Assembly (NCBI GenBank): GCA_016218045.1
Contig: JACRFB010000001.1
Span: 124,001-188,000, forward strand
Direction: 5' to 3'
Length of the DNA: 64,000 bases
Origin: Ignavibacteriota bacterium
GTDB taxonomy: Bacteria > Bacteroidota > Ignavibacteria > SZUA-365
The notes under the pieces were generated by a model. The model was given only the letters and a program-made list of their open reading frames with translations, was not told the DNA's origin and searched no databases. A program made the position numbers and the translations under genes. This document shows positions 1-64,000 of this stretch, in pieces. Within the stretch, counting starts at the first letter, position 1; each line of letters opens with the position of its first letter.

Positions 1-565
1 CCTCTGCGTCCCGGGGAGCTGTTGCGGGCATTACCACGCATTCCATAAACCTCGACCCCGTATCGAAGACGACCACGCGAACCACATCGCTGGCTCCGGC
101 GCTGTATTCATAGGCCGCGAAGTCGCGATTGTTCAGACGAAAGTACTCCGTTTCCTGAATCACTTTCACGGAATCCTGCGCATAGTCCTTCTTCAGATTC
201 AGACTCACCTTGGCAACGCTGCGCAGGCCGTCCTTTTTCAGGGTTGCGTACAGCGCTGGGTCCATGGCGATGGGTGTGAAGGATATCGATGCGCTGTAAT
301 CCTCTTTCACCAGCCACAGGGCGATCTGCGGAGCATTCTTCACATCCATCGTCTCCATCCAGCCCTTGGGACAACGTGCAACGACATCACCCGTAGCTGT
401 TTGCACCAACGCCGTACCCAATTCGGCGGAAGGTGCGTAGCGGTAGCCCGCACCCAAACCCGAGGTCGTGACCTCTGCGGAGGATCCGCCGCACGACTCC
501 AGCGATATCACACAGAGCCATGCAATAAGAAGGCCGCAGAGAAACCGTCGCGAGCCGCCGGTCAT
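1..565 (-). CDS. Putative lipoprotein of unknown function, cut by window edge
   Basis: The reading frame stays open on the minus strand from 565 to the left edge, so the C-terminus is missing. From the ATG at 565 the protein begins MTGGSRRFLCGLLIAW and continues to a lipobox-like L-E-S-C-G, a typical lipoprotein signal, which points to anchoring in the inner or outer membrane after SPII cleavage. The same frame is open back to an ATG at 652, one base past the stop of the upstream gene, but that start would put about 30 polar residues before the signal. I prefer 565 because of the signal peptide. The mature part is mixed alpha/beta with no motif I recognise. It is the last visible gene of a minus-strand run with a DUF1684 lipoprotein and a PorV-like protein, so an envelope role is likely. 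The function is unknown. Confidence 0.7.
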   Translation of the reverse strand, partial: MTGGSRRFLCGLLIAWLCVISLESCGGSSAEVTTSGLGAGYRYAPSAELGTALVQTATGDVVARCPKGWMETMDVKNAPQIALWLVKEDYSASISFTPIAMDPALYATLKKDGLRSVAKVSLNLKKDYAQDSVKVIQETEYFRLNNRDFAAYEYSAGASDVVRVVVFDTGSRFMECVVMPATAPRDAE

Positions 566-653
566 TCCGGAAAAGTGCGCCTTGGGATTTCTGGCCCCAG
601 GCCCCTGTTGTTGATATGTGAAATTTGGGCTGCCAGCTTCGGATGCCGCCATC

Positions 654-1328
654 TTAATGCCTGTCGTTGTATTTCTTTTCACCGGCAGGTATGGCGATAG
701 CGAGCCGGTTTTCCTCTGGCGGAATGGGGCAGTCGTATTTCGGATTATATGCGCAGTAGGGGTTGTAGGCGTAGTTGAAATCGAGAAAGACGGTGTCGGA
801 TCCGGGCGACTCGATATCAAGGAAACGGCCGCCGGCATATGTTTCTCTCCCCGTGCTTGCGTCGGTGAAGGGAATAAACCAGTAGTTGCCGGAACTTGTG
901 TCGCGTGGCGCATACACATTCAATCGATACTCCTTCCCGTCGCGTGTGAAAGGCAGGTACCCGATATGGAGCATGTCCCGCGGCCTATCCTTCGAAGTGG
1001 CCATCACGAAGCTCTTCGGGTCTGGAAAACGCTGCAGGGTACACTCGAACGCCCAGCTTCTATCGGGCGGGAAATACGGCAGCCCTGCAAACTCGGCGCG
1101 ATCACTATCGAGAAGAGGCGAGCTTTCGTCACGCAGGAAATGGAGGTCCTTTTTCTTGCGGTCCTTCACAACCTCGAGCGAGTACACATCGGAAGTGTCG
1201 ATGTCATAGGCCTGGGTTTCCGGGCGTGAACTGCGTCCGCACCCGCTAACAAGAACAATACCTAGGGCGAGGGTAAGAAAAACCGCGAGCGCCTGCCCGC
1301 GGTTCATGAAACAATTTCGGAGTGACAT
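654..1328 (-). CDS. DUF1684 family lipoprotein
   Basis: This 224-residue protein has a lipoprotein signal with the lipobox L-V-S-G-C at Cys30. The C-terminal half carries the DUF1684 hallmark: a stretch reading FIPFTDASTGRETYAGGRF, then a FNYAYNPYCAYNPKYDCP block, then IPPEENRLAIAIPAGEKK. The biochemical role of DUF1684 is not established. The conserved Cys, Tyr and Asn cluster suggests a structural or ligand-binding site, but that is inference. Met8 is an alternative start that leaves a shorter signal. The gene begins only 6 bases after the stop of the PorV-like gene, so the two are probably cotranscribed and both products go to the envelope. Family assignment is confident, function is not. 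Confidence 0.85.
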   Translation of the reverse strand: MSLRNCFMNRGQALAVFLTLALGIVLVSGCGRSSRPETQAYDIDTSDVYSLEVVKDRKKKDLHFLRDESSPLLDSDRAEFAGLPYFPPDRSWAFECTLQRFPDPKSFVMATSKDRPRDMLHIGYLPFTRDGKEYRLNVYAPRDTSSGNYWFIPFTDASTGRETYAGGRFLDIESPGSDTVFLDFNYAYNPYCAYNPKYDCPIPPEENRLAIAIPAGEKKYNDRH

Positions 1329-1334
1329 GTCGGA

Positions 1335-2372
1335 TTATTTTGTGTCGCGGAAGAACTTCTTTTCCTCGAGGGAGAGCCGCACGGAAATGCGATGCGTGGC
1401 TTCGGTGCTGAAGGACTCTGCGCCCATTGGATTCTGACCGAAGGCGTAATCGAGATACAGTTTCGGGAGGTGGACTCCCGCTCCCACGGTGAAATTCTGC
1501 GTATCGCTGAATCCACCCCTGATGGCGAACAGATCCCGGAATCGGTATTCCAGCCCGGCGCGGGGATTGATGCTTACCGGACCTACATGTGCAACTGAGG
1601 CGAATTGCCTGTTCTCGCCCATAATGTCAAAGTCTACAGCAGGCATTAACACACCTCCGGGAACGTCAAAAGCGTACGCCGCGCCGATTTTTGCCGTGGG
1701 TGAGACGAGGTCGTTCGTGCCGGTGGACCATGCGATGAGTGTGGTTGTCACATCCTGGAGATTTGCACCGAGAAGAAATTTCTCGCTCACTCGATATTGC
1801 GCGCCCACGTCGAACCCGACACCGTATGCGCTCCCGTCGGCCATCGATCGTAGCACCAGCTTCATGTTTACGCCCACGTTCAATTTCTGATGCGCGCGGA
1901 ACGCATACGTCAGGTAGCCCACCCAGTCCGAGGAGCTGAACGACCGTATCTTCGAAGCGTCAAGCCGTTCGCCAGGATCAAGTATGCCGTTTCCGTTGAG
2001 ATCGATCAGTGCGTTCCGCGTATCAGGAATGTCGTCAATGCCCATGCGTGTGACGGAAAATGCAAGGGTGTATTTGGGGCTGAAAGGCCAGGCAACACCG
2101 CCGTAATTGTAGTTCAAAAGACCACCGAATCGCTGCTCGTACATGAGCCCGATCTCGGGATACTGCATCGACATGATTCCTGCAGGATTCCAATATGCGC
2201 TCGTGACATCGTTGCCTACGGCGACGTATGCCCCACCCATGGCGGCCGCACGCCCGCCGAATCCGCCTGCCATAAATTCGCCGGCGTATTTCGCGATGCC
2301 TGTCTTCTGAGCGCTGAGCGGCCCCGCAATCACGGCAAGGAACAATATCGATCGGAAAATGGAAACTCGCAT
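1335..2372 (-). CDS. PorV/PorQ-type outer membrane beta-barrel protein
   Basis: The 345-residue product has a signal peptide ending at PLSAQ (residues 17-21) and then the FadL-like start typical of the PorV/PorQ family: AGGFGGRAAAMGGAYVAV (residues 35-52) followed by VTSAYWNPAGI. The rest alternates in short amphipathic beta strands. In Bacteroidota such proteins are T9SS shuttle or attachment partners (PorV) or close paralogues of unknown role. The window has at least three proteins with T9SS tails, which fits a PorV-like function, but paralogues are common and this is not proof. A calcium-loop-like segment, DLNGNGILDPGE, sits at residues 124-135, probably in an extracellular loop. It heads a minus-strand unit with two lipoprotein genes and is divergent from the PAP2 gene at 2491. 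Confidence 0.8.
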   Translation of the reverse strand: MRVSIFRSILFLAVIAGPLSAQKTGIAKYAGEFMAGGFGGRAAAMGGAYVAVGNDVTSAYWNPAGIMSMQYPEIGLMYEQRFGGLLNYNYGGVAWPFSPKYTLAFSVTRMGIDDIPDTRNALIDLNGNGILDPGERLDASKIRSFSSSDWVGYLTYAFRAHQKLNVGVNMKLVLRSMADGSAYGVGFDVGAQYRVSEKFLLGANLQDVTTTLIAWSTGTNDLVSPTAKIGAAYAFDVPGGVLMPAVDFDIMGENRQFASVAHVGPVSINPRAGLEYRFRDLFAIRGGFSDTQNFTVGAGVHLPKLYLDYAFGQNPMGAESFSTEATHRISVRLSLEEKKFFRDTK

Positions 2373-2490
2373 GAGTCGATCTCTCTAGTGAAGAGCGAAA
2401 TATGCAGAAGCGCCCTCCGACAGTCAAGTCGCTTTCCAGGATGCATGCTGCAAGATTTTCTCGATACTTGAGAAAAGGCAATATTCGCCT

Positions 2491-3108
2491 ATGCGGAAGA
2501 AGATCCTGATCAGATATGGCACCTTGATGCTGGCAGTATATGCCTGCTGGGTGGCGCTGTACTATCTGACCGCGTGGATCGGCTCGATCCGCGGTCCTGC
2601 TTTCGATGCGGCGCTGCCGCTGGATGCCTCTATCCCATTTTGGCCCGGGCTCATGCCCGTGTACCTACTCGCCTACATTGTCACACTTGGGCTCTTCTTT
2701 ATTTCGCTTAAACCCGACTTTCTCAACCGGGCCTATGCGACGTTTATCGTGACCAATGCCGTTGCGTTCTTGTTTTTTGCCCTTTTCCCCGTACTCGGTC
2801 CGCCTCGCGAAGGACTGTTGACCGGCGTCGGGACCTCTACCGATGGATTGCTTGCACTAATGCACGCGCTCGATTCGAGGTACAATGCCCTGCCCAGTTT
2901 GCATGTGGCCAATCCTTGGCTTGTGGCGCTCTTGTGCACGAGAGAGAAAGGCCAGTCAGGCATGACGGTGTTTTTCTGGCTGCTCGCACTCGCAATCAGC
3001 GCGGCGACGCTTTTTGTGCGCCAGCATTACTTTTTGGATGTACTCTCGGGCGCATTTTTGGCAGTGATCTGCTTCGCCATTATGAAGCAGCCACGGCCCG
3101 CAATGTGA
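2491..3108 (+). CDS. PAP2-superfamily membrane phosphatase/transferase, Aur1-like
   Basis: The 205-residue protein is almost entirely hydrophobic with about six membrane spans. It has the PAP2 signature: LFPVLGPPRE near residues 98-107 (as in the Aur1/Ipt1-like PAP2_3 subgroup), ALPSLHVA at 133-140 with His138, and VRQHYFLDVLSG at 176-187 with His179 and Asp183 as the nucleophile and its partner. Family members dephosphorylate lipid phosphates or transfer phospho-headgroups at the membrane, so a role in lipid headgroup or inositol-phospholipid chemistry is possible. The true substrate cannot be read from sequence. The gene stands alone, divergent from the PorV-like gene and convergent with htrA. 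Confidence 0.82.
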   Translation: MRKKILIRYGTLMLAVYACWVALYYLTAWIGSIRGPAFDAALPLDASIPFWPGLMPVYLLAYIVTLGLFFISLKPDFLNRAYATFIVTNAVAFLFFALFPVLGPPREGLLTGVGTSTDGLLALMHALDSRYNALPSLHVANPWLVALLCTREKGQSGMTVFFWLLALAISAATLFVRQHYFLDVLSGAFLAVICFAIMKQPRPAM

Positions 3109-3154
3109 GCGGACCGCGGCTGTTTCTGCGTATGAGCCGATTAGGCGAACGGGT

Positions 3155-4702
3155 TTACTGCACCGGTCCTTCGATAGGGATGAAGGTTTTGTCGCCGGCC
3201 GGTGTCTGCACGCGAAGCAGCACCGACTCACCCTTTTCGAGACTTCCAAGCACCTTGTTAAGGTCGGCGAGGGTCTCAATCTTGGTGACGGAACTTCCTT
3301 TCCGCGCCTCGAAAACGACGACACCGGTACGAAGATTATTCTCGTAGGCAGGACTGTACTGCTTCACGTTTGTGACCAGCAGGCCGCTGTTTCTGTCAAA
3401 TTTTTTCTTCGACTCTTCGTCGAGTGGCTTCACGGTAAAGCCGGCCTTTTCAAAGGTCATAGACGACTTGGAGTTGACAGACTCGTCCTTGGTTTCCTTG
3501 TTCTTCTTCGCATCCGCGACAATGACGTCATCCTCGCTCCGCGGCTTCAGTTTTACGTCGATATCTATGTATTTCCCGTCGCGGAAAATTTTCAACGTCA
3601 CGCTTTCACCGGGATGGTGCATACCGACTCGTGCCTGCAACTCATTCGCGCTCTGTACCGGCTTGCCGTCCACTTCGACAATTGCGTCACCAACCCGCAC
3701 TCCCGCGGCCTTGCCGGCACCATCGGCCTGAACGTCCTCGACAAGTACGCCTTTGTACCGGTCCATGTTTAGTGCCTTGGCTTTCACCGCGTCAAGATCG
3801 GTGATACGCACGCCAATGTAGCCGCGAACAAAAGTGCCATCCTTGATAATGCCGTTCGCAACAACCTTGGCGAGATTTATCGGTACAGCAAAGCTGTACC
3901 CGACGTACTGCCCGGTCTGTGAGGCGATTGCGGTGTTCACGCCGACGACCTGACCGCGAAGGTTCACAAGTGCACCGCCGCTGTTGCCCGGATTTACCGC
4001 GGCGTCGGTCTGGATGAAACTCTCTATGCCGGTCCCGTCGGAATTTTTCGAGCGCATGATACCGATGTTCCGGCTGATGGCGCTGACAATGCCCGCGGTG
4101 ACGGTGGATGCAAGGCCCATGGGATTTCCCACGGCAAGCACCCATTCACCGACACGGACTTCATCGGAATTTCCGAGAGCAGCCGCGGAAAGTCCGCTGC
4201 CATCAATCTTGATTACCGCGATGTCTGTATTCTGATCCGATCCCACAAGCTTTGCTGGAAACTCGCGCGAATCGAAGAGTACGACGCGGATGCCGTCCTC
4301 GGTCGCGTCCTCGATGACATGTTTGTTCGTCAGGATGTAACCGTCGGACGTGAGAATGATACCCGAGCCCGCACCCTGTGTGAGCATGTCCTCTTCCCGT
4401 CCCTGATCCTGAGGGAACATATCGCCGAAGGGCCAGATGCGGTGATAGCGGTCGCCGCCCTGCACCTTGGATTTTACGGTGATTGCAACAACGGTGGGAT
4501 TTACGATTTCCGCTACTGATGTGAACGTCTTGTTGAGATCCACCACGCCATCAGGCGGCGAGTACGGCGCAGCCGAATTGAACTGCACGCCGGAATCGGC
4601 GAAGGAAAGGTTCACGCCGCCGATGCCCGAAACAATGACTGCTCCGAACAGGATGCCGGCGCTGACAAGAACGATGGCGAAAAGGACTGAACGTCGTGAC
4701 AT
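3155..4702 (-). CDS. DegP/HtrA-family periplasmic serine protease
   Basis: This 515-residue Do-like protease degrades or refolds damaged envelope proteins. An N-terminal signal anchor covers about residues 7-28. The trypsin-like domain contains the full triad: His128 (in LTNKHVIED), Asp160 (in NTDIAVIKI) and Ser241 (in NPGNSGGAL). A first PDZ domain spans about 293-385 and a more divergent second PDZ lies at about 415-512, with a polar linker rich in Asp, Glu and Lys between them. A good Shine-Dalgarno (GGAGG, 7 bases upstream) supports the ATG at 4702. It lies 152 bases downstream of recO in the same direction and probably has its own promoter in that gap. Envelope-stress control is expected from the family, but I cannot point to a specific operator. 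Confidence 0.93.
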   Translation of the reverse strand: MSRRSVLFAIVLVSAGILFGAVIVSGIGGVNLSFADSGVQFNSAAPYSPPDGVVDLNKTFTSVAEIVNPTVVAITVKSKVQGGDRYHRIWPFGDMFPQDQGREEDMLTQGAGSGIILTSDGYILTNKHVIEDATEDGIRVVLFDSREFPAKLVGSDQNTDIAVIKIDGSGLSAAALGNSDEVRVGEWVLAVGNPMGLASTVTAGIVSAISRNIGIMRSKNSDGTGIESFIQTDAAVNPGNSGGALVNLRGQVVGVNTAIASQTGQYVGYSFAVPINLAKVVANGIIKDGTFVRGYIGVRITDLDAVKAKALNMDRYKGVLVEDVQADGAGKAAGVRVGDAIVEVDGKPVQSANELQARVGMHHPGESVTLKIFRDGKYIDIDVKLKPRSEDDVIVADAKKNKETKDESVNSKSSMTFEKAGFTVKPLDEESKKKFDRNSGLLVTNVKQYSPAYENNLRTGVVVFEARKGSSVTKIETLADLNKVLGSLEKGESVLLRVQTPAGDKTFIPIEGPVQ

Positions 4703-4854
4703 GTGTACTACCTCCAGATACCGTGTATGTGGTGTGCGCGTTCTGCGCGTCTACGAAAGTGCTGTTAATCAGGAAACAAAACTCGGGCGGAAAAAATGCC
4801 CATGAATGAATCGGACTTTCATTGGTCGCCCCGGGGTACGATCAACGGTGCATC

Positions 4855-5622
4855 TCAGGTGAGAGCGTCTAAAAGCTCCAGAGAGCGGATTGCTCTCATT
4901 TCCTGAATATGAGATGCGATGTATTGGTGAAGGATCCGCAACGCAGCATGTAGGTCCACCGGCGTCAACGAGAGTGCTTCGAGCCGGTCCGGCTCACAAC
5001 TTTTCAACCATCGCAGCGCCTTAAAAAGGCGGGGTGCGAGTTCCACTCCCATCACACTCCGTGCGCATGGGGTGCAGAGAAATGCGCCGTCAGCAAGCGC
5101 AAGCGACATCGGGCCACTGGTAGCCCTCTCGTCAGTAAGATCAATGCGGCACCGGGCGCAGTGATCCATGTCCAAAGAAAATCCCATTTCATCGCTGAAA
5201 TCCACAAGGTAGCGAAGCAGCATATTTCCCGGCTGCTCTTCCGAGGTATCGATTCCACGCAATGTCCGGAGAAGCAGCGAATACAACTCGGGATGATGCT
5301 CGCCGGCGTGAAGGGCCATATATGCGTACTCTATGACAGCGAATCCGAGGACGAGTCTGCGCCCGTCGGATTGCAACCGTCGAAAGGGCTCTATCACGTC
5401 GGCTTGTGACAGCATCTGCACGTCGCGGGATTCCTTGAAATAATAGACCAGTGTGCTGTGCGCCATCGGTTCGAGAGCTGCCCCAAACCGGGGTTTTGAC
5501 CCAAGCGCCCCCTTTGCGATCACCGCCACACGGCCGTGTTCGCGCGTCAGTGCGGTCACGATCTTGCTTGTGTCGCCGTATCGGACGGCGCGGAGGATGA
5601 TTGCGTCGGAGGTGATGATCAT
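4855..5622 (-). CDS. recO: DNA repair protein RecO
   Basis: RecO (255 residues from the ATG at 5622, usual family length) helps RecR load RecA onto SSB-coated single-stranded DNA in the RecFOR pathway. The N-terminal OB fold starts MIITSDAIILRAVRYGDTSK, the standard RecO opening. A zinc-finger pair is present in the middle: CARC near residue 150 and CTPC about 30 residues later. The frame is open 41 codons further upstream, but that stretch overlaps the mtnA end and reads like out-of-frame sequence, so I reject the longer form. The gene starts 11 bases after mtnA stops and is the last gene of the minus-strand unit beginning with the inositol-monophosphatase-like gene. Confidence 0.93.
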   Translation of the reverse strand: MIITSDAIILRAVRYGDTSKIVTALTREHGRVAVIAKGALGSKPRFGAALEPMAHSTLVYYFKESRDVQMLSQADVIEPFRRLQSDGRRLVLGFAVIEYAYMALHAGEHHPELYSLLLRTLRGIDTSEEQPGNMLLRYLVDFSDEMGFSLDMDHCARCRIDLTDERATSGPMSLALADGAFLCTPCARSVMGVELAPRLFKALRWLKSCEPDRLEALSLTPVDLHAALRILHQYIASHIQEMRAIRSLELLDALT

Positions 5623-5633
5623 AGACCCGCTCC

Positions 5634-6686
5634 TTACGCGAGAATGCCAGCAAGGGTTTCGGCAAAGGGCGGGGCAATAATTCCGCGCTCTGTAATGAAT
5701 GCGCTGACGAGCTCTGCAGGTGTGACATCGAATGCCGGGGACCATGCGTGCGTATTCTCAGGCGCGATTCGCACTCCGCCTGCGTGTGTCACTTCGGTCT
5801 CGGCGCGCTCCTCAATCGGAATGCCCTCGCCGCCGTGCGTCTGCGCATCAAACGTAGAAAGCGGGGCCGCAATGTACATGGGCATGCCATGATGGCGCGC
5901 CACAATCGCAAGACTGTACGTCCCGATTTTATTCGCGGTGTCGCCGTTCCGTGCTATCCTGTCGGCACCGGTAAGAGCGAGCTGCGCGCGGCCGCTGCGG
6001 AATACTGCAGCGGCACTGCTGTCGGTGATGAGTGTTGCCGGTATGCCTGAACGGGCGAGTTCCCACATGGTCAGCCGTGCACCCTGGAAAAGTGGACGCG
6101 TTTCATCCGCATAAACATGTATGCGCTTGCCCGCCACGTGCGCGGCGCGCAGCACCGCGAGTGCCGTGCCGTCGCCGCCGGTTGCAAGCGAACCCGTGTT
6201 GCAATGTGTCACTATTCCGGCACCATCGGGGATGAGGTCCGCGCCATGCGCTCCGATCATGGCGCAACGTCGGGCGTCGTCGTCGTGCATGCCGGTGGCG
6301 CATCGTTCAAGTGCCGCCAGGGTCTCCACGGGATCTGCGGCTGACTCGATGATTTCTCGGCACTGGTGTAACGACCAGAAGAGGTTGACTGCCGTCGGCC
6401 GTGCTCCAGCGATATTGTCACATGCGTCGAGCAAGGCGGTTCTAAATGCTGCCCCACCGGTCGATCTTCCTGCCAATTCACGCGCGGCAAGCACCGTGGC
6501 ATATGCTGCCGCGATACCAATCAGGGGTGCACCGCGGAGTTGCAGAGTACGGAGCGCCTCGATCACCTTGCGGTAGTCCCGGGTTTCCAGCCGCACCTCC
6601 TCATGCGGCAACCGTGTCTGGTCGAGGTACCGCAGGGCCTCGCCGGTCCACTCCATCACGTGGCTGTTGTCGAAGCGATCAGGCAT
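5634..6686 (-). CDS. mtnA: S-methyl-5-thioribose-1-phosphate isomerase
   Basis: MtnA (350 residues) converts methylthioribose-1-phosphate to methylthioribulose-1-phosphate in methionine salvage, and related enzymes act on 5-deoxyribose-1-phosphate in the DHAP shunt. Diagnostic blocks are LQLRGAPLIGIAAAYA, the catalytic-cysteine block THCNTGSLATGG, and the catalytic-Asp block LTGADRIARNGDTANKIGTY. I choose the ATG at 6686 (MPDRFDNSHVMEWTG) because homologues start this way; the longer upstream frame runs into the previous gene. It lies 25 bases after a PfkB-family kinase and 11 bases before recO. No mtnP, mtnK or aldolase is visible nearby, so the pathway it serves here is open. Confidence 0.92.
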   Translation of the reverse strand: MPDRFDNSHVMEWTGEALRYLDQTRLPHEEVRLETRDYRKVIEALRTLQLRGAPLIGIAAAYATVLAARELAGRSTGGAAFRTALLDACDNIAGARPTAVNLFWSLHQCREIIESAADPVETLAALERCATGMHDDDARRCAMIGAHGADLIPDGAGIVTHCNTGSLATGGDGTALAVLRAAHVAGKRIHVYADETRPLFQGARLTMWELARSGIPATLITDSSAAAVFRSGRAQLALTGADRIARNGDTANKIGTYSLAIVARHHGMPMYIAAPLSTFDAQTHGGEGIPIEERAETEVTHAGGVRIAPENTHAWSPAFDVTPAELVSAFITERGIIAPPFAETLAGILA

Positions 6687-6711
6687 TACGGCGCCACCAT
6701 GCCTGTGAATC

Positions 6712-7623
6712 CTACAGGGTGAATTGAGACAGTACGTGGAATGCGCGGTACCGCTGCATGATGCGCGCCTCGTCAAGATCCCGCACACCGCCGATGCTGA
6801 ATTCCTCCACGCAGAACGATGCCATGGTGCTTCCGGCAATGACCGCGCGCTTCAGGTTCTCGAACGATGTATCCCCGTCGCGCGCAATCCAACCCGCAAA
6901 TCCGCCCGCGAAGCTGTCACCAGCACCTGTGGGGTCCATGATGCGTTCAAGCGGGAAGGCGGGCGCCGAAAAAATCCCACCGTCTCCCAGAAGCAGCGCT
7001 CCGTGTTCGCCCTTTTTGACCACCACGCGTGAAGGGCCCATGCCAAGTATCGCCTTGCCGGCTGTGATGATGTTAGACGAACCGGTGAGCTGACGCGCCT
7101 CCTGATCGTTCAGGATCAGCACGTCGACGCGCCGGATGGTTTCGATCAGCTCGTCGCGGCTGATGTCGATCCACAGGTTCATCGTGTCACAGATGATGAG
7201 TTTGGGCGAACGGATCTGATCGAGCACGTGCATCTGCAGCGAAGGATGGATATTGCCCAGCACCACGATATCGCTTCCGCGCCACGCTTCAGGGATTTCG
7301 GGCTGAAATGTCTCGAACACGCCGAGTTCGGTGTACAGCGTGTCGCGAGTATTCATGTCATCATGATACCGGCCGCCCCAACTGAACGTCCGTCCGTCTG
7401 GCACGCGTACGAGACCGTCGAGTCCTATCCCGCGGGAAGTGAAGTACGTTATGTGTTCTTCGGGAAAGTCGCCGCCAACGATTCCCACAAAACGCACGTC
7501 CTTCGAAAAATAACTGGCGGCGATAGAAACAAACGTCGCTGATCCGCCTAAGGCGTTCTTCATTGTGCCGTACGGCGTTTCAAGGTAATCAAGTGCGACA
7601 GATCCGACGACGAGAATACTCAT
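6712..7623 (-). CDS. PfkB-family carbohydrate/nucleoside kinase
   Basis: This 303-residue ribokinase-fold enzyme should phosphorylate a sugar or nucleoside with ATP in the cytoplasm. It begins MSILVVGSVALDYLETP, has the glycine-rich substrate-binding region NALGGSATFVSIAA, and ends with the anion-hole/catalytic-base motif DPTGAGDSFAGGFAG whose last Asp is the base. The substrate cannot be assigned from these motifs. Its position directly upstream of mtnA (25-base gap) hints at phosphorylation of a ribose-derived salvage product, which is inference only. The start at 7623 was chosen over an upstream in-frame ATG because it matches the usual first beta strand of the family and does not overlap the preceding gene. 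Confidence 0.88.
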   Translation of the reverse strand: MSILVVGSVALDYLETPYGTMKNALGGSATFVSIAASYFSKDVRFVGIVGGDFPEEHITYFTSRGIGLDGLVRVPDGRTFSWGGRYHDDMNTRDTLYTELGVFETFQPEIPEAWRGSDIVVLGNIHPSLQMHVLDQIRSPKLIICDTMNLWIDISRDELIETIRRVDVLILNDQEARQLTGSSNIITAGKAILGMGPSRVVVKKGEHGALLLGDGGIFSAPAFPLERIMDPTGAGDSFAGGFAGWIARDGDTSFENLKRAVIAGSTMASFCVEEFSIGGVRDLDEARIMQRYRAFHVLSQFTL

Positions 7624-7663
7624 GTGCAGGGTTGCTTCTGTGATGGAAATACGTGGATGGAAT

Positions 7664-8485
7664 TTACTCGGGAATTTGGATGCGCACGTCTCGGGCCTTG
7701 GCCAGGATGTCAAGCATCACGTCGTGAATGTGGCCGTTGCTTCCCAGGAAGGGCGGATGAAACAACTCGAGCGGGCCGCCGTCGAACGTGGTGACCCGGC
7801 CGCCCGCTTCCTCAATCAGCAGCATACCCGCGGCCTTGTCCCATGCCTGAAGCGCGACTTCCCAGTAGCCGTCGATGCGTCCCGCGGCAACGTACGCGCA
7901 ATCAAGCGCCGCGCTTCCAAGGCGGCGTATCGCCTGCGCATGATGCAGGAAGGCGACGAACCGCTCGCGGCAAAATTCAGGGTTCTCTCTGACTGTGTAG
8001 GGAAATCCTGTCACAAGCATCGCGTCCTGGATGTCGCGCACGCCGCTGACCTGAAGTTTTCGATCGTTGAGATACGCCCCGCTCCCGCGTTCCGCTGCGA
8101 ATAATTCATCCGCCATTGGATCATAGACGACACCCGCGAGAACCTCGCCGGCTCGTTCCACCGCAATCGAGACGCTGAACAGTGAAAGTCCGTGGGTGAA
8201 ATTTGTTGTGCCGTCAAGCGGATCCACAATCCACCGATATTCGCCGGTACCAGTAACGGCTCCACCTTCCTCGCCCAGGAGCGAATGTGTGGGGAACCGC
8301 CCGAGTAGTATGTCGCGAATAATGTGTTCCGATGCGCGATCTGCCTCGGTCACAAGATTGTTGCGCTGCTGCTGTTTTGCCTCGATGTGTTTTAACGCTC
8401 CAAGATGAGAGGTAAGCACGTGGCCTGCTGCCCGGGCTGCCTCGATCGCGGTATGAAGAAAATCGCTCGTCTGCATCGTGTTCAT
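7664..8485 (-). CDS. Inositol monophosphatase family protein
   Basis: The 273-residue protein belongs to the Mg2+/Li+-dependent inositol monophosphatase/SuhB/CysQ superfamily. The metal site is intact: GEEGG at 71-75, VDPLDGTTNF at 87-96 (Asp88 and Asp91), and WDKAAGMLLIEEAGG near residue 220. Possible substrates are inositol phosphates, fructose-1,6-bisphosphate or PAP; sequence alone does not decide. It is the first gene of a minus-strand operon with the PfkB kinase (40-base gap), mtnA and recO. The start at 8485 is supported by length; a second ATG at 8476 is also possible. Its promoter must lie in the 124-base divergent region shared with the phosphofructokinase gene. Confidence 0.9.
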   Translation of the reverse strand: MNTMQTSDFLHTAIEAARAAGHVLTSHLGALKHIEAKQQQRNNLVTEADRASEHIIRDILLGRFPTHSLLGEEGGAVTGTGEYRWIVDPLDGTTNFTHGLSLFSVSIAVERAGEVLAGVVYDPMADELFAAERGSGAYLNDRKLQVSGVRDIQDAMLVTGFPYTVRENPEFCRERFVAFLHHAQAIRRLGSAALDCAYVAAGRIDGYWEVALQAWDKAAGMLLIEEAGGRVTTFDGGPLELFHPPFLGSNGHIHDVMLDILAKARDVRIQIPE

Positions 8486-8609
8486 TCTCTCAAAATAGGA
8501 AAAGCACGGAGAACTTTCGAACGAGTGCCTGCTGCGCCGTGTTCCGCCTTGTTTTTCAAGCCGACACCATGTTACTTTGCGTAACTGACCACTCACCATT
8601 GGATGCATC

Positions 8610-9650
8610 ATGAGAATTGGGATACTGACCGGCGGCGGTGATTGCCCTGGATTAAACGCCGTCATTCGCGCCGTTGTCCGCAAAGGCCTGAAAGACAATC
8701 ATTCCATCCTCGGCATCCGTAACGGGTGGAAGGGTTTTTTTGATGACGACGCGGTCGAGCTCACCCGCGATTCCGTTTCGGGCATTATCTATCGCGGCGG
8801 AACGATACTGGGAACCTCCCGCACAAATCCATACAAGGAAGCGGACGGTGAAAAAACCGTCATGTCCTTCCTTGAGAGAAATCATATCGATGTGCTTGTG
8901 CCCATCGGCGGAGAGGACACGCTCGGAGTTGCAGCCCGCCTGCACAACAGCGGTGTGAAAGTAATCGGTATTCCGAAAACCATCGACAACGATTTGATGG
9001 GAACCGATTTTACTTTCGGCTTCGACACGGCTGTTAATATTGCAATGGAAGCCATCGACCGCCTCCATACCACGGCCGAGAGCCACAACCGCATTCTTGT
9101 TGTCGAGGTCATGGGACGTCACGCCGGCTGGATCGCGCTCTATGCCGGGTTGGCGGGCGGGGCTGATGTGATCCTTGTGCCCGAGGCACCATTCAACATT
9201 GACAACGTCTGTACACGCCTCAAAGCGCGTCACGACAGCGGCCGGAACTTCAGTATAGTGGTCGTCTCCGAAGGCGCGAAGTTTGAAACGGAAGGTGATG
9301 AAGACGGCAGCTTCGTGCTCAGCAGTATGGAGAAGGATGCCTTCGGGCATGTGCGTCTGGGCGGAATCGGTGCAGTCCTTGCTTCGGAAATCGAGCGCAG
9401 ACTCGGTTTCGAAACGCGCAGCACCGTGCTCGGCCACATCCAGAGGGGCGGTTCACCGTCCGCGTTCGATCGTGTCCTAGGCACGCGCTACGGATTACAT
9501 GCCATGTCATTGATCGAACGCGGTGTCTTCGGACGTATGGTTGCACTCAGCGGAAACCACATTGTGGATATCGAGATCAATCAGATCAGTGGCGCATTGA
9601 AAACGCTTGATCCCGATATGCTTTCTCTCGTCGACGTCTTTTTCGATTGA
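8610..9650 (+). CDS. 6-phosphofructokinase, probable PPi-type active site
   Basis: The 346-residue enzyme catalyses phosphorylation of fructose 6-phosphate, the committed glycolytic step. It has the PfkA fold signature from GILTGGGDCPGLNAVIR onward and the substrate loop PKTIDND. The two residues that separate donor types are Asp103 (in GGEDTLG, where ATP enzymes have Gly) and Lys123 (in IPKTIDND, where ATP enzymes usually have Gly). The Asp/Lys pair is the established signature of pyrophosphate-dependent or mixed PFKs, so PPi may be the phosphoryl donor. This is inferred from residues and not measured. The gene is monocistronic, divergent from the inositol-monophosphatase operon. Two small GC hairpins follow the stop (9653-9694) but lack a T tract. 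Confidence 0.93.
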   Translation: MRIGILTGGGDCPGLNAVIRAVVRKGLKDNHSILGIRNGWKGFFDDDAVELTRDSVSGIIYRGGTILGTSRTNPYKEADGEKTVMSFLERNHIDVLVPIGGEDTLGVAARLHNSGVKVIGIPKTIDNDLMGTDFTFGFDTAVNIAMEAIDRLHTTAESHNRILVVEVMGRHAGWIALYAGLAGGADVILVPEAPFNIDNVCTRLKARHDSGRNFSIVVVSEGAKFETEGDEDGSFVLSSMEKDAFGHVRLGGIGAVLASEIERRLGFETRSTVLGHIQRGGSPSAFDRVLGTRYGLHAMSLIERGVFGRMVALSGNHIVDIEINQISGALKTLDPDMLSLVDVFFD

Positions 9651-9774
9651 CCCCGGCTTCGCACGCCGGCATTTGGGAACCCCGCACACGCGGGATATAT
9701 ACTGACGGTTCTCGCGCTGCTTTCGATCTACGACGACTGCAGCACCACCGAAATCGAGCCATGAAAGGAATCTC

Positions 9775-11706
9775 ATGAACGGCCTCTCTCTGTTGTCCGA
9801 CCGTTTGCGCGAACTGGCCTCTGGGCCCTCTCCCGACAAATATCTCATCCCAGCGCTTTGGGCTGCCGACGAGGGCCTCGACCATGTGGGTCTTGTCGAG
9901 GTTCATCCGCGGGAATTCTTCCGAGATCGCATCGAGGCGATCCTCGCGATGCCGGATGAATCGCCGGCGCCGCTTGCATCGGGTGGTGAATGGAGCACCG
10001 ACGCCGTGGTCTACAACATGTTCGTGCGGCTTACTGCGGCATGTGATCATAACGGTGATGGTGAGATATCCCTCGACGATCTCGACGGGGGGTACCGCGA
10101 AACCGGCACCTTCCTGAAAGCCATTGCCATGCTCCCGTATCTGAAACGGATGGGATGTAATACGGTCTACCTTCTGCCGGTGACCGCCATCGGCCAGGAT
10201 GGAAACAAGGGCTCACTCGGCTCTCCGTACGCGATTAAAAATCCGTACAAACTCGACCAACGCCTTTCCGAACCCTGGCTCGGACTCGATGTCGAGACCG
10301 AATATGCAGCCTTTGTTGAAGCGGCCCATCGGCTTGGCTTCCGCATCGTCATGGAATTCGTGTTTCGGACCGCGTCGAAGGATTCCGAATGGATCGCGGA
10401 ACATCCGAATTGGTTCTATTGGATCGATGCGTCCATCCCGGATCGCGGCAGCGCGCCCGATGCCGCTGCGGGCTATGGAAATCCGACCTTTTCACAGGAA
10501 GAACTTCAGATTATCACCCTGCGAGTGAAGCGTAACGACACGAGCAGTCTGCCACCTCCGGGTCGCGAGTACCGCGCCTATTTCACGGAACCGCCTGCAT
10601 ATGTGGACCTGATCGATGGTCGCTACATCGGCACGTTGTTCGACGACCGAAAAGTCAGAATCCCTGGCGCATTCGCCGATTGGCCGCCGGATGATGTGCA
10701 GCCGCCTTGGAACGACGTGACATATCTGAAGATGTATGATCACCCGAGTTTCAACTACATCGCATATAACACCATCCGTGTCTACGATTCCCGCCTCGCG
10801 CAAATCGATAATGAGAACCGGGGTCTGTGGAATACTATCATCAACATCATTCCGCACTATCAGAAAAATTTCGGAATCGACGGCGTCATGATCGACATGG
10901 GGCATGCCCTTCCCAGGCGGCTGAAACAGTCGATTGTCGATCGCGCACGCAAGCTCAATCCCGACTTTGCATTTTGGGAGGAGAACTTCGCCATTTCTGT
11001 GAAATCCCGGCAGGAAGGATACAACGCAGCCGTGGGGTATCTGCTGTTCGATGAACACCTCCCGGCGAAATTGCGCGAGTTCTTTGTCACTCTTGCAACA
11101 CAGGATGTTCCGGTGCCCTTCTTCGCCACTGCCGAAAATCACAATACTCCACGTGCTGCGTCGAGGGCGGGGGGGCGTGCGTTCTCGCGTATGGCCGCAG
11201 TACTGAACGCGTTCCTCCCCGCGGTGTACTTCGTGCATCAGGGATTCGAGCTCGGCGAGACCTCGCCCGTGAATACCGGACTTGGTTTTACTCCCGACGA
11301 AATCGCGACGCTGCCCTCTCACACACTGCCTCTCTTCAGCGAAGGTGTGCTATCATGGGCCACAACAGAACATCTCGCGGAGTTGATTTCAAGAGTTCTC
11401 ACCATCCGGAGCCGCTGGCATTCCGTCATCGTGGACCCACGCAAGGACTGTTTCCACCTGCACAAGGCCGAACCCGAAACAACGCTCTGTTTCTCGCGCA
11501 GCTCCGTCGATCGCAATCATGTTCTCGTGGTCATTGCGAATGCCGATTGCATCAATCCGGCATCAATGAGCGTGAATATCGCCTCGGGTGATTCTGTGAC
11601 CGACGCATTGACGGGAACAACGTTCCCGCTTGTGAAAGGGGTTTTGAGTGCCACACTCGAACCCGGCCGCGTACTGGTGATCGAGCTGACGCAGCCCCCT
11701 GAGTAA
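9775..11706 (+). CDS. GH13 alpha-amylase-family protein, GlgE-like, altered catalytic residues
   Basis: The 643-residue protein has a GH13 (beta/alpha)8 barrel resembling GlgE-type enzymes: VVYNMFVRL (residues 78-86), [21 protein letters not shown] (a 20-residue core near 120-140), [16 protein letters not shown]. The likely nucleophile is Asp374 (GVMIDMGHA) and the acid/base Glu402 (FWEENF). However, the normally invariant Arg two residues before the nucleophile is Met372, region I reads MEFVFRTAS instead of DxVxNH, and region IV reads AENHNTPR, so the transition-state Asp of NHD is Asn457. Activity may be changed or lost. A calcium-loop-like insert, [12 protein letters not shown], lies at 91-102. 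There is no secretion signal, so it probably acts in the cytoplasm on glucans. It has its own terminator. Confidence 0.82.
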
Positions 11707-11735
11707 AACACGCTAGGGCTTCTGCAGATTCGGCA

Positions 11736-11770
11736 CGGGCAGCACCGAAGGGTGTTGCCCGTCGTTATTT
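11736..11770 (+). terminator. Intrinsic terminator after GH13 gene
   Basis: An 11-bp stem (11736-11746 with 11751-11761, including one G-T wobble) encloses a GAAG loop and is followed by a T-rich stretch (TCGTTATTTA). It lies about 30 bases after the GH13 stop and insulates the phosphate operon from upstream transcription. Confidence 0.75.
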
Positions 11771-11875
11771 ATACCGATAATGGCCGGAGAATTCGAACGA
11801 GGCTTCACCAGGATCGGCTTTTGCTCAATATCTCTGAATTGCGGCAGTTCGCCCCCTACGCGAAGCTTTCGAGTA

Positions 11876-11931
11876 TTAACCGAATCCTAACACACACCTC
11901 GCCGGGAGCTAACACCGCACGCATAATTTTG
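11876..11931 (+). promoter_or_regulatory. Candidate Pho-box promoter of the phosphate operon
   Basis: Three hexamers close to TTAACA occur on the same helical face: TTAACC at 11876-11881, CTAACA at 11887-11892 and CTAACA at 11909-11914, spaced 11 and 22 bases. Eleven-base spaced direct repeats are the known architecture of PhoB/PhoP binding sites. Nine bases downstream lies TAATTTTG at 11924-11931, an exact match to the Bacteroidota minus-7 element TAnnTTTG, and no TTTG is present at the expected minus-33 position, as in activator-dependent promoters. Transcription would start near 11938, 55 bases before the porin gene. The regulator is not in this window. Confidence 0.55.
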
Positions 11932-11992
11932 GGACTGTGAAGAGCGACTATTTGTACACTCCCATATTGAATATCTCACAGGAGAACTGAGA

Positions 11993-13321
11993 ATGAGAAT
12001 CTTGTCCCTCACCGTCCTTGCATTGCTTGTGTCTGTCGGAGCACTCCGCGCACAGGGCGTGTCTTCCGACGACGATCCGAAGCGCGACCAGAAATCTGGC
12101 GCCTCGCAGTCGACGGAGACCAAGTCCGCATCACCCTCGCCCGACGACGACGAACTGAAAAAACAGGTCGAAGAACTGCGCAGCCAGTTACAGGGGATGG
12201 ATGAGGCTGTGAAGGAACTTCAGACCGACCGTGATGCTCTGAAAAAGATCAAGGTCAGTGGTTATCTGCAGGTGAATTTTGAGAAGAGTGAACTCGAGAA
12301 GGGGCTCGCCACCGATCCCTATGACGGGAAAGATTTTATCAAATCACGTTTCCGTCTCCGTCGCAGTCGTATCAAGTTCCAATACGATGGCGGCCTCACA
12401 AACATGGTCGTGCAGGCGGATTATTCGAATACCGGCTTCTCATTAAAAGATGCCTACCTCGAATTCACCGAACCGTGGATGAAGTATTTCGCCCTGCGCC
12501 TCGGTGTTTTTAACCGTCCGAATTACGAAGTGGAGTATTCATCGAGCCAGCGTGAGTCTCCCGAACGCTCCCGTATTATCTCCACACTGTACCCCGGCGA
12601 GCGCGATCTTGGCGCCATGCTTACCTTTTCTCCCGAGGATCTCTTCTCGCTGCAGATCGCAGGATTTAACAACACCTTCGGCGGTACTTTCAACCAGGCT
12701 AATCCCAACTTCGGCACCGAACCGTACTATTTCATGGCCCGTGCCACAAAGTCCTTCACACTCGGCGATCTCGGTCTCGATGTAGGTGTCCATGGCCGTT
12801 TCGGAAACGTGCGTGCCAATAGCGCGAAAGTTCTCGAGAGTGATGTTCCGACCAACGGTGTGGCCGATTCCACGCTGAAGGTGGGGGATCCGGTGAGCCG
12901 CAACTGGTTCGGCGTGGAAGCACAGTTGTATTACGATTTCTTCGGAGGGATGAAAATACTCGGCGAGTACATCGTGGGCTCCGATGTGAATACGCTCTCG
13001 ACCGCGGCCCCGATCAATCCGATTCGCAAGCGTGATTTCAGCGGCTTCTATGTGATGCTTGTCAAAAATATCGGCGACGAATTCCAGATCGCGGTGAAGT
13101 ACGATTCGTACAACCCCAATACGGCCATTAGCGAAGACAAGGTCAATCTCGTGAACGAACTCACGGTCAGTACCCTGGGACTCGGAATCCACAATTACAC
13201 GTTCCCGAACGTGCGCTTGACGCTGTGGTACGACATGCCTTCGACGAAGACGAACGATCGGTTCCTGAAGACCGATCCCGTCGATAATCTCATGACCTTC
13301 CGCGCGCAATACAAGTTCTGA
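11993..13321 (+). CDS. Phosphate-selective porin, OprP/OprO family
   Basis: The 442-residue outer membrane protein has a signal peptide (cleavage after about residue 21, at LRAQ), a polar Ser/Asp/Lys linker, a short coiled coil at about 52-85 (heptads around ELKKQVEELRSQLQGM), and then a long beta-barrel region ending in an aromatic residue (QYKF), as needed for BAM-dependent insertion. The family forms trimeric anion/phosphate channels, and the N-terminal coiled coil fits periplasmic trimer formation. It is the first gene of the pst operon (52 bases before pstS), which strongly supports phosphate as substrate. Expression is likely phosphate-controlled through the candidate Pho boxes upstream. 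Confidence 0.88.
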   Translation: MRILSLTVLALLVSVGALRAQGVSSDDDPKRDQKSGASQSTETKSASPSPDDDELKKQVEELRSQLQGMDEAVKELQTDRDALKKIKVSGYLQVNFEKSELEKGLATDPYDGKDFIKSRFRLRRSRIKFQYDGGLTNMVVQADYSNTGFSLKDAYLEFTEPWMKYFALRLGVFNRPNYEVEYSSSQRESPERSRIISTLYPGERDLGAMLTFSPEDLFSLQIAGFNNTFGGTFNQANPNFGTEPYYFMARATKSFTLGDLGLDVGVHGRFGNVRANSAKVLESDVPTNGVADSTLKVGDPVSRNWFGVEAQLYYDFFGGMKILGEYIVGSDVNTLSTAAPINPIRKRDFSGFYVMLVKNIGDEFQIAVKYDSYNPNTAISEDKVNLVNELTVSTLGLGIHNYTFPNVRLTLWYDMPSTKTNDRFLKTDPVDNLMTFRAQYKF

Positions 13322-13373
13322 TTACCATCGATACGATTACAACGCGATTACAGATACTCAAAGGAAATACATC

Positions 13374-14189
13374 ATGAAACATGGCATTCTGAAAGGCCTC
13401 CTGCTCGCTTCGGTTTTTGTGCTGGCAACCGGATTTGGTCCGGGAGATAAAATCACTGTCAAGGGTTCCGATACCATGGTCATTCTCGCTCAACGTTGGG
13501 CGGAAAAATACATGGGTAAAAACAACGCCGTTTCCATCCAGGTTACCGGCGGCGGCTCGGGTACCGGCATTTCGGCCCTGATTAACGGTACAACCGACAT
13601 TTGTAACGCGTCGCGCCCGATGAAACCCTCCGAGCTGAAAAAACTCAAGGAACGCTTCGGCACGCTCGGTGTTGAAATTCCCTGCGCAAAGGACGGTCTT
13701 TCCGTTTATGTGAACGAAAATAATTCCGTCACGGACCTTACTCTTCAGCAGATCAAGGACATTTATACCGGCAAGATCACGAACTGGAAACAGGTAGGCG
13801 GCAAGGATGCGAAAATTGTTCTCTACTCGCGCGAGAACAACTCCGGAACCTACGTGTACTTCAAGGATAACGTCCTGAAGGGTGAAGACTACGCCCCCTC
13901 GTGCCAGAATCTGCCAGGCACCGCGGCGGTTGTTAACGCAATCGCAAAAGACCCGAACGGGATCGGCTACGGTGGCGCTGCGTACGGTAAAGGCATTCGT
14001 GAAACAAAGGTGAATGGGTTTGCCCCGACGAAAGAAAACATCGCAAACGGCAAATACCCGATCACGCGCTACCTCTACATGTATCTCCGCTCCAAACCGA
14101 CCGGCGCCATGAAAGCATACATTGATTGGATATTGAGCGCCGAAGGCCAGGCGGTTGTCACCGCTGTCGGGTATTTTCCGGTCAAATAA
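13374..14189 (+). CDS. pstS: Periplasmic phosphate-binding protein PstS
   Basis: The 271-residue protein is the solute-binding component of the Pst ABC importer. After a signal peptide (about 1-20) it starts ITVKGSDTMVILAQRW and has the phosphate-contacting loops GGGSGTGISALINGTTDI and SRENNSGTYVYF, where conserved Ser, Thr and Arg/Glu residues hydrogen-bond phosphate. It is in the short PstS/SphX-like class. It lies 52 bases after the porin and 111 bases before pstC; that gap holds a strong hairpin that could keep pstS expression above that of the permeases. Confidence 0.93.
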   Translation: MKHGILKGLLLASVFVLATGFGPGDKITVKGSDTMVILAQRWAEKYMGKNNAVSIQVTGGGSGTGISALINGTTDICNASRPMKPSELKKLKERFGTLGVEIPCAKDGLSVYVNENNSVTDLTLQQIKDIYTGKITNWKQVGGKDAKIVLYSRENNSGTYVYFKDNVLKGEDYAPSCQNLPGTAAVVNAIAKDPNGIGYGGAAYGKGIRETKVNGFAPTKENIANGKYPITRYLYMYLRSKPTGAMKAYIDWILSAEGQAVVTAVGYFPVK

Positions 14190-14214
14190 AAAGATCTCTA
14201 CGTCCGATATTTTG

Positions 14215-14248
14215 CGACAGCGCCCCTTGTCATCCAGGGGCGCTGTCG
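14215..14248 (+). promoter_or_regulatory. pstS-pstC intergenic hairpin
   Basis: A perfect 13-bp inverted repeat (14215-14227 and 14236-14248, arm CGACAGCGCCCCT) encloses an 8-base loop. No T tract follows, so it is unlikely to be a full terminator. Its place between a binding-protein gene and permease genes matches known stabiliser/attenuator hairpins that raise solute-binding-protein mRNA over the rest of the operon. Confidence 0.65.
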
Positions 14249-14300
14249 TCGGATAAAGAAAGTTCGCCCAATTCAACGACACTAAACCAGGCAGAGCTTC

Positions 14301-15614
14301 ATGGCAGCAGCACCAGACGATTCCTCACACGCGGGCAAGCCACCGCTGTCTCACGTATCGCTTCTCGGAAGCGGCGGTGTACGGTCGGAGATTACAGGCG
14401 ATCCTGATGCCTCTGCCGTTCTACGCGCACCAGGCAGAACGGCAAACCGCTTCCTGGTTCACAAACCGCTGCGATATGGAAAGAAATTCTACATCGGAGA
14501 ATTTGTCGCCGAGCGGCTGATTCAGGGAATTGCCGTTCTTTCGATCGGTTTTATTCTTGCGATATTCTACTATGTCTTCCAGGAGTCGACCTGGGCCTTT
14601 CGCAGTCCTGAGCATGTTGTAGCGAGTGCAACCAGTGCTGACGAGAGTCTGGTACCGGAATCGTACGGCGGAGAATCATTGCAGCCCGAATCCTTCGGGA
14701 GTGGAGAACTGGTGCCGGAAACGTATGGCGAAACTCCGGGCACCACGGATGCACAGCCGACTGGCTCGCTCGAAGCGGGACGCGCCGCATCCCAAGGTCT
14801 CGAAACCTCAGGCAACGACAAGCCGGTTACCATCGGACAACTGGTTTTTGCAAACGACCTGATCGACAATGTGCCGCGCTATATCTGGCAACCCATCGGA
14901 CGCATTCCGAAGTATAGTTTTGCGCCCCTGTTTATGGGTGCGTTCAAAGTCACTCTCATAGGCATACTCATCGCAGCTCCCATCGCAATTCTATCCGCCC
15001 TGTTTACAACCACGTTCGCACCGCGATGGATGCGCGAGGTGATGAAACCTGCTATCGAGATTCTCGCGGGGTTTCCGTCTGTGGTGATTGGCTTTTTCTG
15101 TCTCATCACCGTAGCCAGCATAATGCAGGAGATTACCGGTTCGACGTACCGCTTGACTTCCTTTGTGGGAGGAATCGGCATGTCGCTCGCGGTGATACCG
15201 ATCATTTTCACGGTAACGGAAGATGCATTCGCAGCCGTGCCCAGATACATGAAGGAAGCAAGTATCGCACTGGGTGCTTCGCGCTGGCAGACGGCCTGGC
15301 GTGTCGTATTGCCGGCCGCAACACCGGGAGTTTTCGCCGCAATCATCCTCGGTTTCGGCCGCGCGTTTGGTGAAACGATGATCGCGCTGATGGCCACCGG
15401 AAACGCGGCTCTGACGTCATGGAATTTCTTTGAATCGGTTCGCACGATGTCCGCGACCATCGGCGCGGAAATGGCGGAAGTCGAATTTCACAGTGTGCAC
15501 TACGGCGTGCTTTTCCTCATTGGAGCGGTGCTTTTTGTTGTGACATTCTCGCTGAATGCGATAGCGGAATTCTATGTGCGGAAGCGGCTTATCAAGCGCT
15601 TCCAGGGGAATTGA
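14301..15614 (+). CDS. pstC: Phosphate ABC transporter permease PstC, with periplasmic insert
   Basis: The 437-residue protein is an inner-membrane permease subunit. It has an unusually long cytoplasmic N-terminus (about 70 residues), a first membrane span at about 74-94, then about 110 polar residues before the core permease domain (about 210-430). The EAA loop that contacts PstB is seen as YMKEASIALGASRWQT. The polar segment contains three 10-residue repeats at 115-144 with the pattern E-S-L-V-P-E-S-Y-G-G, Pro/Glu-rich and probably unfolded in the periplasm. Standard PstC proteins are about 300-330 residues, so both extensions are extra. The stop is 4 bases before the pstA start. Confidence 0.92.
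   Translation: MAAAPDDSSHAGKPPLSHVSLLGSGGVRSEITGDPDASAVLRAPGRTANRFLVHKPLRYGKKFYIGEFVAERLIQGIAVLSIGFILAIFYYVFQESTWAFRSPEHVVASATSADESLVPESYGGESLQPESFGSGELVPETYGETPGTTDAQPTGSLEAGRAASQGLETSGNDKPVTIGQLVFANDLIDNVPRYIWQPIGRIPKYSFAPLFMGAFKVTLIGILIAAPIAILSALFTTTFAPRWMREVMKPAIEILAGFPSVVIGFFCLITVASIMQEITGSTYRLTSFVGGIGMSLAVIPIIFTVTEDAFAAVPRYMKEASIALGASRWQTAWRVVLPAATPGVFAAIILGFGRAFGETMIALMATGNAALTSWNFFESVRTMSATIGAEMAEVEFHSVHYGVLFLIGAVLFVVTFSLNAIAEFYVRKRLIKRFQGN
14643..14732 (+). repeat. Three tandem 30-bp repeats within pstC
   Basis: Three adjacent in-frame 30-base units encode ESLVPESYGG, ESLQPESFGS and GELVPETYGE (residues 115-144 of PstC). The nucleotide copies have diverged, so the repeat is kept at protein level rather than being a recent slippage product. 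Confidence 0.8.
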
Positions 15615-15618
15615 GTTT

Positions 15619-16911
15619 ATGACGTCAAAGAATCCACTTCGTGACCTGGCGGCGGCCCTCGGATCAGTTTTGCTCGCTGTTGCTGTTCTTGCAGCGTTGC
15701 TCCTCCTCCTGCCTTGGTACTCGGCTCTGGGAGGCGTTGCCGTGATTGTTGCGGGCGTGACTCTGCTGTGGCGCCGTCTCGGCATGCAGACCAAACGCTC
15801 GGTCAGCGAAAACATCTTTGTGATCCTCTCCGGCAGCGCGGCATTTATCATCATCATCTTTGTCGTCTATTTTCTCATACACATCTTCCTGCTCGGGAAG
15901 GAAAATCTCTCGTGGAGTTTCTTCTTTGAGGCGCCCGCGGAAGGCCTTACCGAGGGAGGCATATTCCCGGCGATCATCGGCACGGCCATGCTCGTCATTA
16001 TCATGGCTCTTGCAGGGGTGCCCGTGGGAACCATCACCGCCATTTACCTCACCGAGTATGCGAGTGAAAGGTCAATCATCGCGCGATTCATACGCTTTGC
16101 AGTAAATACTCTCGCGGGAGTACCCGCCATCGTCTTCGGACTCTTCGGTCTGGGCTTCTTCATCGGCACCGTGGGTAAACAGATGGACACTTGGTCTCGA
16201 GATTCCCGCATGCAACGAATCGAGCAGATATTCTCCACGGGTACGTCTCCATTTTCAGACGACGGAAAGGCGACCACCGTCGAGGTGAAACGCCTGTTTG
16301 AAAGCGACGACAGTGAATACTGGGCGGAGCAGATCGACGGCCTGAAAATCATGGACGAGGTGAACGGTGCTGGAGCTCTCATAGAGCGCGCCCGATATAT
16401 GACGTACTATGCCGATGCGTCACGGCCCAAGTGGGGGCAGCCGGCGCTCATCTGGGCTGCATTGACCATGGCATTGCTGACTCTTCCGGTGGTCATCGTC
16501 TCGGTGGAAGAGGCGATTAAAGCTGTGCCCAAGGACCTGCGCGAAGCGAGTCTCGCGTTGGGCGCGACAAAGTGGGAGACAATCCGCCGCGTCGTGATAC
16601 CGGGCGCCTTTACGGGTATCATGACCGGCGGCATTCTTGCAGTAAGCCGTGGCGCGGGCGAGGTGGCACCCATCCTGTTTACGGGCGCTGCGTATTATCT
16701 GCCGGAACTGCCGGGCTCTCTCTCATCACAGTTCATGGAACTCGGCTATCACATCTACGTTCTTACCACGCAGTCGACCGATGTGGAGGCGACGAAGCCG
16801 CTGTTATATGCGACAACGTTTACCCTTCTCATCCTCACCTTCGCGTTAAACTTCTCGGCCATCTTCCTCCGTTCGCGAATCCGCGCACGTTTGAACCGCT
16901 TGGGCCAATAA
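15619..16911 (+). CDS. pstA: Phosphate ABC transporter permease PstA, with periplasmic insert
   Basis: The 430-residue protein is the second permease of the Pst importer. Extra N-terminal spans at about 12-32 and 36-50 precede the usual first span (about 66-92). The permease core follows, with an EAA loop seen as [16 protein letters not shown]. Between the spans around 165-186 and 273-293 there is an inserted hydrophilic segment of about 85 residues (187-272) that canonical PstA lacks. By topology it should face the periplasm. The start at 15619 follows pstC by 4 bases; an upstream in-frame start would overlap pstC. PstC and PstA should form the heterodimeric channel driven by PstB. Confidence 0.92.
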
Positions 16912-16924
16912 CTCCATCGAGACG

Positions 16925-17689
16925 ATGAAAGACACCGAAGCAAAAATCGTTACGCGTTCCCTCGACCTGTACTACGGCCAGAAACAGGCCCTGAAGGATA
17001 TTTCGATCGACATTCAACCGAATCAGGTAACCGCATTTATCGGTCCGTCCGGATGCGGGAAGTCGACATTCCTCCGAACGCTGAACCGTATGAACGACCT
17101 CATCGACGGAGTGAAAATCAGCGGTGAAGTATGCATCGACGGGTTAAATATTTACGACAGGAATATCGATGTTGTGGAACTCCGTAAGCGCATCGGCATG
17201 GTGTTCCAAAAATCCAATCCATTCCCAAAATCGATCTACGACAATATCGCGTATGGCCCCCGGGTGAACGGGATCAGGGACAAGCGCCGTCTCGACGAGA
17301 TCGTGGAAGAAAGTCTTAAGTCGGCGGCCATCTGGGACGAAGTCAAGGACCGTCTGAAGGACTCCGCGCTGGGACTGTCCGGCGGCCAGCAACAGAGATT
17401 GTGCATTGCTCGCAGCTTGGCTGTGAACCCCGGCATCCTTCTCATGGATGAACCCGCCAGCGCGCTTGATCCTATCTCAACGGCGAAGATCGAAGAACTC
17501 ATCTTCGAGCTCAAGGACACGTACACAATCGTCATTGTGACGCATAACATGCAGCAAGCAGCGCGCGTGAGCGATTACACTGCATTTTTTTATCTCGGTG
17601 AACTCATCGAGTACGACCTCACACGAACCATCTTTACGAATCCATCCAAGAAGCAGACGGAAGAGTACGTCACGGGCCGTTTCGGCTGA
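16925..17689 (+). CDS. pstB: Phosphate ABC transporter ATP-binding protein PstB
   Basis: The 254-residue ATPase energises phosphate import. All motifs are intact: Walker [10 protein letters not shown] at 40-48, the PstB-typical [16 protein letters not shown] stretch, Q-loop [14 protein letters not shown], signature [16 protein letters not shown], Walker [13 protein letters not shown] and H-loop VTHNM. It lies 13 bases after pstA. No phoU follows, which is unusual because phoU commonly closes the operon; the next gene is on the other strand. Confidence 0.96.
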
Positions 17690-17724
17690 TCCAGGTACCA
17701 CGACGTGCTGGTGCGAGCGCCCCT

Positions 17725-17755
17725 GATGTGAGATTACACCGCGTAATATCACATC
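17725..17755. repeat. Imperfect 13-bp inverted repeat after pstB
   Basis: The arms 17725-17737 (GATGTGAGATTAC) and 17743-17755 (GTAATATCACATC) differ from perfect symmetry at one position and are separated by ACCGC. It lies between convergent genes. It may act as a weak transcript-end hairpin or as a protein-binding palindrome; there is no T tract on either strand. Confidence 0.6.
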
Positions 17756-17868
17756 GGCTGATATTCGTGACGTCCACAGCGCGACGGAGGGTCACAGATC
17801 CTTCGGGGTACAGGGCTCTTGTACGAAGGCCTGTTTCCGTGGGTGAGTGTGGCTCCGTGTGTTCCCTC

Positions 17869-18402
17869 TTAATAAATATAGAGTCGCGCTCCGAATGCGG
17901 CCTCAACGTCGAGCGCAGGTTCTGGTGCAAATCCAAGAAGCGGATTCACCTCAAAGTAGAATTCAAGTCCTGGACGCGCGATGAAATAATTGAGGCCGAT
18001 CACGCCGCGTGCTGCAAATGAAACAGAATGTGTGTAGTACCAGCGGCTGCTGTCGGCTTGCGAATCGAACAGCAGGTATTTTCCCTTCTTGCCAAACCCA
18101 ATTGCTGCTCCGATGCCTGCATAGGCATTGAGTCTGAATTCGGTGCGGGGGAAAAGATAGAAAAATTGCCACAGGTAATCGGCGTGCACGCGCGGATACC
18201 CCATAAACGAATGGCCAATTCCAAAATCAAAGGCGGTTGTAGGACCGCTTCGCCACTTTATCGTCACGGCAGTGGGTTCTCCCAGTGAGAACCCGACTCC
18301 GAAGCGCTTTCCGGGAGGCACCTGCGCGTGCGATTCGCTGAGCGGAACAAGAAGGAAAACCGCGGGTATCGCAACACGTAGCAATAGAGGTAGCAGTCGC
18401 AT
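17869..18402 (-). CDS. Small outer membrane beta-barrel protein, function unknown
   Basis: The 177-residue protein has a signal peptide ending at SHAQ (about residue 27) and a mature part of about 150 residues made of alternating hydrophobic/aromatic strands (FGVGFSLGEPTAVTIKW, FYLFPRTEFRLNAYAG) with a C-terminal aromatic residue (ARLYIY). This suggests a small 8-stranded barrel, similar in style to DUF3996/BAPKO_0422-like barrels, but the family match is tentative. It is convergent with pstB and lies downstream of an 18809-18471 membrane-protein gene on the same strand. Confidence 0.7.
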   Translation of the reverse strand: MRLLPLLLRVAIPAVFLLVPLSESHAQVPPGKRFGVGFSLGEPTAVTIKWRSGPTTAFDFGIGHSFMGYPRVHADYLWQFFYLFPRTEFRLNAYAGIGAAIGFGKKGKYLLFDSQADSSRWYYTHSVSFAARGVIGLNYFIARPGLEFYFEVNPLLGFAPEPALDVEAAFGARLYIY

Positions 18403-18470
18403 GGGTGTTCTCCAGTTGTGAGATATCGCCTCAGTGAAGGCCGTAGCCGAAGGACGTTGGTCGTGGCGGC

Positions 18471-18809
18471 TTAATGCGATGGTTTCTTGCTCTCTTTTTT
18501 TGTGGGTGTACCTGTGCTGTCATCAGTGTTTCCACCCGCAAGCTTTTCTTTCACGTGTTTCTCGACTGTCCGGGCACCGTCTTCGATGAGTTCCGTTCCC
18601 TTGTCGATCAGCACCTTGCCGTGTTCCTTTACCTGCTGGTTCGCGAAGTGCAGCACGCTGCCTCCGGCAATCGCAAGGACAATGGCAATGACGAGGGCAA
18701 TCTTGAACAGCTTTTTTGCGAGGGATAAGAGAAGGCTGATTGCGAGCAGACCGAGCAACAAGGCGAGGATCGGATTGTCGATCAGATATGAAACGGCGTG
18801 GTCAACCAT
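18471..18809 (-). CDS. Small membrane protein with polar helical tail, function unknown
   Basis: The 112-residue protein has two hydrophobic helices (about 13-28 and 34-54) joined by a short Lys-rich loop (SLAKKLFK), then a charged helical tail (QVKEHGKVLIDKGTELIED) and a Lys/Ser/Thr-rich end. I do not recognise a family. It is divergent from the PspC-domain gene at 19051, which together with its architecture suggests membrane-stress or scaffold biology, as inference only. Confidence 0.65.
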   Translation of the reverse strand: MVDHAVSYLIDNPILALLLGLLAISLLLSLAKKLFKIALVIAIVLAIAGGSVLHFANQQVKEHGKVLIDKGTELIEDGARTVEKHVKEKLAGGNTDDSTGTPTKKESKKPSH

Positions 18810-19050
18810 GGGCTGTGTTCAGTATGCGGATTTGGGGTCCGCCAAAGTAAGCAGGTGGATCCGAACGATGGAAAAGAGAGTAACTCGTCTGACACCGAAT
18901 CTACGACTGACTTGTGACAATGCCAATATTCCCCTTGTTCTGAAACAATTGCTCACTGTGGCGCGTACCCGAGGCGGAGCACAGCAGCACATGTTCCGTC
19001 CCGAACCGCTCCAAGGGACGATTTATCAATTACAGTCCAAGGGTGACGCC

Positions 19051-19494
19051 ATGGAAAAACGGCTCTACAAATCTTCATCGGAAAAAATGATCGCCGGTGT
19101 CGCAGGCGGACTCGCGGAGTACTTCGGTATTGATCCTGTACTCTCGCGTATTCTGTTTGTTGCCTTGGTGTTCTTGCACGGTATCGGCGTGATCGCGTAC
19201 GTGCTTCTCTGGATAATAATGCCCAAACGTCCTGCCTCCGACGCCCCTGCTTCAGAACCTCTCGAGGCACAAGCTGAAACCGCATTCTCCGACGCCGGGG
19301 GAACAGTGGCAACTCCAACACTCAGAGTGAAGGATGGGAAGGGAAGTCTCGTCATTGGTACATTTCTGATCGTACTTGGCGGACTGTTCTTTCTTGGCAA
19401 TGTTCTTCCGAACTTCTGCTTCGACATGTATTGGCCGCTGCTTCTCATCGCACTGGGCACCGTTTTACTCTGGCCCGCACTGAAAAAGAACTGA
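19051..19494 (+). CDS. PspC-domain membrane protein
   Basis: The 147-residue protein starts with a PspC domain: RLYKSSSEKMIAGVAGGLA followed by EYFGIDPVLSRILFVAL and a membrane span ending LLWIIMPKR (about residues 36-60). After an Ala/Glu/Pro linker it has two more hydrophobic segments (about 98-118 and 122-140) resembling the DUF5668/LiaF-type membrane region. PspC proteins sense or transmit envelope stress. The ATG at 19051 follows GGTGA; the open frame further upstream does not resemble the family. It is 18 bases before a toast-rack protein gene, a common pairing. Confidence 0.88.
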   Translation: MEKRLYKSSSEKMIAGVAGGLAEYFGIDPVLSRILFVALVFLHGIGVIAYVLLWIIMPKRPASDAPASEPLEAQAETAFSDAGGTVATPTLRVKDGKGSLVIGTFLIVLGGLFFLGNVLPNFCFDMYWPLLLIALGTVLLWPALKKN

Positions 19495-19512
19495 TAGAAC
19501 GCGAGGATCACC

Positions 19513-20418
19513 ATGAAATCAGGCAGAATCTTCTGGGCTTTGTTTTTTATTACGATTGGTGTTCTTGGAGCGGTCGAGAATTTTTTCGGACTGCACTGGC
19601 CATGGAGCGGGATAGTCGACTTCTGGCCGTTGGTGCTTGTTCTGATCGGGCTGGCCGTTGTTCTCCGAGACAAGAAGTACAAGTGGATAGTGGTAGGTGC
19701 GACCGGAATGCTCGTCGGCCTCCTGTTGTTCTCCACAGTCAATCATGGATGTGACGTCGTACATGCCGATTGGAGTGACAGCACGCTGAACTCCGTCGAT
19801 CAGGAATTACGCCAAGAATTCGATTCAAGCATTACGCGTGCGTCATTCAGTTTCGATGCAGGCGCGGGCCGTTTCACAATTTCCGATTCCACGAACCTCT
19901 TGGTCATGGCCGAAGCAAAAAGCTCCATCGGGCCGTATCAGTTGACAACTGAACGACTTGATTCGATGACGCATGTGGTGCTTGGGCTGGAAGGGGACAA
20001 TTCCATCCACTGGCGAGGCAAAATCAAGAATCAGGTACACATGCGCTTGCACACTGCACCATTGTGGGATCTGGATTTCGATATCGGCGCAGCAAAAATG
20101 GACCTCGATCTGTCGTCCTATAAGGTTAACCAGTTGAGCATCGATGCAGGAGCCGCATCTATCGAAGTGACTCTCGGGGACAAGGCGGACCTGACGACGA
20201 TCGATCTTGAAACCGGTGTATCGTCGATTCTCTTCCGCATTCCTCAAAGCGTCGATTGCGAGATCCGCTCAGATGCCCCGATGTCGAGCAGACATTTTGA
20301 TGGGTTCGAAAGTCTGGGCGACGGGGAATACCGTACTGCTGAATTTGGAAAGAAGAAAAAACGAATGGTCATCAACATCGATGCGGGCATGTCGAGCATC
20401 CGCGTTGAGCGATATTGA
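19513..20418 (+). CDS. LiaF-like membrane protein with toast-rack domain
   Basis: The 301-residue protein has a DUF5668-like membrane region (about residues 6-75, three hydrophobic segments with a conserved FWPLVLVLIGLAVVL stretch) and a C-terminal all-beta repeat domain (about 100-301) with recurring GAG/GAA-S-I-phi turns (FDIGAAKMDLDLSSY, IDAGAASIEVTLGD, IDAGMSSIRVERY), typical of LiaF/DUF4097 toast-rack domains. Such proteins regulate or scaffold cell-envelope stress responses. It is probably cotranscribed with the PspC gene and ends at a strong terminator. Confidence 0.85.
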   Translation: MKSGRIFWALFFITIGVLGAVENFFGLHWPWSGIVDFWPLVLVLIGLAVVLRDKKYKWIVVGATGMLVGLLLFSTVNHGCDVVHADWSDSTLNSVDQELRQEFDSSITRASFSFDAGAGRFTISDSTNLLVMAEAKSSIGPYQLTTERLDSMTHVVLGLEGDNSIHWRGKIKNQVHMRLHTAPLWDLDFDIGAAKMDLDLSSYKVNQLSIDAGAASIEVTLGDKADLTTIDLETGVSSILFRIPQSVDCEIRSDAPMSSRHFDGFESLGDGEYRTAEFGKKKKRMVINIDAGMSSIRVERY

Positions 20419-20453
20419 CCGCTGTCTGGATACAATGTCCACAGGTGTGAATC

Positions 20454-20486
20454 AACGCCGCCGTGTCACGGCGGCGTTTTCTTTTT
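20454..20486 (+). terminator. Intrinsic terminator after PspC/toast-rack operon
   Basis: A perfect GC-rich inverted repeat (AACGCCGCCG at 20454-20463 with its complement at 20469-20478) is followed by TTCTTTTT. It is oriented for the plus strand; the minus-strand side has no T tract. Confidence 0.88.
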
Positions 20487-20510
20487 GGACTCACCCGTCT
20501 TCTTCCGCGT

Positions 20511-20903
20511 CTATCGGGGCTTGAACGCCCGGAGCATAAGCCCCGCGCCGGCTGCAATCATCCCAAGCATCAACAGTGTCACGACAAGATTCGTCGGCAT
20601 GAAGAACATTGCCAGATTTGTAATGATTCCGAAGAGGATGAACACGAAACTCCCAGCGGTTAACACCCATCCTGCAACGGATTTTGCATTGACGAACAGC
20701 AGCACAATGCCAAGCATGAGTGGTATCAATGCGATGCCGAACGCGTTCATGCCGTACAGTGTCCAGAGGTTTGATACGACGATAACGCGGCTCAGGAATA
20801 AATACAGACCGATACCCAGAAGAGCCACTCCAAGAAAAAACTGTCCGAAGCCGCCGGATGTGCCTCCGGCTCCAGGGAATCGGCTGTTCGTTGTATCGCT
20901 CAT
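20511..20903 (-). CDS. Small polytopic membrane protein, function unknown
   Basis: The 130-residue protein has a Gly/Ser/Thr-rich cytoplasmic start and four predicted membrane helices (about 20-40, 48-70, 75-97 and 101-124). It has no catalytic motif and no family I can name. It faces the PspC/toast-rack operon across a terminator and is divergent from ettA. The hydrophobic pattern resembles DUF5668-type membrane modules, so it may belong to the same envelope-stress group; this is weak inference. Confidence 0.7.
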   Translation of the reverse strand: MSDTTNSRFPGAGGTSGGFGQFFLGVALLGIGLYLFLSRVIVVSNLWTLYGMNAFGIALIPLMLGIVLLFVNAKSVAGWVLTAGSFVFILFGIITNLAMFFMPTNLVVTLLMLGMIAAGAGLMLRAFKPR

Positions 20904-21054
20904 GACATTCTCCGGGTGACTGAATTCTCAATATCGATACGGCTAATGGAACTTCAAATTGTCCGCATGCGGGCGCTTTTGTAGGTTGCATTTGAGGCGG
21001 GTACACATGCCTCGAGGTATCACATTCTTTTCTCCACCATAGCGCGGATACGCA

Positions 21055-22728
21055 ATGAGCGACAATAAAATCATCTTCTCCATGATCGGTGTCGGAAAAG
21101 TGGTGCCGCCGAACCGGATGATCCTCAAGGATATCTATCTGTCGTTCTTCTACGGGGCTAAGATCGGGGTGCTCGGTTTGAACGGAGCGGGAAAAAGCAC
21201 ACTGTTGCGCATAATCGCCGGTCTCGACCGCGATATTCTTGGCGAAATCACCGCAGACAAAGGCATCACATTCGGCTACCTCCCCCAGGAGCCCGAACTG
21301 GATGCCACTAAAACCGTGAAGGAGATCATTGAAGAAGGGGCGAGTCAAGCCGTTGCCTTGCTCCGCGAATACGAGGATGTGAGCGCGAAGTTTTCTGAAC
21401 CGGATGCCGATTTTGATGCACTCATTTCCCGGCAGGCGGAGTTGCAGGAACAAATCGAGCACGCGGGTGCATGGGATCTCGACAGCAAGCTCGAAATGGC
21501 TGCGGATGCGCTTCGTTGCCCCGCTGGTGACACTCCTGTCTCCGTGCTCTCGGGAGGCGAACGCAGACGTGTCGCCCTCTGTCGGTTGCTGTTGCAAGCT
21601 CCCGATGTTCTGCTTTTGGATGAACCGACAAACCACCTCGATGCGGAATCAGTGGGCTGGCTCGAACAGCACCTGTCACAGTATCCAGGCACAGTGATCG
21701 CTGTCACGCACGACCGCTATTTCCTCGACAATGTGGCAGGGTGGATTCTTGAACTCGATCGGGGTGAAGGCATTCCTTTCAAAGGCAACTACTCGTCATG
21801 GCTTGAGCAAAAACAGGAACGTCTGCGTCTGGAAGAGCGGCGAGATGCCAAAAGGCAGAAAACCCTTGAACGGGAGCTCGAATGGATACGGATGAATCCT
21901 GCTGGAAGACACGATAAAAGCAAGGCGCGTATCGCAGCGTATGAGAAGCTGCTCTCGGAAGAGCACGAGCAGCGCAATGAAGAGATGGAAATCTTCATAC
22001 CCGCCGGACCCCGTCTCGGGGATTTAGTCATCGAAGCAAATGGTGTCGCAAAAGCATATTCCGAGCGCCTGCTCTTCGAGGACCTCACGTTCTCACTGCC
22101 ACCAGGTGGTATCATTGGTGTGATCGGACCAAATGGCGCGGGGAAAACCACGCTTTTCCGCATGATGACGGGACAGGAAAGTGCCGACGCGGGAAGCTTC
22201 CGGATCGGACCAACCGTGAAACTCGGCTATGTTGATCAAAACAGACCTCTGGATCCGGAAAAGACTATTTGGGAGGAAATTTCTGGCGGCGAGGATCTCA
22301 TCCGTGTCGGTTCGCGAGAACTAAGCTCACGCAGTTACGTTGCGCGATTCAATTTCAGCGGGACCGACCAGCAGAAACCTGTCGGGATACTCTCCGGCGG
22401 CGAACGCAATCGGGTGCATCTTGCAAAGGTATTGCGTGAAGGTGCAAACGTGCTGTTGCTGGATGAGCCAACAAATGATCTCGACGTGAACACGCTGCGG
22501 GCGTTGGAAGAGGCTCTCGTCGATTTCGGCGGGTGCGCCGTTGTGATCTCGCACGACAGATGGTTCCTCGACCGAATCGCGACGCATATCCTCGCCTTCG
22601 AAGGCGATAGCCGCGCCACATGGTTCGATGGCAATTATTCTCAGTACGAGACGCAGAGAAAAAAACGACTCGGGATTGCTGCCGACCAGCCGCACCGCAT
22701 CAAGTACAAGAAGCTCACGCGACCGTAA
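21055..22728 (+). CDS. ettA: Energy-dependent translational throttle protein EttA
   Basis: EttA (557 residues) is an ABC-F ATPase that binds the ribosomal E site and gates the first peptide bond according to the ADP/ATP ratio. It has two nucleotide-binding domains with Walker A GLNGAGKST (41-49) and GPNGAGKTT (358-366), signatures LSGGERRRVALCRLL and LSGGERNRVHLAKVL, and Walker B motifs ending in LDEPTNHLD and LDEPTNDLD. Between them is the P-site tRNA interaction linker (LERELEWIRMNPAGRHDKSK), specific to EttA. The EttA-type opening (VGKVVPPNRMILKDI) fixes the start. Confidence 0.97.
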   Translation: MSDNKIIFSMIGVGKVVPPNRMILKDIYLSFFYGAKIGVLGLNGAGKSTLLRIIAGLDRDILGEITADKGITFGYLPQEPELDATKTVKEIIEEGASQAVALLREYEDVSAKFSEPDADFDALISRQAELQEQIEHAGAWDLDSKLEMAADALRCPAGDTPVSVLSGGERRRVALCRLLLQAPDVLLLDEPTNHLDAESVGWLEQHLSQYPGTVIAVTHDRYFLDNVAGWILELDRGEGIPFKGNYSSWLEQKQERLRLEERRDAKRQKTLERELEWIRMNPAGRHDKSKARIAAYEKLLSEEHEQRNEEMEIFIPAGPRLGDLVIEANGVAKAYSERLLFEDLTFSLPPGGIIGVIGPNGAGKTTLFRMMTGQESADAGSFRIGPTVKLGYVDQNRPLDPEKTIWEEISGGEDLIRVGSRELSSRSYVARFNFSGTDQQKPVGILSGGERNRVHLAKVLREGANVLLLDEPTNDLDVNTLRALEEALVDFGGCAVVISHDRWFLDRIATHILAFEGDSRATWFDGNYSQYETQRKKRLGIAADQPHRIKYKKLTRP

Positions 22729-22740
22729 TCATTCGCGTCG

Positions 22741-23109
22741 TCATTTCTTACCCGCTGCCAGAGCAAGCTCCGCCTGAAGTTTCTTTGGCAGGCCTGAAAC
22801 AACAAGCGCGTAAGAGTCATCGATCCATTCCCGAATCGTGCGATCGGTAATGGCTCCATCCAACGTCACCGTGTTCCAGTTTTTTTTGTTCATGTGATAC
22901 CCGGGCTGTACTTCTTCATACTGTTCACGCAACTCTACCGCCCGCGCCGGATCACATTTGATGTTGATCGTCAATGGCACGTTTTCCAAGGCCGCAAGAA
23001 GGAACATTTTCCCCGCGACCTTGAATACGAGTGTGGTTTCGTCGAATGGAAATGTTTCCTCAACACCGGGTTTCGAGAGGCAATAATTTCTCACCGTGTC
23101 TATTCTCAT
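22741..23109 (-). CDS. MmcQ/YjbR-family protein
   Basis: The 122-residue protein has the YjbR fold, a CyaY-like alpha/beta fold sometimes described as DNA-binding. Typical features are the start MRIDTVRNYCLSKPGVEETF, the FDETTLVFKVAGKMF strand pair, a cis-Pro-like PLTINIKCDP segment, and the C-terminal YHMNKKNWNTVTLDG/IREWIDDSYALV block. Function is not firmly known for the family. The ATG at 23109 gives the standard length; the frame upstream to 23232 reads as non-coding. It is convergent with ettA (12 bases apart) and divergent from the membrane protein gene at 23226. Confidence 0.88.
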   Translation of the reverse strand: MRIDTVRNYCLSKPGVEETFPFDETTLVFKVAGKMFLLAALENVPLTINIKCDPARAVELREQYEEVQPGYHMNKKNWNTVTLDGAITDRTIREWIDDSYALVVSGLPKKLQAELALAAGKK

Positions 23110-23225
23110 GGGGGCTCCTGTCTTTCGCCTGGGATCCGCCGCTGCCCGCGGCTTGCATCCCGTGCAGGGTTTGGTATTTTTGCCCGAACAGCGACGCATA
23201 CCACAGCCAGCCGGGAACCGTGACC

Positions 23226-24338
23226 ATGGCAACCGCCAATAAAAACATGTCGGGATACTTGACGTTCTTCGCGATCGTTGCGATTGTATTCGGCGGCTTC
23301 CTGACTTTTCAGGCCTCCATCGCAGGCTTGCTCATCGAACGCTTCTTTACCGGGTATGAACTCTACGAGAGTGTCATGCCCGGAAAGTGGATTATCATGA
23401 ACCGGCTCGTTATGGATGACGAAGGAATGCGCATCCGAATGAAACGCGAGGATGTTTTTACAAAGATCACTAGTGGCGAGTTCAACCCCAAGGACCAGGT
23501 GCTGAACGATCTCCAAGGACGCGCGGAACTGAAAGAAAAAGCGCGTGATGCGGGAGATACCCTGTATTTCATCGATCCACTTCTGGCCTTCTCGCCACTG
23601 TACATGTTTATTGCGCTTATTATGGCGTTCCTGATGACTCTGTACCTCCCTATGGCTGAATCGTTGAGTTTGATTCGACAGAGTCTCGAGCGCGTCTACG
23701 AACAGATGGAATTCTCCCTGAAAAAACAATGCGAATCTCACCAACTCGCCTTCGAGACGCTTCTCGGGATTGATTCACGCGCACGCATGGACATGATCCG
23801 CGAGTCGACATTGCCCGAAGTCACTGTCAAGGAAATGGATGATTTTGTGGAACTTCGTAATTGGCGAGAAGGCAGCAAGGGAAATCCGCTGGTTCCACTC
23901 AAGTTTTATTTCCGATACCATGTCACCGCCGTCTACGGAAACATGATCCAGGGTCTTGTGGCTGGTGGGGCCGCCATCCTGATATTCGTGATTGGTCTTC
24001 GTGGTCTGAAATTGATCCCACCCGAGGAACCTTCGCTGATCCTCATGGCTCTCTCGCTGGAATTCATCCTTCTTATCGTGCTCATGTTGACTTTTGCAGG
24101 ATCCGCGCAGGAAGAACGGCTCGACAGGGTTGTGAAAGAGCTCGAAGCGGAACAGCGTGACGCAATCAAGCAGCAGACTGATGCACTTCAGAGAATTTTT
24201 GACAGCATGACTCACGAGGGATTGCGTCGGACTGATGGCATGTCTATGGCGGATTATGAGGAACGGAAAGTACTCGATGAAGTCCTGACCTTGCTCCGTA
24301 AACATGCCAAACCGGAGAAGGGGACCAATGGAGGCTGA
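23226..24338 (+). CDS. Four-span membrane protein with cytoplasmic coiled-coil tail, function unknown
   Basis: The 370-residue protein has predicted membrane spans at about 10-37, 121-141, 238-262 and 268-292. The loop between spans 1 and 2 (about 80 residues) and the region after span 4 (about 78 residues, charged, heptad-like, rich in Glu, Lys, Gln) are hydrophilic. Between spans 2 and 3 there is a helical segment with a SHQLAFETLLGIDSR stretch. I recognise no family. Its stop overlaps the start of the downstream ATPase by 11 bases, so the two are translationally coupled and probably act together, with this protein as membrane partner or anchor. Confidence 0.82.
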   Translation: MATANKNMSGYLTFFAIVAIVFGGFLTFQASIAGLLIERFFTGYELYESVMPGKWIIMNRLVMDDEGMRIRMKREDVFTKITSGEFNPKDQVLNDLQGRAELKEKARDAGDTLYFIDPLLAFSPLYMFIALIMAFLMTLYLPMAESLSLIRQSLERVYEQMEFSLKKQCESHQLAFETLLGIDSRARMDMIRESTLPEVTVKEMDDFVELRNWREGSKGNPLVPLKFYFRYHVTAVYGNMIQGLVAGGAAILIFVIGLRGLKLIPPEEPSLILMALSLEFILLIVLMLTFAGSAQEERLDRVVKELEAEQRDAIKQQTDALQRIFDSMTHEGLRRTDGMSMADYEERKVLDEVLTLLRKHAKPEKGTNGG

Positions 24339-26325
24339 ATCGATTTCCGTCGCCAGGCCCAGCATTGGCGTCCGGCTCGATGAGGTGGTTCAACGGAGCA
24401 ACCAGCGCTCGGCACAGCTTGTCTGGCTCTTCGGAGATACAGGCCAAGGCAAAACCCACTTTATACGCGAGTACATCGAAACTCGCAGAGCTGAGGCCTC
24501 CGTCGCGTACGCGCGTTGTGCTGCGCCGGTCGGTAATCAGTCGTCGTCGATGCTCAGCCCGCACCAGGCGCTAAAGGATGTCATCGAGGATCTTCTCCGG
24601 GGGCAAGACAACGCTCAACGCCACGTCAATCTGATTAAAAACGTGTCATTGACGATTCTTGCCTGCATCCCGTTCGTGGGGGATGTCGCATACGGCATAA
24701 AGGAAATCCGGCGTGATCTGAGCGAATACAAACGCGGCGAGCGGAGCGTCGAATTGGAAAAATTTGTCGAGGAATACTTCTCGACACTCGCACGTCTTTC
24801 GAACGACTCGCCCGTGATCGTGGTTATCGATGACATTCAATGGGCCGACACTCAGACGGTCCAAGCTCTCGAGCATTTCTTTTCGCACAACGACTGGGCT
24901 ACATCACGTGTCAGTATCATTCTCGCGGGGAGGCAAAGTGAGATCCATGCTTCACCGGAATTATCGGCATTTTATACCCGCTGTGCGCAGTCTCCTCGGT
25001 CGACCGAAATTCTCCTGCCTCCATTCGACAGCAATCAGATTCGGCAGTTTTTCACGGCGCGATTTCCTGCCGCACCTCTGAATCCCGATGTACTTCAGTG
25101 GCTCGAGCACAAAACGGGTGGAAACCCGTTTTTCCTACAGTCGTACATTCAGCATCTCCTGGTCGAGAATCTTCTCTCTGAGGATGGGTCTCTACTTGGC
25201 GATTTGGCCTCATACCGAGGGCTTCCGGCAGAAATCAAGGTCGTTACAGCATGGCTGATGAAAGTACTGAGCGAGGATGATCTGAATATCCTGCTTGCCG
25301 CTTCAGTTCTCGGGTACGAATTCTCTCTTCATGAACTGGCGCACCTCACGCAGCGTCCGCCACTGGAGTTGATACGGCGTCTCCGGAAAATCCGCACCCT
25401 TTTCGGCGTTTGTGAACTTGTTGGGTACAAGCTCGCCAACGGCCGTGAGTCGACGGTATACCGCTTCTCCCAACATGCGATTCACACGGCTCTGTACAAC
25501 GAGTTGACTGCGGAGGAGCGGGAAGAACTGCATCGAAGCACGGCGCAATATCTGAATCAGCTTCGTTTGGCGAGTGGGAACGACAATGAGCAACTCGGGT
25601 CACTGGCCTCGGCTCTCATGCTTCATGCACGGCTTGGCAAACAGCCCGACATCGAATACGAATCAATCCTGTTAAAGGCGCGCACAACATCCGATGTCTT
25701 GGACGAAGACGCCGTCCTCGAGCAGTTAAAATCACTGTCGCCGATGCTCGGAAGACCGGTCGAGGAGCTGCAGACGCTGTTCGAACGTGCACTCGCCCTT
25801 GCGCCGCTCCATTCCGGCAGGCAGGCAACCAAAGCCCAAGAGGAACGCGACGCTGTTGAAACGCCCTCGAATCTTCCAGCCCCGGTTCAGGACACTGTTT
25901 CACGCGTGGTTGTAAAACTATCACTCGGCCGGGTCCACGAGGCGCTCGACATGCTCGACGAGTACACCTCTCGTGTCAAAGGAATTGGTGGGAGAATCCA
26001 TCCTGTATTGCTTATTCTCCGTGCCATAGCACTCAATCAACGTGGCGCACATCCTGCGGAGATATCAACCGTTCTGGCCATCGCGATTGAAGACGCGTCT
26101 CAACCTGCGTATCAGGTGCTTGCGAGGCTCGCACAGGTTGCACTTGTTGAGGAGAAAGACAATACTCGCCTCCTCCAGCAACTTACCTCAGCGGCTAATT
26201 ACGATGGGAAGTTCCGTACTGCATTCACCCCCATGATCGTGGAGTTGGTGCGCAAACGCCTCGGTGGAAAGCAGGAGTTCGCGCATATACTTCGCCGACT
26301 CGAGGAACCATACGCGCGAGGATAA
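24328..26325 (+). CDS. STAND/AAA_16-type ATPase
   Basis: The 665-residue protein has an N-terminal P-loop NTPase of the STAND/AAA_16 class: Walker A GDTGQGKT at 36-43, a hydrophobic patch at about 107-122, and Walker B VIVVIDDIQWAD at 163-174, the form seen in MalT/CyaA-like and related signalling ATPases. A sensor-like GGNPFF motif (in TGGNPFFLQSYI) and a winged-helix-like region follow, and the C-terminal 250 residues are all-helical, compatible with TPR-type sensor repeats. No DNA-binding or effector domain is evident. The ATG at 24328 has an upstream GGAGAAGGGG and overlaps the end of the membrane-protein gene. STAND ATPases are typically ligand-triggered switches; what this one senses is unknown. 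Confidence 0.85.
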   Translation: MEAESISVARPSIGVRLDEVVQRSNQRSAQLVWLFGDTGQGKTHFIREYIETRRAEASVAYARCAAPVGNQSSSMLSPHQALKDVIEDLLRGQDNAQRHVNLIKNVSLTILACIPFVGDVAYGIKEIRRDLSEYKRGERSVELEKFVEEYFSTLARLSNDSPVIVVIDDIQWADTQTVQALEHFFSHNDWATSRVSIILAGRQSEIHASPELSAFYTRCAQSPRSTEILLPPFDSNQIRQFFTARFPAAPLNPDVLQWLEHKTGGNPFFLQSYIQHLLVENLLSEDGSLLGDLASYRGLPAEIKVVTAWLMKVLSEDDLNILLAASVLGYEFSLHELAHLTQRPPLELIRRLRKIRTLFGVCELVGYKLANGRESTVYRFSQHAIHTALYNELTAEEREELHRSTAQYLNQLRLASGNDNEQLGSLASALMLHARLGKQPDIEYESILLKARTTSDVLDEDAVLEQLKSLSPMLGRPVEELQTLFERALALAPLHSGRQATKAQEERDAVETPSNLPAPVQDTVSRVVVKLSLGRVHEALDMLDEYTSRVKGIGGRIHPVLLILRAIALNQRGAHPAEISTVLAIAIEDASQPAYQVLARLAQVALVEEKDNTRLLQQLTSAANYDGKFRTAFTPMIVELVRKRLGGKQEFAHILRRLEEPYARG

Positions 26326-26367
26326 CGACACGCTGAAGCGGGTTTCGTTCGCTACGAATAAAATGAA

Positions 26368-26404
26368 CAGGGCGCCCCGCTATGTGCGGGGCGCCCTGCG
26401 TTTT
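26368..26404. terminator. Intrinsic terminator between convergent genes
   Basis: A perfect 13-bp GC-rich stem (26368-26380 and 26386-26398) with a TATGT loop is followed by CGTTTT on the plus strand. It serves the STAND ATPase transcript and could also end the OmpA transcript arriving from the right, although the minus-strand T tract is weak. Confidence 0.8.
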
Positions 26405-26419
26405 CAGCCGCTGTGGTTA

Positions 26420-27964
26420 TTACCGCTTCACAATGCGGAATTCGATACGGCGGTTCTTTGCGCGGTTTTCGGGACCATCGTTCGGCGCGATATGCTGCGT
26501 CTCGCCAAGTCCCTTTGTTGTGATGCGGTTTGTGGCGATGCCCTTGTTCACGAGCCAGTCGCGTACAGAGTTCGCACGACGATCACTCAACTTCATGTTC
26601 GCGGCATCCTTGCCGACATCGTCGGTGTGGCCTGTGATCATGACTTCAAGCGTCGGATTGGTACGCATCGTGTTGTAGGCCTTCATCAGAATTTCTTCTG
26701 ATTCGGGAAGGATAACCGCCTTGTTGGTTTCGAAGTTGATTCCTTCGAGTACGATGTTCTTGCCTTCCTCGAGATTGAGAACGTCGGCCTTGAGAGGATC
26801 GGTACCGTCCTTGATTTCCTTGCCGTCGTTTGCTCCATCACCGTCGGTGTCCTTCACGAGAGGATTCGTGCGATAGATGTTGCGCTCGTCGCAATCGGTC
26901 AATTCGTCGCCGTCCGTATCCGGCTTCAATGGATCGGTGCGCATGTCAAGGACTTCATCTCCGTCGATACATCCGTCGCCGTCGGTATCTTTCTTGAGAG
27001 GATCGGTTTTGTGGCGCAGCACTTCATCACCATCGATGAGGCGGTCACCATCTGTATCCTTGTTGGTCGGATCGGTGCGGTACTGCTTCACTTCATCACC
27101 GTCCATAAGGCCGTCACCATCCGTGTCCTTATTGGTCGGATCCGTGTTGTAGATCGTCCGCTCGTCGGTGTCAAGCAGTCCGTCGCCATCCGTGTCGGTG
27201 ACAACGGGAGGAGGAGGTGGCGCGATGACCTGCACTTCGTCTTCTTTCTGACCGCCGAAATAAAACATGATGCCGGCATGGACAAACGGGAAATTGTCGT
27301 TGATGTTATCGGTCCAGCCGTCGAGGTTGTCGGTAAAGGTGTAGGTCTTCGAGACCGCGAGCGAAATATCAATGACCCTGGTAGCACTATACGTGATTCC
27401 AACACCAGTGGGGATGGTCAGAGAAGACTTGTCGGTGTCCAGAAAGTACTTTGCGTACTGCACCTTATTGCGGTCAGACGTTGTAATATCCGGTTCGAAG
27501 CTTGCGATTCCGATTCCCGCAAAGAAGTACGGACGCAGCCGCGACTTCGGGAAAAACTGCGCCTCGAGCCCGACATTGAAATTGAGAAGATTCGTCTTGA
27601 CTTCATAAGAGTCCCAATTCGGGCTGGCAATCCTGTCTGCTTTGGCCCCGAGCATGTGCAATCCCACGGAACCGGAAACCCCGACTGTTGCGGCACGTCC
27701 GAGGCGCAGGAAGTGATACACGGCTTTGACATCGAAACCGAGGTTAAGTGGTGTTTTAGCGCCCACGAAATATGTGCCATTATCTTGAACATCGCAGTTA
27801 AGCCAGTTGAGTCCCAACTCGACTCCGATCCCAAAATTCTGTGGACGTGCATCGTCCCTGCCTTTCGAATTTTGCTCGATCTCGATGCGGTCTTCCTGCT
27901 GAGAACGCGCGATTCCTGAAGCGAGCAGGAGTAAGGCGCACACAACAGTCATGATGCGTTTCAT
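26420..27964 (-). CDS. OmpA-family outer membrane protein with TSP3 calcium repeats
   Basis: The 514-residue protein has a signal peptide (about 1-21), an N-terminal beta-barrel (about 40-260, ending in HAGIMFYFGG), a proline linker (APPPPP), six thrombospondin type 3 repeats of about 23 residues (DTDGDGLLDTDE, DTDGDGLMDGDE and variants), and a C-terminal OmpA peptidoglycan-binding domain with NFETNKAVILPES, GHTDDVGKDAANMKLSDRRA and NRRIEF. It should tether the outer membrane to peptidoglycan, with the Asp-rich repeats binding Ca2+ and acting as a spacer. The start at 27964 precedes a good signal peptide; the longer frame does not. Confidence 0.92.
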   Translation of the reverse strand: MKRIMTVVCALLLLASGIARSQQEDRIEIEQNSKGRDDARPQNFGIGVELGLNWLNCDVQDNGTYFVGAKTPLNLGFDVKAVYHFLRLGRAATVGVSGSVGLHMLGAKADRIASPNWDSYEVKTNLLNFNVGLEAQFFPKSRLRPYFFAGIGIASFEPDITTSDRNKVQYAKYFLDTDKSSLTIPTGVGITYSATRVIDISLAVSKTYTFTDNLDGWTDNINDNFPFVHAGIMFYFGGQKEDEVQVIAPPPPPVVTDTDGDGLLDTDERTIYNTDPTNKDTDGDGLMDGDEVKQYRTDPTNKDTDGDRLIDGDEVLRHKTDPLKKDTDGDGCIDGDEVLDMRTDPLKPDTDGDELTDCDERNIYRTNPLVKDTDGDGANDGKEIKDGTDPLKADVLNLEEGKNIVLEGINFETNKAVILPESEEILMKAYNTMRTNPTLEVMITGHTDDVGKDAANMKLSDRRANSVRDWLVNKGIATNRITTKGLGETQHIAPNDGPENRAKNRRIEFRIVKR

Positions 27965-28257
27965 CGGATAATCTCCTCGACTGTGACGATGAATAGAACT
28001 TTTATCTTCTTTGGTCATTTTTTCAAACATGTCCCAATATAGGCAGACAGCGGATCCCCTCTTCACCAGTTCGCCAGTTCGCCGTGATCGACCTAGTCCT
28101 GTCAGAATGGTATCTAAGGATGCGGTGCTGTTGTTTGTCCATGTGTGGTATAGGCCTTAAGATACCACCAAAAGCAATACCCTCAAAGCAAGAAAGGAGG
28201 AAAATACCTTTTTGTCAACCCGACTGATCATCCACGGAGGACGGGAGGCATAAAGGA

Positions 28258-28758
28258 CTACTTGGCCAACAGGCGCAACGCCGGAATAATCTCTCTGATA
28301 TGCTCACGATCCCAGCCTGAAAACGTGTAACGGACCCTCCAGTCTGCATCTACGAGGAAAATCGCCGGAAAATTCGACAATCGGAACTGGGTGCTGAGTT
28401 CCTTGTCGGAATCCATCAATACATCGCCAGGGAATCGGTACTGTGAGAGAAAGAGCTTGACGCGGTCTCCATTCCCATCTACCGCAATGGCGATGTATTT
28501 GATTTGAGCGTTGCCGCGAAATTGTTCGGTGATGTAATGAAATTCCGAGAACATTGTACGTGAGGCGTCGTCATCGGGAGAGAAAAAGATAAGGCACAGC
28601 GTCTTGCCGTCGTATTTCTCAATGTCAAACCATGCCCCTGTCGCGGTCTCAAGTTCGATATAGGGAATCTCCTCGCCCACGCGTAACGAAGCGGGCTTCA
28701 TAAACAAATACACCGCAACCCCGAGACCGAGGAGAACGACGACAATCAGATACCGCAT
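28258..28758 (-). CDS. Thioredoxin-fold redoxin lacking the CxxC motif
   Basis: The 166-residue protein has an N-terminal membrane anchor (about 3-20) and a TlpA/AhpC-like thioredoxin fold (about 28-160) on the periplasmic side. Where the family has a WCxxC active site, this protein reads FFSPDDDASRTMF (58-70), so both redox cysteines are gone and only Cys55 remains. The cis-Pro region is kept (LSNFPAIFLVDADW). It therefore probably has a binding or chaperone role rather than dithiol chemistry, unless an upstream Cys suffices. It lies 129 bases downstream of the DUF4175 gene on the same strand. Confidence 0.83.
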   Translation of the reverse strand: MRYLIVVVLLGLGVAVYLFMKPASLRVGEEIPYIELETATGAWFDIEKYDGKTLCLIFFSPDDDASRTMFSEFHYITEQFRGNAQIKYIAIAVDGNGDRVKLFLSQYRFPGDVLMDSDKELSTQFRLSNFPAIFLVDADWRVRYTFSGWDREHIREIIPALRLLAK

Positions 28759-28887
28759 GAGCTGACACCTGGCAATGTGATATTCGCGGCGATCTCGCCG
28801 CGTGGAACAAAACTAGACCATTAGGTCCACATATCGCAATAGTCGCCTGGCGATGGCTTCGACATTTTGCACATCGGGCACAAAGAA

Positions 28888-31800
28888 TCAATTCTGACCG
28901 ATCACTTTTTCAAGCGCGTCAAAATAGTGTCGAATAAGTGCTTCATAATCGCGGTTGTAACCTTCGTTTAATGCCTTCTGCATGTCGTATTTGATCCCGG
29001 AGTCGGACTCGAGTTTTGTCGGATCGAGCTGCGCGGGACTGCGACGGGCCAGATCCCGACCAGTCTCAGACTTCCGTTGTTTCTCCCAATCCCGCTCGCG
29101 CATGGAACGGGACGCGTCGAGCATGCGTGAGAGAATACGCTCCTGTTTCTGCATAGTGTTTGGATTGACCTCACCCTGTTGCATGTCGCGCACTACTTCC
29201 TGCATCTCCTCGGCAATGCGCGCCATGTCTCCCATCAATCGTTTGCCTTCAGCGCTGCGCTTTGCCTCTTCGTTCAACTGTTGCAAAGATTTCTGAAGGG
29301 CCATCTGTTGCTGGGCGAGTCTCTGCATCGAAGCTGCCTGCTGTGGCGTCATGCGCCCCCCCTGCATCATCTGTTGAGTGCCTTGATTTATCCCCATCTG
29401 CTGCTGAGCCATCCGCTGCAGTTGCGACATCATCGAGCCTCCCGAACTGCCACCAGACTTACTCGACTGCATACCCTTTGCGATCTGTTTGGCCGCTTCA
29501 TTCAATTCGGTCATTGCACCGCCCATTTGGTCACCGGAAGAGCCCTTGTTGCGGTTCTGCATGCTCTGCATCGATTCGCGCATCTTGCGCATCGCTTGAC
29601 CAAGATGCTGCCCCATCTCGGGAGTCACCGAAAATGATTTTTTCGACAGCTCCATCAGATCGTTCGCTGCGTTGTTTAGTTGATCCATCAACTCAGACTG
29701 CTGTTGCATCATCTCACGGAACATCTGTGAATTCTGAGGCAGCGAGGCCGTTGTATTCCGAAGACTCTCCTGCTTGCGCGAGAGATCGAGGACGTTGTCA
29801 AGTGCCCGTTTAAATGCCTGCTGCACCATTCGTTCCTGATTCTCGGAGAGTTTCTTCCGGACCTTCTCCATCTTCTTTTGCACCTTCCGCATCTGCTCCG
29901 CGAGTTTTTTCTGTCCCTTCGATGCGGAGGAACAGTTTCCTCCTTCGCACTGGCTGGATGCCTCGCTCATCTGTTGCTGCATCTCGGACAAGTTCATCTC
30001 CGACTGCGCTTCCTGCATCTCGGAGAGGGGCATATCCTGCGGAAACTCCTCCATTTTCTTTTGCAATTCATCCATCTCCCGCTGCATCGCAGCGGCCTGC
30101 TCGCGTAGTTCTTTCTGTTCCTTGGCCAGTCGCTCCAGTTCTTCCTTGTTGGTAGGATCTGCCTTTCCCGTGCGCTCCGCGAGATCCTCCTGTTTGGAGG
30201 CGAGATCTTCGGATCGTTTTGCCAATTCCTCGGCCTTCTGCTCAATCTGCAGCCGCTTGAGCAAATCGATTGTCCGCTCGATGCTTCGCCTGAACGAGTC
30301 CTCGTTGAATTTGAAATTCTCGAGAGCCTGCTTCATCTGCTCGGGCGACATCATTTTCATCGCCTCGTTCATTCGTTTCATCGCTTCGCGGAGTTCGGGT
30401 GCATCCACCTGCTTCATCAGATCTTGCAGCTCCTGGTATTTTTTCATCGTCTCATCAGACACGAGATTTTGCTTCTGCATGTCCTCGTTCAGTCGAGCCA
30501 ACTGATCCTTCACCTTGGTGATGTCATCAAGTATCTTTTCCTGACGCTTCAATGCTTCTTCCATGGCACGCTTCTGCTGCCAGTCCATCTTTTCAGCATT
30601 CTGCTGCTTCAGTTCCCTCTGGAGGTTCTCGATCTGCTTCTGTACATCCTCGGCGCCGCTCAACGCCTTCGTCAAATCCTCCGCTGCTTTGTCCTGTGTC
30701 TTATCGGCGCGCGCAAACACTTCCTCCATCGACGGTAGCCGAAGTGTCTGCATCCTGCTCCGCGCAGATTTAGGCCCGCCGATATTGTCGTTATCGAATA
30801 CCTCCACGAAGTACTCTACAACATCTTCAGGCACCAGGCTGAGTGAGGAAAGATTCCAGATGTATGCCACCTCCGCCTCCTTTCCCGATCCGGCGGGAAG
30901 AGGAATGCTCACCGTGGTGTACGTGTCAGCGGCCTGTTCGTACTTTGATGCGGAAAGCCGATAGTGCAATAAAAGATGTGTGAATCCGAAATCGTCCCCG
31001 ATGCGTGCAAGCATTGGCAGCCGCAGGGCTTCATCAAGATCCGTCTGCGCATCCGGCTCGACAATTTCAATGGTGGGATGGAGATCCGGGACAACCCGTA
31101 TGCTGTATGTTACAGGATCGACATTTCTAATGCCTGCCGCGTCTTTTAGATCAACATGGTACGTGCCGTCCCGGAGGATGCGGAATGAGCCGTTGGCCGT
31201 GAGACCCTCGTGAGTCAATGCCACGCGGTGACTGTCGCTGATTACAACTGCGGCTTCAGCTACATCCTTGTTCAGGACACATTCGAACGATGCAATAGTC
31301 CCGGCCAATGCGGTGATATCACCGCTGTTGTCATCGAGAGCACGGGAAGGCAGACGCGTGTACGAAGGGAAGGTCAGCAACACTCTCATTCTGCGCACAA
31401 GAGGACGGTCGACGACTCTCACTGTAAACTCACGACTGCGGAAGCCATCAGCTTCGGCATAGTACACAAGCGTCGAGCGTAGTGCCGTGACACTGTGCAC
31501 CGCAGCCCCACTGCTGTCTAGCCGTGCCGGGGCGGTGTCGAACTCCGACTGGGTCGACTCGCGGACATGGATGCGTATGTCGGGCTGAGTCCGTAGTGAG
31601 GTTGTTACGCGTATGACCACCGGTTCACCTTTTACGGCCTCGAGATCACCGGGGGTGACAATAAAATCAAACGGCGCAGGAGGAGCATAGTCCGTGCGAA
31701 AATGAACAAGTCGGTCTGCAGCTTCCGACATCCGGCTTGGGAAAGCGGCAAATGCAAGAAGAAAAACCGCGGCGTGTATGGCACAGATACGCAGAGCGCG

Positions 31801-32289
31801 AGAGGTTGGTCTGCGGTCGACAATGGGATCAATATCGAGGATTTCGAATTTACCCGCGGCGTCTTCAAATCCGGCATCTATGAGTGCGAGCGAGTATGGC
31901 GGAGCATCGTTTGAACGAGATTCCCTCCAAATCTGCAGGGCGTTGAGTAAGCGATCCCGCAATTGCGGATGTGCTTCTCCGATCTCACGTGCGATGGAAT
32001 CTTCAGTCTGCCTGGGACGCATGCCCACACGACGAAGAATTGAAGCACCTCCAAAATACGCCGTGCCGGCGGCGACCGCGAGAGCTGCCGAGATTACGAG
32101 AATGGTTCGAGCGACAACTCCTGCGTACAGCACTGCTTCCGCTGTGATGGCGAGAAACAGCACCCCGATCACTATCGCCGTTATGAGCGCGACAGCGCGC
32201 GTATCTGCGGTTCGTTCGCGAAGGTCGCGCACGTGACGCAGCCTGGAAATGATGCGACCATAGTTGTTCTGAAGCTCATCGCGATGCAT
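28888..32289 (-). CDS. DUF4175-family membrane-anchored coiled-coil protein
   Basis: The 1133-residue protein has two membrane spans at about 35-57 and 62-85 and a third at about 167-184, then beta-rich, Ig-like domains (about 200-530), and a very long helical region (about 540-1090) rich in Gln, Met, Glu and Lys (for example MQREMDELQKKMEEFPQD), forming extended coiled coils with Ser/Gly-rich hinges. This architecture matches DUF4175, seen in FCB-group genomes next to DUF4159 and BatA-type genes. Its molecular role is not established. It follows the DUF4159 gene by 33 bases and is probably cotranscribed. The stretch around residues 767-776 holds two cysteines in QCEGGNCSS that could form a disulfide. 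Confidence 0.85.
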   Translation of the reverse strand: MHRDELQNNYGRIISRLRHVRDLRERTADTRAVALITAIVIGVLFLAITAEAVLYAGVVARTILVISAALAVAAGTAYFGGASILRRVGMRPRQTEDSIAREIGEAHPQLRDRLLNALQIWRESRSNDAPPYSLALIDAGFEDAAGKFEILDIDPIVDRRPTSRALRICAIHAAVFLLAFAAFPSRMSEAADRLVHFRTDYAPPAPFDFIVTPGDLEAVKGEPVVIRVTTSLRTQPDIRIHVRESTQSEFDTAPARLDSSGAAVHSVTALRSTLVYYAEADGFRSREFTVRVVDRPLVRRMRVLLTFPSYTRLPSRALDDNSGDITALAGTIASFECVLNKDVAEAAVVISDSHRVALTHEGLTANGSFRILRDGTYHVDLKDAAGIRNVDPVTYSIRVVPDLHPTIEIVEPDAQTDLDEALRLPMLARIGDDFGFTHLLLHYRLSASKYEQAADTYTTVSIPLPAGSGKEAEVAYIWNLSSLSLVPEDVVEYFVEVFDNDNIGGPKSARSRMQTLRLPSMEEVFARADKTQDKAAEDLTKALSGAEDVQKQIENLQRELKQQNAEKMDWQQKRAMEEALKRQEKILDDITKVKDQLARLNEDMQKQNLVSDETMKKYQELQDLMKQVDAPELREAMKRMNEAMKMMSPEQMKQALENFKFNEDSFRRSIERTIDLLKRLQIEQKAEELAKRSEDLASKQEDLAERTGKADPTNKEELERLAKEQKELREQAAAMQREMDELQKKMEEFPQDMPLSEMQEAQSEMNLSEMQQQMSEASSQCEGGNCSSASKGQKKLAEQMRKVQKKMEKVRKKLSENQERMVQQAFKRALDNVLDLSRKQESLRNTTASLPQNSQMFREMMQQQSELMDQLNNAANDLMELSKKSFSVTPEMGQHLGQAMRKMRESMQSMQNRNKGSSGDQMGGAMTELNEAAKQIAKGMQSSKSGGSSGGSMMSQLQRMAQQQMGINQGTQQMMQGGRMTPQQAASMQRLAQQQMALQKSLQQLNEEAKRSAEGKRLMGDMARIAEEMQEVVRDMQQGEVNPNTMQKQERILSRMLDASRSMRERDWEKQRKSETGRDLARRSPAQLDPTKLESDSGIKYDMQKALNEGYNRDYEALIRHYFDALEKVIGQN

Positions 32290-32322
32290 GGAATCCGCCT
32301 TTCACTCGATCTCGTATCACCT

Positions 32323-33096
32323 TCAATTCGTCAACGCCCATACGACAATATTGGTGCCCATTTCCAGTGCCTTTCGACGCACGGATTCGGGATCCTTATG
32401 CACCTCCGAATCTGCCCAGCCGTCTCCAAGATTGCTTTCATACGAATAGAATAAAACGAGACGGCCTTCATGGAATAGCCCGAAACCCTGCGGTGCCTTG
32501 CCATCATGCTCATGAATCTTCGGCAATCCTGATGAAAACTGGAAATGTGCCCGATAAATCCCGTGTGAGAACGGTAGTTCCACAAGTTGCTTCTCCGGGA
32601 ACACTTTTTGGATCTCCCGCCTGAATGCAGCATCGAGGCCGTAATCGTCATCAACATATAAAAACCCGCCGTTCTCGAGATACCGTCGCAAATTTCTTGC
32701 TTCGACATCATTGAAGGACACGTTTCCATGCCCGGTCATGTACACGAATGGATAGGAGAACAGTTTGTCACTACCGACCTCCACGAAAAGTTCCGTGCGG
32801 ACGTCGACTGCAATATTTGTGTGGGCTTTGATGAAGGCGAGAAGATTCAGTTCAGAGGACGGATCATTGTACCAGTCACCACCGCCACCATATTTTAGAC
32901 GAGAAATCACAAAGGCGCTGTTCTGTCGCGAGGGCTGTGCGAACGCTGTGTCTGGCTGCAACAGGAATACCGAAGCAAGAAGTACCACGGCCTGCCATCC
33001 ACATATTCCCCCGGAAAGTCGCCCACAGACGGCTGCAACGCGGCGCAATATTTTCGCGCTTCTGCGCGGCTGTATTCGGTGTACTGTCCCGTTCAT
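32323..33096 (-). CDS. DUF4159-domain exported protein
   Basis: The 257-residue protein has an N-terminal signal sequence (hydrophobic about 35-52, ending AFA) after an Arg-rich start, then a DUF4159 domain: ISRLKYGGGGDWYNDPSSEL at the start and a GATase-like YMTGHGNVSFNDVEARNLRRY/LENGGFLYVDDDYGLDAAFRRE core. DUF4159 resembles a glutamine-amidotransferase-like fold without a catalytic Cys here (YMTGHG replaces the nucleophile elbow), so it is likely a binding domain. It heads the unit DUF4159-DUF4175-redoxin and is divergent from a MerR regulator gene. Confidence 0.87.
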   Translation of the reverse strand: MNGTVHRIQPRRSAKILRRVAAVCGRLSGGICGWQAVVLLASVFLLQPDTAFAQPSRQNSAFVISRLKYGGGGDWYNDPSSELNLLAFIKAHTNIAVDVRTELFVEVGSDKLFSYPFVYMTGHGNVSFNDVEARNLRRYLENGGFLYVDDDYGLDAAFRREIQKVFPEKQLVELPFSHGIYRAHFQFSSGLPKIHEHDGKAPQGFGLFHEGRLVLFYSYESNLGDGWADSEVHKDPESVRRKALEMGTNIVVWALTN

Positions 33097-33305
33097 ACAA
33101 AAAAAGTACGACTGGAGCCGCTATCGAGCAAGGCGATTCGTTGGTGTCTCCTCTCTTCGAGCAGACTATCAGCATCTGGTGCTCATCCGTAGCACGAGGC
33201 GAAAATTACACCGGCCTCTTCAATCCATGCTCGATATCGATTCGTGTTGCAACTTCTCCTATCGTTGGTTACTTTCGAACAAACTCGACTTCCGCAGGCG
33301 CGGCC

Positions 33306-33719
33306 ATGAAAGATTTTTCCATAAAAAAGCTCTATTACTCGATCAGTGAGGTGAGTAAGATCACCAACCTGGAACAGTACGTCCTGCGGTACTGGGAATC
33401 GGAGTTCGATGAATTGAAACCGGCAAAGAATCGAGCCGGTAACCGGATCTATACGAATAAAGACATTCAACTCATCCTTTTCATTAAGAAACTGCTTCGG
33501 GAAGAACGCTACACAATCGAGGGCGCAAAACAGGTCATCAAGACTTACCACCCTGAAAGCGACGTTGTTGATGCCGCCACGGCTTCTGCATCAAGCCAAA
33601 CAGCACAGCCAGATCCCTCGCAAACAGCCCTGGTATTCGAGCCAGAGGGGCGTCTTCGGGAAGACCTTGAACGGATACAGGATTTTTTACAGGACCTGCG
33701 AGAACGCATTCGCGCATAA
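33306..33719 (+). CDS. MerR-family transcriptional regulator
   Basis: The 137-residue protein has an N-terminal MerR winged helix-turn-helix (about residues 8-75): YYSISEVSKITNLEQYVLRY, the WESEF variant of the usual W-E motif, and the wing NRAGNRIYTNKDIQLILFIK. The C-terminus is a low-complexity Ala/Ser/Gln/Pro linker and a short helix (DLERIQDFLQDLRERIRA) that could be a dimerisation coil. There is no metal or drug-binding domain, as in the short MerR regulators common in Bacteroidota. It lies 60 bases upstream of tRNA-Pro. Target genes are unknown. Confidence 0.9.
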   Translation: MKDFSIKKLYYSISEVSKITNLEQYVLRYWESEFDELKPAKNRAGNRIYTNKDIQLILFIKKLLREERYTIEGAKQVIKTYHPESDVVDAATASASSQTAQPDPSQTALVFEPEGRLREDLERIQDFLQDLRERIRA

Positions 33720-33779
33720 AGTTCGCATCTTCCGCCTGATTGTCGTATATTTCGTATCCCGCTGTAAAGCACGGGGATT

Positions 33780-33853
<74 letters not shown>

Positions 33854-33861
33854 CAGAAAAG

Positions 33862-33893
33862 AAAAGGCACTTCGAGTGCCTTTTCTTATTTTT
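33862..33893 (+). terminator. Intrinsic terminator after tRNA-Pro
   Basis: A 10-bp stem (AAAAGGCACT at 33862-33871 with its complement at 33875-33884) and TCG loop is followed by CTTATTTTT. It ends the tRNA transcript and separates it from the S9 peptidase gene. Confidence 0.9.
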
Positions 33894-33955
33894 CGTCCTG
33901 CAACATATTGCGCCGATCGCGACTTTTTCTTGCTCGTTAACGAACTGGAGCATTC

Positions 33956-35893
33956 ATGAAACGTTCTTTTGCCCTTCTTCTCCTGCTCTTCGGACCATTC
34001 CTGCAAGCCCAACTGCTTCCGGGAGATAATCTTGTGGTGCAAGGCATTCCACCGATCCCCGTGCAGTTGGCCGAACGTACAAATCAATACCTGAACGTGC
34101 GGGCAGCATCGTTTCGCGATTGGGATCGGGCAGGCAAGGGACTGTACATCACGACACGTTTCGGCAACACCGCGCAGGTGCACGTCGTCGACAGCCCGGG
34201 CGCAGCCCGCAGACAGCTCACTTTCTTCGATGAGCCAATTGGAAGCGCCTTATCGGACCCCCGCCCCGGCCGCGATGGTTTTCTCTTCTCAAAGGACATC
34301 GGTGGGAACGAGTTTTTCCAGCTCTATATGTTCAACCGATCGAAGGGAACCTGGCGACTTCTCACCGACGGTGTCAGCCGAAATGAGTCTCCTGCCTGGT
34401 CTCGTGGCGGGAGATTCATTTCCTACGCGTCGAACAAACGAAATAAAAAGGATACCGACGTCTGGATTATGGACCCTGACGCTCCGGAGAACGCATGGGC
34501 CGTCACAGAAAGAGAGGGAGCCTGGTATCCTGGAGCTTGGTCCTTTGATGACCGCTATCTGATTGTAGCACAGTACGTGTCTGCAAACGAAACCCGCCCG
34601 CATGTGGTGGACCTTACAGAGAAATCCATCTCACCCCTGTTCCCGGCCAATAAACCGCGGGCCGCTTTCTCCAGTTTTGAATGGAGTAAGGACGGGAAGA
34701 CCATCTTCTATGTGTCAGACGAAGGTGGGGACTACAAACATGTGTACTTTCTCGATCGCGCGAGCGGCACTTCCAAGGACCTGACACCGGATCTGCAATC
34801 TGATATTGAGGGACTGGCCATTTCACGGAATGGCTCATGGCTCGCATATATTACAAACGAAGACGGCCGATCCGCGTTGCACCTACACACCTTCCCGGCA
34901 ATGAAAGAGGTCCGGATAATAGGCCTCCCGGTCGGGATTATCAGCGGTCTCGAGTTCGACGACAGAAGTGAACGCCTTGCTATGACGGTGAACGCGGCCA
35001 CAAGTCCCGGCGATGTCTACTCGGTCGATCTCGCTTCGAACAGGATTGACAGATGGACCAATAGTGAAGTCGGCGGCTTGGATACACGCTCCTTCATTGC
35101 TCCGGAGCTAGTCCGCTATCCGACATTCGATTCGCTGCAGGGTAAACCGCGACGTATCCCCGCGTTCGTGTACCGTCCGAAGGGGAGAGCAGGAAAAGCC
35201 CCCGTGGTAATTAATATTCATGGAGGCCCCGAGGGACAGTCGCGCCCGGGATTTAATCCTGCCTTTCAGTTCTGGTTGAATGAACTCAATTGCGTCGTTA
35301 TCGATCCGAACGTACGCGGATCATCAGGTTACGGAAAAACATATCTGGAATCTGATAATTTCAAGAACCGCGAGCTCTCTGTGCGCGACATCGGCGCATT
35401 GCTCGATTGGATCGCGACACAGCCCGACATGGATCCTGCCCGTGTCGCCGTGATCGGAGGTTCGTACGGCGGATATATGGTGCTTGCATCCCTTGTGCAT
35501 TTCGGTGATCGCATCCGATGCGGCGTCGACAACGTGGGTATTTCAAACTTTGTGACCTTCCTCGAAAACACGGAAAGTTACAGACGTGATTTACGCAGGG
35601 TGGAATACGGGGACGAACGCGATCCTGACATGCGGGCCTTTCTGCAGAGCATCTCTCCGCTCAATAACGCAGGGAAGATTCGGAGTCCGCTCTTTGTCGT
35701 TCAAGGCGAGAACGACCCCCGCGTCCCTGCGAGTGAGGCACGTCAGATTGTGACCGCTGTGGAAAAAAACGGGGTGGATGTTTGGTCGCTATTCGCAAAA
35801 GACGAGGGACACGGCTTCGCAAAAAAGCATAATCGCGACTACTACTCACGTGCGGTGATACTCTTTTTTGAGAAGTTCTTGCTGCAGAAATAA
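33956..35893 (+). CDS. S9-family prolyl oligopeptidase/acylaminoacyl peptidase
   Basis: The 645-residue secreted serine peptidase has a signal peptide ending LQAQ (about residue 19), a seven-bladed WD40/TolB-like propeller (about 45-380) that gates the active site, and a C-terminal alpha/beta hydrolase domain (about 400-645). The catalytic Ser503 sits in IGGSYGGYM, the Asp in VVQGENDPRVP and the His in KDEGHGFAKKHN. Family members cleave oligopeptides after Pro or remove acylated N-terminal residues in the periplasm. It probably forms a two-gene unit with the DinB-fold gene 40 bases downstream. Confidence 0.93.
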   Translation: MKRSFALLLLLFGPFLQAQLLPGDNLVVQGIPPIPVQLAERTNQYLNVRAASFRDWDRAGKGLYITTRFGNTAQVHVVDSPGAARRQLTFFDEPIGSALSDPRPGRDGFLFSKDIGGNEFFQLYMFNRSKGTWRLLTDGVSRNESPAWSRGGRFISYASNKRNKKDTDVWIMDPDAPENAWAVTEREGAWYPGAWSFDDRYLIVAQYVSANETRPHVVDLTEKSISPLFPANKPRAAFSSFEWSKDGKTIFYVSDEGGDYKHVYFLDRASGTSKDLTPDLQSDIEGLAISRNGSWLAYITNEDGRSALHLHTFPAMKEVRIIGLPVGIISGLEFDDRSERLAMTVNAATSPGDVYSVDLASNRIDRWTNSEVGGLDTRSFIAPELVRYPTFDSLQGKPRRIPAFVYRPKGRAGKAPVVINIHGGPEGQSRPGFNPAFQFWLNELNCVVIDPNVRGSSGYGKTYLESDNFKNRELSVRDIGALLDWIATQPDMDPARVAVIGGSYGGYMVLASLVHFGDRIRCGVDNVGISNFVTFLENTESYRRDLRRVEYGDERDPDMRAFLQSISPLNNAGKIRSPLFVVQGENDPRVPASEARQIVTAVEKNGVDVWSLFAKDEGHGFAKKHNRDYYSRAVILFFEKFLLQK

Positions 35894-35933
35894 CCCGGAA
35901 CCAGGCAGTGCATTTTAGTACAGGAGAACAGTG

Positions 35934-36434
35934 ATGTACCACTCCATCGAAGAATTCCTTGAAGACTGGCGGAATGAAAGCGGAGCTACCAAGAAGTTGT
36001 TTTCGGTGCTCACGGATGCGTCTTTAAAGAGGCAGGTCAATGATTCTGGCCGCTCGCTCGGGCGACTCGCATGGCACATTACGACCTCGATACCGGAAAT
36101 GGGGGGTAAAACTGGACTGTCCGTGCAAGGGCCGGGAGAGGATTCTGACGTCCCTGACACAGCAATCGAAATCAATACTGCCTACGCGCAAGCTGCAGAC
36201 TCCTTGGCCGAGGCGGTCGGCAATACGTGGAACGATAACACTCTCCTCGAGGAACGGAACATGTACGGAGAAACGTGGTCCAACAAAACCACGCTGGCGG
36301 TATTAGTTCGACATCAGATTCATCATCGTGCTCAGATGACGATCCTGATGAGGCAGGCAGGGTTGATTATCCCCGGCCTGTATGGGCCTTCGAAAGAGGA
36401 GTGGGTGCAGTTCGGAATGCCGCCACAGGAATGA
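35934..36434 (+). CDS. DinB-fold (YfiT/DinB superfamily) protein
   Basis: The 166-residue protein is a four-helix bundle of the DinB/YfiT superfamily. The metal-binding histidines are present: one in GRLAWHITTSIPE and two in LVRHQIHHRAQM. Members are metal-dependent thiol transferases (for example bacillithiol transferases) or of unknown function; the substrate cannot be assigned. The start at 35934 has AGGAG at seven bases upstream; a GTG three bases earlier is in frame and would add one residue. It ends near a shared terminator facing the cytochrome gene. A second DinB gene lies at 56365. Confidence 0.85.
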   Translation: MYHSIEEFLEDWRNESGATKKLFSVLTDASLKRQVNDSGRSLGRLAWHITTSIPEMGGKTGLSVQGPGEDSDVPDTAIEINTAYAQAADSLAEAVGNTWNDNTLLEERNMYGETWSNKTTLAVLVRHQIHHRAQMTILMRQAGLIIPGLYGPSKEEWVQFGMPPQE

Positions 36435-36525
36435 AGCGGGAGAACATCCTTCGCGAAAGCACTGCGTATGGACCTTGGAATTGCCCTCATACGCGTTAGA
36501 TGCACCTGTATTGCTCGTACAACAG

Positions 36526-36557
36526 AAAAAGGGCGGATCGTATGATCCGCCCTTTTT
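36526..36557. terminator. Bidirectional intrinsic terminator
   Basis: A perfect inverted repeat (36526-36539 AAAAAGGGCGGATC and 36544-36557) has A-runs on the left and T-runs on the right arm, so it can end both the plus-strand DinB transcript and the minus-strand cytochrome transcript. Confidence 0.9.
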
Positions 36558-36577
36558 CGTGTCGAACCGGAGTGTGT

Positions 36578-38566
36578 TTATTTCACGAGCATCATCTTGC
36601 GCGTTGCGTTGAAGCTGCCTGCGCTCAAGCGATAGTAATAGACACCCGATGGGATTGTGCCGGCGTTCCAGGTTACACGGTAATTGCCCGCCGTATAAGT
36701 ACTGTTCGCCAGGAGTGCGATCTCTTTTCCGCTCGCATCATACACAGCAAGACGCACGGTGCCGCTCTGCGGTACGCTGAACGTGATCGTGGTTGCTGGA
36801 TTAAACGGATTCGGGTAATTCTGACCAAGTGCGTACGAAGAGGGCACGCCACCGACTTCTTCCACATCGAGCTTCTTCAGCTCTGCAATGGAGGATGTGA
36901 GCAGTTCCTTTGCGTACTTGAAGTTGTGCACGCCGAAGCTGCCGTCGTTGTTCACGAAGCCCCAATTGTAGGAGCAATCCTTCTGGAGCGGTGTGAGCGT
37001 TGTGTCAAGCGGACCCTTGGGATTGCCGTTCGCCTGCAGGGGCAGAAGGGCCTTCAACTCGTTAAGAAGCGTCTTGATCTCTTCCTGCTTCTCTTCGATT
37101 TCGCTCATCGTCACGCCGGATGTATGGCAGCTGACGCAACCCGTATTGTTTACGACATCGTCAGCCACATCGGGAGTGCCATTGTCGTAGACAACGCGGA
37201 AAGTGTGTCCACCGAGCTTGTTCTGGAGATCCTGGCTCGGCGGCGCAGCCATGTGGCACTGGGCGCACTTGTCTGCAATGTTCGTGTGTGCTGAGTTCGT
37301 GTACGTATAACCGGGGAACTCGCGGCCGTCCTGGCCATTCAGCATCGGACCCTGATGCGAACCATGCAGACCGCGGCTACTGACGCGCACGGAGTGGCAA
37401 TCGGCACAGATTACGTCGATGGGTTTGCGAAGTTGATGCGCGTTGGTTGCATCATGCGGATCGTGGCATGTAACGCAGCCGACTGCGGCGGCATTCGAGT
37501 ACGGAGCGTTCGTGAACGCCTTTGTGGGATCGGGACCGCCCTTGATGAACACGTCGATATAGCCATTGCTTGTATGGCAGCGGGCGCAGTCACTAGTCCA
37601 CACCGTTTTGCTGCCACGGTTGATGTACTCGGGAGCGCCGGGCTCGTTCATCGAATTGCTGTGTGCAGAAGTACCATACTCTTCAACGGAGAGGTGATGC
37701 GGCGGTGCATCGTGGCACTGGTTACACTGCTGGCTTGCATAGTTGATCGCGATCTTGTTGTCGGTCTTTACACCGTTATGTGCACTGCCAGGTCCGTGAC
37801 AGCTTTCACACTGCACGCCCGCACGCTTCGCAAGTTCGGGAGCGACCAGTTTGAGGGAATCCCAGTTACCCGCCTTCAGTGCGGTCGGGAATTTCCACGC
37901 CGATGTCTTCATCAGATGCACGAAGCCGTCGCCTTCCGCTGCGGGATCTGTAGCACCCGTTGTATGACAAGGGAGGCAGAAGGACTGGAAGTGACCGGCC
38001 GCGTCGTCGAGATTCGGCGCAAGGGCGTTCGCATGCGGAGTCGCCTTCCACGTCGTGGTGATCGCAGGGTGGCACACGCCGCATTCTGGCGGTACGGCTG
38101 ACCCAATGATGCCGCCGACACCCACATACTTCGCCACGTTCACGACAAGTGTGTCGTCATCCGTACGATCCATGTTATCGGTGCCGATCATGCGGATGCG
38201 GTACGTTCCTTCGACGTCGGGCACAAACGATACGCGCAACGTATCGATGGTCGCGAATGCGGCGTTCGAACCACCCGGTTTTTCGAACAGCTCGAAAGTT
38301 GCCGATTTCCACCACTGGGCGGGAACGTCGGGCGATGTCGCTGTTGAGGGCTTGCCAACGCAAGCCAGATACACTTTTGAACCCTTGGCAACGTTGGGCA
38401 GTCCGTTGGACGGTTTGTCGATACCAGGGATCTTTTTAGCAACCATGTTTCCTGAAACGCCAAATGCGCGACACTTCGCGATCGGTGGCGTGACGGCCGC
38501 ATTGGCTGCCAGCGTCAGGGCGGCAGCGCAAATCAGCGCCGCGACCGAAGCTTTGACAATGTGCAT
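36578..38566 (-). CDS. Nonaheme c-type cytochrome with T9SS-like C-terminal sorting domain
   Basis: The 662-residue exported protein has a signal peptide (about 1-24, ANAA), an Ig-like beta domain (about 60-145), and nine CxxCH heme motifs: CGVCH, CLPCH, CESCH, CNQCH, CARCH, CVTCH, CADCH, CAQCH and CVSCH. After a helical stretch (EEKQEEIKTLLNELKALL) comes a C-terminal domain with the T9SS type A pattern: QNYPNPFNPATTITFSVP, LAVYDASGKEIALL, GTIPSGVYYYRL and MMLVK. It should be exported, loaded with heme in the periplasm, and sent to the cell surface, where it could carry electrons outside the cell. The ATG at 38566 has GGAGG upstream. It has its own long leader region and a bidirectional terminator. 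Confidence 0.9.
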   Translation of the reverse strand: MHIVKASVAALICAAALTLAANAAVTPPIAKCRAFGVSGNMVAKKIPGIDKPSNGLPNVAKGSKVYLACVGKPSTATSPDVPAQWWKSATFELFEKPGGSNAAFATIDTLRVSFVPDVEGTYRIRMIGTDNMDRTDDDTLVVNVAKYVGVGGIIGSAVPPECGVCHPAITTTWKATPHANALAPNLDDAAGHFQSFCLPCHTTGATDPAAEGDGFVHLMKTSAWKFPTALKAGNWDSLKLVAPELAKRAGVQCESCHGPGSAHNGVKTDNKIAINYASQQCNQCHDAPPHHLSVEEYGTSAHSNSMNEPGAPEYINRGSKTVWTSDCARCHTSNGYIDVFIKGGPDPTKAFTNAPYSNAAAVGCVTCHDPHDATNAHQLRKPIDVICADCHSVRVSSRGLHGSHQGPMLNGQDGREFPGYTYTNSAHTNIADKCAQCHMAAPPSQDLQNKLGGHTFRVVYDNGTPDVADDVVNNTGCVSCHTSGVTMSEIEEKQEEIKTLLNELKALLPLQANGNPKGPLDTTLTPLQKDCSYNWGFVNNDGSFGVHNFKYAKELLTSSIAELKKLDVEEVGGVPSSYALGQNYPNPFNPATTITFSVPQSGTVRLAVYDASGKEIALLANSTYTAGNYRVTWNAGTIPSGVYYYRLSAGSFNATRKMMLVK

Positions 38567-38893
38567 AAGAGAACCTCCGATGATGGGATATGGAGAGAGG
38601 TGCAGTGGATTCGGTGTCAACCGTTCACGGTTCCACAATTAGCGTACCACATCCTCGCGTGGCCACACCCCCAATATTCGGACATTTATATTCTGGTATA
38701 TCTCTATAAAAAACAAAGGGGTATTCTTGGCGGCAGCAATGGGCGGTATGATCTGTTTCATTGATATTCCGATAATTGGGACGTATTATCTCCGTCATTT
38801 CCCAATCTCAATAATGCCCTGATGTCACGTATTATCGGCCTTCGTGGTAAAAAAAAGCCCCGCGGAGCGGGGCTGAGTTACTCAGATTTGCGG
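38567..38893. other. Intergenic region upstream of the cytochrome gene
   Basis: This AT-rich stretch holds the ilvE terminator (38848-38874) and presumably the cytochrome promoter on the minus strand. A direct repeat ACGTATTATC occurs at 38781-38790 and 38827-38836 (46 bases apart). Near 38761 the sequence TTGATATTCCGATAA partly resembles an FNR/CRP-type palindrome, but the right half deviates from consensus, so I do not call an operator. Confidence 0.45.
38848..38874 (-). terminator. Intrinsic terminator of ilvE
   Basis: Read on the minus strand, an 8-bp stem AGCCCCGC/GCGGGGCT (38856-38863, 38867-38874) is followed by eight T residues. It lies 20 bases after the ilvE stop. Confidence 0.92.
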
Positions 38894-39982
38894 TCATGCC
38901 ATGGCATGTTCGAGTTGCACGGTCACGTTCCATCCGAGTGCATCCTCTATTTCACCATACTGGATCCCTGTGATTGTATCATAGAAGTACTGAGCGATAG
39001 GCCCGATATTTCTTCCGTTTATCACCATTGAGGATCCGCGGTAAACGAGTTCGCCGACAGGAGAAATAACCGCGGCGGTTCCGGTGCCGAAGACTTCTTT
39101 CAGCCGGCCGTCTGCATGCGCGGACACAAGCTCCTCCACGGTGATGGGACGTTCAGTAACCCTCATGCCGCGCGCACGCGCGAGTGTCAGGACTGAATCG
39201 CGTGTGACACCCGCAAGAATGGATCCTTGTGAAAGCGCCGGTGTAATCAGTTCGTCGTCAACAACAAACATAATGTTCATCGCTCCCACCTCCTCAACGA
39301 TTTCACGAGATACTCCATCGAGGAAGAGAACCTGAGCAAATCCCTTTTCCTTGGCGGTTTTCCCTGCATGGAGACTCGCCGCGTAATTCGCCGCTGTTTT
39401 TGCCGTGCCAAGTCCACCGCGCACTGCACGCACGTGTTCGTCGTCTACGAGAATGCGCACCGGATTAAGTCCCTCCGCGTAGTACGAAGCAACCGGTGAA
39501 GTCACGACTATGAGTCGGTACCCCTTCGACGCTTGCACTCCGAGGAAATTATCAGACCCGAATACGACGGGACGGATGTACAATGAATGCCCGCGTTTCT
39601 CGGGAATCCAGTCTTGATCCACGCGCACAAGTTCTTCAATCGCATGAACGAGGAAGTTCTCGTCAAACGCGGGGATGCAGACTTTTTCAGCGGAGTGATT
39701 CAATCGTGCGGCGTTTTTGTGTGGCCGGAAAATATTCGCCCCACCCTGCTTCGAACGGAACGCCTTCAAACCCTCGAAGATCGACTGTCCGTAGTGGAGA
39801 GTACACATTGTCGGTTCGATTTCCATCGGACCGTACGGCACAATGCGGAAATCTCCCCATTCGCCATCTTTATAGTCCGCCACAAACATGTGGTCGGAGA
39901 AATACACGCCGAATCCAAGATTGTTCCAATCCACCGCGTCTCTTCGGCTCGCAGTGCTTCTGGTGAGTTCAATATGATCCAT
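38894..39982 (-). CDS. ilvE: Branched-chain amino acid aminotransferase
   Basis: The 362-residue class IV PLP enzyme makes or degrades Leu, Ile and Val by transamination with 2-oxoglutarate. It is the longer, eukaryote-like BCAT type: MEIEPTMCTLHYGQSIFEGL near residues 54-73, LYIRPVVFGSDNFLGV, the PLP lysine in GGLGTAKTAANYAAS, and the C-terminal EVFGTGTAAVISPVG substrate loop. It is monocistronic, with a clear terminator and an upstream gap before the OsmC gene. Confidence 0.95.
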   Translation of the reverse strand: MDHIELTRSTASRRDAVDWNNLGFGVYFSDHMFVADYKDGEWGDFRIVPYGPMEIEPTMCTLHYGQSIFEGLKAFRSKQGGANIFRPHKNAARLNHSAEKVCIPAFDENFLVHAIEELVRVDQDWIPEKRGHSLYIRPVVFGSDNFLGVQASKGYRLIVVTSPVASYYAEGLNPVRILVDDEHVRAVRGGLGTAKTAANYAASLHAGKTAKEKGFAQVLFLDGVSREIVEEVGAMNIMFVVDDELITPALSQGSILAGVTRDSVLTLARARGMRVTERPITVEELVSAHADGRLKEVFGTGTAAVISPVGELVYRGSSMVINGRNIGPIAQYFYDTITGIQYGEIEDALGWNVTVQLEHAMA

Positions 39983-40149
39983 CTCTTTTCCTGTGATGTT
40001 CGACGGATAGGTGCGGGGTGGATTCCTGTAGGAATGCTAATATACAGCGAGGAGAAATCAAAGGGGAACCCAGGGACTCGTTTGCGGAGAAGCATTATCC
40101 CCATTAGAAGATCGGCCACACGCACGCACCGAGGTGCCGCCGGCTTTAT

Positions 40150-40180
40150 AAAAAAACCACGCGGCATATAGCCGCGTGGT
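40150..40180 (-). terminator. Intrinsic terminator of OsmC-family gene
   Basis: On the minus strand a perfect 10-bp stem ACCACGCGGC/GCCGCGTGGT (40156-40165 and 40171-40180) with an ATATA loop is followed by a run of T residues. It lies 29 bases after the stop of the OsmC gene at 40209. Confidence 0.93.
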
Positions 40181-40208
40181 AGTGAAAGGATCTTGCTGTC
40201 CGAAACAG

Positions 40209-40631
40209 CTAGGCGTGCGTCGGTGCAGCGACGACTGTGCTGATCTCGAATTCGGGCGGGTCCTGCATGTGCTTCTTTACGGCGCAAAGTGATGCGGCAT
40301 TCACAAGAGCGTCGCGATATTTTTCCGGAAAGTCAGGGGGCACCGATATTTCGATGTCAATCCGTCCTATCATCCGCTTGAGCGGATCGAAGTGCATCCG
40401 TTGCGTGAGCTCAATGCCCTCGGTCGAAAGTCCGCGTTGCTGGCAGAAGCCGAGCACGTAGATTCCCGCACATGTTCCCAGGGAGGCGAGGAATGTATCA
40501 AATGGTGTCGGAGCCGATCCGTCCCCACCGCCGGCCATCGGCTGATCCGTTGAGATCTCAAAACCGTTATACAAAGCGTGAACCTTTTTGTTGCCTGGAA
40601 AAACGATTTTCATGTCCATGAGAAACTTCAT
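40209..40631 (-). CDS. OsmC/Ohr-family protein
   Basis: The 140-residue protein has the OsmC fold: DMKIVFPGNKKVHALYNGFE, then GDGSAPTPFDTFLASLGTCAG with the peroxidatic-type Cys, and a second conserved Cys in ASLCAVKKH. OsmC proteins reduce organic hydroperoxides using thiols. Three in-frame ATGs (40631, 40619, 40613) are possible; I chose the first, but the shorter forms fit many homologues. A second OsmC-family gene is at 43318. It is divergent from the esterase gene. Confidence 0.85.
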   Translation of the reverse strand: MKFLMDMKIVFPGNKKVHALYNGFEISTDQPMAGGGDGSAPTPFDTFLASLGTCAGIYVLGFCQQRGLSTEGIELTQRMHFDPLKRMIGRIDIEISVPPDFPEKYRDALVNAASLCAVKKHMQDPPEFEISTVVAAPTHA

Positions 40632-40841
40632 CTTTGTGTGGATTGTGACTGAACTATCACTGTCATAACAATGTGATGATCGAATTGCGAATGCGGATTC
40701 ACACACATCGGCCCGCTGATCATGAGGAGCGACGCTCTCATGTCGGCGCATCGTATATTGCATTTTTTTTAGCGGTATAGAACACTGCTATCCGTGACGG
40801 CGCCGCACGCATCACGACATTTACCTCTGACGGACGCGACA

Positions 40842-41525
40842 ATGGAGCTGCTCGAATACACAGTTTTTCCCGAGATGGTGGATCGTATTGAATTTGCCAT
40901 GATAGGCCTGCATGGACGAGATGCGGACAAACATGCCTTCTTCCCGTTTGTGCGCCAGATGGGATTTCTCCACACTCAGTGGACGCTACCCTCCGCACCC
41001 TTCTCGCACGAAAATGCTCCTGGAATCAGACGGTGGTTCGACAAGGAGACGGAGAACCTCGAGCAGATGGAATCCAGCCGTTCGCACATTTCGCAGATCA
41101 TCGAATCCCGGCTCAAGGATGGAGTTGCGGCGGAGAATATTTTCCTCGTCGGGTTCTCCCAAGGTGCTGTAATGGCATTGCACACCGCGTTACGTTACCC
41201 TCAGCGCTTGGGAGGTGTCGTCGCACTTTCCGGGTATCTCGCCCTGCCTCTCAATCTTCAGAAGGAAGCCCACCCAGCCAACCGGCGGATTCCTGTATTC
41301 ATCGCACACGGCACTCGCGATGAAACTCTTCCCGTTGAGCACAGCAGGATTGCGACCTCGGTGTTGCGCGAGATGGGTTACTCTGTCGACTTCTTTGAAT
41401 CTGACACAGGACATCGAATCAGCAGTGAAACCGTGAAGAAGATTCGCGCATTTTTGCATCGCCATATGTACGGTGTTTCGATTGACGACCAAAGGGCAGC
41501 AGACGCCCACATCGCACCATTCTAG
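40842..41525 (+). CDS. Phospholipase/carboxylesterase-family alpha/beta hydrolase
   Basis: The 227-residue protein matches the small carboxylesterase/lysophospholipase family (EstB/YpfH type): IGLHGRDADKHAFFPFVRQ with the oxyanion-hole HG, the nucleophile in LVGFSQGAVMALH, the Asp in IAHGTRDETLPVEH and the His in SDTGHRISSETVK. It should hydrolyse short acyl esters in the cytoplasm. A GTG at 40794 would extend it by 16 residues; I favour the ATG at 40842 because it matches the family length. It is divergent from the OsmC gene. Confidence 0.85.
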   Translation: MELLEYTVFPEMVDRIEFAMIGLHGRDADKHAFFPFVRQMGFLHTQWTLPSAPFSHENAPGIRRWFDKETENLEQMESSRSHISQIIESRLKDGVAAENIFLVGFSQGAVMALHTALRYPQRLGGVVALSGYLALPLNLQKEAHPANRRIPVFIAHGTRDETLPVEHSRIATSVLREMGYSVDFFESDTGHRISSETVKKIRAFLHRHMYGVSIDDQRAADAHIAPF

Positions 41526-41679
41526 ATCTTGTTGCAAAGTCCGAAAAATAGGATCACTGCTGACTCAAGCCATCATGACATCGTATGAAAGCTCCCTACT
41601 GCAGGCATGTATGATTGCCTTGTGGATTGGCTTTACTCCGCATATATTTCAAACGTGACTTTGCCTAGGTCTTAAGACG

Positions 41680-42369
41680 ATGCGCGCAATGCGAAACTTT
41701 CTCTTGGTGATTGCTCCTCTCATTTTCATCGGGCCCATTACGTCGGCTCAAGATGACGGTCGCATTGTGTTCAAGGATCCAAAAAGTCCAGAAAACGAAG
41801 TGCTGACCGACGAGGAGCTGAGCCCGAAGACTCACGCGTGGGGACTCGACTTGATGATCGGAAACGACGGCTTCGGACTCGGAATGTTTTACCATCATCT
41901 CCTCAATGACGTTGTCACCGCCTTCGCCACGTGTAGTTTTTCGGAGGCTCGCGATGTGCGACAAATTGATTTTGTAAATTATTGGACGGGTGCTCAGTGG
42001 TCTCCGAATAAGGTAAATCGGGTCTTCCGGGTCCCCCTCTTCGTTGGCGTGCAATACAGGCTCTTTGCTGAAGATATCACGGACAATTTCCGCCCATACG
42101 TTCAGGCCGGGGCTGGGCCTGTGATGCTCTACATCACACCCGCGGAAAAGGAATTTTTTTCGAGCCTCACCGATGGCTTTACCAAGTACACCTACGGCGG
42201 CTTTGTTGGCGCGGGTGCACAATTCGGCTTTGACAGGTCGAGCGTCTTCGGATTAAACCTTCGCTACATGATCATTCCTACTCCCAAAGGCATCCAGAGC
42301 GTCCAGGAAGGAGTTCTTGCCAACGCGAATGGGTTCTTCATAGCCATTAATCTGGGGATATCGTTTTAG
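41680..42369 (+). CDS. Putative outer membrane beta-barrel protein
   Basis: The 229-residue protein has a signal peptide (cut about residue 23, ITSAQ), an acidic linker, and about ten short amphipathic strands, ending in an aromatic residue (NLGISF), typical of porin-like barrels. A conserved G-A-G-A/Q pattern (YVQAGAGPVMLY, GFVGAGAQFGFD) fits the OmpW/OMP_b-brl style. I recognise no specific family. A second ATG at 41689 is possible. It ends at a strong terminator. Confidence 0.75.
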   Translation: MRAMRNFLLVIAPLIFIGPITSAQDDGRIVFKDPKSPENEVLTDEELSPKTHAWGLDLMIGNDGFGLGMFYHHLLNDVVTAFATCSFSEARDVRQIDFVNYWTGAQWSPNKVNRVFRVPLFVGVQYRLFAEDITDNFRPYVQAGAGPVMLYITPAEKEFFSSLTDGFTKYTYGGFVGAGAQFGFDRSSVFGLNLRYMIIPTPKGIQSVQEGVLANANGFFIAINLGISF

Positions 42370-42393
42370 CGACTCGCTCTTCCCATAGTTGAC

Positions 42394-42421
42394 AAAAACC
42401 CGCCGATATGCGGGTTTTTTT
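42394..42421 (+). terminator. Intrinsic terminator after beta-barrel gene
   Basis: The stem AAAAACCCGC (42394-42403) pairs with GCGGGTTTTT (42410-42419) across a CGATAT loop and continues into a T tract. It lies about 25 bases after the stop codon. Confidence 0.92.
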
Positions 42422-42572
42422 GTCGCGATTTCGTGTTGATGGCGTCCCACACTGATACCCACAGAGTGCGGAAAAGTGCCGGAGTACGGATTTCCAAACG
42501 CATCGAATGATTCGTTGCCCTCGGCACTATTCTTGCACTGTTATTGAGAAAGAGAACTTTGCGCCTCAGATA

Positions 42573-42926
42573 ATGCAATCGGTGCTGATAATCGCGGAAA
42601 TCACAACGGGAAAACTCGTGCAGAAGTATCTTCTCCACGAGTATTCCACCGTTGTTCTCCACCACGACAGCAGTGTAGAGTCACTGCCTGATGGTCATTT
42701 TGATACTATCATCCTCGATGCGTCTCGTTGTCCGGAAAATATTCCTGGTGCACTCCGCGAGCTTGCAGTTCGCACGGCCTGCTCCCGCATTATTCTGCTC
42801 CGGTCGATGGAAGCTGCTGACGGAGAATCTTTATCGCTATCCGAGCATCCTACAGTGGAAATATCTTGGACCAGCAAACCCATCAAATTGGCTGAATTGG
42901 CCGAACTGCTTCGGGCACGGGCATAA
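42573..42926 (+). CDS. Small receiver-like (pseudo-receiver) protein
   Basis: The 117-residue protein has the alternating pattern of a CheY-like receiver: beta1 SVLIIAEIT, beta3 FDTIILDASR with Asp49 at the phosphoacceptor position, beta4 RIILLRS with Ser78, and beta5 with Lys102 in WTSKPIKLAEL. The N-terminal acidic pair that binds Mg2+ is missing (IIAE in place of DD), so normal phosphorylation is doubtful. It has no output domain. An earlier in-frame ATG at 42507 would add 22 residues that do not look receiver-like. It stands upstream of the structured RNA. Confidence 0.6.
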   Translation: MQSVLIIAEITTGKLVQKYLLHEYSTVVLHHDSSVESLPDGHFDTIILDASRCPENIPGALRELAVRTACSRIILLRSMEAADGESLSLSEHPTVEISWTSKPIKLAELAELLRARA

Positions 42927-43000
42927 TGTCCACGAAAACGGCGAAAAATCAATCAAATTTAGCTAAACACATGTCATAGTGAGAAAAGTTTCCGAAGAGC

Positions 43001-43032
43001 TTGACTTTCGTACACAAGAAAACATATTTTTA
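43001..43032 (+). promoter_or_regulatory. Promoter of candidate structured RNA
   Basis: TTGACT (43001-43006) and TATTTT (43025-43030) are separated by 18 bases. Read as a Bacteroidota promoter, TATTTTTA (43025-43032) matches seven of eight positions of TAnnTTTG with a TTG at the minus-33 region. Transcription should begin near 43038. Confidence 0.5.
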
Positions 43033-43037
43033 CGCAA

Positions 43038-43255
43038 TGCTTTACCTTCGCCCTCCTCTCACATATCATATACCTACCTGCGTTGACACAGGGGGTCGTT
43101 ACGTTTCTCGCATGTTCGGCCTTGTCCGGACAACGTCCTCGCGAATCCCTTCTACTCCGTACCCCCCACGGTGTAGTTACAACTAGGTCACATCTATTTG
43201 AGGATTCAACCTCACGCCGCCGCAAGTACACCCCCCTTGCGGCGGTCCTTTTTTT
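43038..43255 (+). ncRNA. Candidate structured non-coding RNA, 6S-like rod
   Basis: The transcript has nested pairings along its length: TCCTC 43054-43058 with GAGGA 43200-43204; ACCTA 43072-43076 with TAGGT 43184-43188; GTTG 43082-43085 with CAAC 43180-43183; ACAC 43086-43089 with GTGT 43171-43174; GGGGGT 43091-43096 with ACCCCC 43161-43166; ACG 43101-43103 with CGT 43158-43160; and an apical hairpin GTTCGG 43114-43119 with CCGGAC 43126-43131. The result is one long imperfect hairpin with an internal bubble, as in 6S RNA (which binds RNA polymerase to regulate transcription in stationary phase). It has a promoter and terminator of its own and no open reading frame that resembles a gene. The 6S identity is inference from shape only. 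Confidence 0.55.
43217..43255 (+). terminator. Intrinsic terminator of the structured RNA
   Basis: The perfect 10-bp stem CCGCCGCAAG (43217-43226) and CTTGCGGCGG (43236-43245) with a C-rich loop is followed by TCC and seven T residues. The opposite strand lacks a T tract, so it does not serve the convergent OsmC gene. Confidence 0.9.
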
Positions 43256-43317
43256 ATCCAGAGATAAAAGACACGGACGTCCGTTTCACCCAGTATGGCA
43301 CGCAGGAAAATCGAAGG

Positions 43318-43752
43318 TTATTCGGCTTCGGAGATGGTGTATGAATGTGTGATGTCCATTGCCTTTCGGTACATCGCTGTAACGCCACAGTATTTGTCGA
43401 GTGAGAGATTGATTGCTCGTTCCAGATCCTGCGCCTGCAATCCGGTGCCAAAGAACCGATACTCGATGTGCATTGAGGTGAATACTTTCGGATGCTCCTC
43501 AGTCTCTTCTGCGCTGATCGCCAATTCGAATCTGTCGAGAGGCACTCTTTTTTTAGCGAGAATTGAGGCGACGTCGCTACCCGTACACCCCGCCAAAGCC
43601 AGCAACATCAGCTCCTTAGGCCTGATCCCTGCATCAGCCCCTCCAAATGCAACCGGACCGTCCATCGTAAGCCAATGCTTGGAGTCCGTGCGTCCACTGA
43701 ACGTGATTCCGTTCTTAGAGATCTGTGTTACGAATGCGGTTTTCGTTGCCAT
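43318..43752 (-). CDS. OsmC-family protein (second copy)
   Basis: The 144-residue protein has the OsmC fold with HWLTMDGPVAFGGADAGIRP, ELMLLALAGCTGSDVASILAKK containing the first conserved Cys, and the second Cys in LSLDKYCGVTAMY. It should detoxify organic peroxides or act as a thiol-dependent reductase. It is only distantly similar to the OsmC protein at 40209. It lies 63 bases upstream of the regulator gene end, in the same direction as the two-component pair, but probably as a separate unit. Confidence 0.9.
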   Translation of the reverse strand: MATKTAFVTQISKNGITFSGRTDSKHWLTMDGPVAFGGADAGIRPKELMLLALAGCTGSDVASILAKKRVPLDRFELAISAEETEEHPKVFTSMHIEYRFFGTGLQAQDLERAINLSLDKYCGVTAMYRKAMDITHSYTISEAE

Positions 43753-43815
43753 ATCGTGGTCCGTAATATGAAGGTTCTTCGTGTGTGATGCTCGCCGGCC
43801 ACGAAAGGTTCACCT

Positions 43816-45219
43816 CTAATCCTCGATCAAATCCTCTTCTTCAAGCAGGCGATAGACCGTCGTCCGGCTGATAGAAAGCCTCTGGGCTACCTCGCTGATA
43901 TTCCCCTCGCACAGTTCAAATGCTTTTCGGATAATACTCTTCTTGAATGACTCGAACGGCAGGAGATCGTTGGGAGATGTCATCTTGAACATGGTATCGG
44001 TGAGTTGCGCCGATACTCCGTCATCACCGTAGGCACTGATCTCGATCGGGAGGCAGTCAAGGGTGATCACCGGATCCTCCGTGAGAAGAATGGAGCGCTC
44101 CACAACACTCTGCAATTCGCGGACATTACCAGGCCATGGATATCGCGTCATTGCGAGAATGGCCTCTTTGGAAAATCCGCGCACATCCTTCTGCTGCCTG
44201 TCGATAGATTTCTCAAGGAAGTGTTCGGCCAGGAGCACGATATCGTCCTTTCTCTCACGGAGCGGTGGAATACTGATTGGGAAAGTCGCGAGGCGGTAAT
44301 ATAGATCCTCCCGGAATGTGCCATCCTTCACCATGGATTTCAAGTCGCTATTCGTAGCTGAAATGATTCGTACATCAACCCGAAGTGAATTCAGGCCACC
44401 AACCCGGCTGAATTCTTTTTGTTGAATAGCGCGCAGTACTTTCGCCTGTAGCTTGTATTCCATCGTACCGATCTCGTCGAGGAATAGGGTGCCGCCATGA
44501 GCAGCTTCAAACTTCCCGATTTTCTGTGTGTCTGCGCCGGTGAACGCACCTTTTTCGTGACCGAAGAGCTCGCTCTCAAGCAGCTCCGAAGGAATCGCTG
44601 CGCAATTGACAACAACAAAGGGCTTGTCGCTCCTATTTCCGATCTGATGCAATGCGGTGGCGATCAGGTCTTTGCCCGTGCCACTCTCACCCTCGATCAA
44701 TATCGAAACGAGAGAATTCGCTGATTTTCGTACGAGGCGAAAGACCTCTTGCATACGGCGGTCGATCGAAACAATACTCGGGAAGACCGCATTCTCGGCC
44801 AGGCGTTGCTGCATCTGGCGCACTTTCATCGCGAGTTCAAATTCGCGAATGGCATTTCGTGTTACGACTTCAAGCCGTTCCCGGTCGACAGGTTTTTCAA
44901 GGTAATCGTATGCCCCATAGTGAATGGCGTCGATGGCAACCTGAACGCTGTTCTGCGCTGACAGCATGACGACTGGAATATGCGGGTACTCTGCCTTGAC
45001 ACGCTTGAGTATCTCGATGCCGTCGATCTTAGGCATCATGATATCGAGCAGAATCAAACACGGCTCCTGTGCAAGGTTGTCGAGGCAGGCCTGCGGGTCG
45101 TCAAACTCACGAACTGGAAGCTTCCACAGTTTTTCAACCCACATGCGCAGAAGCACAAGGTTCTGCCGCTCATCATCGACGAGAAAAACAGGATGATCCT
45201 GTAAGCTTATTTCATCCAT
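43816..45219 (-). CDS. NtrC-family sigma-54-dependent response regulator
   Basis: The 467-residue protein has an N-terminal receiver (about 8-125; acidic pair Asp15/Asp16, phosphoacceptor Asp59, Lys109), a central AAA+ domain (about 150-385) with Walker A GESGTGKD, the sigma-54 contact loop GAFTGA, Walker B GGTLFLDEIG and an arginine-finger region, and a C-terminal Fis-type helix-turn-helix (GNISEVAQRLSISRTTVYRL). It should activate sigma-54 promoters when phosphorylated by its partner kinase, whose gene is immediately upstream (26-base gap). The start at 45219 follows from homology; the upstream frame lacks receiver features. Targets are unknown. Confidence 0.94.
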   Translation of the reverse strand: MDEISLQDHPVFLVDDERQNLVLLRMWVEKLWKLPVREFDDPQACLDNLAQEPCLILLDIMMPKIDGIEILKRVKAEYPHIPVVMLSAQNSVQVAIDAIHYGAYDYLEKPVDRERLEVVTRNAIREFELAMKVRQMQQRLAENAVFPSIVSIDRRMQEVFRLVRKSANSLVSILIEGESGTGKDLIATALHQIGNRSDKPFVVVNCAAIPSELLESELFGHEKGAFTGADTQKIGKFEAAHGGTLFLDEIGTMEYKLQAKVLRAIQQKEFSRVGGLNSLRVDVRIISATNSDLKSMVKDGTFREDLYYRLATFPISIPPLRERKDDIVLLAEHFLEKSIDRQQKDVRGFSKEAILAMTRYPWPGNVRELQSVVERSILLTEDPVITLDCLPIEISAYGDDGVSAQLTDTMFKMTSPNDLLPFESFKKSIIRKAFELCEGNISEVAQRLSISRTTVYRLLEEEDLIED

Positions 45220-45245
45220 CGTGTGCCTATGCCAAGCAATGTGTT

Positions 45246-46580
45246 TTAGTGTAGCGCGGTATCGATCGGGAAACTGCATCGGAAGGAGATTCCTTCCCCA
45301 TCTCGGCTTTCCACAGTGACAAATCCATGCAGGGAATCTACAATGTCTTTGGCAATGCTCAAACCGAGGTTTCCTCCAGAGTATCCCGATAGCGCGCTTG
45401 GCATCGTCGCGATGTCAAACAGTCTGGCTGCGTCCTGAGCGGACAGAGAGGTCCCGTTGTCGGAAATTATCATCTCCACAGCATGGGGTCCTCTGGCAAG
45501 CGAGAGACTCACCCAGCCGTTCGTTGAGACTCGAGTGACACAGTAGTTCAGAAGAATACCCAGCAATCGCGAGACCGCCTCAGGTTGACCCACAAGTTCA
45601 ACTGGGCTTTCGGGAGCTGTAAAATAAATATCGATACCTTCTGGGCGTACACGCTCACGTATTTCTTCTATCGCACGTGCCGCGACGGTTGTAATATCCA
45701 GAAGGCGGCCTTGCTCAGAGGAATCAGCTGAGAAATCAGCTGTCGTGAGAATGTTCTGCACGAGTGACTCGAGTCGACGGGCCTGCTCATAAATGTGCGT
45801 CAGGCACATACGTCGTATTTCCGGATCATCATCCAAATCCTGATTTTCGAGCAGGGTTGCCGAGAAGCCGAGCAGGGTGTACAAAGGTGTACGGAACTCG
45901 TGTGCGAATGCGGAAGTGAGTGAGTCCCGCCATTTGCGCACAGCATTGATCTTCTCCGATGCGGAGGTCGTGATCACCGCTGACTCCAGCGCTTGTATCT
46001 CGCGCTTCTCGATGAACTCGCGCATGACCTCGTTTTGTAGAGCCATGCCGATGACTCCAGCAATGGATTGAAGAAACACAAGAAGACGGCCGTTCCACCG
46101 ATGCAATGCCGTACAATCGATGAATTCAAGGAAGCCCCACCACTCCCCGCTGACACGAATCGGTACAAGGAGAACCGACTGTGCGGCTCTGGATTCAAGC
46201 AGCCTTCGGATTGATGGCGTTGCATCTCGAAAATCCGAGAGAAATGCATTACCGTCTTCCAACTTTCGCTTCCATGCTAAACCGCCGGCGGTTTCCATGG
46301 TGCCATCAAAATAGGGGGAATCGTAATCGTAGGATGTCTGCTTCTGGTGCTGTATCCATCTGTTCCGCACTTTCATCGTCGTCAAGCCGTTAGCGTCCCC
46401 GTGCACCGAAACGAGGTACGCTCTATCGGCACCAAGCGCCTCCGCAAGCATCCCGAGCGAAGATTGTTCAAAAAGATTCGAAGGATTGGATACAAGCGCA
46501 TCAACGACCTGCTTCACCAGCGAGGCCGACGATAATGCCGCCTTCTTCTTTCGAACTGTTTTTTTCTTCTCTTCGATCAT
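45246..46580 (-). CDS. Soluble GAF-domain sensor histidine kinase
   Basis: The 444-residue kinase has no membrane span. A Lys-rich start (KKKTVRKKKAAL) leads to a GAF domain (about 25-185), then a HisKA dimer domain with His227 in AFAHEFRTPLYTLLGF, and a HATPase_c domain with an N box (LLGILLNYC), DNGTS and GGNLGLSIAKDIVDSLHG. It probably senses a cytoplasmic small molecule through the GAF domain and phosphorylates the downstream NtrC-type regulator. The G1 box has DNGTS, slightly off the DxGxG consensus, so activity should be tested. Confidence 0.9.
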   Translation of the reverse strand: MIEEKKKTVRKKKAALSSASLVKQVVDALVSNPSNLFEQSSLGMLAEALGADRAYLVSVHGDANGLTTMKVRNRWIQHQKQTSYDYDSPYFDGTMETAGGLAWKRKLEDGNAFLSDFRDATPSIRRLLESRAAQSVLLVPIRVSGEWWGFLEFIDCTALHRWNGRLLVFLQSIAGVIGMALQNEVMREFIEKREIQALESAVITTSASEKINAVRKWRDSLTSAFAHEFRTPLYTLLGFSATLLENQDLDDDPEIRRMCLTHIYEQARRLESLVQNILTTADFSADSSEQGRLLDITTVAARAIEEIRERVRPEGIDIYFTAPESPVELVGQPEAVSRLLGILLNYCVTRVSTNGWVSLSLARGPHAVEMIISDNGTSLSAQDAARLFDIATMPSALSGYSGGNLGLSIAKDIVDSLHGFVTVESRDGEGISFRCSFPIDTALH

Positions 46581-46748
46581 GGTCTTTTAAGCCGACATAG
46601 AATACTCCGGCACAAGAATACACCTACAAAAACCATTCCTACCCATTTCACGTTGAAATACCTTTGTTTCCGCGTATTTTCAGATGTTTTTCAACCAGAT
46701 TTCTGTCTGTTTCTGGAACAGCGGCAAAAGCTTGTTTCGATTTTGTAC

Positions 46749-46778
46749 AAAAAAAAGCCCCGTTCGAAGAACGGGGCT
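46749..46778 (-). terminator. Intrinsic terminator after Spy-like gene
   Basis: On the minus strand the perfect 10-bp stem AGCCCCGTTC/GAACGGGGCT (46756-46765, 46769-46778) is followed by eight T residues. It ends the transcript of the lipoprotein gene 20 bases after its stop. Confidence 0.92.
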
Positions 46779-46797
46779 CATGATTATTATTAGAAAA

Positions 46798-47613
46798 TCA
46801 GCCGCGGGTTCCGATGACTCCGCCTCGGCCGCCACCTTTTCCTGGATCGCGTTTCCCGTGCATTTTATCCCAGATGGCCGCCTGCTCGGGTGTGAGGAGT
46901 GCGCGGATCGCGGCATCGGTTTCCTGCTGAAGACCGGCAAGCGCCTTACGAAGACCTGCGGGGTCATTGGCAAATTCAACACGAAGTTCGGCGATACGCT
47001 TCTGCTGCGCCATAAGAATTTCCTTGATCTTGCCCTGAACTTCCGTATCGAGCTTCAGCATCCGTGTCCAGACCTTGATCTGGTAGTCGATGCGTGCTTC
47101 AATCATCTTGTCCATACGCTCCTTGCGTTCCTGCTCAAGCTTCTCCTTGAGCGCCTGGGCATTTGCGATTTGCTCGGGAGTTACGATTCCCGGGGCGACG
47201 GCGGAGCCGTTGATCTTTTCCATCAAGGCCAGGTGCTCGGCGTCGAGAGCTGCCTTTTTTTCTTCGGGAGTGAGAGTGGTGTCGCGAATGATCTCGAGAC
47301 GACGCTGATTGGAGGCCGTGATCGCTTCCTTCAACGCTGTCTTGGTCGCATCATCCATCTCGGGATTCGCCGCGAGGAGGAGGCGTACCCAAGCCATTGC
47401 CCCGGCATCACCGATGCGGCGCGGATCAATCTTTCGATCGCCCGTAGGATCGTCGCCCAAGATGCTGTTGTCGAAATCGCTGATGCCGAGGAGCTGATCA
47501 TCAAGAACGACGGGGGCCTGCGTATCGACCGGCGCGGTGAGATTGGACTGCTGTTCGCACGCACTGACAATGAAGGCGAGCGCAACAAGCCCACTGAGGA
47601 AAAGATGTTTCAT
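46798..47613 (-). CDS. Lipoprotein with Spy/CpxP-like motifs
   Basis: The 271-residue protein starts with a lipoprotein signal (lipobox I-V-S-A-C at about residue 19) and an Asp/Thr-rich linker, then an all-helical domain with two LTPEE/Q-type motifs (TLTPEEKKAALDAEH and LLTPEQAAIWDKMHG), reminiscent of the LTxxQ motif of Spy/CpxP periplasmic chaperones. Long helices rich in Lys, Glu and Arg lie between. It ends in a Gly/Arg-rich tail. It might protect envelope proteins, but Spy family membership is only suggested. The longer frame upstream of 47613 lacks a signal sequence. Confidence 0.75.
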   Translation of the reverse strand: MKHLFLSGLVALAFIVSACEQQSNLTAPVDTQAPVVLDDQLLGISDFDNSILGDDPTGDRKIDPRRIGDAGAMAWVRLLLAANPEMDDATKTALKEAITASNQRRLEIIRDTTLTPEEKKAALDAEHLALMEKINGSAVAPGIVTPEQIANAQALKEKLEQERKERMDKMIEARIDYQIKVWTRMLKLDTEVQGKIKEILMAQQKRIAELRVEFANDPAGLRKALAGLQQETDAAIRALLTPEQAAIWDKMHGKRDPGKGGGRGGVIGTRG

Positions 47614-47807
47614 TAGACGCTCCAGAGTGATGAGAATGTGTGTCTTTGGAATCTGCGTTTTAGACCGATGGCTGCAAATCCGGTTTAATGATCCTGAGAG
47701 CACCAATTCCAGCCGGTCATCATGCCGGTAATGAGACAACAGTCCAAGCGTAAAGGTTACAGTGGATTACAACACCAGGGCGGTTGTGGCGACGACAGGG
47801 TCTCGAG

Positions 47808-50417
47808 TCAGTCGAGTACGATCAGCTTCATAGTTTTGGAAATATTGCTCAACCGTACATGCAAGAAATACAAACCCGGATCGAGGGAGGGGAGTGCGTA
47901 AGGCAGGATATTCCTTCCAGGTACTACCCGGATGGACTTTGCGGAAACGATCGATCTGCCTCGAAGGTCGAATACAGCGACAATCAGCTCGTCAGGATTC
48001 TGAGCATCCACGTGCAGATGTAGCGACCCTGCGTCACCCGAACGTATCGGGTTCGGGGATATCTCCTTAATAGCCATGATCAAAGGAGAATTGGCGCGAT
48101 CCTGCAGCCCGACAACCGCATCGATACTCCATATACCCCTCCCATGGGTGGCTGCGACGAGCCGAGCCCCGCCATCGATAATGAGGTCTTGCACAACGAC
48201 CCGGGGAAGACCAGTACCGAACCGCTCCCATGTGCCGCCTTCGCGATGCATCCAGACACCGTCATCGGTCCCTGCAAAAAGAATTCGTGGATTCAGGGTT
48301 GAGATGACAAGCGCATTAACCGGGATATCAGGGAGTCCTGTCGAAATGTCGATCCACGTCCCTCCGGCATCGGTCGTTTCAAATACATGCCCTTCGTCGT
48401 ATCCTGACAAAGAAACCCATGCACGCCGAGCGTCAAGATTGTGCACAGCTATATCTGTAACCCACCTTCGAGGTAATCCACTGGAGACATCCGTCCACGT
48501 CGGCTGCGCACTCAAGCTGTTGTCACATCGCTGAATTTTCCCATCTCCGGTACCAGCATACAGTACTGCCCTATTCGCTGGGGATCCCGCCAGAACTGAA
48601 ATAACGGATTCATACGGGAGAACACCGGTAGTTAGATCGGGACTGATAGGCACCCATGCTGGAGATTTTGATGGATCGGCGGGATCTCGTGCCTCATACA
48701 CACGCTGAGTCGCGGTATAGAGGATTGAGGGAGAAGCCCGATAGAGAAGTGGTTGTAACCAGTTTTTTCGGTCGCTCGCAGTGATTCCATCCGACATCGG
48801 GCCCCACGTCTGGCCACCGTTGGTGGAGCGGAAAGGGAAGATGGAAAGGGTCCCCAGTGTGAAAATGGTGGACCCGTCGGACTGAACGTCACCACCATCC
48901 ACATCACCTCGAATAATCTGCCATCGATCTGGAGCAGTAGAAAATCGGGTTGTGCCGTTGTCTTGAGTGCCCCCCAGCAGGTGTCCAGACGGGCTCCCAT
49001 GTACAGCAAGACGGTAATACTGTGCTGTGGTGAGTGTTTGCCCTAAAGATCCCCAAGTGCTCCCATTATCTGAAGTTCGATAAATCCCTCCATCGTTTCC
49101 AACGAGCACGTTGCCGCCGGGCTCAAATGCGAAACAATGCTGGTCGACGTGTACAGACTGATTCCCGAAGGTGAGCCGAACAAAATTCAAACCGGCATTC
49201 GATGAGAGATGAATTTCGATGCCGCCAACATATACCTTTGATGGATCCGTAGGTGATACCGCGATGGCAAAATTGTAAAATGCCTGTCCGAGCGGAAAAT
49301 CACGCGGAAGGTCTGTTGGCAGGCGCTCCCATGTGTCTCCGCCGTCGCTACTTCTCATCAATGCGAGGAAATCATCGCTGGTGATTGGCCGTGCGACGAG
49401 CGCATACACCACGTTGGGATCAGCCGGAGTGCCGCCGAGGAGTATACGTCCAGTGGAATCTCCAGCAGGAAAATTTCGGCCGAGCTTCGACCATGTAAAC
49501 GGCCGCCCTCCAGCACTGGATCGATACACACCGTTTGAAGGAGAACCGAGATCATCCCCAACGGCGGCGTACACAACACCAGGAGCAGCGTCCTTATAAC
49601 GTACATCGGTAACAACTCCGGTGAAAACATTCGTCCAGTTCTTCCCCTCGTTTACCGATCTGTACAATCCATTTCTCGAGGCTGCGAAAACTGTGTCGAA
49701 GGATGTCGGATGCAATGCAATGCGGCTGATAGCACTCGGTTGAAACGGCCAAGGAGGGAGAGTCCAATTTTCCCCTCCATCGCTACTCCGTGCAACACCA
49801 GCTCCTTGGAAGACCGGGGCCGCGATGGCCCGCGACAAGGGGATGGTGGCCTCACCCGTTCCGGCGTAGACGATGCGCGGGTCGCGTGCGTCACAGGCGA
49901 TTGCACCAATCGCGAGTGCGGGAAGTGCGTCCATCGTGGCGCGCCAGGTGCCGCCTCCGTCTGTGGATTTGAAAACACCTCCTGCGGCCGAGCCCGCGTA
50001 GAGGGTCGATGGTGTATTCGGATCGACGGCCAAAGCTCTGATTCTGCCAGCGATATTTGTCGGGCCGATGGAACTCCATGCTGTTGAGAACAGATGTTCC
50101 GAAGTCTTTGGAAGAGCGCTCCCTGCGTCCGTGAGAAATGACCGCTGTGCTCGCTCCAGTTGTGCGGGAGTGCATCCGAATGCCCGTTGTCGGTAATAGA
50201 ACTCCTGTCCGGGTGCACAACGAGCGCCGTTAAATTCTTCATGTAGAACGTCGCGATCCTGGACAGTAACGGCGGCATTCCTTTTCTGCCCTGACCCGGC
50301 CCCGGTCCACCGTTCATCAATCCCGACACTATGCTCACCAAGCCAGAGCAGTATTTTCGCGACAGCAATGGCTGTACAGAACAGCAGTGTAATGGAACGA
50401 AAAGAAGAAGGTTTCAT
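47808..50417 (-). CDS. Secreted sortilin-like beta-propeller protein with T9SS-like tail
   Basis: The 869-residue protein has an N-terminal signal anchor (about 7-25), then many Asp-box/BNR-type repeats (STDGGGTW, SSDGGENW, SVNEGKNW, SSDGGDTW, TSDNGSTW, STNGGQTW, TTDAGGTW) that build one or two beta-propellers as in VPS10/sortilin or sialidase-like proteins. The last 90 residues fit a T9SS sorting domain (SPNPIRSGDAGSLHLHV, AVFDLRGRSI, LDPGLYFLHV, KTMKLIVLD). Such proteins are usually surface-exposed. I see no sialidase catalytic Arg triad, so a binding role is more likely. It is a single gene on the minus strand. Confidence 0.85.
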   Translation of the reverse strand: MKPSSFRSITLLFCTAIAVAKILLWLGEHSVGIDERWTGAGSGQKRNAAVTVQDRDVLHEEFNGARCAPGQEFYYRQRAFGCTPAQLERAQRSFLTDAGSALPKTSEHLFSTAWSSIGPTNIAGRIRALAVDPNTPSTLYAGSAAGGVFKSTDGGGTWRATMDALPALAIGAIACDARDPRIVYAGTGEATIPLSRAIAAPVFQGAGVARSSDGGENWTLPPWPFQPSAISRIALHPTSFDTVFAASRNGLYRSVNEGKNWTNVFTGVVTDVRYKDAAPGVVYAAVGDDLGSPSNGVYRSSAGGRPFTWSKLGRNFPAGDSTGRILLGGTPADPNVVYALVARPITSDDFLALMRSSDGGDTWERLPTDLPRDFPLGQAFYNFAIAVSPTDPSKVYVGGIEIHLSSNAGLNFVRLTFGNQSVHVDQHCFAFEPGGNVLVGNDGGIYRTSDNGSTWGSLGQTLTTAQYYRLAVHGSPSGHLLGGTQDNGTTRFSTAPDRWQIIRGDVDGGDVQSDGSTIFTLGTLSIFPFRSTNGGQTWGPMSDGITASDRKNWLQPLLYRASPSILYTATQRVYEARDPADPSKSPAWVPISPDLTTGVLPYESVISVLAGSPANRAVLYAGTGDGKIQRCDNSLSAQPTWTDVSSGLPRRWVTDIAVHNLDARRAWVSLSGYDEGHVFETTDAGGTWIDISTGLPDIPVNALVISTLNPRILFAGTDDGVWMHREGGTWERFGTGLPRVVVQDLIIDGGARLVAATHGRGIWSIDAVVGLQDRANSPLIMAIKEISPNPIRSGDAGSLHLHVDAQNPDELIVAVFDLRGRSIVSAKSIRVVPGRNILPYALPSLDPGLYFLHVRLSNISKTMKLIVLD

Positions 50418-50519
50418 CGGAGACTTGAGACGGTCGTGTTACACGTAACGGAATCTACGCCGTGTGGATCTCTGATTCTACTCAAAAGTATATCGCCGCG
50501 CTTTTCTCGCGTTACACTG

Positions 50520-52832
50520 TTATTCCCAGATGCTCGAAAGCACGGCGGCGTCGCTGCGAAGATGCGCTTGTGTCGAAACGCCGAGTTCGATCGGTGTCTC
50601 AATCACAACCGCTCTTCCGACCAAGGATGAGAATGCAGACTCAAATGCCTGCCTTCGAAGGGAATCTCCTGCCATACATGACGGAATGGGGAGCACTCCA
50701 TCATTGACATAGAGCACATCAAGGGACGGGAGGCGTGCCAGTGTCCGGACTCCAAACCGCCCCGTATCAACACGCGAAATGAGAAGCGCATGGGATGCCA
50801 CACCTGGATCCGCGAACAGTTCCATCAGCGCTTCTGCGAACGTTTTCGTGGCTGCAATGTCGGTGTTCTTCAGAACGAGGCGATACCAGTTGTTTTTCCG
50901 CCGAGTCACCACTACTTCCCCCGCTTCCACAAGCCCGGCGGCCTGCATGGCGACGAGTAGTGCACCTCCCACTAGCTGCAGGTATTCACTCATCGGAACG
51001 GAAACTTCAGACGGCTGCATTGCACGGAGTCGGAGCCACTGACGCATTACAGCAAGCGTCGCAAATCCTGTGCAGATTCCCGCAGCGATGGCGCCGGAAA
51101 AAAGCGGAAGAAGCAAAAAGGCCGAAAGTACGGCACCTACAACAAGCACCCCCCACAGCGTCCCCTGAAGTCGAAGTGTACTACCACGTTCCTGGTACCG
51201 AGCGATGTCGTTCTTGATCTGGAGCATGCTGCGATGTGACGCGGACCGGTTTTCCCCCTCCTGAAGATGTATCGAAACAGCGGGAATTTCTCGACCCGAA
51301 TATTCAGTGCCAAGGCCCCATGCGCGTGCCGCAACTCTTCGGTCCGGAATGAGTTGATGGTCAATATCAGCAGGAACGGAATGTACAGGCGCCACACGGG
51401 AGAGCCCGGGATGTACTGCACCGGGACCTCTTTCAATGGCTCCATCATCAGCAGGAATGAAGATATCCCTGATGTTATCAGCCCATCTGCAGAGGGACTT
51501 GGCCCGTCCTTCATCTGTTGCCTGCAGCAAGTCCCAGTATCGTACGAAAGGAACCGACTGTTCAACCGGGCCTTCGTGCACATGGAGGTGTTGTCCGATG
51601 TAATGCCGTACCTTCTCCGTAGAGAGATCAAACACAGTGTTCACACGGGTCTCGAACCATCCGTATTTGAGAAGATCTGCTTCGACGATGACACACCTGG
51701 TGATATCCCGGTTGATCAGCTCTTGGACTGCAATCACGTACGAACGTGAATTCCAATCCGCACCCGATCCATGCAATTCCGAGAGTTCATCATGGGCCTC
51801 ATGAGACAGGCGTACATCCCAATTCTCAATGCCGATGAGACGTTGGATATCGGAGAGTAGTGGGATGACCATGTCATCGCGGCACATCATCGTTGATCCA
51901 GTGAGTAGAATGGGATGCAGGGAGGCAACCCGTTCATCAATGCTCATGGCGGAAAGAAGCAAACGCCCCACTGTTTCTTCATGCTTTGGTCGATTTCCGG
52001 CTGAGGTCCCCAGAGCAGAATCGACAACAACCAGTGAACGAAACCTATCCTGCATTGATTGTGCCTCATGCAGCATCATTTCCATTAACAGGTCGATACG
52101 ACCTGTTACGGTTGGGGGTCGATCATCCTCGACCGATGGATCCTGAGCCTCGGTTCGGCTGTCACCCGCGACACGGGCATAGACGTCGAACGGAGGCAAT
52201 ACTCCATCACGGACGAGGGCTGGAAACGATTGCGTCACACGCAGAAGTCCGTCCACATCCGTCAATTCGCTGCGGGAGGTGGGGACATGATGCGAAATGC
52301 GGACGATGCTTGCGTTCGCAGCCTCGCGAAGCGAGTCCACGACCCATTTCCAGGATGAAGAAAGTTCCTCGACGCAATCAAGGATCACCAGACGATAGCG
52401 AAATTTCACCAGGTGCCGCGACAATCGGGCCGCATCAACGCCAGGATCGTTTTCATCACCTGAGGGAAGTGACGGAATTGTGAGCAGCACAACCGGAGCG
52501 CACGAGTAAGGCAATACGCTCACAGGATGCAGTGAAACATCTCCCCAGATCTTCCGCGCCGCTCCATCGAGCACCGGGGAAATTTTTTCGCAGCGATCAT
52601 GCCACACCGCCTGCATTGCTAGATTTGGCGATAAAATGAGAGCACGTGTTTTTAATGCTTCAAGAAGTCGTGTCACGATCAGGCGCTTCTCGGCGACGGA
52701 TGGCGTTGATATTTCTACCTCACGAATACCAGTGCGGAGCGCATGCGCAACCGTTTCGATCATGTCGAGTCGGTCCGCAGTGCCTGTATCTCGTGAAATA
52801 AGGGACGTGCCGAGCGTCGGGAAAGGGCGCAT
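50520..52832 (-). CDS. Degenerate SF2-helicase-like protein with membrane segment
   Basis: The 770-residue protein follows the layout of an SF2 helicase but with lost motifs. Motif I lies at 41-52 (ISTPSVAEKRLI), where GxGKT is expected; only Lys49 remains. Motif Ia is well kept (ALILSPNLAMQAVW, 64-77). Motif II reads VILDCVEE (149-156) instead of DEAH. Around 380-404 the segment CVIVEADLLKYGWFETR/VNTVFDLS matches the helicase motif V region (GTRGLLGEGWD/NVLIDLT). Motif VI (407-420, YIGQHLHVHE) lacks its arginines. Two hydrophobic helices at 559-577 and 579-596 follow, then a mixed domain. ATP hydrolysis is unlikely. It may be a membrane-anchored pseudo-helicase. The function is unknown. Confidence 0.7.
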   Translation of the reverse strand: MRPFPTLGTSLISRDTGTADRLDMIETVAHALRTGIREVEISTPSVAEKRLIVTRLLEALKTRALILSPNLAMQAVWHDRCEKISPVLDGAARKIWGDVSLHPVSVLPYSCAPVVLLTIPSLPSGDENDPGVDAARLSRHLVKFRYRLVILDCVEELSSSWKWVVDSLREAANASIVRISHHVPTSRSELTDVDGLLRVTQSFPALVRDGVLPPFDVYARVAGDSRTEAQDPSVEDDRPPTVTGRIDLLMEMMLHEAQSMQDRFRSLVVVDSALGTSAGNRPKHEETVGRLLLSAMSIDERVASLHPILLTGSTMMCRDDMVIPLLSDIQRLIGIENWDVRLSHEAHDELSELHGSGADWNSRSYVIAVQELINRDITRCVIVEADLLKYGWFETRVNTVFDLSTEKVRHYIGQHLHVHEGPVEQSVPFVRYWDLLQATDEGRAKSLCRWADNIRDIFIPADDGAIERGPGAVHPGLSRVAPVHSVPADIDHQLIPDRRVAARAWGLGTEYSGREIPAVSIHLQEGENRSASHRSMLQIKNDIARYQERGSTLRLQGTLWGVLVVGAVLSAFLLLPLFSGAIAAGICTGFATLAVMRQWLRLRAMQPSEVSVPMSEYLQLVGGALLVAMQAAGLVEAGEVVVTRRKNNWYRLVLKNTDIAATKTFAEALMELFADPGVASHALLISRVDTGRFGVRTLARLPSLDVLYVNDGVLPIPSCMAGDSLRRQAFESAFSSLVGRAVVIETPIELGVSTQAHLRSDAAVLSSIWE

Positions 52833-52946
52833 GGGGCAAAAGTACGCTCAATGTCGGAGAGCTGAAAATCTGGACAGCGGAGAGTTCATTTGTCGGTCAT
52901 CCGTTCCGTATCTTTCGGGAATTACACGATCGAAAAAGGACGTACC

Positions 52947-55900
52947 ATGTTTCTGTCTCGCGCAACATTACTGTTTCTCTTCCTCGGCGCAGCCGTTTCG
53001 GCACAAAAAGCCACCACTGTTGTCATCAGCGAGTTTGCAACACGCGGTGCAGGGAATTGCAATACCGCCTGCGAATTTGTGGAACTGTACAATCCCACAT
53101 CGGCGGATGTCAACCTTGGCGGATGGAAACTGCAGTACCGCTCAGCGTCCGGTTCGTCCTACAACACTGTCGCGACGATTGCAGCAGGCACGATGATTCG
53201 CCGCAATTCCTATTTCCTTATCGCCCCGTCTTCATGGGTTGGGCCACCTGCTGCTGACGCGAGTTGGACAGGGTCGGGATTTGCGGACAACGGCAACATC
53301 CGCATCGTCGATGCCGCAAACGCGGAGATCGACAGGGTCGGATACGGGTCTGGAAATGATCCGAAAGTGACTCCTGCCCCGAATCACGGAGAGCAGGCGA
53401 ATAACAACAGCGTTGAGCGCAAGGCCGGGGCATCATCTACCGCGTCTTCAATGGCTGCCGGTGGCGCGGAGGAATTCGCCGGGAATGCGTGGAACAGCAA
53501 CAACAATTCGGCGGATTTCCTCGTTCAGAACGGCGGACGGAATCCACAGAACAGCACTAGCCCTGCTGAACCAAAGACCGCGGACGGATCCGGCCGATCC
53601 TACACGACGCTCGAATTCGTAAAAGTCGACGAAATACGAGATGTGCCTATCGTCTTTATTCCGGCATCGGGACAATCGGTCGTGGATCTGCGCATCGCCA
53701 TCCCTGCCGGTGTTGCATGGTCGCGCACTGCTTCAGATGTTTCACTCGGTTCAACGATGAGTGCTTCCATCGACGTGGTTGATGATACAGTACTATTTGG
53801 AGGGCTCTCCTTCTCTGCGGATTCCGGGATAGTGACACTACGCTCTCAACGAATGCCATCCATAACAGGCGCTCTCACCTACACTGTTTCCTCCAGGGCG
53901 GCGGGCGGATCGTTTCTCCCGGTGCAGACGCAGCCGACAATCGTTGTTCTCGGGGGACCGATTCCAATTTCCACCGCGAGAGAGAACGATGGCACGGGAG
54001 TGCCGCTTCGCCTGAATCAATTCGTCACTGTCAACGGCATCGTCACCTGCGCGAAGGAACTCGGAAGTCCTTCCTTCCTGGAGGATGTGACCGGCGGGAT
54101 TGCAGTGTACGACTTCAACTTTTCCGACTCCGTCGTCATCGGCGACGAGGTGACGATCAGCGGCAAAGTGACACAATTCAACGGACTGACAGAGTTGACC
54201 GAAGTTGTGATTCATGAACGTGTTGGAGCAGGCGGGAATCCATCCCCACTCGTGCTCCGTGTTACCGATATCCTTCAAGACGGTGGAGGCGGGCTGGAAA
54301 AATATGAAGGTCAGCTCATCCGTTTGAACAACGTCACTGTAAATACAAACTCCTGGAACGTGACCGGATCAGGAACCAATTATAAGTTGCGTGATGCCAG
54401 CGGCGAGATGGACGTGCGCATCGATAAGGACGTGAATTTTGTAAACAGTCCCGCGCCTGCGAGCAGTTTCGACATCGTAGGTGTGCTGGGCCAATTTCAA
54501 GCTGCTCCGCCTCTCGTCGGAGGGTACCAACTCATGCCACGGCGGGGATCTGACATTATTGCGACAGGCCCGCACTTCACCCAACTCCCCGTCGAACGGG
54601 ACATCACTACGAGCGGCATGACGCTTGATTGGCGTACTGGCCTTGCCGCTGCCGCATATGTCCGGTATGAAACAGCGGAAGGCGTTGAACTCGGGACAGC
54701 AACGGGCAGCAGCAGCAGATTGGAAAACAGCGTGACACTCTCAGGTCTGAATCCGGGCACAATTTACCGCGTGCAGGCGTACAGTGTGGCAGCAGGAGAT
54801 ACGAGTTTTGCACAACCACAGTACGTTGTCACCGCCTCTGCAACCTCCACTGGGACCATCAACGTCTATTTCAATCAGAGTGTCGATCAGACCATTTACC
54901 CTCCGCTTCCCGCTCAAGGGAGTGTGGATCTCAAGAACAAGCTCCTGGACCGGATCGATGCAGCAAAATACAGCATTGATCTGGCGCTCTACAGCTTCAG
55001 CGGCATGACCGGCGACGATGTGGCTGCCTCGCTTCGATCCGCCGCGCGCCGCGGTGTAAAGGTGCGCGCGATATTCGAATCCGACAACGCTTCATCAGCC
55101 GCGGTATCCGCGTTACGACAGGATGTGCCCGTCATCCTCGATTCGTACGATCGGGTGAACGCGGGTGCGGGATTGATGCACAACAAGTTCATCATCATCG
55201 ACGCGCGGGACCGTTCGAGTGACACAGACGATTGGGTCATCACCGGATCGTGGAATGTGACTGATCAGGGGACGAATGCTGATGCACAGAATGTGGTTGA
55301 AGTGCAGGACCAGGCCCTCGCCATGGTATACACACGGGAGTTTGAGGAAATGTGGGGATCCACGTCCGACACGCCGAATAGTGGTGTCTCCCGTTTCGGT
55401 ATTCGAAAATCCGACAATACTCCCCATAGAGTGAATGTGCGCGGGACGATGATCGAGTCGTTTTTCAGTCCAAGCGATCGTGCGACCGAGTACTTGCGTT
55501 CCTCGTTTGCCGGAGCAGCAGCATCTGTCTACTTCGCCATCCTGACCTTCACGCGTGAGGATTTGGCGACTACACTGACAACCATACGCTCAGCGGGAAA
55601 AACAGTGCGAGGGGTGTTTGACAACAGCAGTGACCAGGGTTCGAAATACACAGCCCTGAAAAATGGCGGTATGGACGTCTGGTTGAAAAAGAACCTTCCC
55701 GGACTGCTGCATCATAAGTATGCACTTATCGACGTTGACCATACCGCCCCCGGGGCCGATCCGGTCACTATCACTGGGTCGCATAATTGGTCGAATGCAG
55801 CCGAGTTCGCAAACAACGAAAATACGCTCGGGATACACAATCGTGACGTTGCAAGGCAATATTTACAGGAATGGGCCAAACGGTACAGGGACGCCGGCGG

Positions 55901-56219
55901 CACGGCGCCGATTATTCTTGGTGTCACATCTGCGCCCGAGGGATCTGCGGCATTTGAGATCACTGATCTCTACCCGAACCCGCTGTCGAATGCTGCAACA
56001 ATATCGATCAGCTTCAGGCAGGCCACGGCATCGGATCAAATTCTTCACATTACGGATGCACTTGGCCGCACAGTTGCCGCTCTGCCTCTCGGAAGCCGGG
56101 AGGCGGGATCTCACACCGTAACAATTGCAACCGGGTCTCTGTCCACCGGACTTTACTTCGTGCGATTAACGGATAACATGGGCGCAACACGCGCGATACC
56201 ACTCGTAGTCAACCGATAA
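52947..56219 (+). CDS. Secreted phospholipase D-like protein with lamin-tail, OB and T9SS-like domains
   Basis: The 1090-residue protein has a signal peptide (about 1-18, VSAQ), a lamin-tail-type domain (VVISEFATRGAGN, EFVELYNPTSADVNLGGWKL), a nuclease-associated OB-fold-like region (VTVNGIVTCAKELGSPSF, VTISGKVTQFNGL), a fibronectin III-like domain (TTSGMTLDWRTGLAAAAYV), and two PLD/HKD repeats: LMHNKFIIIDARD with TGSWNVTD, and LLHHKYALIDVDH with TGSHNWS. The last 80 residues form a T9SS-like sorting domain (YPNPLSNAATISISF, GLYFVRL). It should be surface-bound or secreted and cleave phosphodiester bonds in lipids or nucleic acids. The start at 52947 has AAAAAGGA upstream. Confidence 0.88.
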   Translation: MFLSRATLLFLFLGAAVSAQKATTVVISEFATRGAGNCNTACEFVELYNPTSADVNLGGWKLQYRSASGSSYNTVATIAAGTMIRRNSYFLIAPSSWVGPPAADASWTGSGFADNGNIRIVDAANAEIDRVGYGSGNDPKVTPAPNHGEQANNNSVERKAGASSTASSMAAGGAEEFAGNAWNSNNNSADFLVQNGGRNPQNSTSPAEPKTADGSGRSYTTLEFVKVDEIRDVPIVFIPASGQSVVDLRIAIPAGVAWSRTASDVSLGSTMSASIDVVDDTVLFGGLSFSADSGIVTLRSQRMPSITGALTYTVSSRAAGGSFLPVQTQPTIVVLGGPIPISTARENDGTGVPLRLNQFVTVNGIVTCAKELGSPSFLEDVTGGIAVYDFNFSDSVVIGDEVTISGKVTQFNGLTELTEVVIHERVGAGGNPSPLVLRVTDILQDGGGGLEKYEGQLIRLNNVTVNTNSWNVTGSGTNYKLRDASGEMDVRIDKDVNFVNSPAPASSFDIVGVLGQFQAAPPLVGGYQLMPRRGSDIIATGPHFTQLPVERDITTSGMTLDWRTGLAAAAYVRYETAEGVELGTATGSSSRLENSVTLSGLNPGTIYRVQAYSVAAGDTSFAQPQYVVTASATSTGTINVYFNQSVDQTIYPPLPAQGSVDLKNKLLDRIDAAKYSIDLALYSFSGMTGDDVAASLRSAARRGVKVRAIFESDNASSAAVSALRQDVPVILDSYDRVNAGAGLMHNKFIIIDARDRSSDTDDWVITGSWNVTDQGTNADAQNVVEVQDQALAMVYTREFEEMWGSTSDTPNSGVSRFGIRKSDNTPHRVNVRGTMIESFFSPSDRATEYLRSSFAGAAASVYFAILTFTREDLATTLTTIRSAGKTVRGVFDNSSDQGSKYTALKNGGMDVWLKKNLPGLLHHKYALIDVDHTAPGADPVTITGSHNWSNAAEFANNENTLGIHNRDVARQYLQEWAKRYRDAGGTAPIILGVTSAPEGSAAFEITDLYPNPLSNAATISISFRQATASDQILHITDALGRTVAALPLGSREAGSHTVTIATGSLSTGLYFVRLTDNMGATRAIPLVVNR

Positions 56220-56364
56220 CTGGAATCCGCCGGTTCATTGTGTGGCTGAGGGACACAGGTACTCTCCAGCCGCGCAATCGGGGCATCGCCGGTGCGAGAC
56301 TGTGCGTCTCGTACTCACCATCTGGTACAACGAAGCTGATCCGCTCTTTGCGGATCCGGCACGA

Positions 56365-56904
56365 TTATCCCTGACTGCTGAAAGTCGGGAGTGGCGGCAA
56401 CTCCTGGTCGCGAGTAAGTGCGGGAACGATCCCTAACAGGCGCACAAAAACTGTCATCTGCCCTCGATGGTAGGATTCATGCGCAATGGCGTCTTGGAGC
56501 ATTGCAAACCGAGTTGCCTTCCCTCCGTCTACCTTGGTTACAAGTTGCAGCATAAACAGCTCGCCTGCATTGCGAATACGCAACGAAGCGTCCTTGTATT
56601 GTTCGACGAGAAGATCGATGAGCTTTTCCTGCGTGTCCGCACGGTGGATGTTTGGTGCGTAGCTCCGGAGCAGTTGCATGTACGGGACGCGGTGAAAATT
56701 CGTGTCCTCACGCAACAATTCTTCCACGGTCGTGATCGCCACTTCGAGCACATGCTGCATCAGCTCGGTTACATTGCGCGTTTCCAGGGTCGGCCGGAAT
56801 GTAAAACGGGCAGGCGGAATGTTCTGGATCTCCCTGATCAGTCCCTTCCGGACTTCGTACCAGGAGTCCAGCACTTCGTCGAGCAGATTTGTGGGCGTGC
56901 TCAT
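56365..56904 (-). CDS. DinB-fold protein (second copy)
   Basis: The 179-residue four-helix-bundle protein has the metal-binding His residues of the DinB superfamily in VTELMQHVLEV and AIAHESYHRGQM. Its N-terminus starts MSTPTNLLDEVLDSW. Like the protein at 35934 it may be a thiol transferase, but with a different sequence and context. It lies 200 bases downstream of the flavin-reductase gene end on the same strand, with a small GC hairpin (56338-56356) after its stop. Confidence 0.87.
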   Translation of the reverse strand: MSTPTNLLDEVLDSWYEVRKGLIREIQNIPPARFTFRPTLETRNVTELMQHVLEVAITTVEELLREDTNFHRVPYMQLLRSYAPNIHRADTQEKLIDLLVEQYKDASLRIRNAGELFMLQLVTKVDGGKATRFAMLQDAIAHESYHRGQMTVFVRLLGIVPALTRDQELPPLPTFSSQG

Positions 56905-57104
56905 ATGAGTATCATCCTCGGGGATTCAATTGTAGAGCGAAGGCGGTCTCGTCCATGGAAAGATACGCAACATCGCAGAGAATTACATGAGGATCTCTGC
57001 ATCGGCTGCGCACCGGAACACATACGTGAAACAAGCATCCGGGTGTCCTTGTCTGCCAGAACGTCAAACACAGCCACGACGACCACGAGAGGCGAGACTG
57101 GCGG

Positions 57105-58106
57105 TCACGTTGCCTTCAGAGAGTCGATCATAGCGGGATCGGACATCAGAGCGCAGGCCCATGCGCTATCAAGATCGCCCTCTGCAAGAAATGCCCGCGA
57201 GATGCGTTGCAGTTGAGCACAAATCGAATCTGTTCGTGTTGTTCTATTCACAATGTTCCGGAAAACAGCGAGAAGGGCCGCGCGCGGGGACAACATGCGC
57301 AGTTCGGTGTCGAGATCGTCGGGTTCTTTCGATCCCGCTCCAAGGCGAAGAAGATCGCGCTGCCATTCCCCGCGGATGGAGGCGACATCCGGCAGCGATG
57401 ATATCCCCGCGAGTTTTGCGAGGTCGTTTCCGGTAAACACCGTGCTTGTTCGAATGTGGGACGGGAGTTGATCCATCCCGATACCATTCTGTCTCGGTTT
57501 GGCCAACTCAAAAAGTGCTTCACCATTTGCCCGGCAATACCAGTTCCCTCCCATCCGAGCCACCAGATCCAATCGGCGGGGATGAATCGCATCGTTCTCA
57601 AATGCGGATTCTTTGACATGGAACATCATCACTTCCGCGATGAGGAGATTACCTGCGCCGGGTCTGCCGCCGGTTGAGACATGCTGAAGGAGGCGGCATT
57701 CCATGATAAAGGGTGATTCGGCAACTCCCGGAGGCCGGACAAGACTTGAATCTCTTTTAGTGAAGCCCGCTTTATCGAATTCATCAATGCCGCGCTCATA
57801 GTCCGAGGATGCGAGACTGATCTGCTCCACCATGGAAAAACTTACAGCATTGACGGTGAATTCACCCGTTTCGATAATATTAAGAAAGGTGTGTTTCGGT
57901 ACGCCATTCGAAGCCCGAAACGCAGGTGACACGACGATAACAGGTGGATTCGCGCCGAATGCATTGTAGTAACTGAATGGTGACAGGTTGTGTCGGCCAT
58001 CCGCATCAATACTGGATACGAGAGCGATGGGACGCGGAGCCACTCCACTGAGCAACAGTTGGTGGACAAGAGGAACAGGGTGGTCGGCCGGTGAGAATGA
58101 GCGCAT
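57105..58106 (-). CDS. Flavin reductase-like FMN-binding protein
   Basis: The 333-residue protein has the flavin reductase-like split-barrel domain (about 14-215): SGVAPRPIALVSSIDADGRH, NLSPFSYYNAFGANPPVIVV, KHTFLNIIETGEFTVNAVS and a substrate loop. A C-terminal helical extension (about 220-333) is present in the longer members. It should bind FMN; its electron acceptor is unknown. It lies 35 bases downstream of an FAH-family gene, and similar pairs occur in tyrosine/homogentisate degradation loci of Bacteroidota, so a role in aromatic catabolism is plausible but inferred. Confidence 0.87.
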   Translation of the reverse strand: MRSFSPADHPVPLVHQLLLSGVAPRPIALVSSIDADGRHNLSPFSYYNAFGANPPVIVVSPAFRASNGVPKHTFLNIIETGEFTVNAVSFSMVEQISLASSDYERGIDEFDKAGFTKRDSSLVRPPGVAESPFIMECRLLQHVSTGGRPGAGNLLIAEVMMFHVKESAFENDAIHPRRLDLVARMGGNWYCRANGEALFELAKPRQNGIGMDQLPSHIRTSTVFTGNDLAKLAGISSLPDVASIRGEWQRDLLRLGAGSKEPDDLDTELRMLSPRAALLAVFRNIVNRTTRTDSICAQLQRISRAFLAEGDLDSAWACALMSDPAMIDSLKAT

Positions 58107-58141
58107 GTTCTGTGTGCTGTTTGTGTGTCCAGCAGGGGCTT

Positions 58142-59146
58142 TTACGTTGTTAAATGCAGTGTGTTTGTAAGAGCGCCGAGACAGTCGATGGCGCAGGTGA
58201 CGTTGTCACCCGGTTTCAACCACCAAGCGGGATCATACACTTTCGAACCGTTTAGTTCGAGGAAACAGCCAGTTCCAACAGTTCCTGATCCGATAACGTC
58301 TCCGGGATACAGTGTGACACCGTACGATGCTCTCTCGATTATTTGTGCAAAAGTCCATGTCATATCCTTCAGGTTGCCCCGGCTCACTTCCGTTCCGTTT
58401 ACGTGCGCCGTCATTACCAAATCGTAACGCTCCCCTTGTTCGCCGGGTATGCGTGCATGAGACAATTCATCACGCGTGACAAGCCAGGGGCCTATTGATG
58501 TGGCAAAGTCTTTTCCCTTTGCTGGACCGAGACTCAATTTCATTTCTTCCATCTGAAGCGTGCGGGCGCTCCAGTCGTTCATTACGGTATACCCGGCAAT
58601 GTACTCATCCGCATGAGATGCGGATATGTTCCTTCCTTCTCTGCCAATAACGATCGCAGCTTCCAGTTCAAAATCCAGCTTGTCGCAATGAAGCTGTTGA
58701 ACGTGTACCGGGCCCGGACCGGTCACAGCCATGTGATTGGTAAAATAGAAAATCGGAAACAGGTCAAACTCTTCGATCATTGGCACGCCCCGATTCCGGC
58801 GTGCAGCTTCCACGTGCTGACGAAAAGCGTATCCATCACGCATGGAGACTGGCCTGGGGACGGGAGCACACAACGTGACATCAGCCACGGGCACGGCGAG
58901 TTGTGTGTGGTGGAAAGAAGCAGGCATCCCCTTTTCAACGAACCATTCCACAACCTTCCTTGCGGTAGCGAGGGACTCTTCGCCGCCTTTCAAAAGAGCA
59001 ATCATCTCTCCTGGCAGGAGGTCGTCTCCCTCCTTCATGTCATACCGCTGCATGGTGTGGCCTGCCTGGAGGTCGAGAATCCAGGAATCCACAAGCACAC
59101 CGACTCTTTGATGGGATTGGTTGGTCGTATACGTAACGAGTTTCAT
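58142..59146 (-). CDS. Fumarylacetoacetate hydrolase-family protein
   Basis: The 334-residue protein has the FAH fold. Metal-binding acidic residues appear in KLDFELEAAIVIGREGRNIS and GYTVMNDWSAR, followed by KGKDFATSIGPWLVTRDEL and a GSGTVGTGCFLEL segment. It should hydrolyse or isomerise a beta-diketone acid such as fumarylacetoacetate. The N-terminal part (about 1-90) resembles the FAH-specific cap. It is probably cotranscribed with the flavin-reductase gene and lies 98 bases downstream of the MetH-like gene. Confidence 0.9.
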   Translation of the reverse strand: MKLVTYTTNQSHQRVGVLVDSWILDLQAGHTMQRYDMKEGDDLLPGEMIALLKGGEESLATARKVVEWFVEKGMPASFHHTQLAVPVADVTLCAPVPRPVSMRDGYAFRQHVEAARRNRGVPMIEEFDLFPIFYFTNHMAVTGPGPVHVQQLHCDKLDFELEAAIVIGREGRNISASHADEYIAGYTVMNDWSARTLQMEEMKLSLGPAKGKDFATSIGPWLVTRDELSHARIPGEQGERYDLVMTAHVNGTEVSRGNLKDMTWTFAQIIERASYGVTLYPGDVIGSGTVGTGCFLELNGSKVYDPAWWLKPGDNVTCAIDCLGALTNTLHLTT

Positions 59147-59244
59147 CGTGTACCAGTTGAATGAAGTGAATTGAAAGAATCCGCATTACGACGCGCGGGG
59201 CGGCGATGAATTTCAGCTACACACGCACCTCTGATCCGCCTTGT

Positions 59245-61071
59245 TCAGGATGCGTGTTGATCCCAGCGTCTTTCATCGAAGATGAGTTCGCGTGCGATCT
59301 CGCGGCCACGTTCGTCAATACGATACAGCGGCATGATCTTGCTGGCGTGGACAATGGCCATATCGAGTCCCGCCTCGATTGCATGATGGAGGAACACCGA
59401 ATTGAGCACATGGCGTGCGCGCGGTGTCAATCCGAAGGACACGTTCGAGACACCAAGACTTTGATGACATTGTGGAAAAAGTCTCTTGATCCGACGAATG
59501 GCGTCCATCGTTTCCATTGCGGAAGTACGGAATTCCTCGTCCCCACTCCCGAGTGTGAAGGTCAGAGTATCGAATATCAAGTCCTCATCACGAAGCCCAT
59601 AGGTCTCGACCGCGAGGGTGCGCAATCGTGTGGCGATCTCCACCTTGCGGTCGGAGGTTTTGGCCATACCCTGTTCGTCGATTGTGAGCGCGACTACAGC
59701 GGCACCGTATTCACGGCAGAGACGAAGAACTTTCGCCGCCTTTTCCTCACCGTCCTCGAGGTTGATCGAATTAACGATGGCCCTGCCAGCGCAATGCTGC
59801 AGAGCGGCCTCGATCACGGGCACTTCCGTGCTGTCGATCATCAGGGGCAGGGGTATTTGTGTATTAAATCTCCGCACGATTTCCACCATGTCGCGCACCT
59901 CGTCGCGACCGACATATGCCGCGCAGATATCAAGGACGTGCGCACCCTCGCGCGCTTGCTCCTTGCCCATCGCGACGATGCCATCGTAATCCTCTGCCAG
60001 CAGCAGTTCCCGGAATTGTTTCGATCCGTTGGCGTTGCACCTCTCTCCAATAAGCACGGGCGGGATATCCACCCGAAGCGGGGCTGGCGCGTAGAGGGAC
60101 GAAACGGACGCAATGGGTCGAGGAGCGCGCGAAGCGGGACGCACATGTATTGCCGCCGCGGCGAGCCGAGCGATGTGCTCGGGGGTGGTACCGCAGCACC
60201 CGCCAATGATATTGACACCGTACGACTCCACGAATTGCAGCATCCACCGCTCCATCTCCTCAGGCGTCAGCTTGTAGCAGGTCTGCCCTCCAATGTTTTC
60301 AGGTAATCCCGCGTTGGGCATGAGGAATATGGATTTTTCCCAAACGTCACAAATGGCGCGCAGGTTTTCCTCCATCTCCTTGGGCCCTGTCGCGCAGTTC
60401 ATGCCGAATACGTCGACGATGTCGTATGCCTCGAAAATCGCCAGTGCTGCGGATATCTCTGTACCCATCAGCATGGTCCCCATCGATTCAATTGTCACCG
60501 ATACTATGACGGGGACGCGATCACCGCGCTCGTCGAACACCTTTCTCGCAGCGGAAAGTGCGGACTTGGTTTGAAGAGGGTCCTGGCATGTTTCGATGCA
60601 GAGCAGATCCGATCCACCATCGAGCTGGCCGCGGATCTGTTCCGCATAAGAGTCGCGCATTTCCACATAACCGATATGCCCCAGAGAAGGCAGTTTGGTA
60701 GTTGGGCCCACCGACCCGGCAACAAAGCGAGGTTTTATGTTCGTGGAATATTCGTCTGCCAAACGCCGCGCAATCTGTGCGGCCAGAAAGTTGAGTTCGT
60801 AGGCCTGTCCCTCCAGTCCATATTCTGCGAGAACCACACTCGTCGCACCGAAGGTGTCCGTTTCAATAATATCGGCACCAGCATCGAGAAAGCCGCGATG
60901 TACACGCTCGACCGCCTCGGGCTTCGTTTTTACGAGGTATTCGTTGCATCCTTCAAAATCCGGCCCGCCAAAATCCGCCGCGGATAAATTCTGCAGTTGC
61001 AAATTCGTGCCGGTCGCTCCATCGAAAACTAGCACACGGGTGCGGAGCTCCTCGAGAAATCGTGAAATCAA
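59245..61071 (-). CDS. MetH N-terminal modules only (homocysteine and folate domains)
   Basis: The 608-residue protein aligns with the first half of cobalamin-dependent methionine synthase. The homocysteine-binding barrel (about 1-320) has VFDGATGTNLQ and the zinc ligands in FGMNCATGP and IIGGCCGTTPEH. The pterin-binding domain (about 335-600) has IGERCNANGSKQFREL, HVLDICAAYVGRDEV, LPLMIDSTEVPVIEAAL and SLGVSNVSFGL. It stops at residue 608, and neither the cobalamin-binding nor the activation domain follows: the next gene on the strand is an FAH-family gene 98 bases downstream. The cobalamin part must be encoded elsewhere, or the protein works as a methyltetrahydrofolate/homocysteine enzyme with another corrinoid protein. 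Confidence 0.9.
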   Translation of the reverse strand: MISRFLEELRTRVLVFDGATGTNLQLQNLSAADFGGPDFEGCNEYLVKTKPEAVERVHRGFLDAGADIIETDTFGATSVVLAEYGLEGQAYELNFLAAQIARRLADEYSTNIKPRFVAGSVGPTTKLPSLGHIGYVEMRDSYAEQIRGQLDGGSDLLCIETCQDPLQTKSALSAARKVFDERGDRVPVIVSVTIESMGTMLMGTEISAALAIFEAYDIVDVFGMNCATGPKEMEENLRAICDVWEKSIFLMPNAGLPENIGGQTCYKLTPEEMERWMLQFVESYGVNIIGGCCGTTPEHIARLAAAAIHVRPASRAPRPIASVSSLYAPAPLRVDIPPVLIGERCNANGSKQFRELLLAEDYDGIVAMGKEQAREGAHVLDICAAYVGRDEVRDMVEIVRRFNTQIPLPLMIDSTEVPVIEAALQHCAGRAIVNSINLEDGEEKAAKVLRLCREYGAAVVALTIDEQGMAKTSDRKVEIATRLRTLAVETYGLRDEDLIFDTLTFTLGSGDEEFRTSAMETMDAIRRIKRLFPQCHQSLGVSNVSFGLTPRARHVLNSVFLHHAIEAGLDMAIVHASKIMPLYRIDERGREIARELIFDERRWDQHAS

Positions 61072-61389
61072 GGTAATCCTTATTCAGATTGACAAGAGGA
61101 GAAAAATACAAAATCCCACGTCAAGGGCGAAGAGCACACGGTTGCGCCACATACATCGACACCAAGGTTAGGTTGACACACGCAACGAAACCACTTTGAA
61201 GGGCGCACGCCCAGTGAAGGTGTTTCCATTTCCGGTGCAAAAACACGCATCCTCATTGGATGGAAAGCGCTAGTGCGCTATCATTGTAAATTGTGGCAAA
61301 GGAACTCCTGTTTTTCGACCAGTATTTGTCCGGGTTCCGCCCCATCAACCGACGGGAGTCCCCACGGCGCCTCCGTGCAGGAGTCCAAC
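61072..61389. other. Divergent intergenic region, metH-like / export operon
   Basis: No gene is visible. It should contain promoters for the MetH-like gene (minus) and the SLBB export gene (plus). A short inverted repeat AGCGC-TAGT-GCGCT lies near 61267. I looked for B12 and SAM riboswitch cores and found no complete one. Confidence 0.4.
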
Positions 61390-63207
61390 ATGGAGAACGG
61401 TCCGTCGAAGTCTTCCATTCCCATAGTAAGGCGTATGATTCAGATTCACGCGGCGCGCGGTAGCTACTCTTTCCGAGCGGTATGTATGCTAGCGGTGCTG
61501 CTCCTGCCTGCCCCGCTTCTTGCGCAATTCGGAGATCGAAGCGCACAGACGCAGGGTCAAGGCACCAAATCACCGATACAGACAGGCCTTCAGGATGCCG
61601 GCTCGTTAAAGAAGGACGGCATGTCTGCCGTACCTGTTGCTCCGATGGATGGCCCGATCGATCCGAAGACTTATGTCGTCGGCCCGAATGACATCTTCAC
61701 AGTCGGCATCTGGGGCGCATTGATGCTCCAACTTCAGTTGGTTGTCAGTCCGGAGGGTTCGTTAATAATTCCGAGCGTCGGAGAAGTCCCGGTTGCGGGT
61801 AAACCTTTGACCGAGGTAAAAAACGAAGTCCAGCGCCGTGTCCGCTCCAGGTACACAATGGGCGAGATCACAGTAACACTTACGGCCCCTCGGACTTTCA
61901 TTGTATCCTTGCGCGGAAGTGTCATCGCCCCCGGCACGTACACTGCGACTGCGGTGGACAGGGTTGAGCGTGTGTTCCGTCTGGGCGCACTCCTGACGAT
62001 TCCAGCGGCAACAATGTCGCTGCCCGCCCAGACTCTTCTCGATCCACAACCTGGCGACGAAGTAAAAACCCCGAAGCTTGAGCAGCGCCTACAAGTATAC
62101 GACAAGGCATCGACGCGGAATATTCTGCTTCTAAGAAGGACCCGCGATACAGTGCGAGTGGATTTGGCGATGTACGAAGCAACGAACGACGATTCGTATA
62201 ATCCGCCGCTTCGAGATGGAGATGTGATTTTCGTTCCAGCGCTCGATATCGAACGCGACTATCTGTCGATTCAAGGTGCGGTAAACGCACCCGGCAAATA
62301 TGAATTTTCCACGGGCGACAAACTGTCATCGCTGATTCGTATTGCTCGTGGTGTGACCCCCGCCGCGTCCGGGTATGTCAGCATATCACGGCTTGCTGAC
62401 GATGGGCGTGTGTCGAGCGAGGGCAGATACGAGCTAGCCGCAGTTCTGAACGGCGGTGCCGACGATCGCGTACTCGAGCGAGGTGACCGCGTGCTTGTGG
62501 AACGCCGCTCGGATCTACGGCGCGACTACTCTGCATCCATTCAGGGAGCGGTGCAATTCCCCGGCACATACCCGATTTCCGCACGGAACACGACGCTCTC
62601 GGAACTGCTTCGCAGCGCGGGTGGCCTTGCACCAGACGCGCTGCCCCAGGGAGCCATCGTGCTCCGCAAAGTGCAGCGGCTCGGCAATGGAATTTCGCCC
62701 CGTTACGAGGTGGCGCGGTCGTGGCGTGCTGCTCAATTCAACATGGTGGATTCGGCATACTATGTTCAGCTTCTGCGGGAGGGCCGCGTGCCGGTGCGTG
62801 CCGACGTCGCCAAGATAGCAGCAGGAGAGAAAACAAGCGATATTCTACTCGAAGATGGCGATCTGATATCGGTCCCAACGGATAGACGTTCTGTGCTGGT
62901 CGATGGTCAGGTTGCCCGACCCGGTTATCAACCCTGGGTGCCCGGCGCGAAGCTGGAACACTATATCGAAGCAGCGGGCGGCATGACGGAGATGGCCGAG
63001 GAAGGCGACACACGCGTGATCAAGCGTGGTACGCTGGCGTGGGTCGAGTCTGATGAGACGGAGATTGAGTCCGGCGATCAGATCTGGGTGCCGAAGAATA
63101 TTCCGTACGACGTGTCTTACTATTTCGGGCTCGTTCGCGACATCTCCACCTTTCTCACCGCCGCCGCGACGGTCGGTATTCTCGTTTTCCAAGTCACCAA
63201 TAACTAA
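61390..63207 (+). CDS. Polysaccharide export protein with SLBB domains
   Basis: The 605-residue protein belongs to the Wza/GumB-like export family. After an N-terminal hydrophobic signal (LAVLLLPAPLLAQ, about residues 33-45 of this start) comes the Poly_export domain (YVVGPNDIFTVGIWGAL, LIIPSVGEVPVAGKPLTEVK), then several SLBB domains (YLSIQGAVNAPGKYEF, ASIQGAVQFPGTYPIS, VLVDGQVARPGYQPW), and a C-terminal hydrophobic helix (DISTFLTAAATVGILVFQV), which is longer than in Wza. It should form an outer-membrane or trans-envelope channel for polysaccharide. AGGAG six bases before the ATG at 61390 favours this start; Met at 61435 is an alternative with a shorter signal region. Confidence 0.9.
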   Translation: MENGPSKSSIPIVRRMIQIHAARGSYSFRAVCMLAVLLLPAPLLAQFGDRSAQTQGQGTKSPIQTGLQDAGSLKKDGMSAVPVAPMDGPIDPKTYVVGPNDIFTVGIWGALMLQLQLVVSPEGSLIIPSVGEVPVAGKPLTEVKNEVQRRVRSRYTMGEITVTLTAPRTFIVSLRGSVIAPGTYTATAVDRVERVFRLGALLTIPAATMSLPAQTLLDPQPGDEVKTPKLEQRLQVYDKASTRNILLLRRTRDTVRVDLAMYEATNDDSYNPPLRDGDVIFVPALDIERDYLSIQGAVNAPGKYEFSTGDKLSSLIRIARGVTPAASGYVSISRLADDGRVSSEGRYELAAVLNGGADDRVLERGDRVLVERRSDLRRDYSASIQGAVQFPGTYPISARNTTLSELLRSAGGLAPDALPQGAIVLRKVQRLGNGISPRYEVARSWRAAQFNMVDSAYYVQLLREGRVPVRADVAKIAAGEKTSDILLEDGDLISVPTDRRSVLVDGQVARPGYQPWVPGAKLEHYIEAAGGMTEMAEEGDTRVIKRGTLAWVESDETEIESGDQIWVPKNIPYDVSYYFGLVRDISTFLTAAATVGILVFQVTNN

Positions 63208-63231
63208 CCATCGCCGCGCGGTCCGAACCTC

Positions 63232-64000
63232 ATGCAAACACCCAAGGCACCTCTGCCTGAACGCGGTTTCATCGAGTATCTTCTTATACTCGGCACCTGG
63301 AAACGTTTCATATTTTTCAATGTCATTGCCATTACGGTACTCGCGGCAGCCGTGAGTCTTGTGCTGCCGAAGACGTACCGCTCCAGCGCCACGATCATGC
63401 CTCCGAAGAACTCGAATCTTCTGAACCTGATGAACATGTCGTCTTCCGCGCTGATGCGACAGTTCAGTCCGTTGCGCGCTCTCAGCGGCGGTTTGACCCC
63501 GGATCTATACGGCTATGTGTCGTTCCTCAAGAGCAATGCGCTGCTGAATCTAACTGTGCAGCGCATGGACCTGAAGCGGCGCTACAACACGGAGGAAGGT
63601 TGGGCCGCTGTCAACGCGCTGAAGGGCAATATGGACTACGTGGTCAACGAAGAAGGTACGATCACTATCAGCGCGGAGGACAAGGAAGCGGAGTTCGCCT
63701 ACAAGCTCGTCTCGTTCCTTGTAAGCACAATCGATTCTCTCCAACGTTCCATGGCTGTGCGCGAAGCGGCGGAAAACCGGGAGTATATCGGCCAACGGCT
63801 GGACCAGAACCGGGCCGACCTGAGACTCGCAGAGACTCTGATGAAGGAGTATCAGGAGAAGCACGGCGTTATCGCACTCCCTTCCGAGGCCTCGACGGCC
63901 GTGAGCGCGTACGCTGATGTGTTTGCCCAGAAGATGCTCAAGGAATACGAGGTTCGATACCTCGAACGCGCGCTCGGCGTCGACAATCCGCAGCTCCAAA
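63232..64000 (+). CDS. Wzz-like chain-length/tyrosine-kinase-type co-polymerase, cut by window edge
   Basis: The frame is open from 63232 to the right edge, giving 256 residues so far. It has a short cytoplasmic start, a membrane span (about 22-44, FFNVIAITVLAAAVSLVL), the Wzz hallmark strand (PKTYRSSATIMPP) just after it, and long periplasmic helices with coiled-coil character (VREAAENREYIGQRLDQNRA). Wzz proteins set polysaccharide chain length. The C-terminus, and so whether there is a fused kinase domain, lies outside the window. It is 24 bases after the SLBB export gene and belongs to the same operon. Confidence 0.9.
   Translation, partial: MQTPKAPLPERGFIEYLLILGTWKRFIFFNVIAITVLAAAVSLVLPKTYRSSATIMPPKNSNLLNLMNMSSSALMRQFSPLRALSGGLTPDLYGYVSFLKSNALLNLTVQRMDLKRRYNTEEGWAAVNALKGNMDYVVNEEGTITISAEDKEAEFAYKLVSFLVSTIDSLQRSMAVREAAENREYIGQRLDQNRADLRLAETLMKEYQEKHGVIALPSEASTAVSAYADVFAQKMLKEYEVRYLERALGVDNPQLQ

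Follow-up and report, generated by a model that had tools for sequence, protein, structure and literature searches.

The locus described here lies in a stretch of 64,000 nucleotides from an Ignavibacteriota bacterium (the window, to which all positions refer). Re-reading of positions 43001-43255 on both strands recovered a promoter pair, a stable fold and a terminator, and judged from these elements the locus is a free-standing transcription unit of ~219 nt (about 43037-43255), made up of a promoter, a predicted structured RNA and an intrinsic terminator, with a putative short open reading frame inside it (Table 1). The gene upstream, which encodes an outer-membrane beta-barrel-like protein (OMP), has its own terminator-like hairpin near 42400. 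The ORF between this gene and the RNA had no Pfam match and grouped with no ORF of the relatives' loci. An antisense ORF (42974-43231) was discarded, being interrupted by stops in relatives.

Table 1. Features of the RNA locus and its neighbours in the window.
Feature	Position	Strand	Remarks
Outer-membrane beta-barrel-like gene (OMP)	41680-42369		upstream of the RNA
ORF of 139 aa	42507-42926	+	between the OMP gene and the RNA
Bacteroidota-type promoter	43000..43032	+	scan of all 11 homologues
Putative leaderless short ORF	43037..43186	+	starts with ATG at 43037; the window copy has 49 codons
5' C-rich single-stranded segment, CCUCCUCUC	43052..43060	+	largely conserved in family alignment A3
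Hairpin P1, CCUACCUGCGUUGACACAGGGGG	43073..43095	+	near-invariant; 11/11 genomes, two families
G-tract and tail after P1	43091..43102	+	proposed contact with the terminator loop (43227-43236); duplex energies
Hairpin P2	43108..43144	+	UCGC/GCGA outer stem, UGUUCGG/CCGGACA inner stem
Hairpin P3, C-rich loop ACCCCCC	43152..43176	+	98.6% of cells paired
Small hairpin P4, GAGG/CCUC	43199..43214	+	alignments
Intrinsic terminator	43216..43255	+	C-rich loop (UACACCCCC + stem C), U-run
OsmC-family gene	43318-43752	-	convergent with the RNA

Searching with a 303-nt DNA query gave a strong match in each of seven other genomes from the window's family (f1; E 1e-21 to 3e-40, 73-81% identity over query positions 93-296, about 200 nt), and three genomes from a second family within the order (f3) matched over a 43-nt core. 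With a covariance model built from eight sequences the three second-family matches became full length (E about 1e-15), and a later model, built with the second-family sequences included, found the RNA in 11 of 391 genomes of the class, all from these two families (eight f1, including the window, and three f3). The covariance model search of 395 genomes of the phylum gave no convincing match, and weak model matches elsewhere (E 0.002-0.004) were taken as chance. An exact motif scan across 84,980 species retrieved, besides same-group MAGs (which carry the labels Bacteroidetes, Ignavibacteria or Chlorobiota), only a single chance match, in a Litorilinea MAG (L053), comprising just the 20-nt motif; a match in a viral contig (L134) was dismissed as coincidence, its VDTGG motif lying within an ORF that we take to be a phage terminase large subunit. 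As far as found, the RNA thus appears confined to one order of Bacteroidota-related bacteria. Four further f1 genomes without a match are fragmented MAGs; in one of them (G007) a contig end truncates the neighbouring OMP gene, which in the others (G008-G010) was likewise not found, so that absence of the RNA from these four is not established. Extra exact copies of GTTGACACAGGRGG occur in G007, G009, G010 and the window's own genome, G000. The last of these (L124, G000:C1:278588-278601) is a second exact TGCGTTGACACAGGGGG inside a tiny ORF, MQTCGLCRSYKCVDTGGY, and is not conserved among 15 related genomes; the copy in G009, a MAG of the window's family that yielded no full RNA, is remnant-like (L117, G009:C322:7711-7724; CTCTCTTTACCTACTGTCGTTGACACAGGGGG, with the frame PLSLPTVVDTGG and then a stop). 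Because the RNA model matches nothing past the P1 motif at L117 and L124, and L124 is unconserved, we treated the extra copies as chance occurrences or remnants.

The OMP gene lies upstream of the RNA in 11/11 genomes, whereas the gene downstream varies in identity and orientation: in f1 it is OsmC, which four genomes carry co-directionally and the other four (the window among these) convergently, and in f3 it is leuS. The RNA unit therefore appears to be independent and not the fixed leader of any one gene. In the three f3 loci (L069, L070 and L071) leuS starts ~80 nt past the RNA terminator on the same strand, the sole lineage so arranged. At the 5' side, a -33 box CTTG (43000-43003) and a -7 box TATTTTTA (43025-43032) are spaced by 21 nt, which fits the Bacteroidota promoter consensus TTTG-N19-21-TAnnTTTG (PMC7366714). 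A pair with at most two mismatches to TTTG/TAnnTTTG is present in all 11 homologues, compared with ~1.4% of random window positions, and the spacing is 20-21 in 10 of the 11 best-scoring pairs; the top-scoring pair of G011 stands 22 nt away from the ATG, although a TTTG...TATGTTGA pair can be seen there at the usual place. In the relatives 3-5 nt separate the -7 box from the start codon (10 nt in one f3 copy), which places this codon on or beside the expected site of transcription initiation and suggests a leaderless or nearly leaderless frame, a minority class in Bacteroidota (about 3.7% of 5' UTRs are shorter than 10 nt in B. thetaiotaomicron, and 5.5% are leaderless in F. psychrophilum). 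The ATG is kept in all eight f1 copies (GTG in f3) among variable neighbouring bases. A separate match in a genome of another family (G092, L009:1501-1556), not accompanied by the RNA, covers 52 nt that are 81% identical to the region of promoter and start in the window (CTTTTTACGCAATGCTTTA; E 2.3e-5).

The single-sequence fold of 43040-43255 is far more stable than that of dinucleotide shuffles (z = -3.8, 0/200 as stable), and one relative gave z = -5.1. The conserved fold, as predicted from the alignments, is a chain of the hairpins P1-P3, the small P4 and the terminator hairpin. The 5' end carries the C-rich segment in most f1 copies. The core of P1, CCUGCGUUGACACAGG, is near-invariant including its loop, G003 deviating at two stem bases. 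In P2 all 11 pairs are standard in all eight sequences of alignment A3 and two are altered on both sides; one pair occurs as C-G, A-U and U-A, with both bases at third codon positions of the putative ORF, and another as C-G, G-C and U-A at residue-changing codon positions, each always paired. Two pairs of P3 are also altered on both sides. ACCUC of P4 is invariant in 11/11 copies, and a long-range closing helix (UCCUC 43054-43058 with GAGGA 43200-43204), possible in the consensus fold, competes with P4. The terminator has an 11-bp stem (43216-43226/43236-43246) and a T-run to 43255; 100% of its stem cells are paired over the 11 sequences, with two compensatory pairs between the two families. 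Over P1-P3 and the terminator, A3 holds 39 pairs, 99.4% of them standard, with four pairs (eight cells) changed on both sides and a covariation score that 0/500 shuffles equalled and that lies above all slid controls, a count taken over eight related sequences with the structure derived from the same alignment. Inside the putative ORF, 11/15 fourfold-degenerate sites are invariant among six same-frame genomes, compared with 3/37 in OsmC and 3/53 in the OMP gene of the same genomes, which rules out an ordinary protein-only constraint.

These alignments show the promoter, the start region, P1-P3 and the terminator to be conserved, and compensatory changes support P2, P3 and the terminator helix. 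By this comparative evidence, the RNA of ~220 bases is real, previously uncatalogued and retained by evolution for its folded shape. The original prediction had proposed a promoter-like pair and a strong intrinsic terminator, both of which are present, and an independent structured RNA, which is supported by the conservation, the compensatory pairs, the conserved promoter and terminator and the changing downstream gene. The rod of nested complementary blocks that it had drawn is not borne out: the outer pairing in the window's own minimum-energy fold uses bases that most relatives do not share. The rod is one possible fold of the single window sequence, and the predicted conserved fold differs from it.

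The same prediction saw no credible reading frame in the interval, which is probably wrong for the family. An intact frame of 44-49 codons, from ATG (GTG in f3) to a stop, is present in 10 of the 11 copies and spans the P1 core, where CCN ACC TGC GTT GAC ACA GGR GGN reads PTCVDTGG (PTFVDTGG in G003). The window copy is the frame-shifted one: a peptide HMM matches 43037-43123 and then 43114-43173 in a different frame; homology of the window ORF with the peptide of the relatives reaches to about 43123, and the homologous second half ends at TAG 43174-43176. The P2 and P3 helices are intact in this copy despite the frameshift; a broken frame with kept hairpins suggests that selection acts chiefly on the RNA. 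Across the family, indels in the ORF are mostly multiples of three, and those ahead of the motif all are; the f3 frame is open although the f3 sequence is mostly unalignable. The ORF frame scores best of six with a column-shuffle fraction of 0.11, which is suggestive only, and dN/dS is about 0.7. Taken across the family, the ORF is probably translated. No protein homologue of the peptide was found outside the order; peptide HMM matches beyond it (best E 3.7e-4, G233) were set aside, as the sequence matched there resembles a coding region and neither a promoter nor an RNA context can be seen around it.

The terminator loop is CCCCCC in 8/8 f1 copies and CCUUCC in f3. Duplex energies between the G-tail after P1 and this loop are -10 to -13 kcal/mol in every lineage, and in f3 the tail and the loop changed together (GGAGGUCA with UGACCUUC); the permutation fraction for this coordination is 0.034 over all lineages and 0.24 within f1 alone. 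As the G-tract is able to pair with the loop in every lineage, the loop may be capped intramolecularly. The reading that we favour, to which we would assign about an even chance, is a trans-acting, base-pairing regulatory sRNA to which the short ORF may add a second function. The gene would yield a structured transcript of ~219 nt stopping at its own terminator, whose C-rich segments (the 5' segment, the P3 loop and the terminator loop) would pair in trans with G-rich or Shine-Dalgarno stretches of mRNAs, while the near-invariant P1 and its G-tail might serve as a scaffold and as an intramolecular lid over the terminator loop. The same transcript would be translated, now or until recently, into a leaderless PTCVDTGG peptide of 44-49 residues, the RNA fold being the stronger constraint. 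Against pairing in trans, the G-tract may within f1 occupy the terminator C-tract and hide the loop from targets. GGGGG occurs in 2/271 upstream regions of the window genome, with no enrichment over the CCCCC control, and such rarity of G-runs near start codons gives no sign of a broad target set. A more specific variant, in which the RNA represents a new compact class of dual-function RNA whose leaderless ORF lies almost wholly inside the conserved fold (P1, the covarying P2 and P3, and the G-tail paired with the terminator loop), so that its translation would open and close the regulatory fold and the C-rich seed, seems to us rather unlikely, if worth considering.

Several of these observations would also suit a purely non-coding structured RNA, whose open frame would follow from conservation of the RNA together with a moderate GC content. 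The silent sites are frozen, P2 covaries through residue-changing substitutions (one pair goes from A/A to V/T), the window copy has lost the frame yet kept every helix, and the substitution test of coding is weak. However, the start codon, 3-10 nt past the -7 box, is kept in every f1 copy (as GTG in f3) among variable neighbours, the pre-motif indels are all multiples of three, and the f3 frame is intact in mostly unalignable sequence, so that we consider this explanation unlikely on balance, though a serious one. The opposite case, a plain leaderless small-protein gene (44-49 aa, PTCVDTGG) whose mRNA folding is incidental, would account for the conservation of start, frame and stop in 10/11 copies, but it is hard to reconcile with the frozen state of the fourfold sites, residue-altering compensatory changes, a dN/dS of about 0.7, the frameshift in the window, a conserved structured 3' part past the stop and the lack of a protein homologue outside the order; its probability is low.

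An attenuator or leader controlling transcription of the downstream gene is very improbable. A short leader ORF followed by a terminator is the classic attenuator layout, and in f3 leuS does begin ~80 nt beyond the terminator and in the same direction, but in f1 the downstream gene is OsmC, which lies on the opposite strand in 4/8 genomes including the window; moreover, no antiterminator that could replace the terminator stem was seen, and the peptide has no leucine run. The least probable explanation, with hardly any weight left to it, is a divergent 6S RNA sequestering RNA polymerase. 6S RNA forms a long rod with a large central bubble that mimics an open promoter, binds RNA polymerase holoenzyme and templates pRNA. 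Similar length, a free-standing gene and the lack of any RF00013 or RF01685 match across the whole genome, leaving no 6S RNA recognised elsewhere in it, would all agree with such a role. The 500-bp region, however, had zero matches to any Rfam family at E<=10, none of the relatives' loci reached the gathering threshold of the 6S models, and the eight-sequence consensus fold is a series of hairpins without the long rod and its central bubble, the regions that would close such a rod not being complementary in most relatives. The 6S-like fold put forward originally is therefore abandoned, and its fallback, a different structured RNA, proves the right alternative.

With 6S (RF00013) and 6S-Flavo (RF01685) the RNA shares its length class and its free-standing gene, but it matches neither in sequence nor in structure and lacks the single rod with a central bubble. 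To our knowledge, small RNAs of this Bacteroidota-related lineage are little described, and a family absent from Rfam is added for it here. Closer in design are the actinobacterial B11 and 6C, small structured sRNAs with two C-rich hairpin loops, one of which is the terminator loop. In mycobacterial B11 the C-rich terminator loop pairs with guanine tracks adjacent to ribosome-binding sites; for Gram-negative bacteria such a design has been described as rare (PMC12395582), and our RNA would be another instance of it if its C-rich terminator loop is a seed. The arrangement typical of 6C/B11, at least two C-rich hairpin loops of which one is the terminator, is found in our RNA (in the window, P3 ACCCCCC and terminator CCCCCC), but the Rfam 6C model is unmatched at E<=10, and the RNA differs in its size of ~219 nt, its sequence, the extra near-invariant P1, its phylum, an internal G-tract able to cap the loop and an overlapping ORF. 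With the 6S tests failed and the loop design of 6C/B11 present without a match to the model, the RNA is a new family that at most works like known kinds. Dual-function sRNAs such as SgrS/SgrT and SR1/SR1P carry a structured part and a short ORF on one transcript. Our RNA resembles them in joining a structured part to a short putative ORF, the independent transcript with a conserved RNA structure being supported on comparative evidence only; unlike in those systems, ORF and structure here overlap over almost the whole ORF and the start is leaderless or nearly so. A short ORF overlapping covarying helices in this way may offer a clear case in which to test how RNA shape prevails over codon choice.
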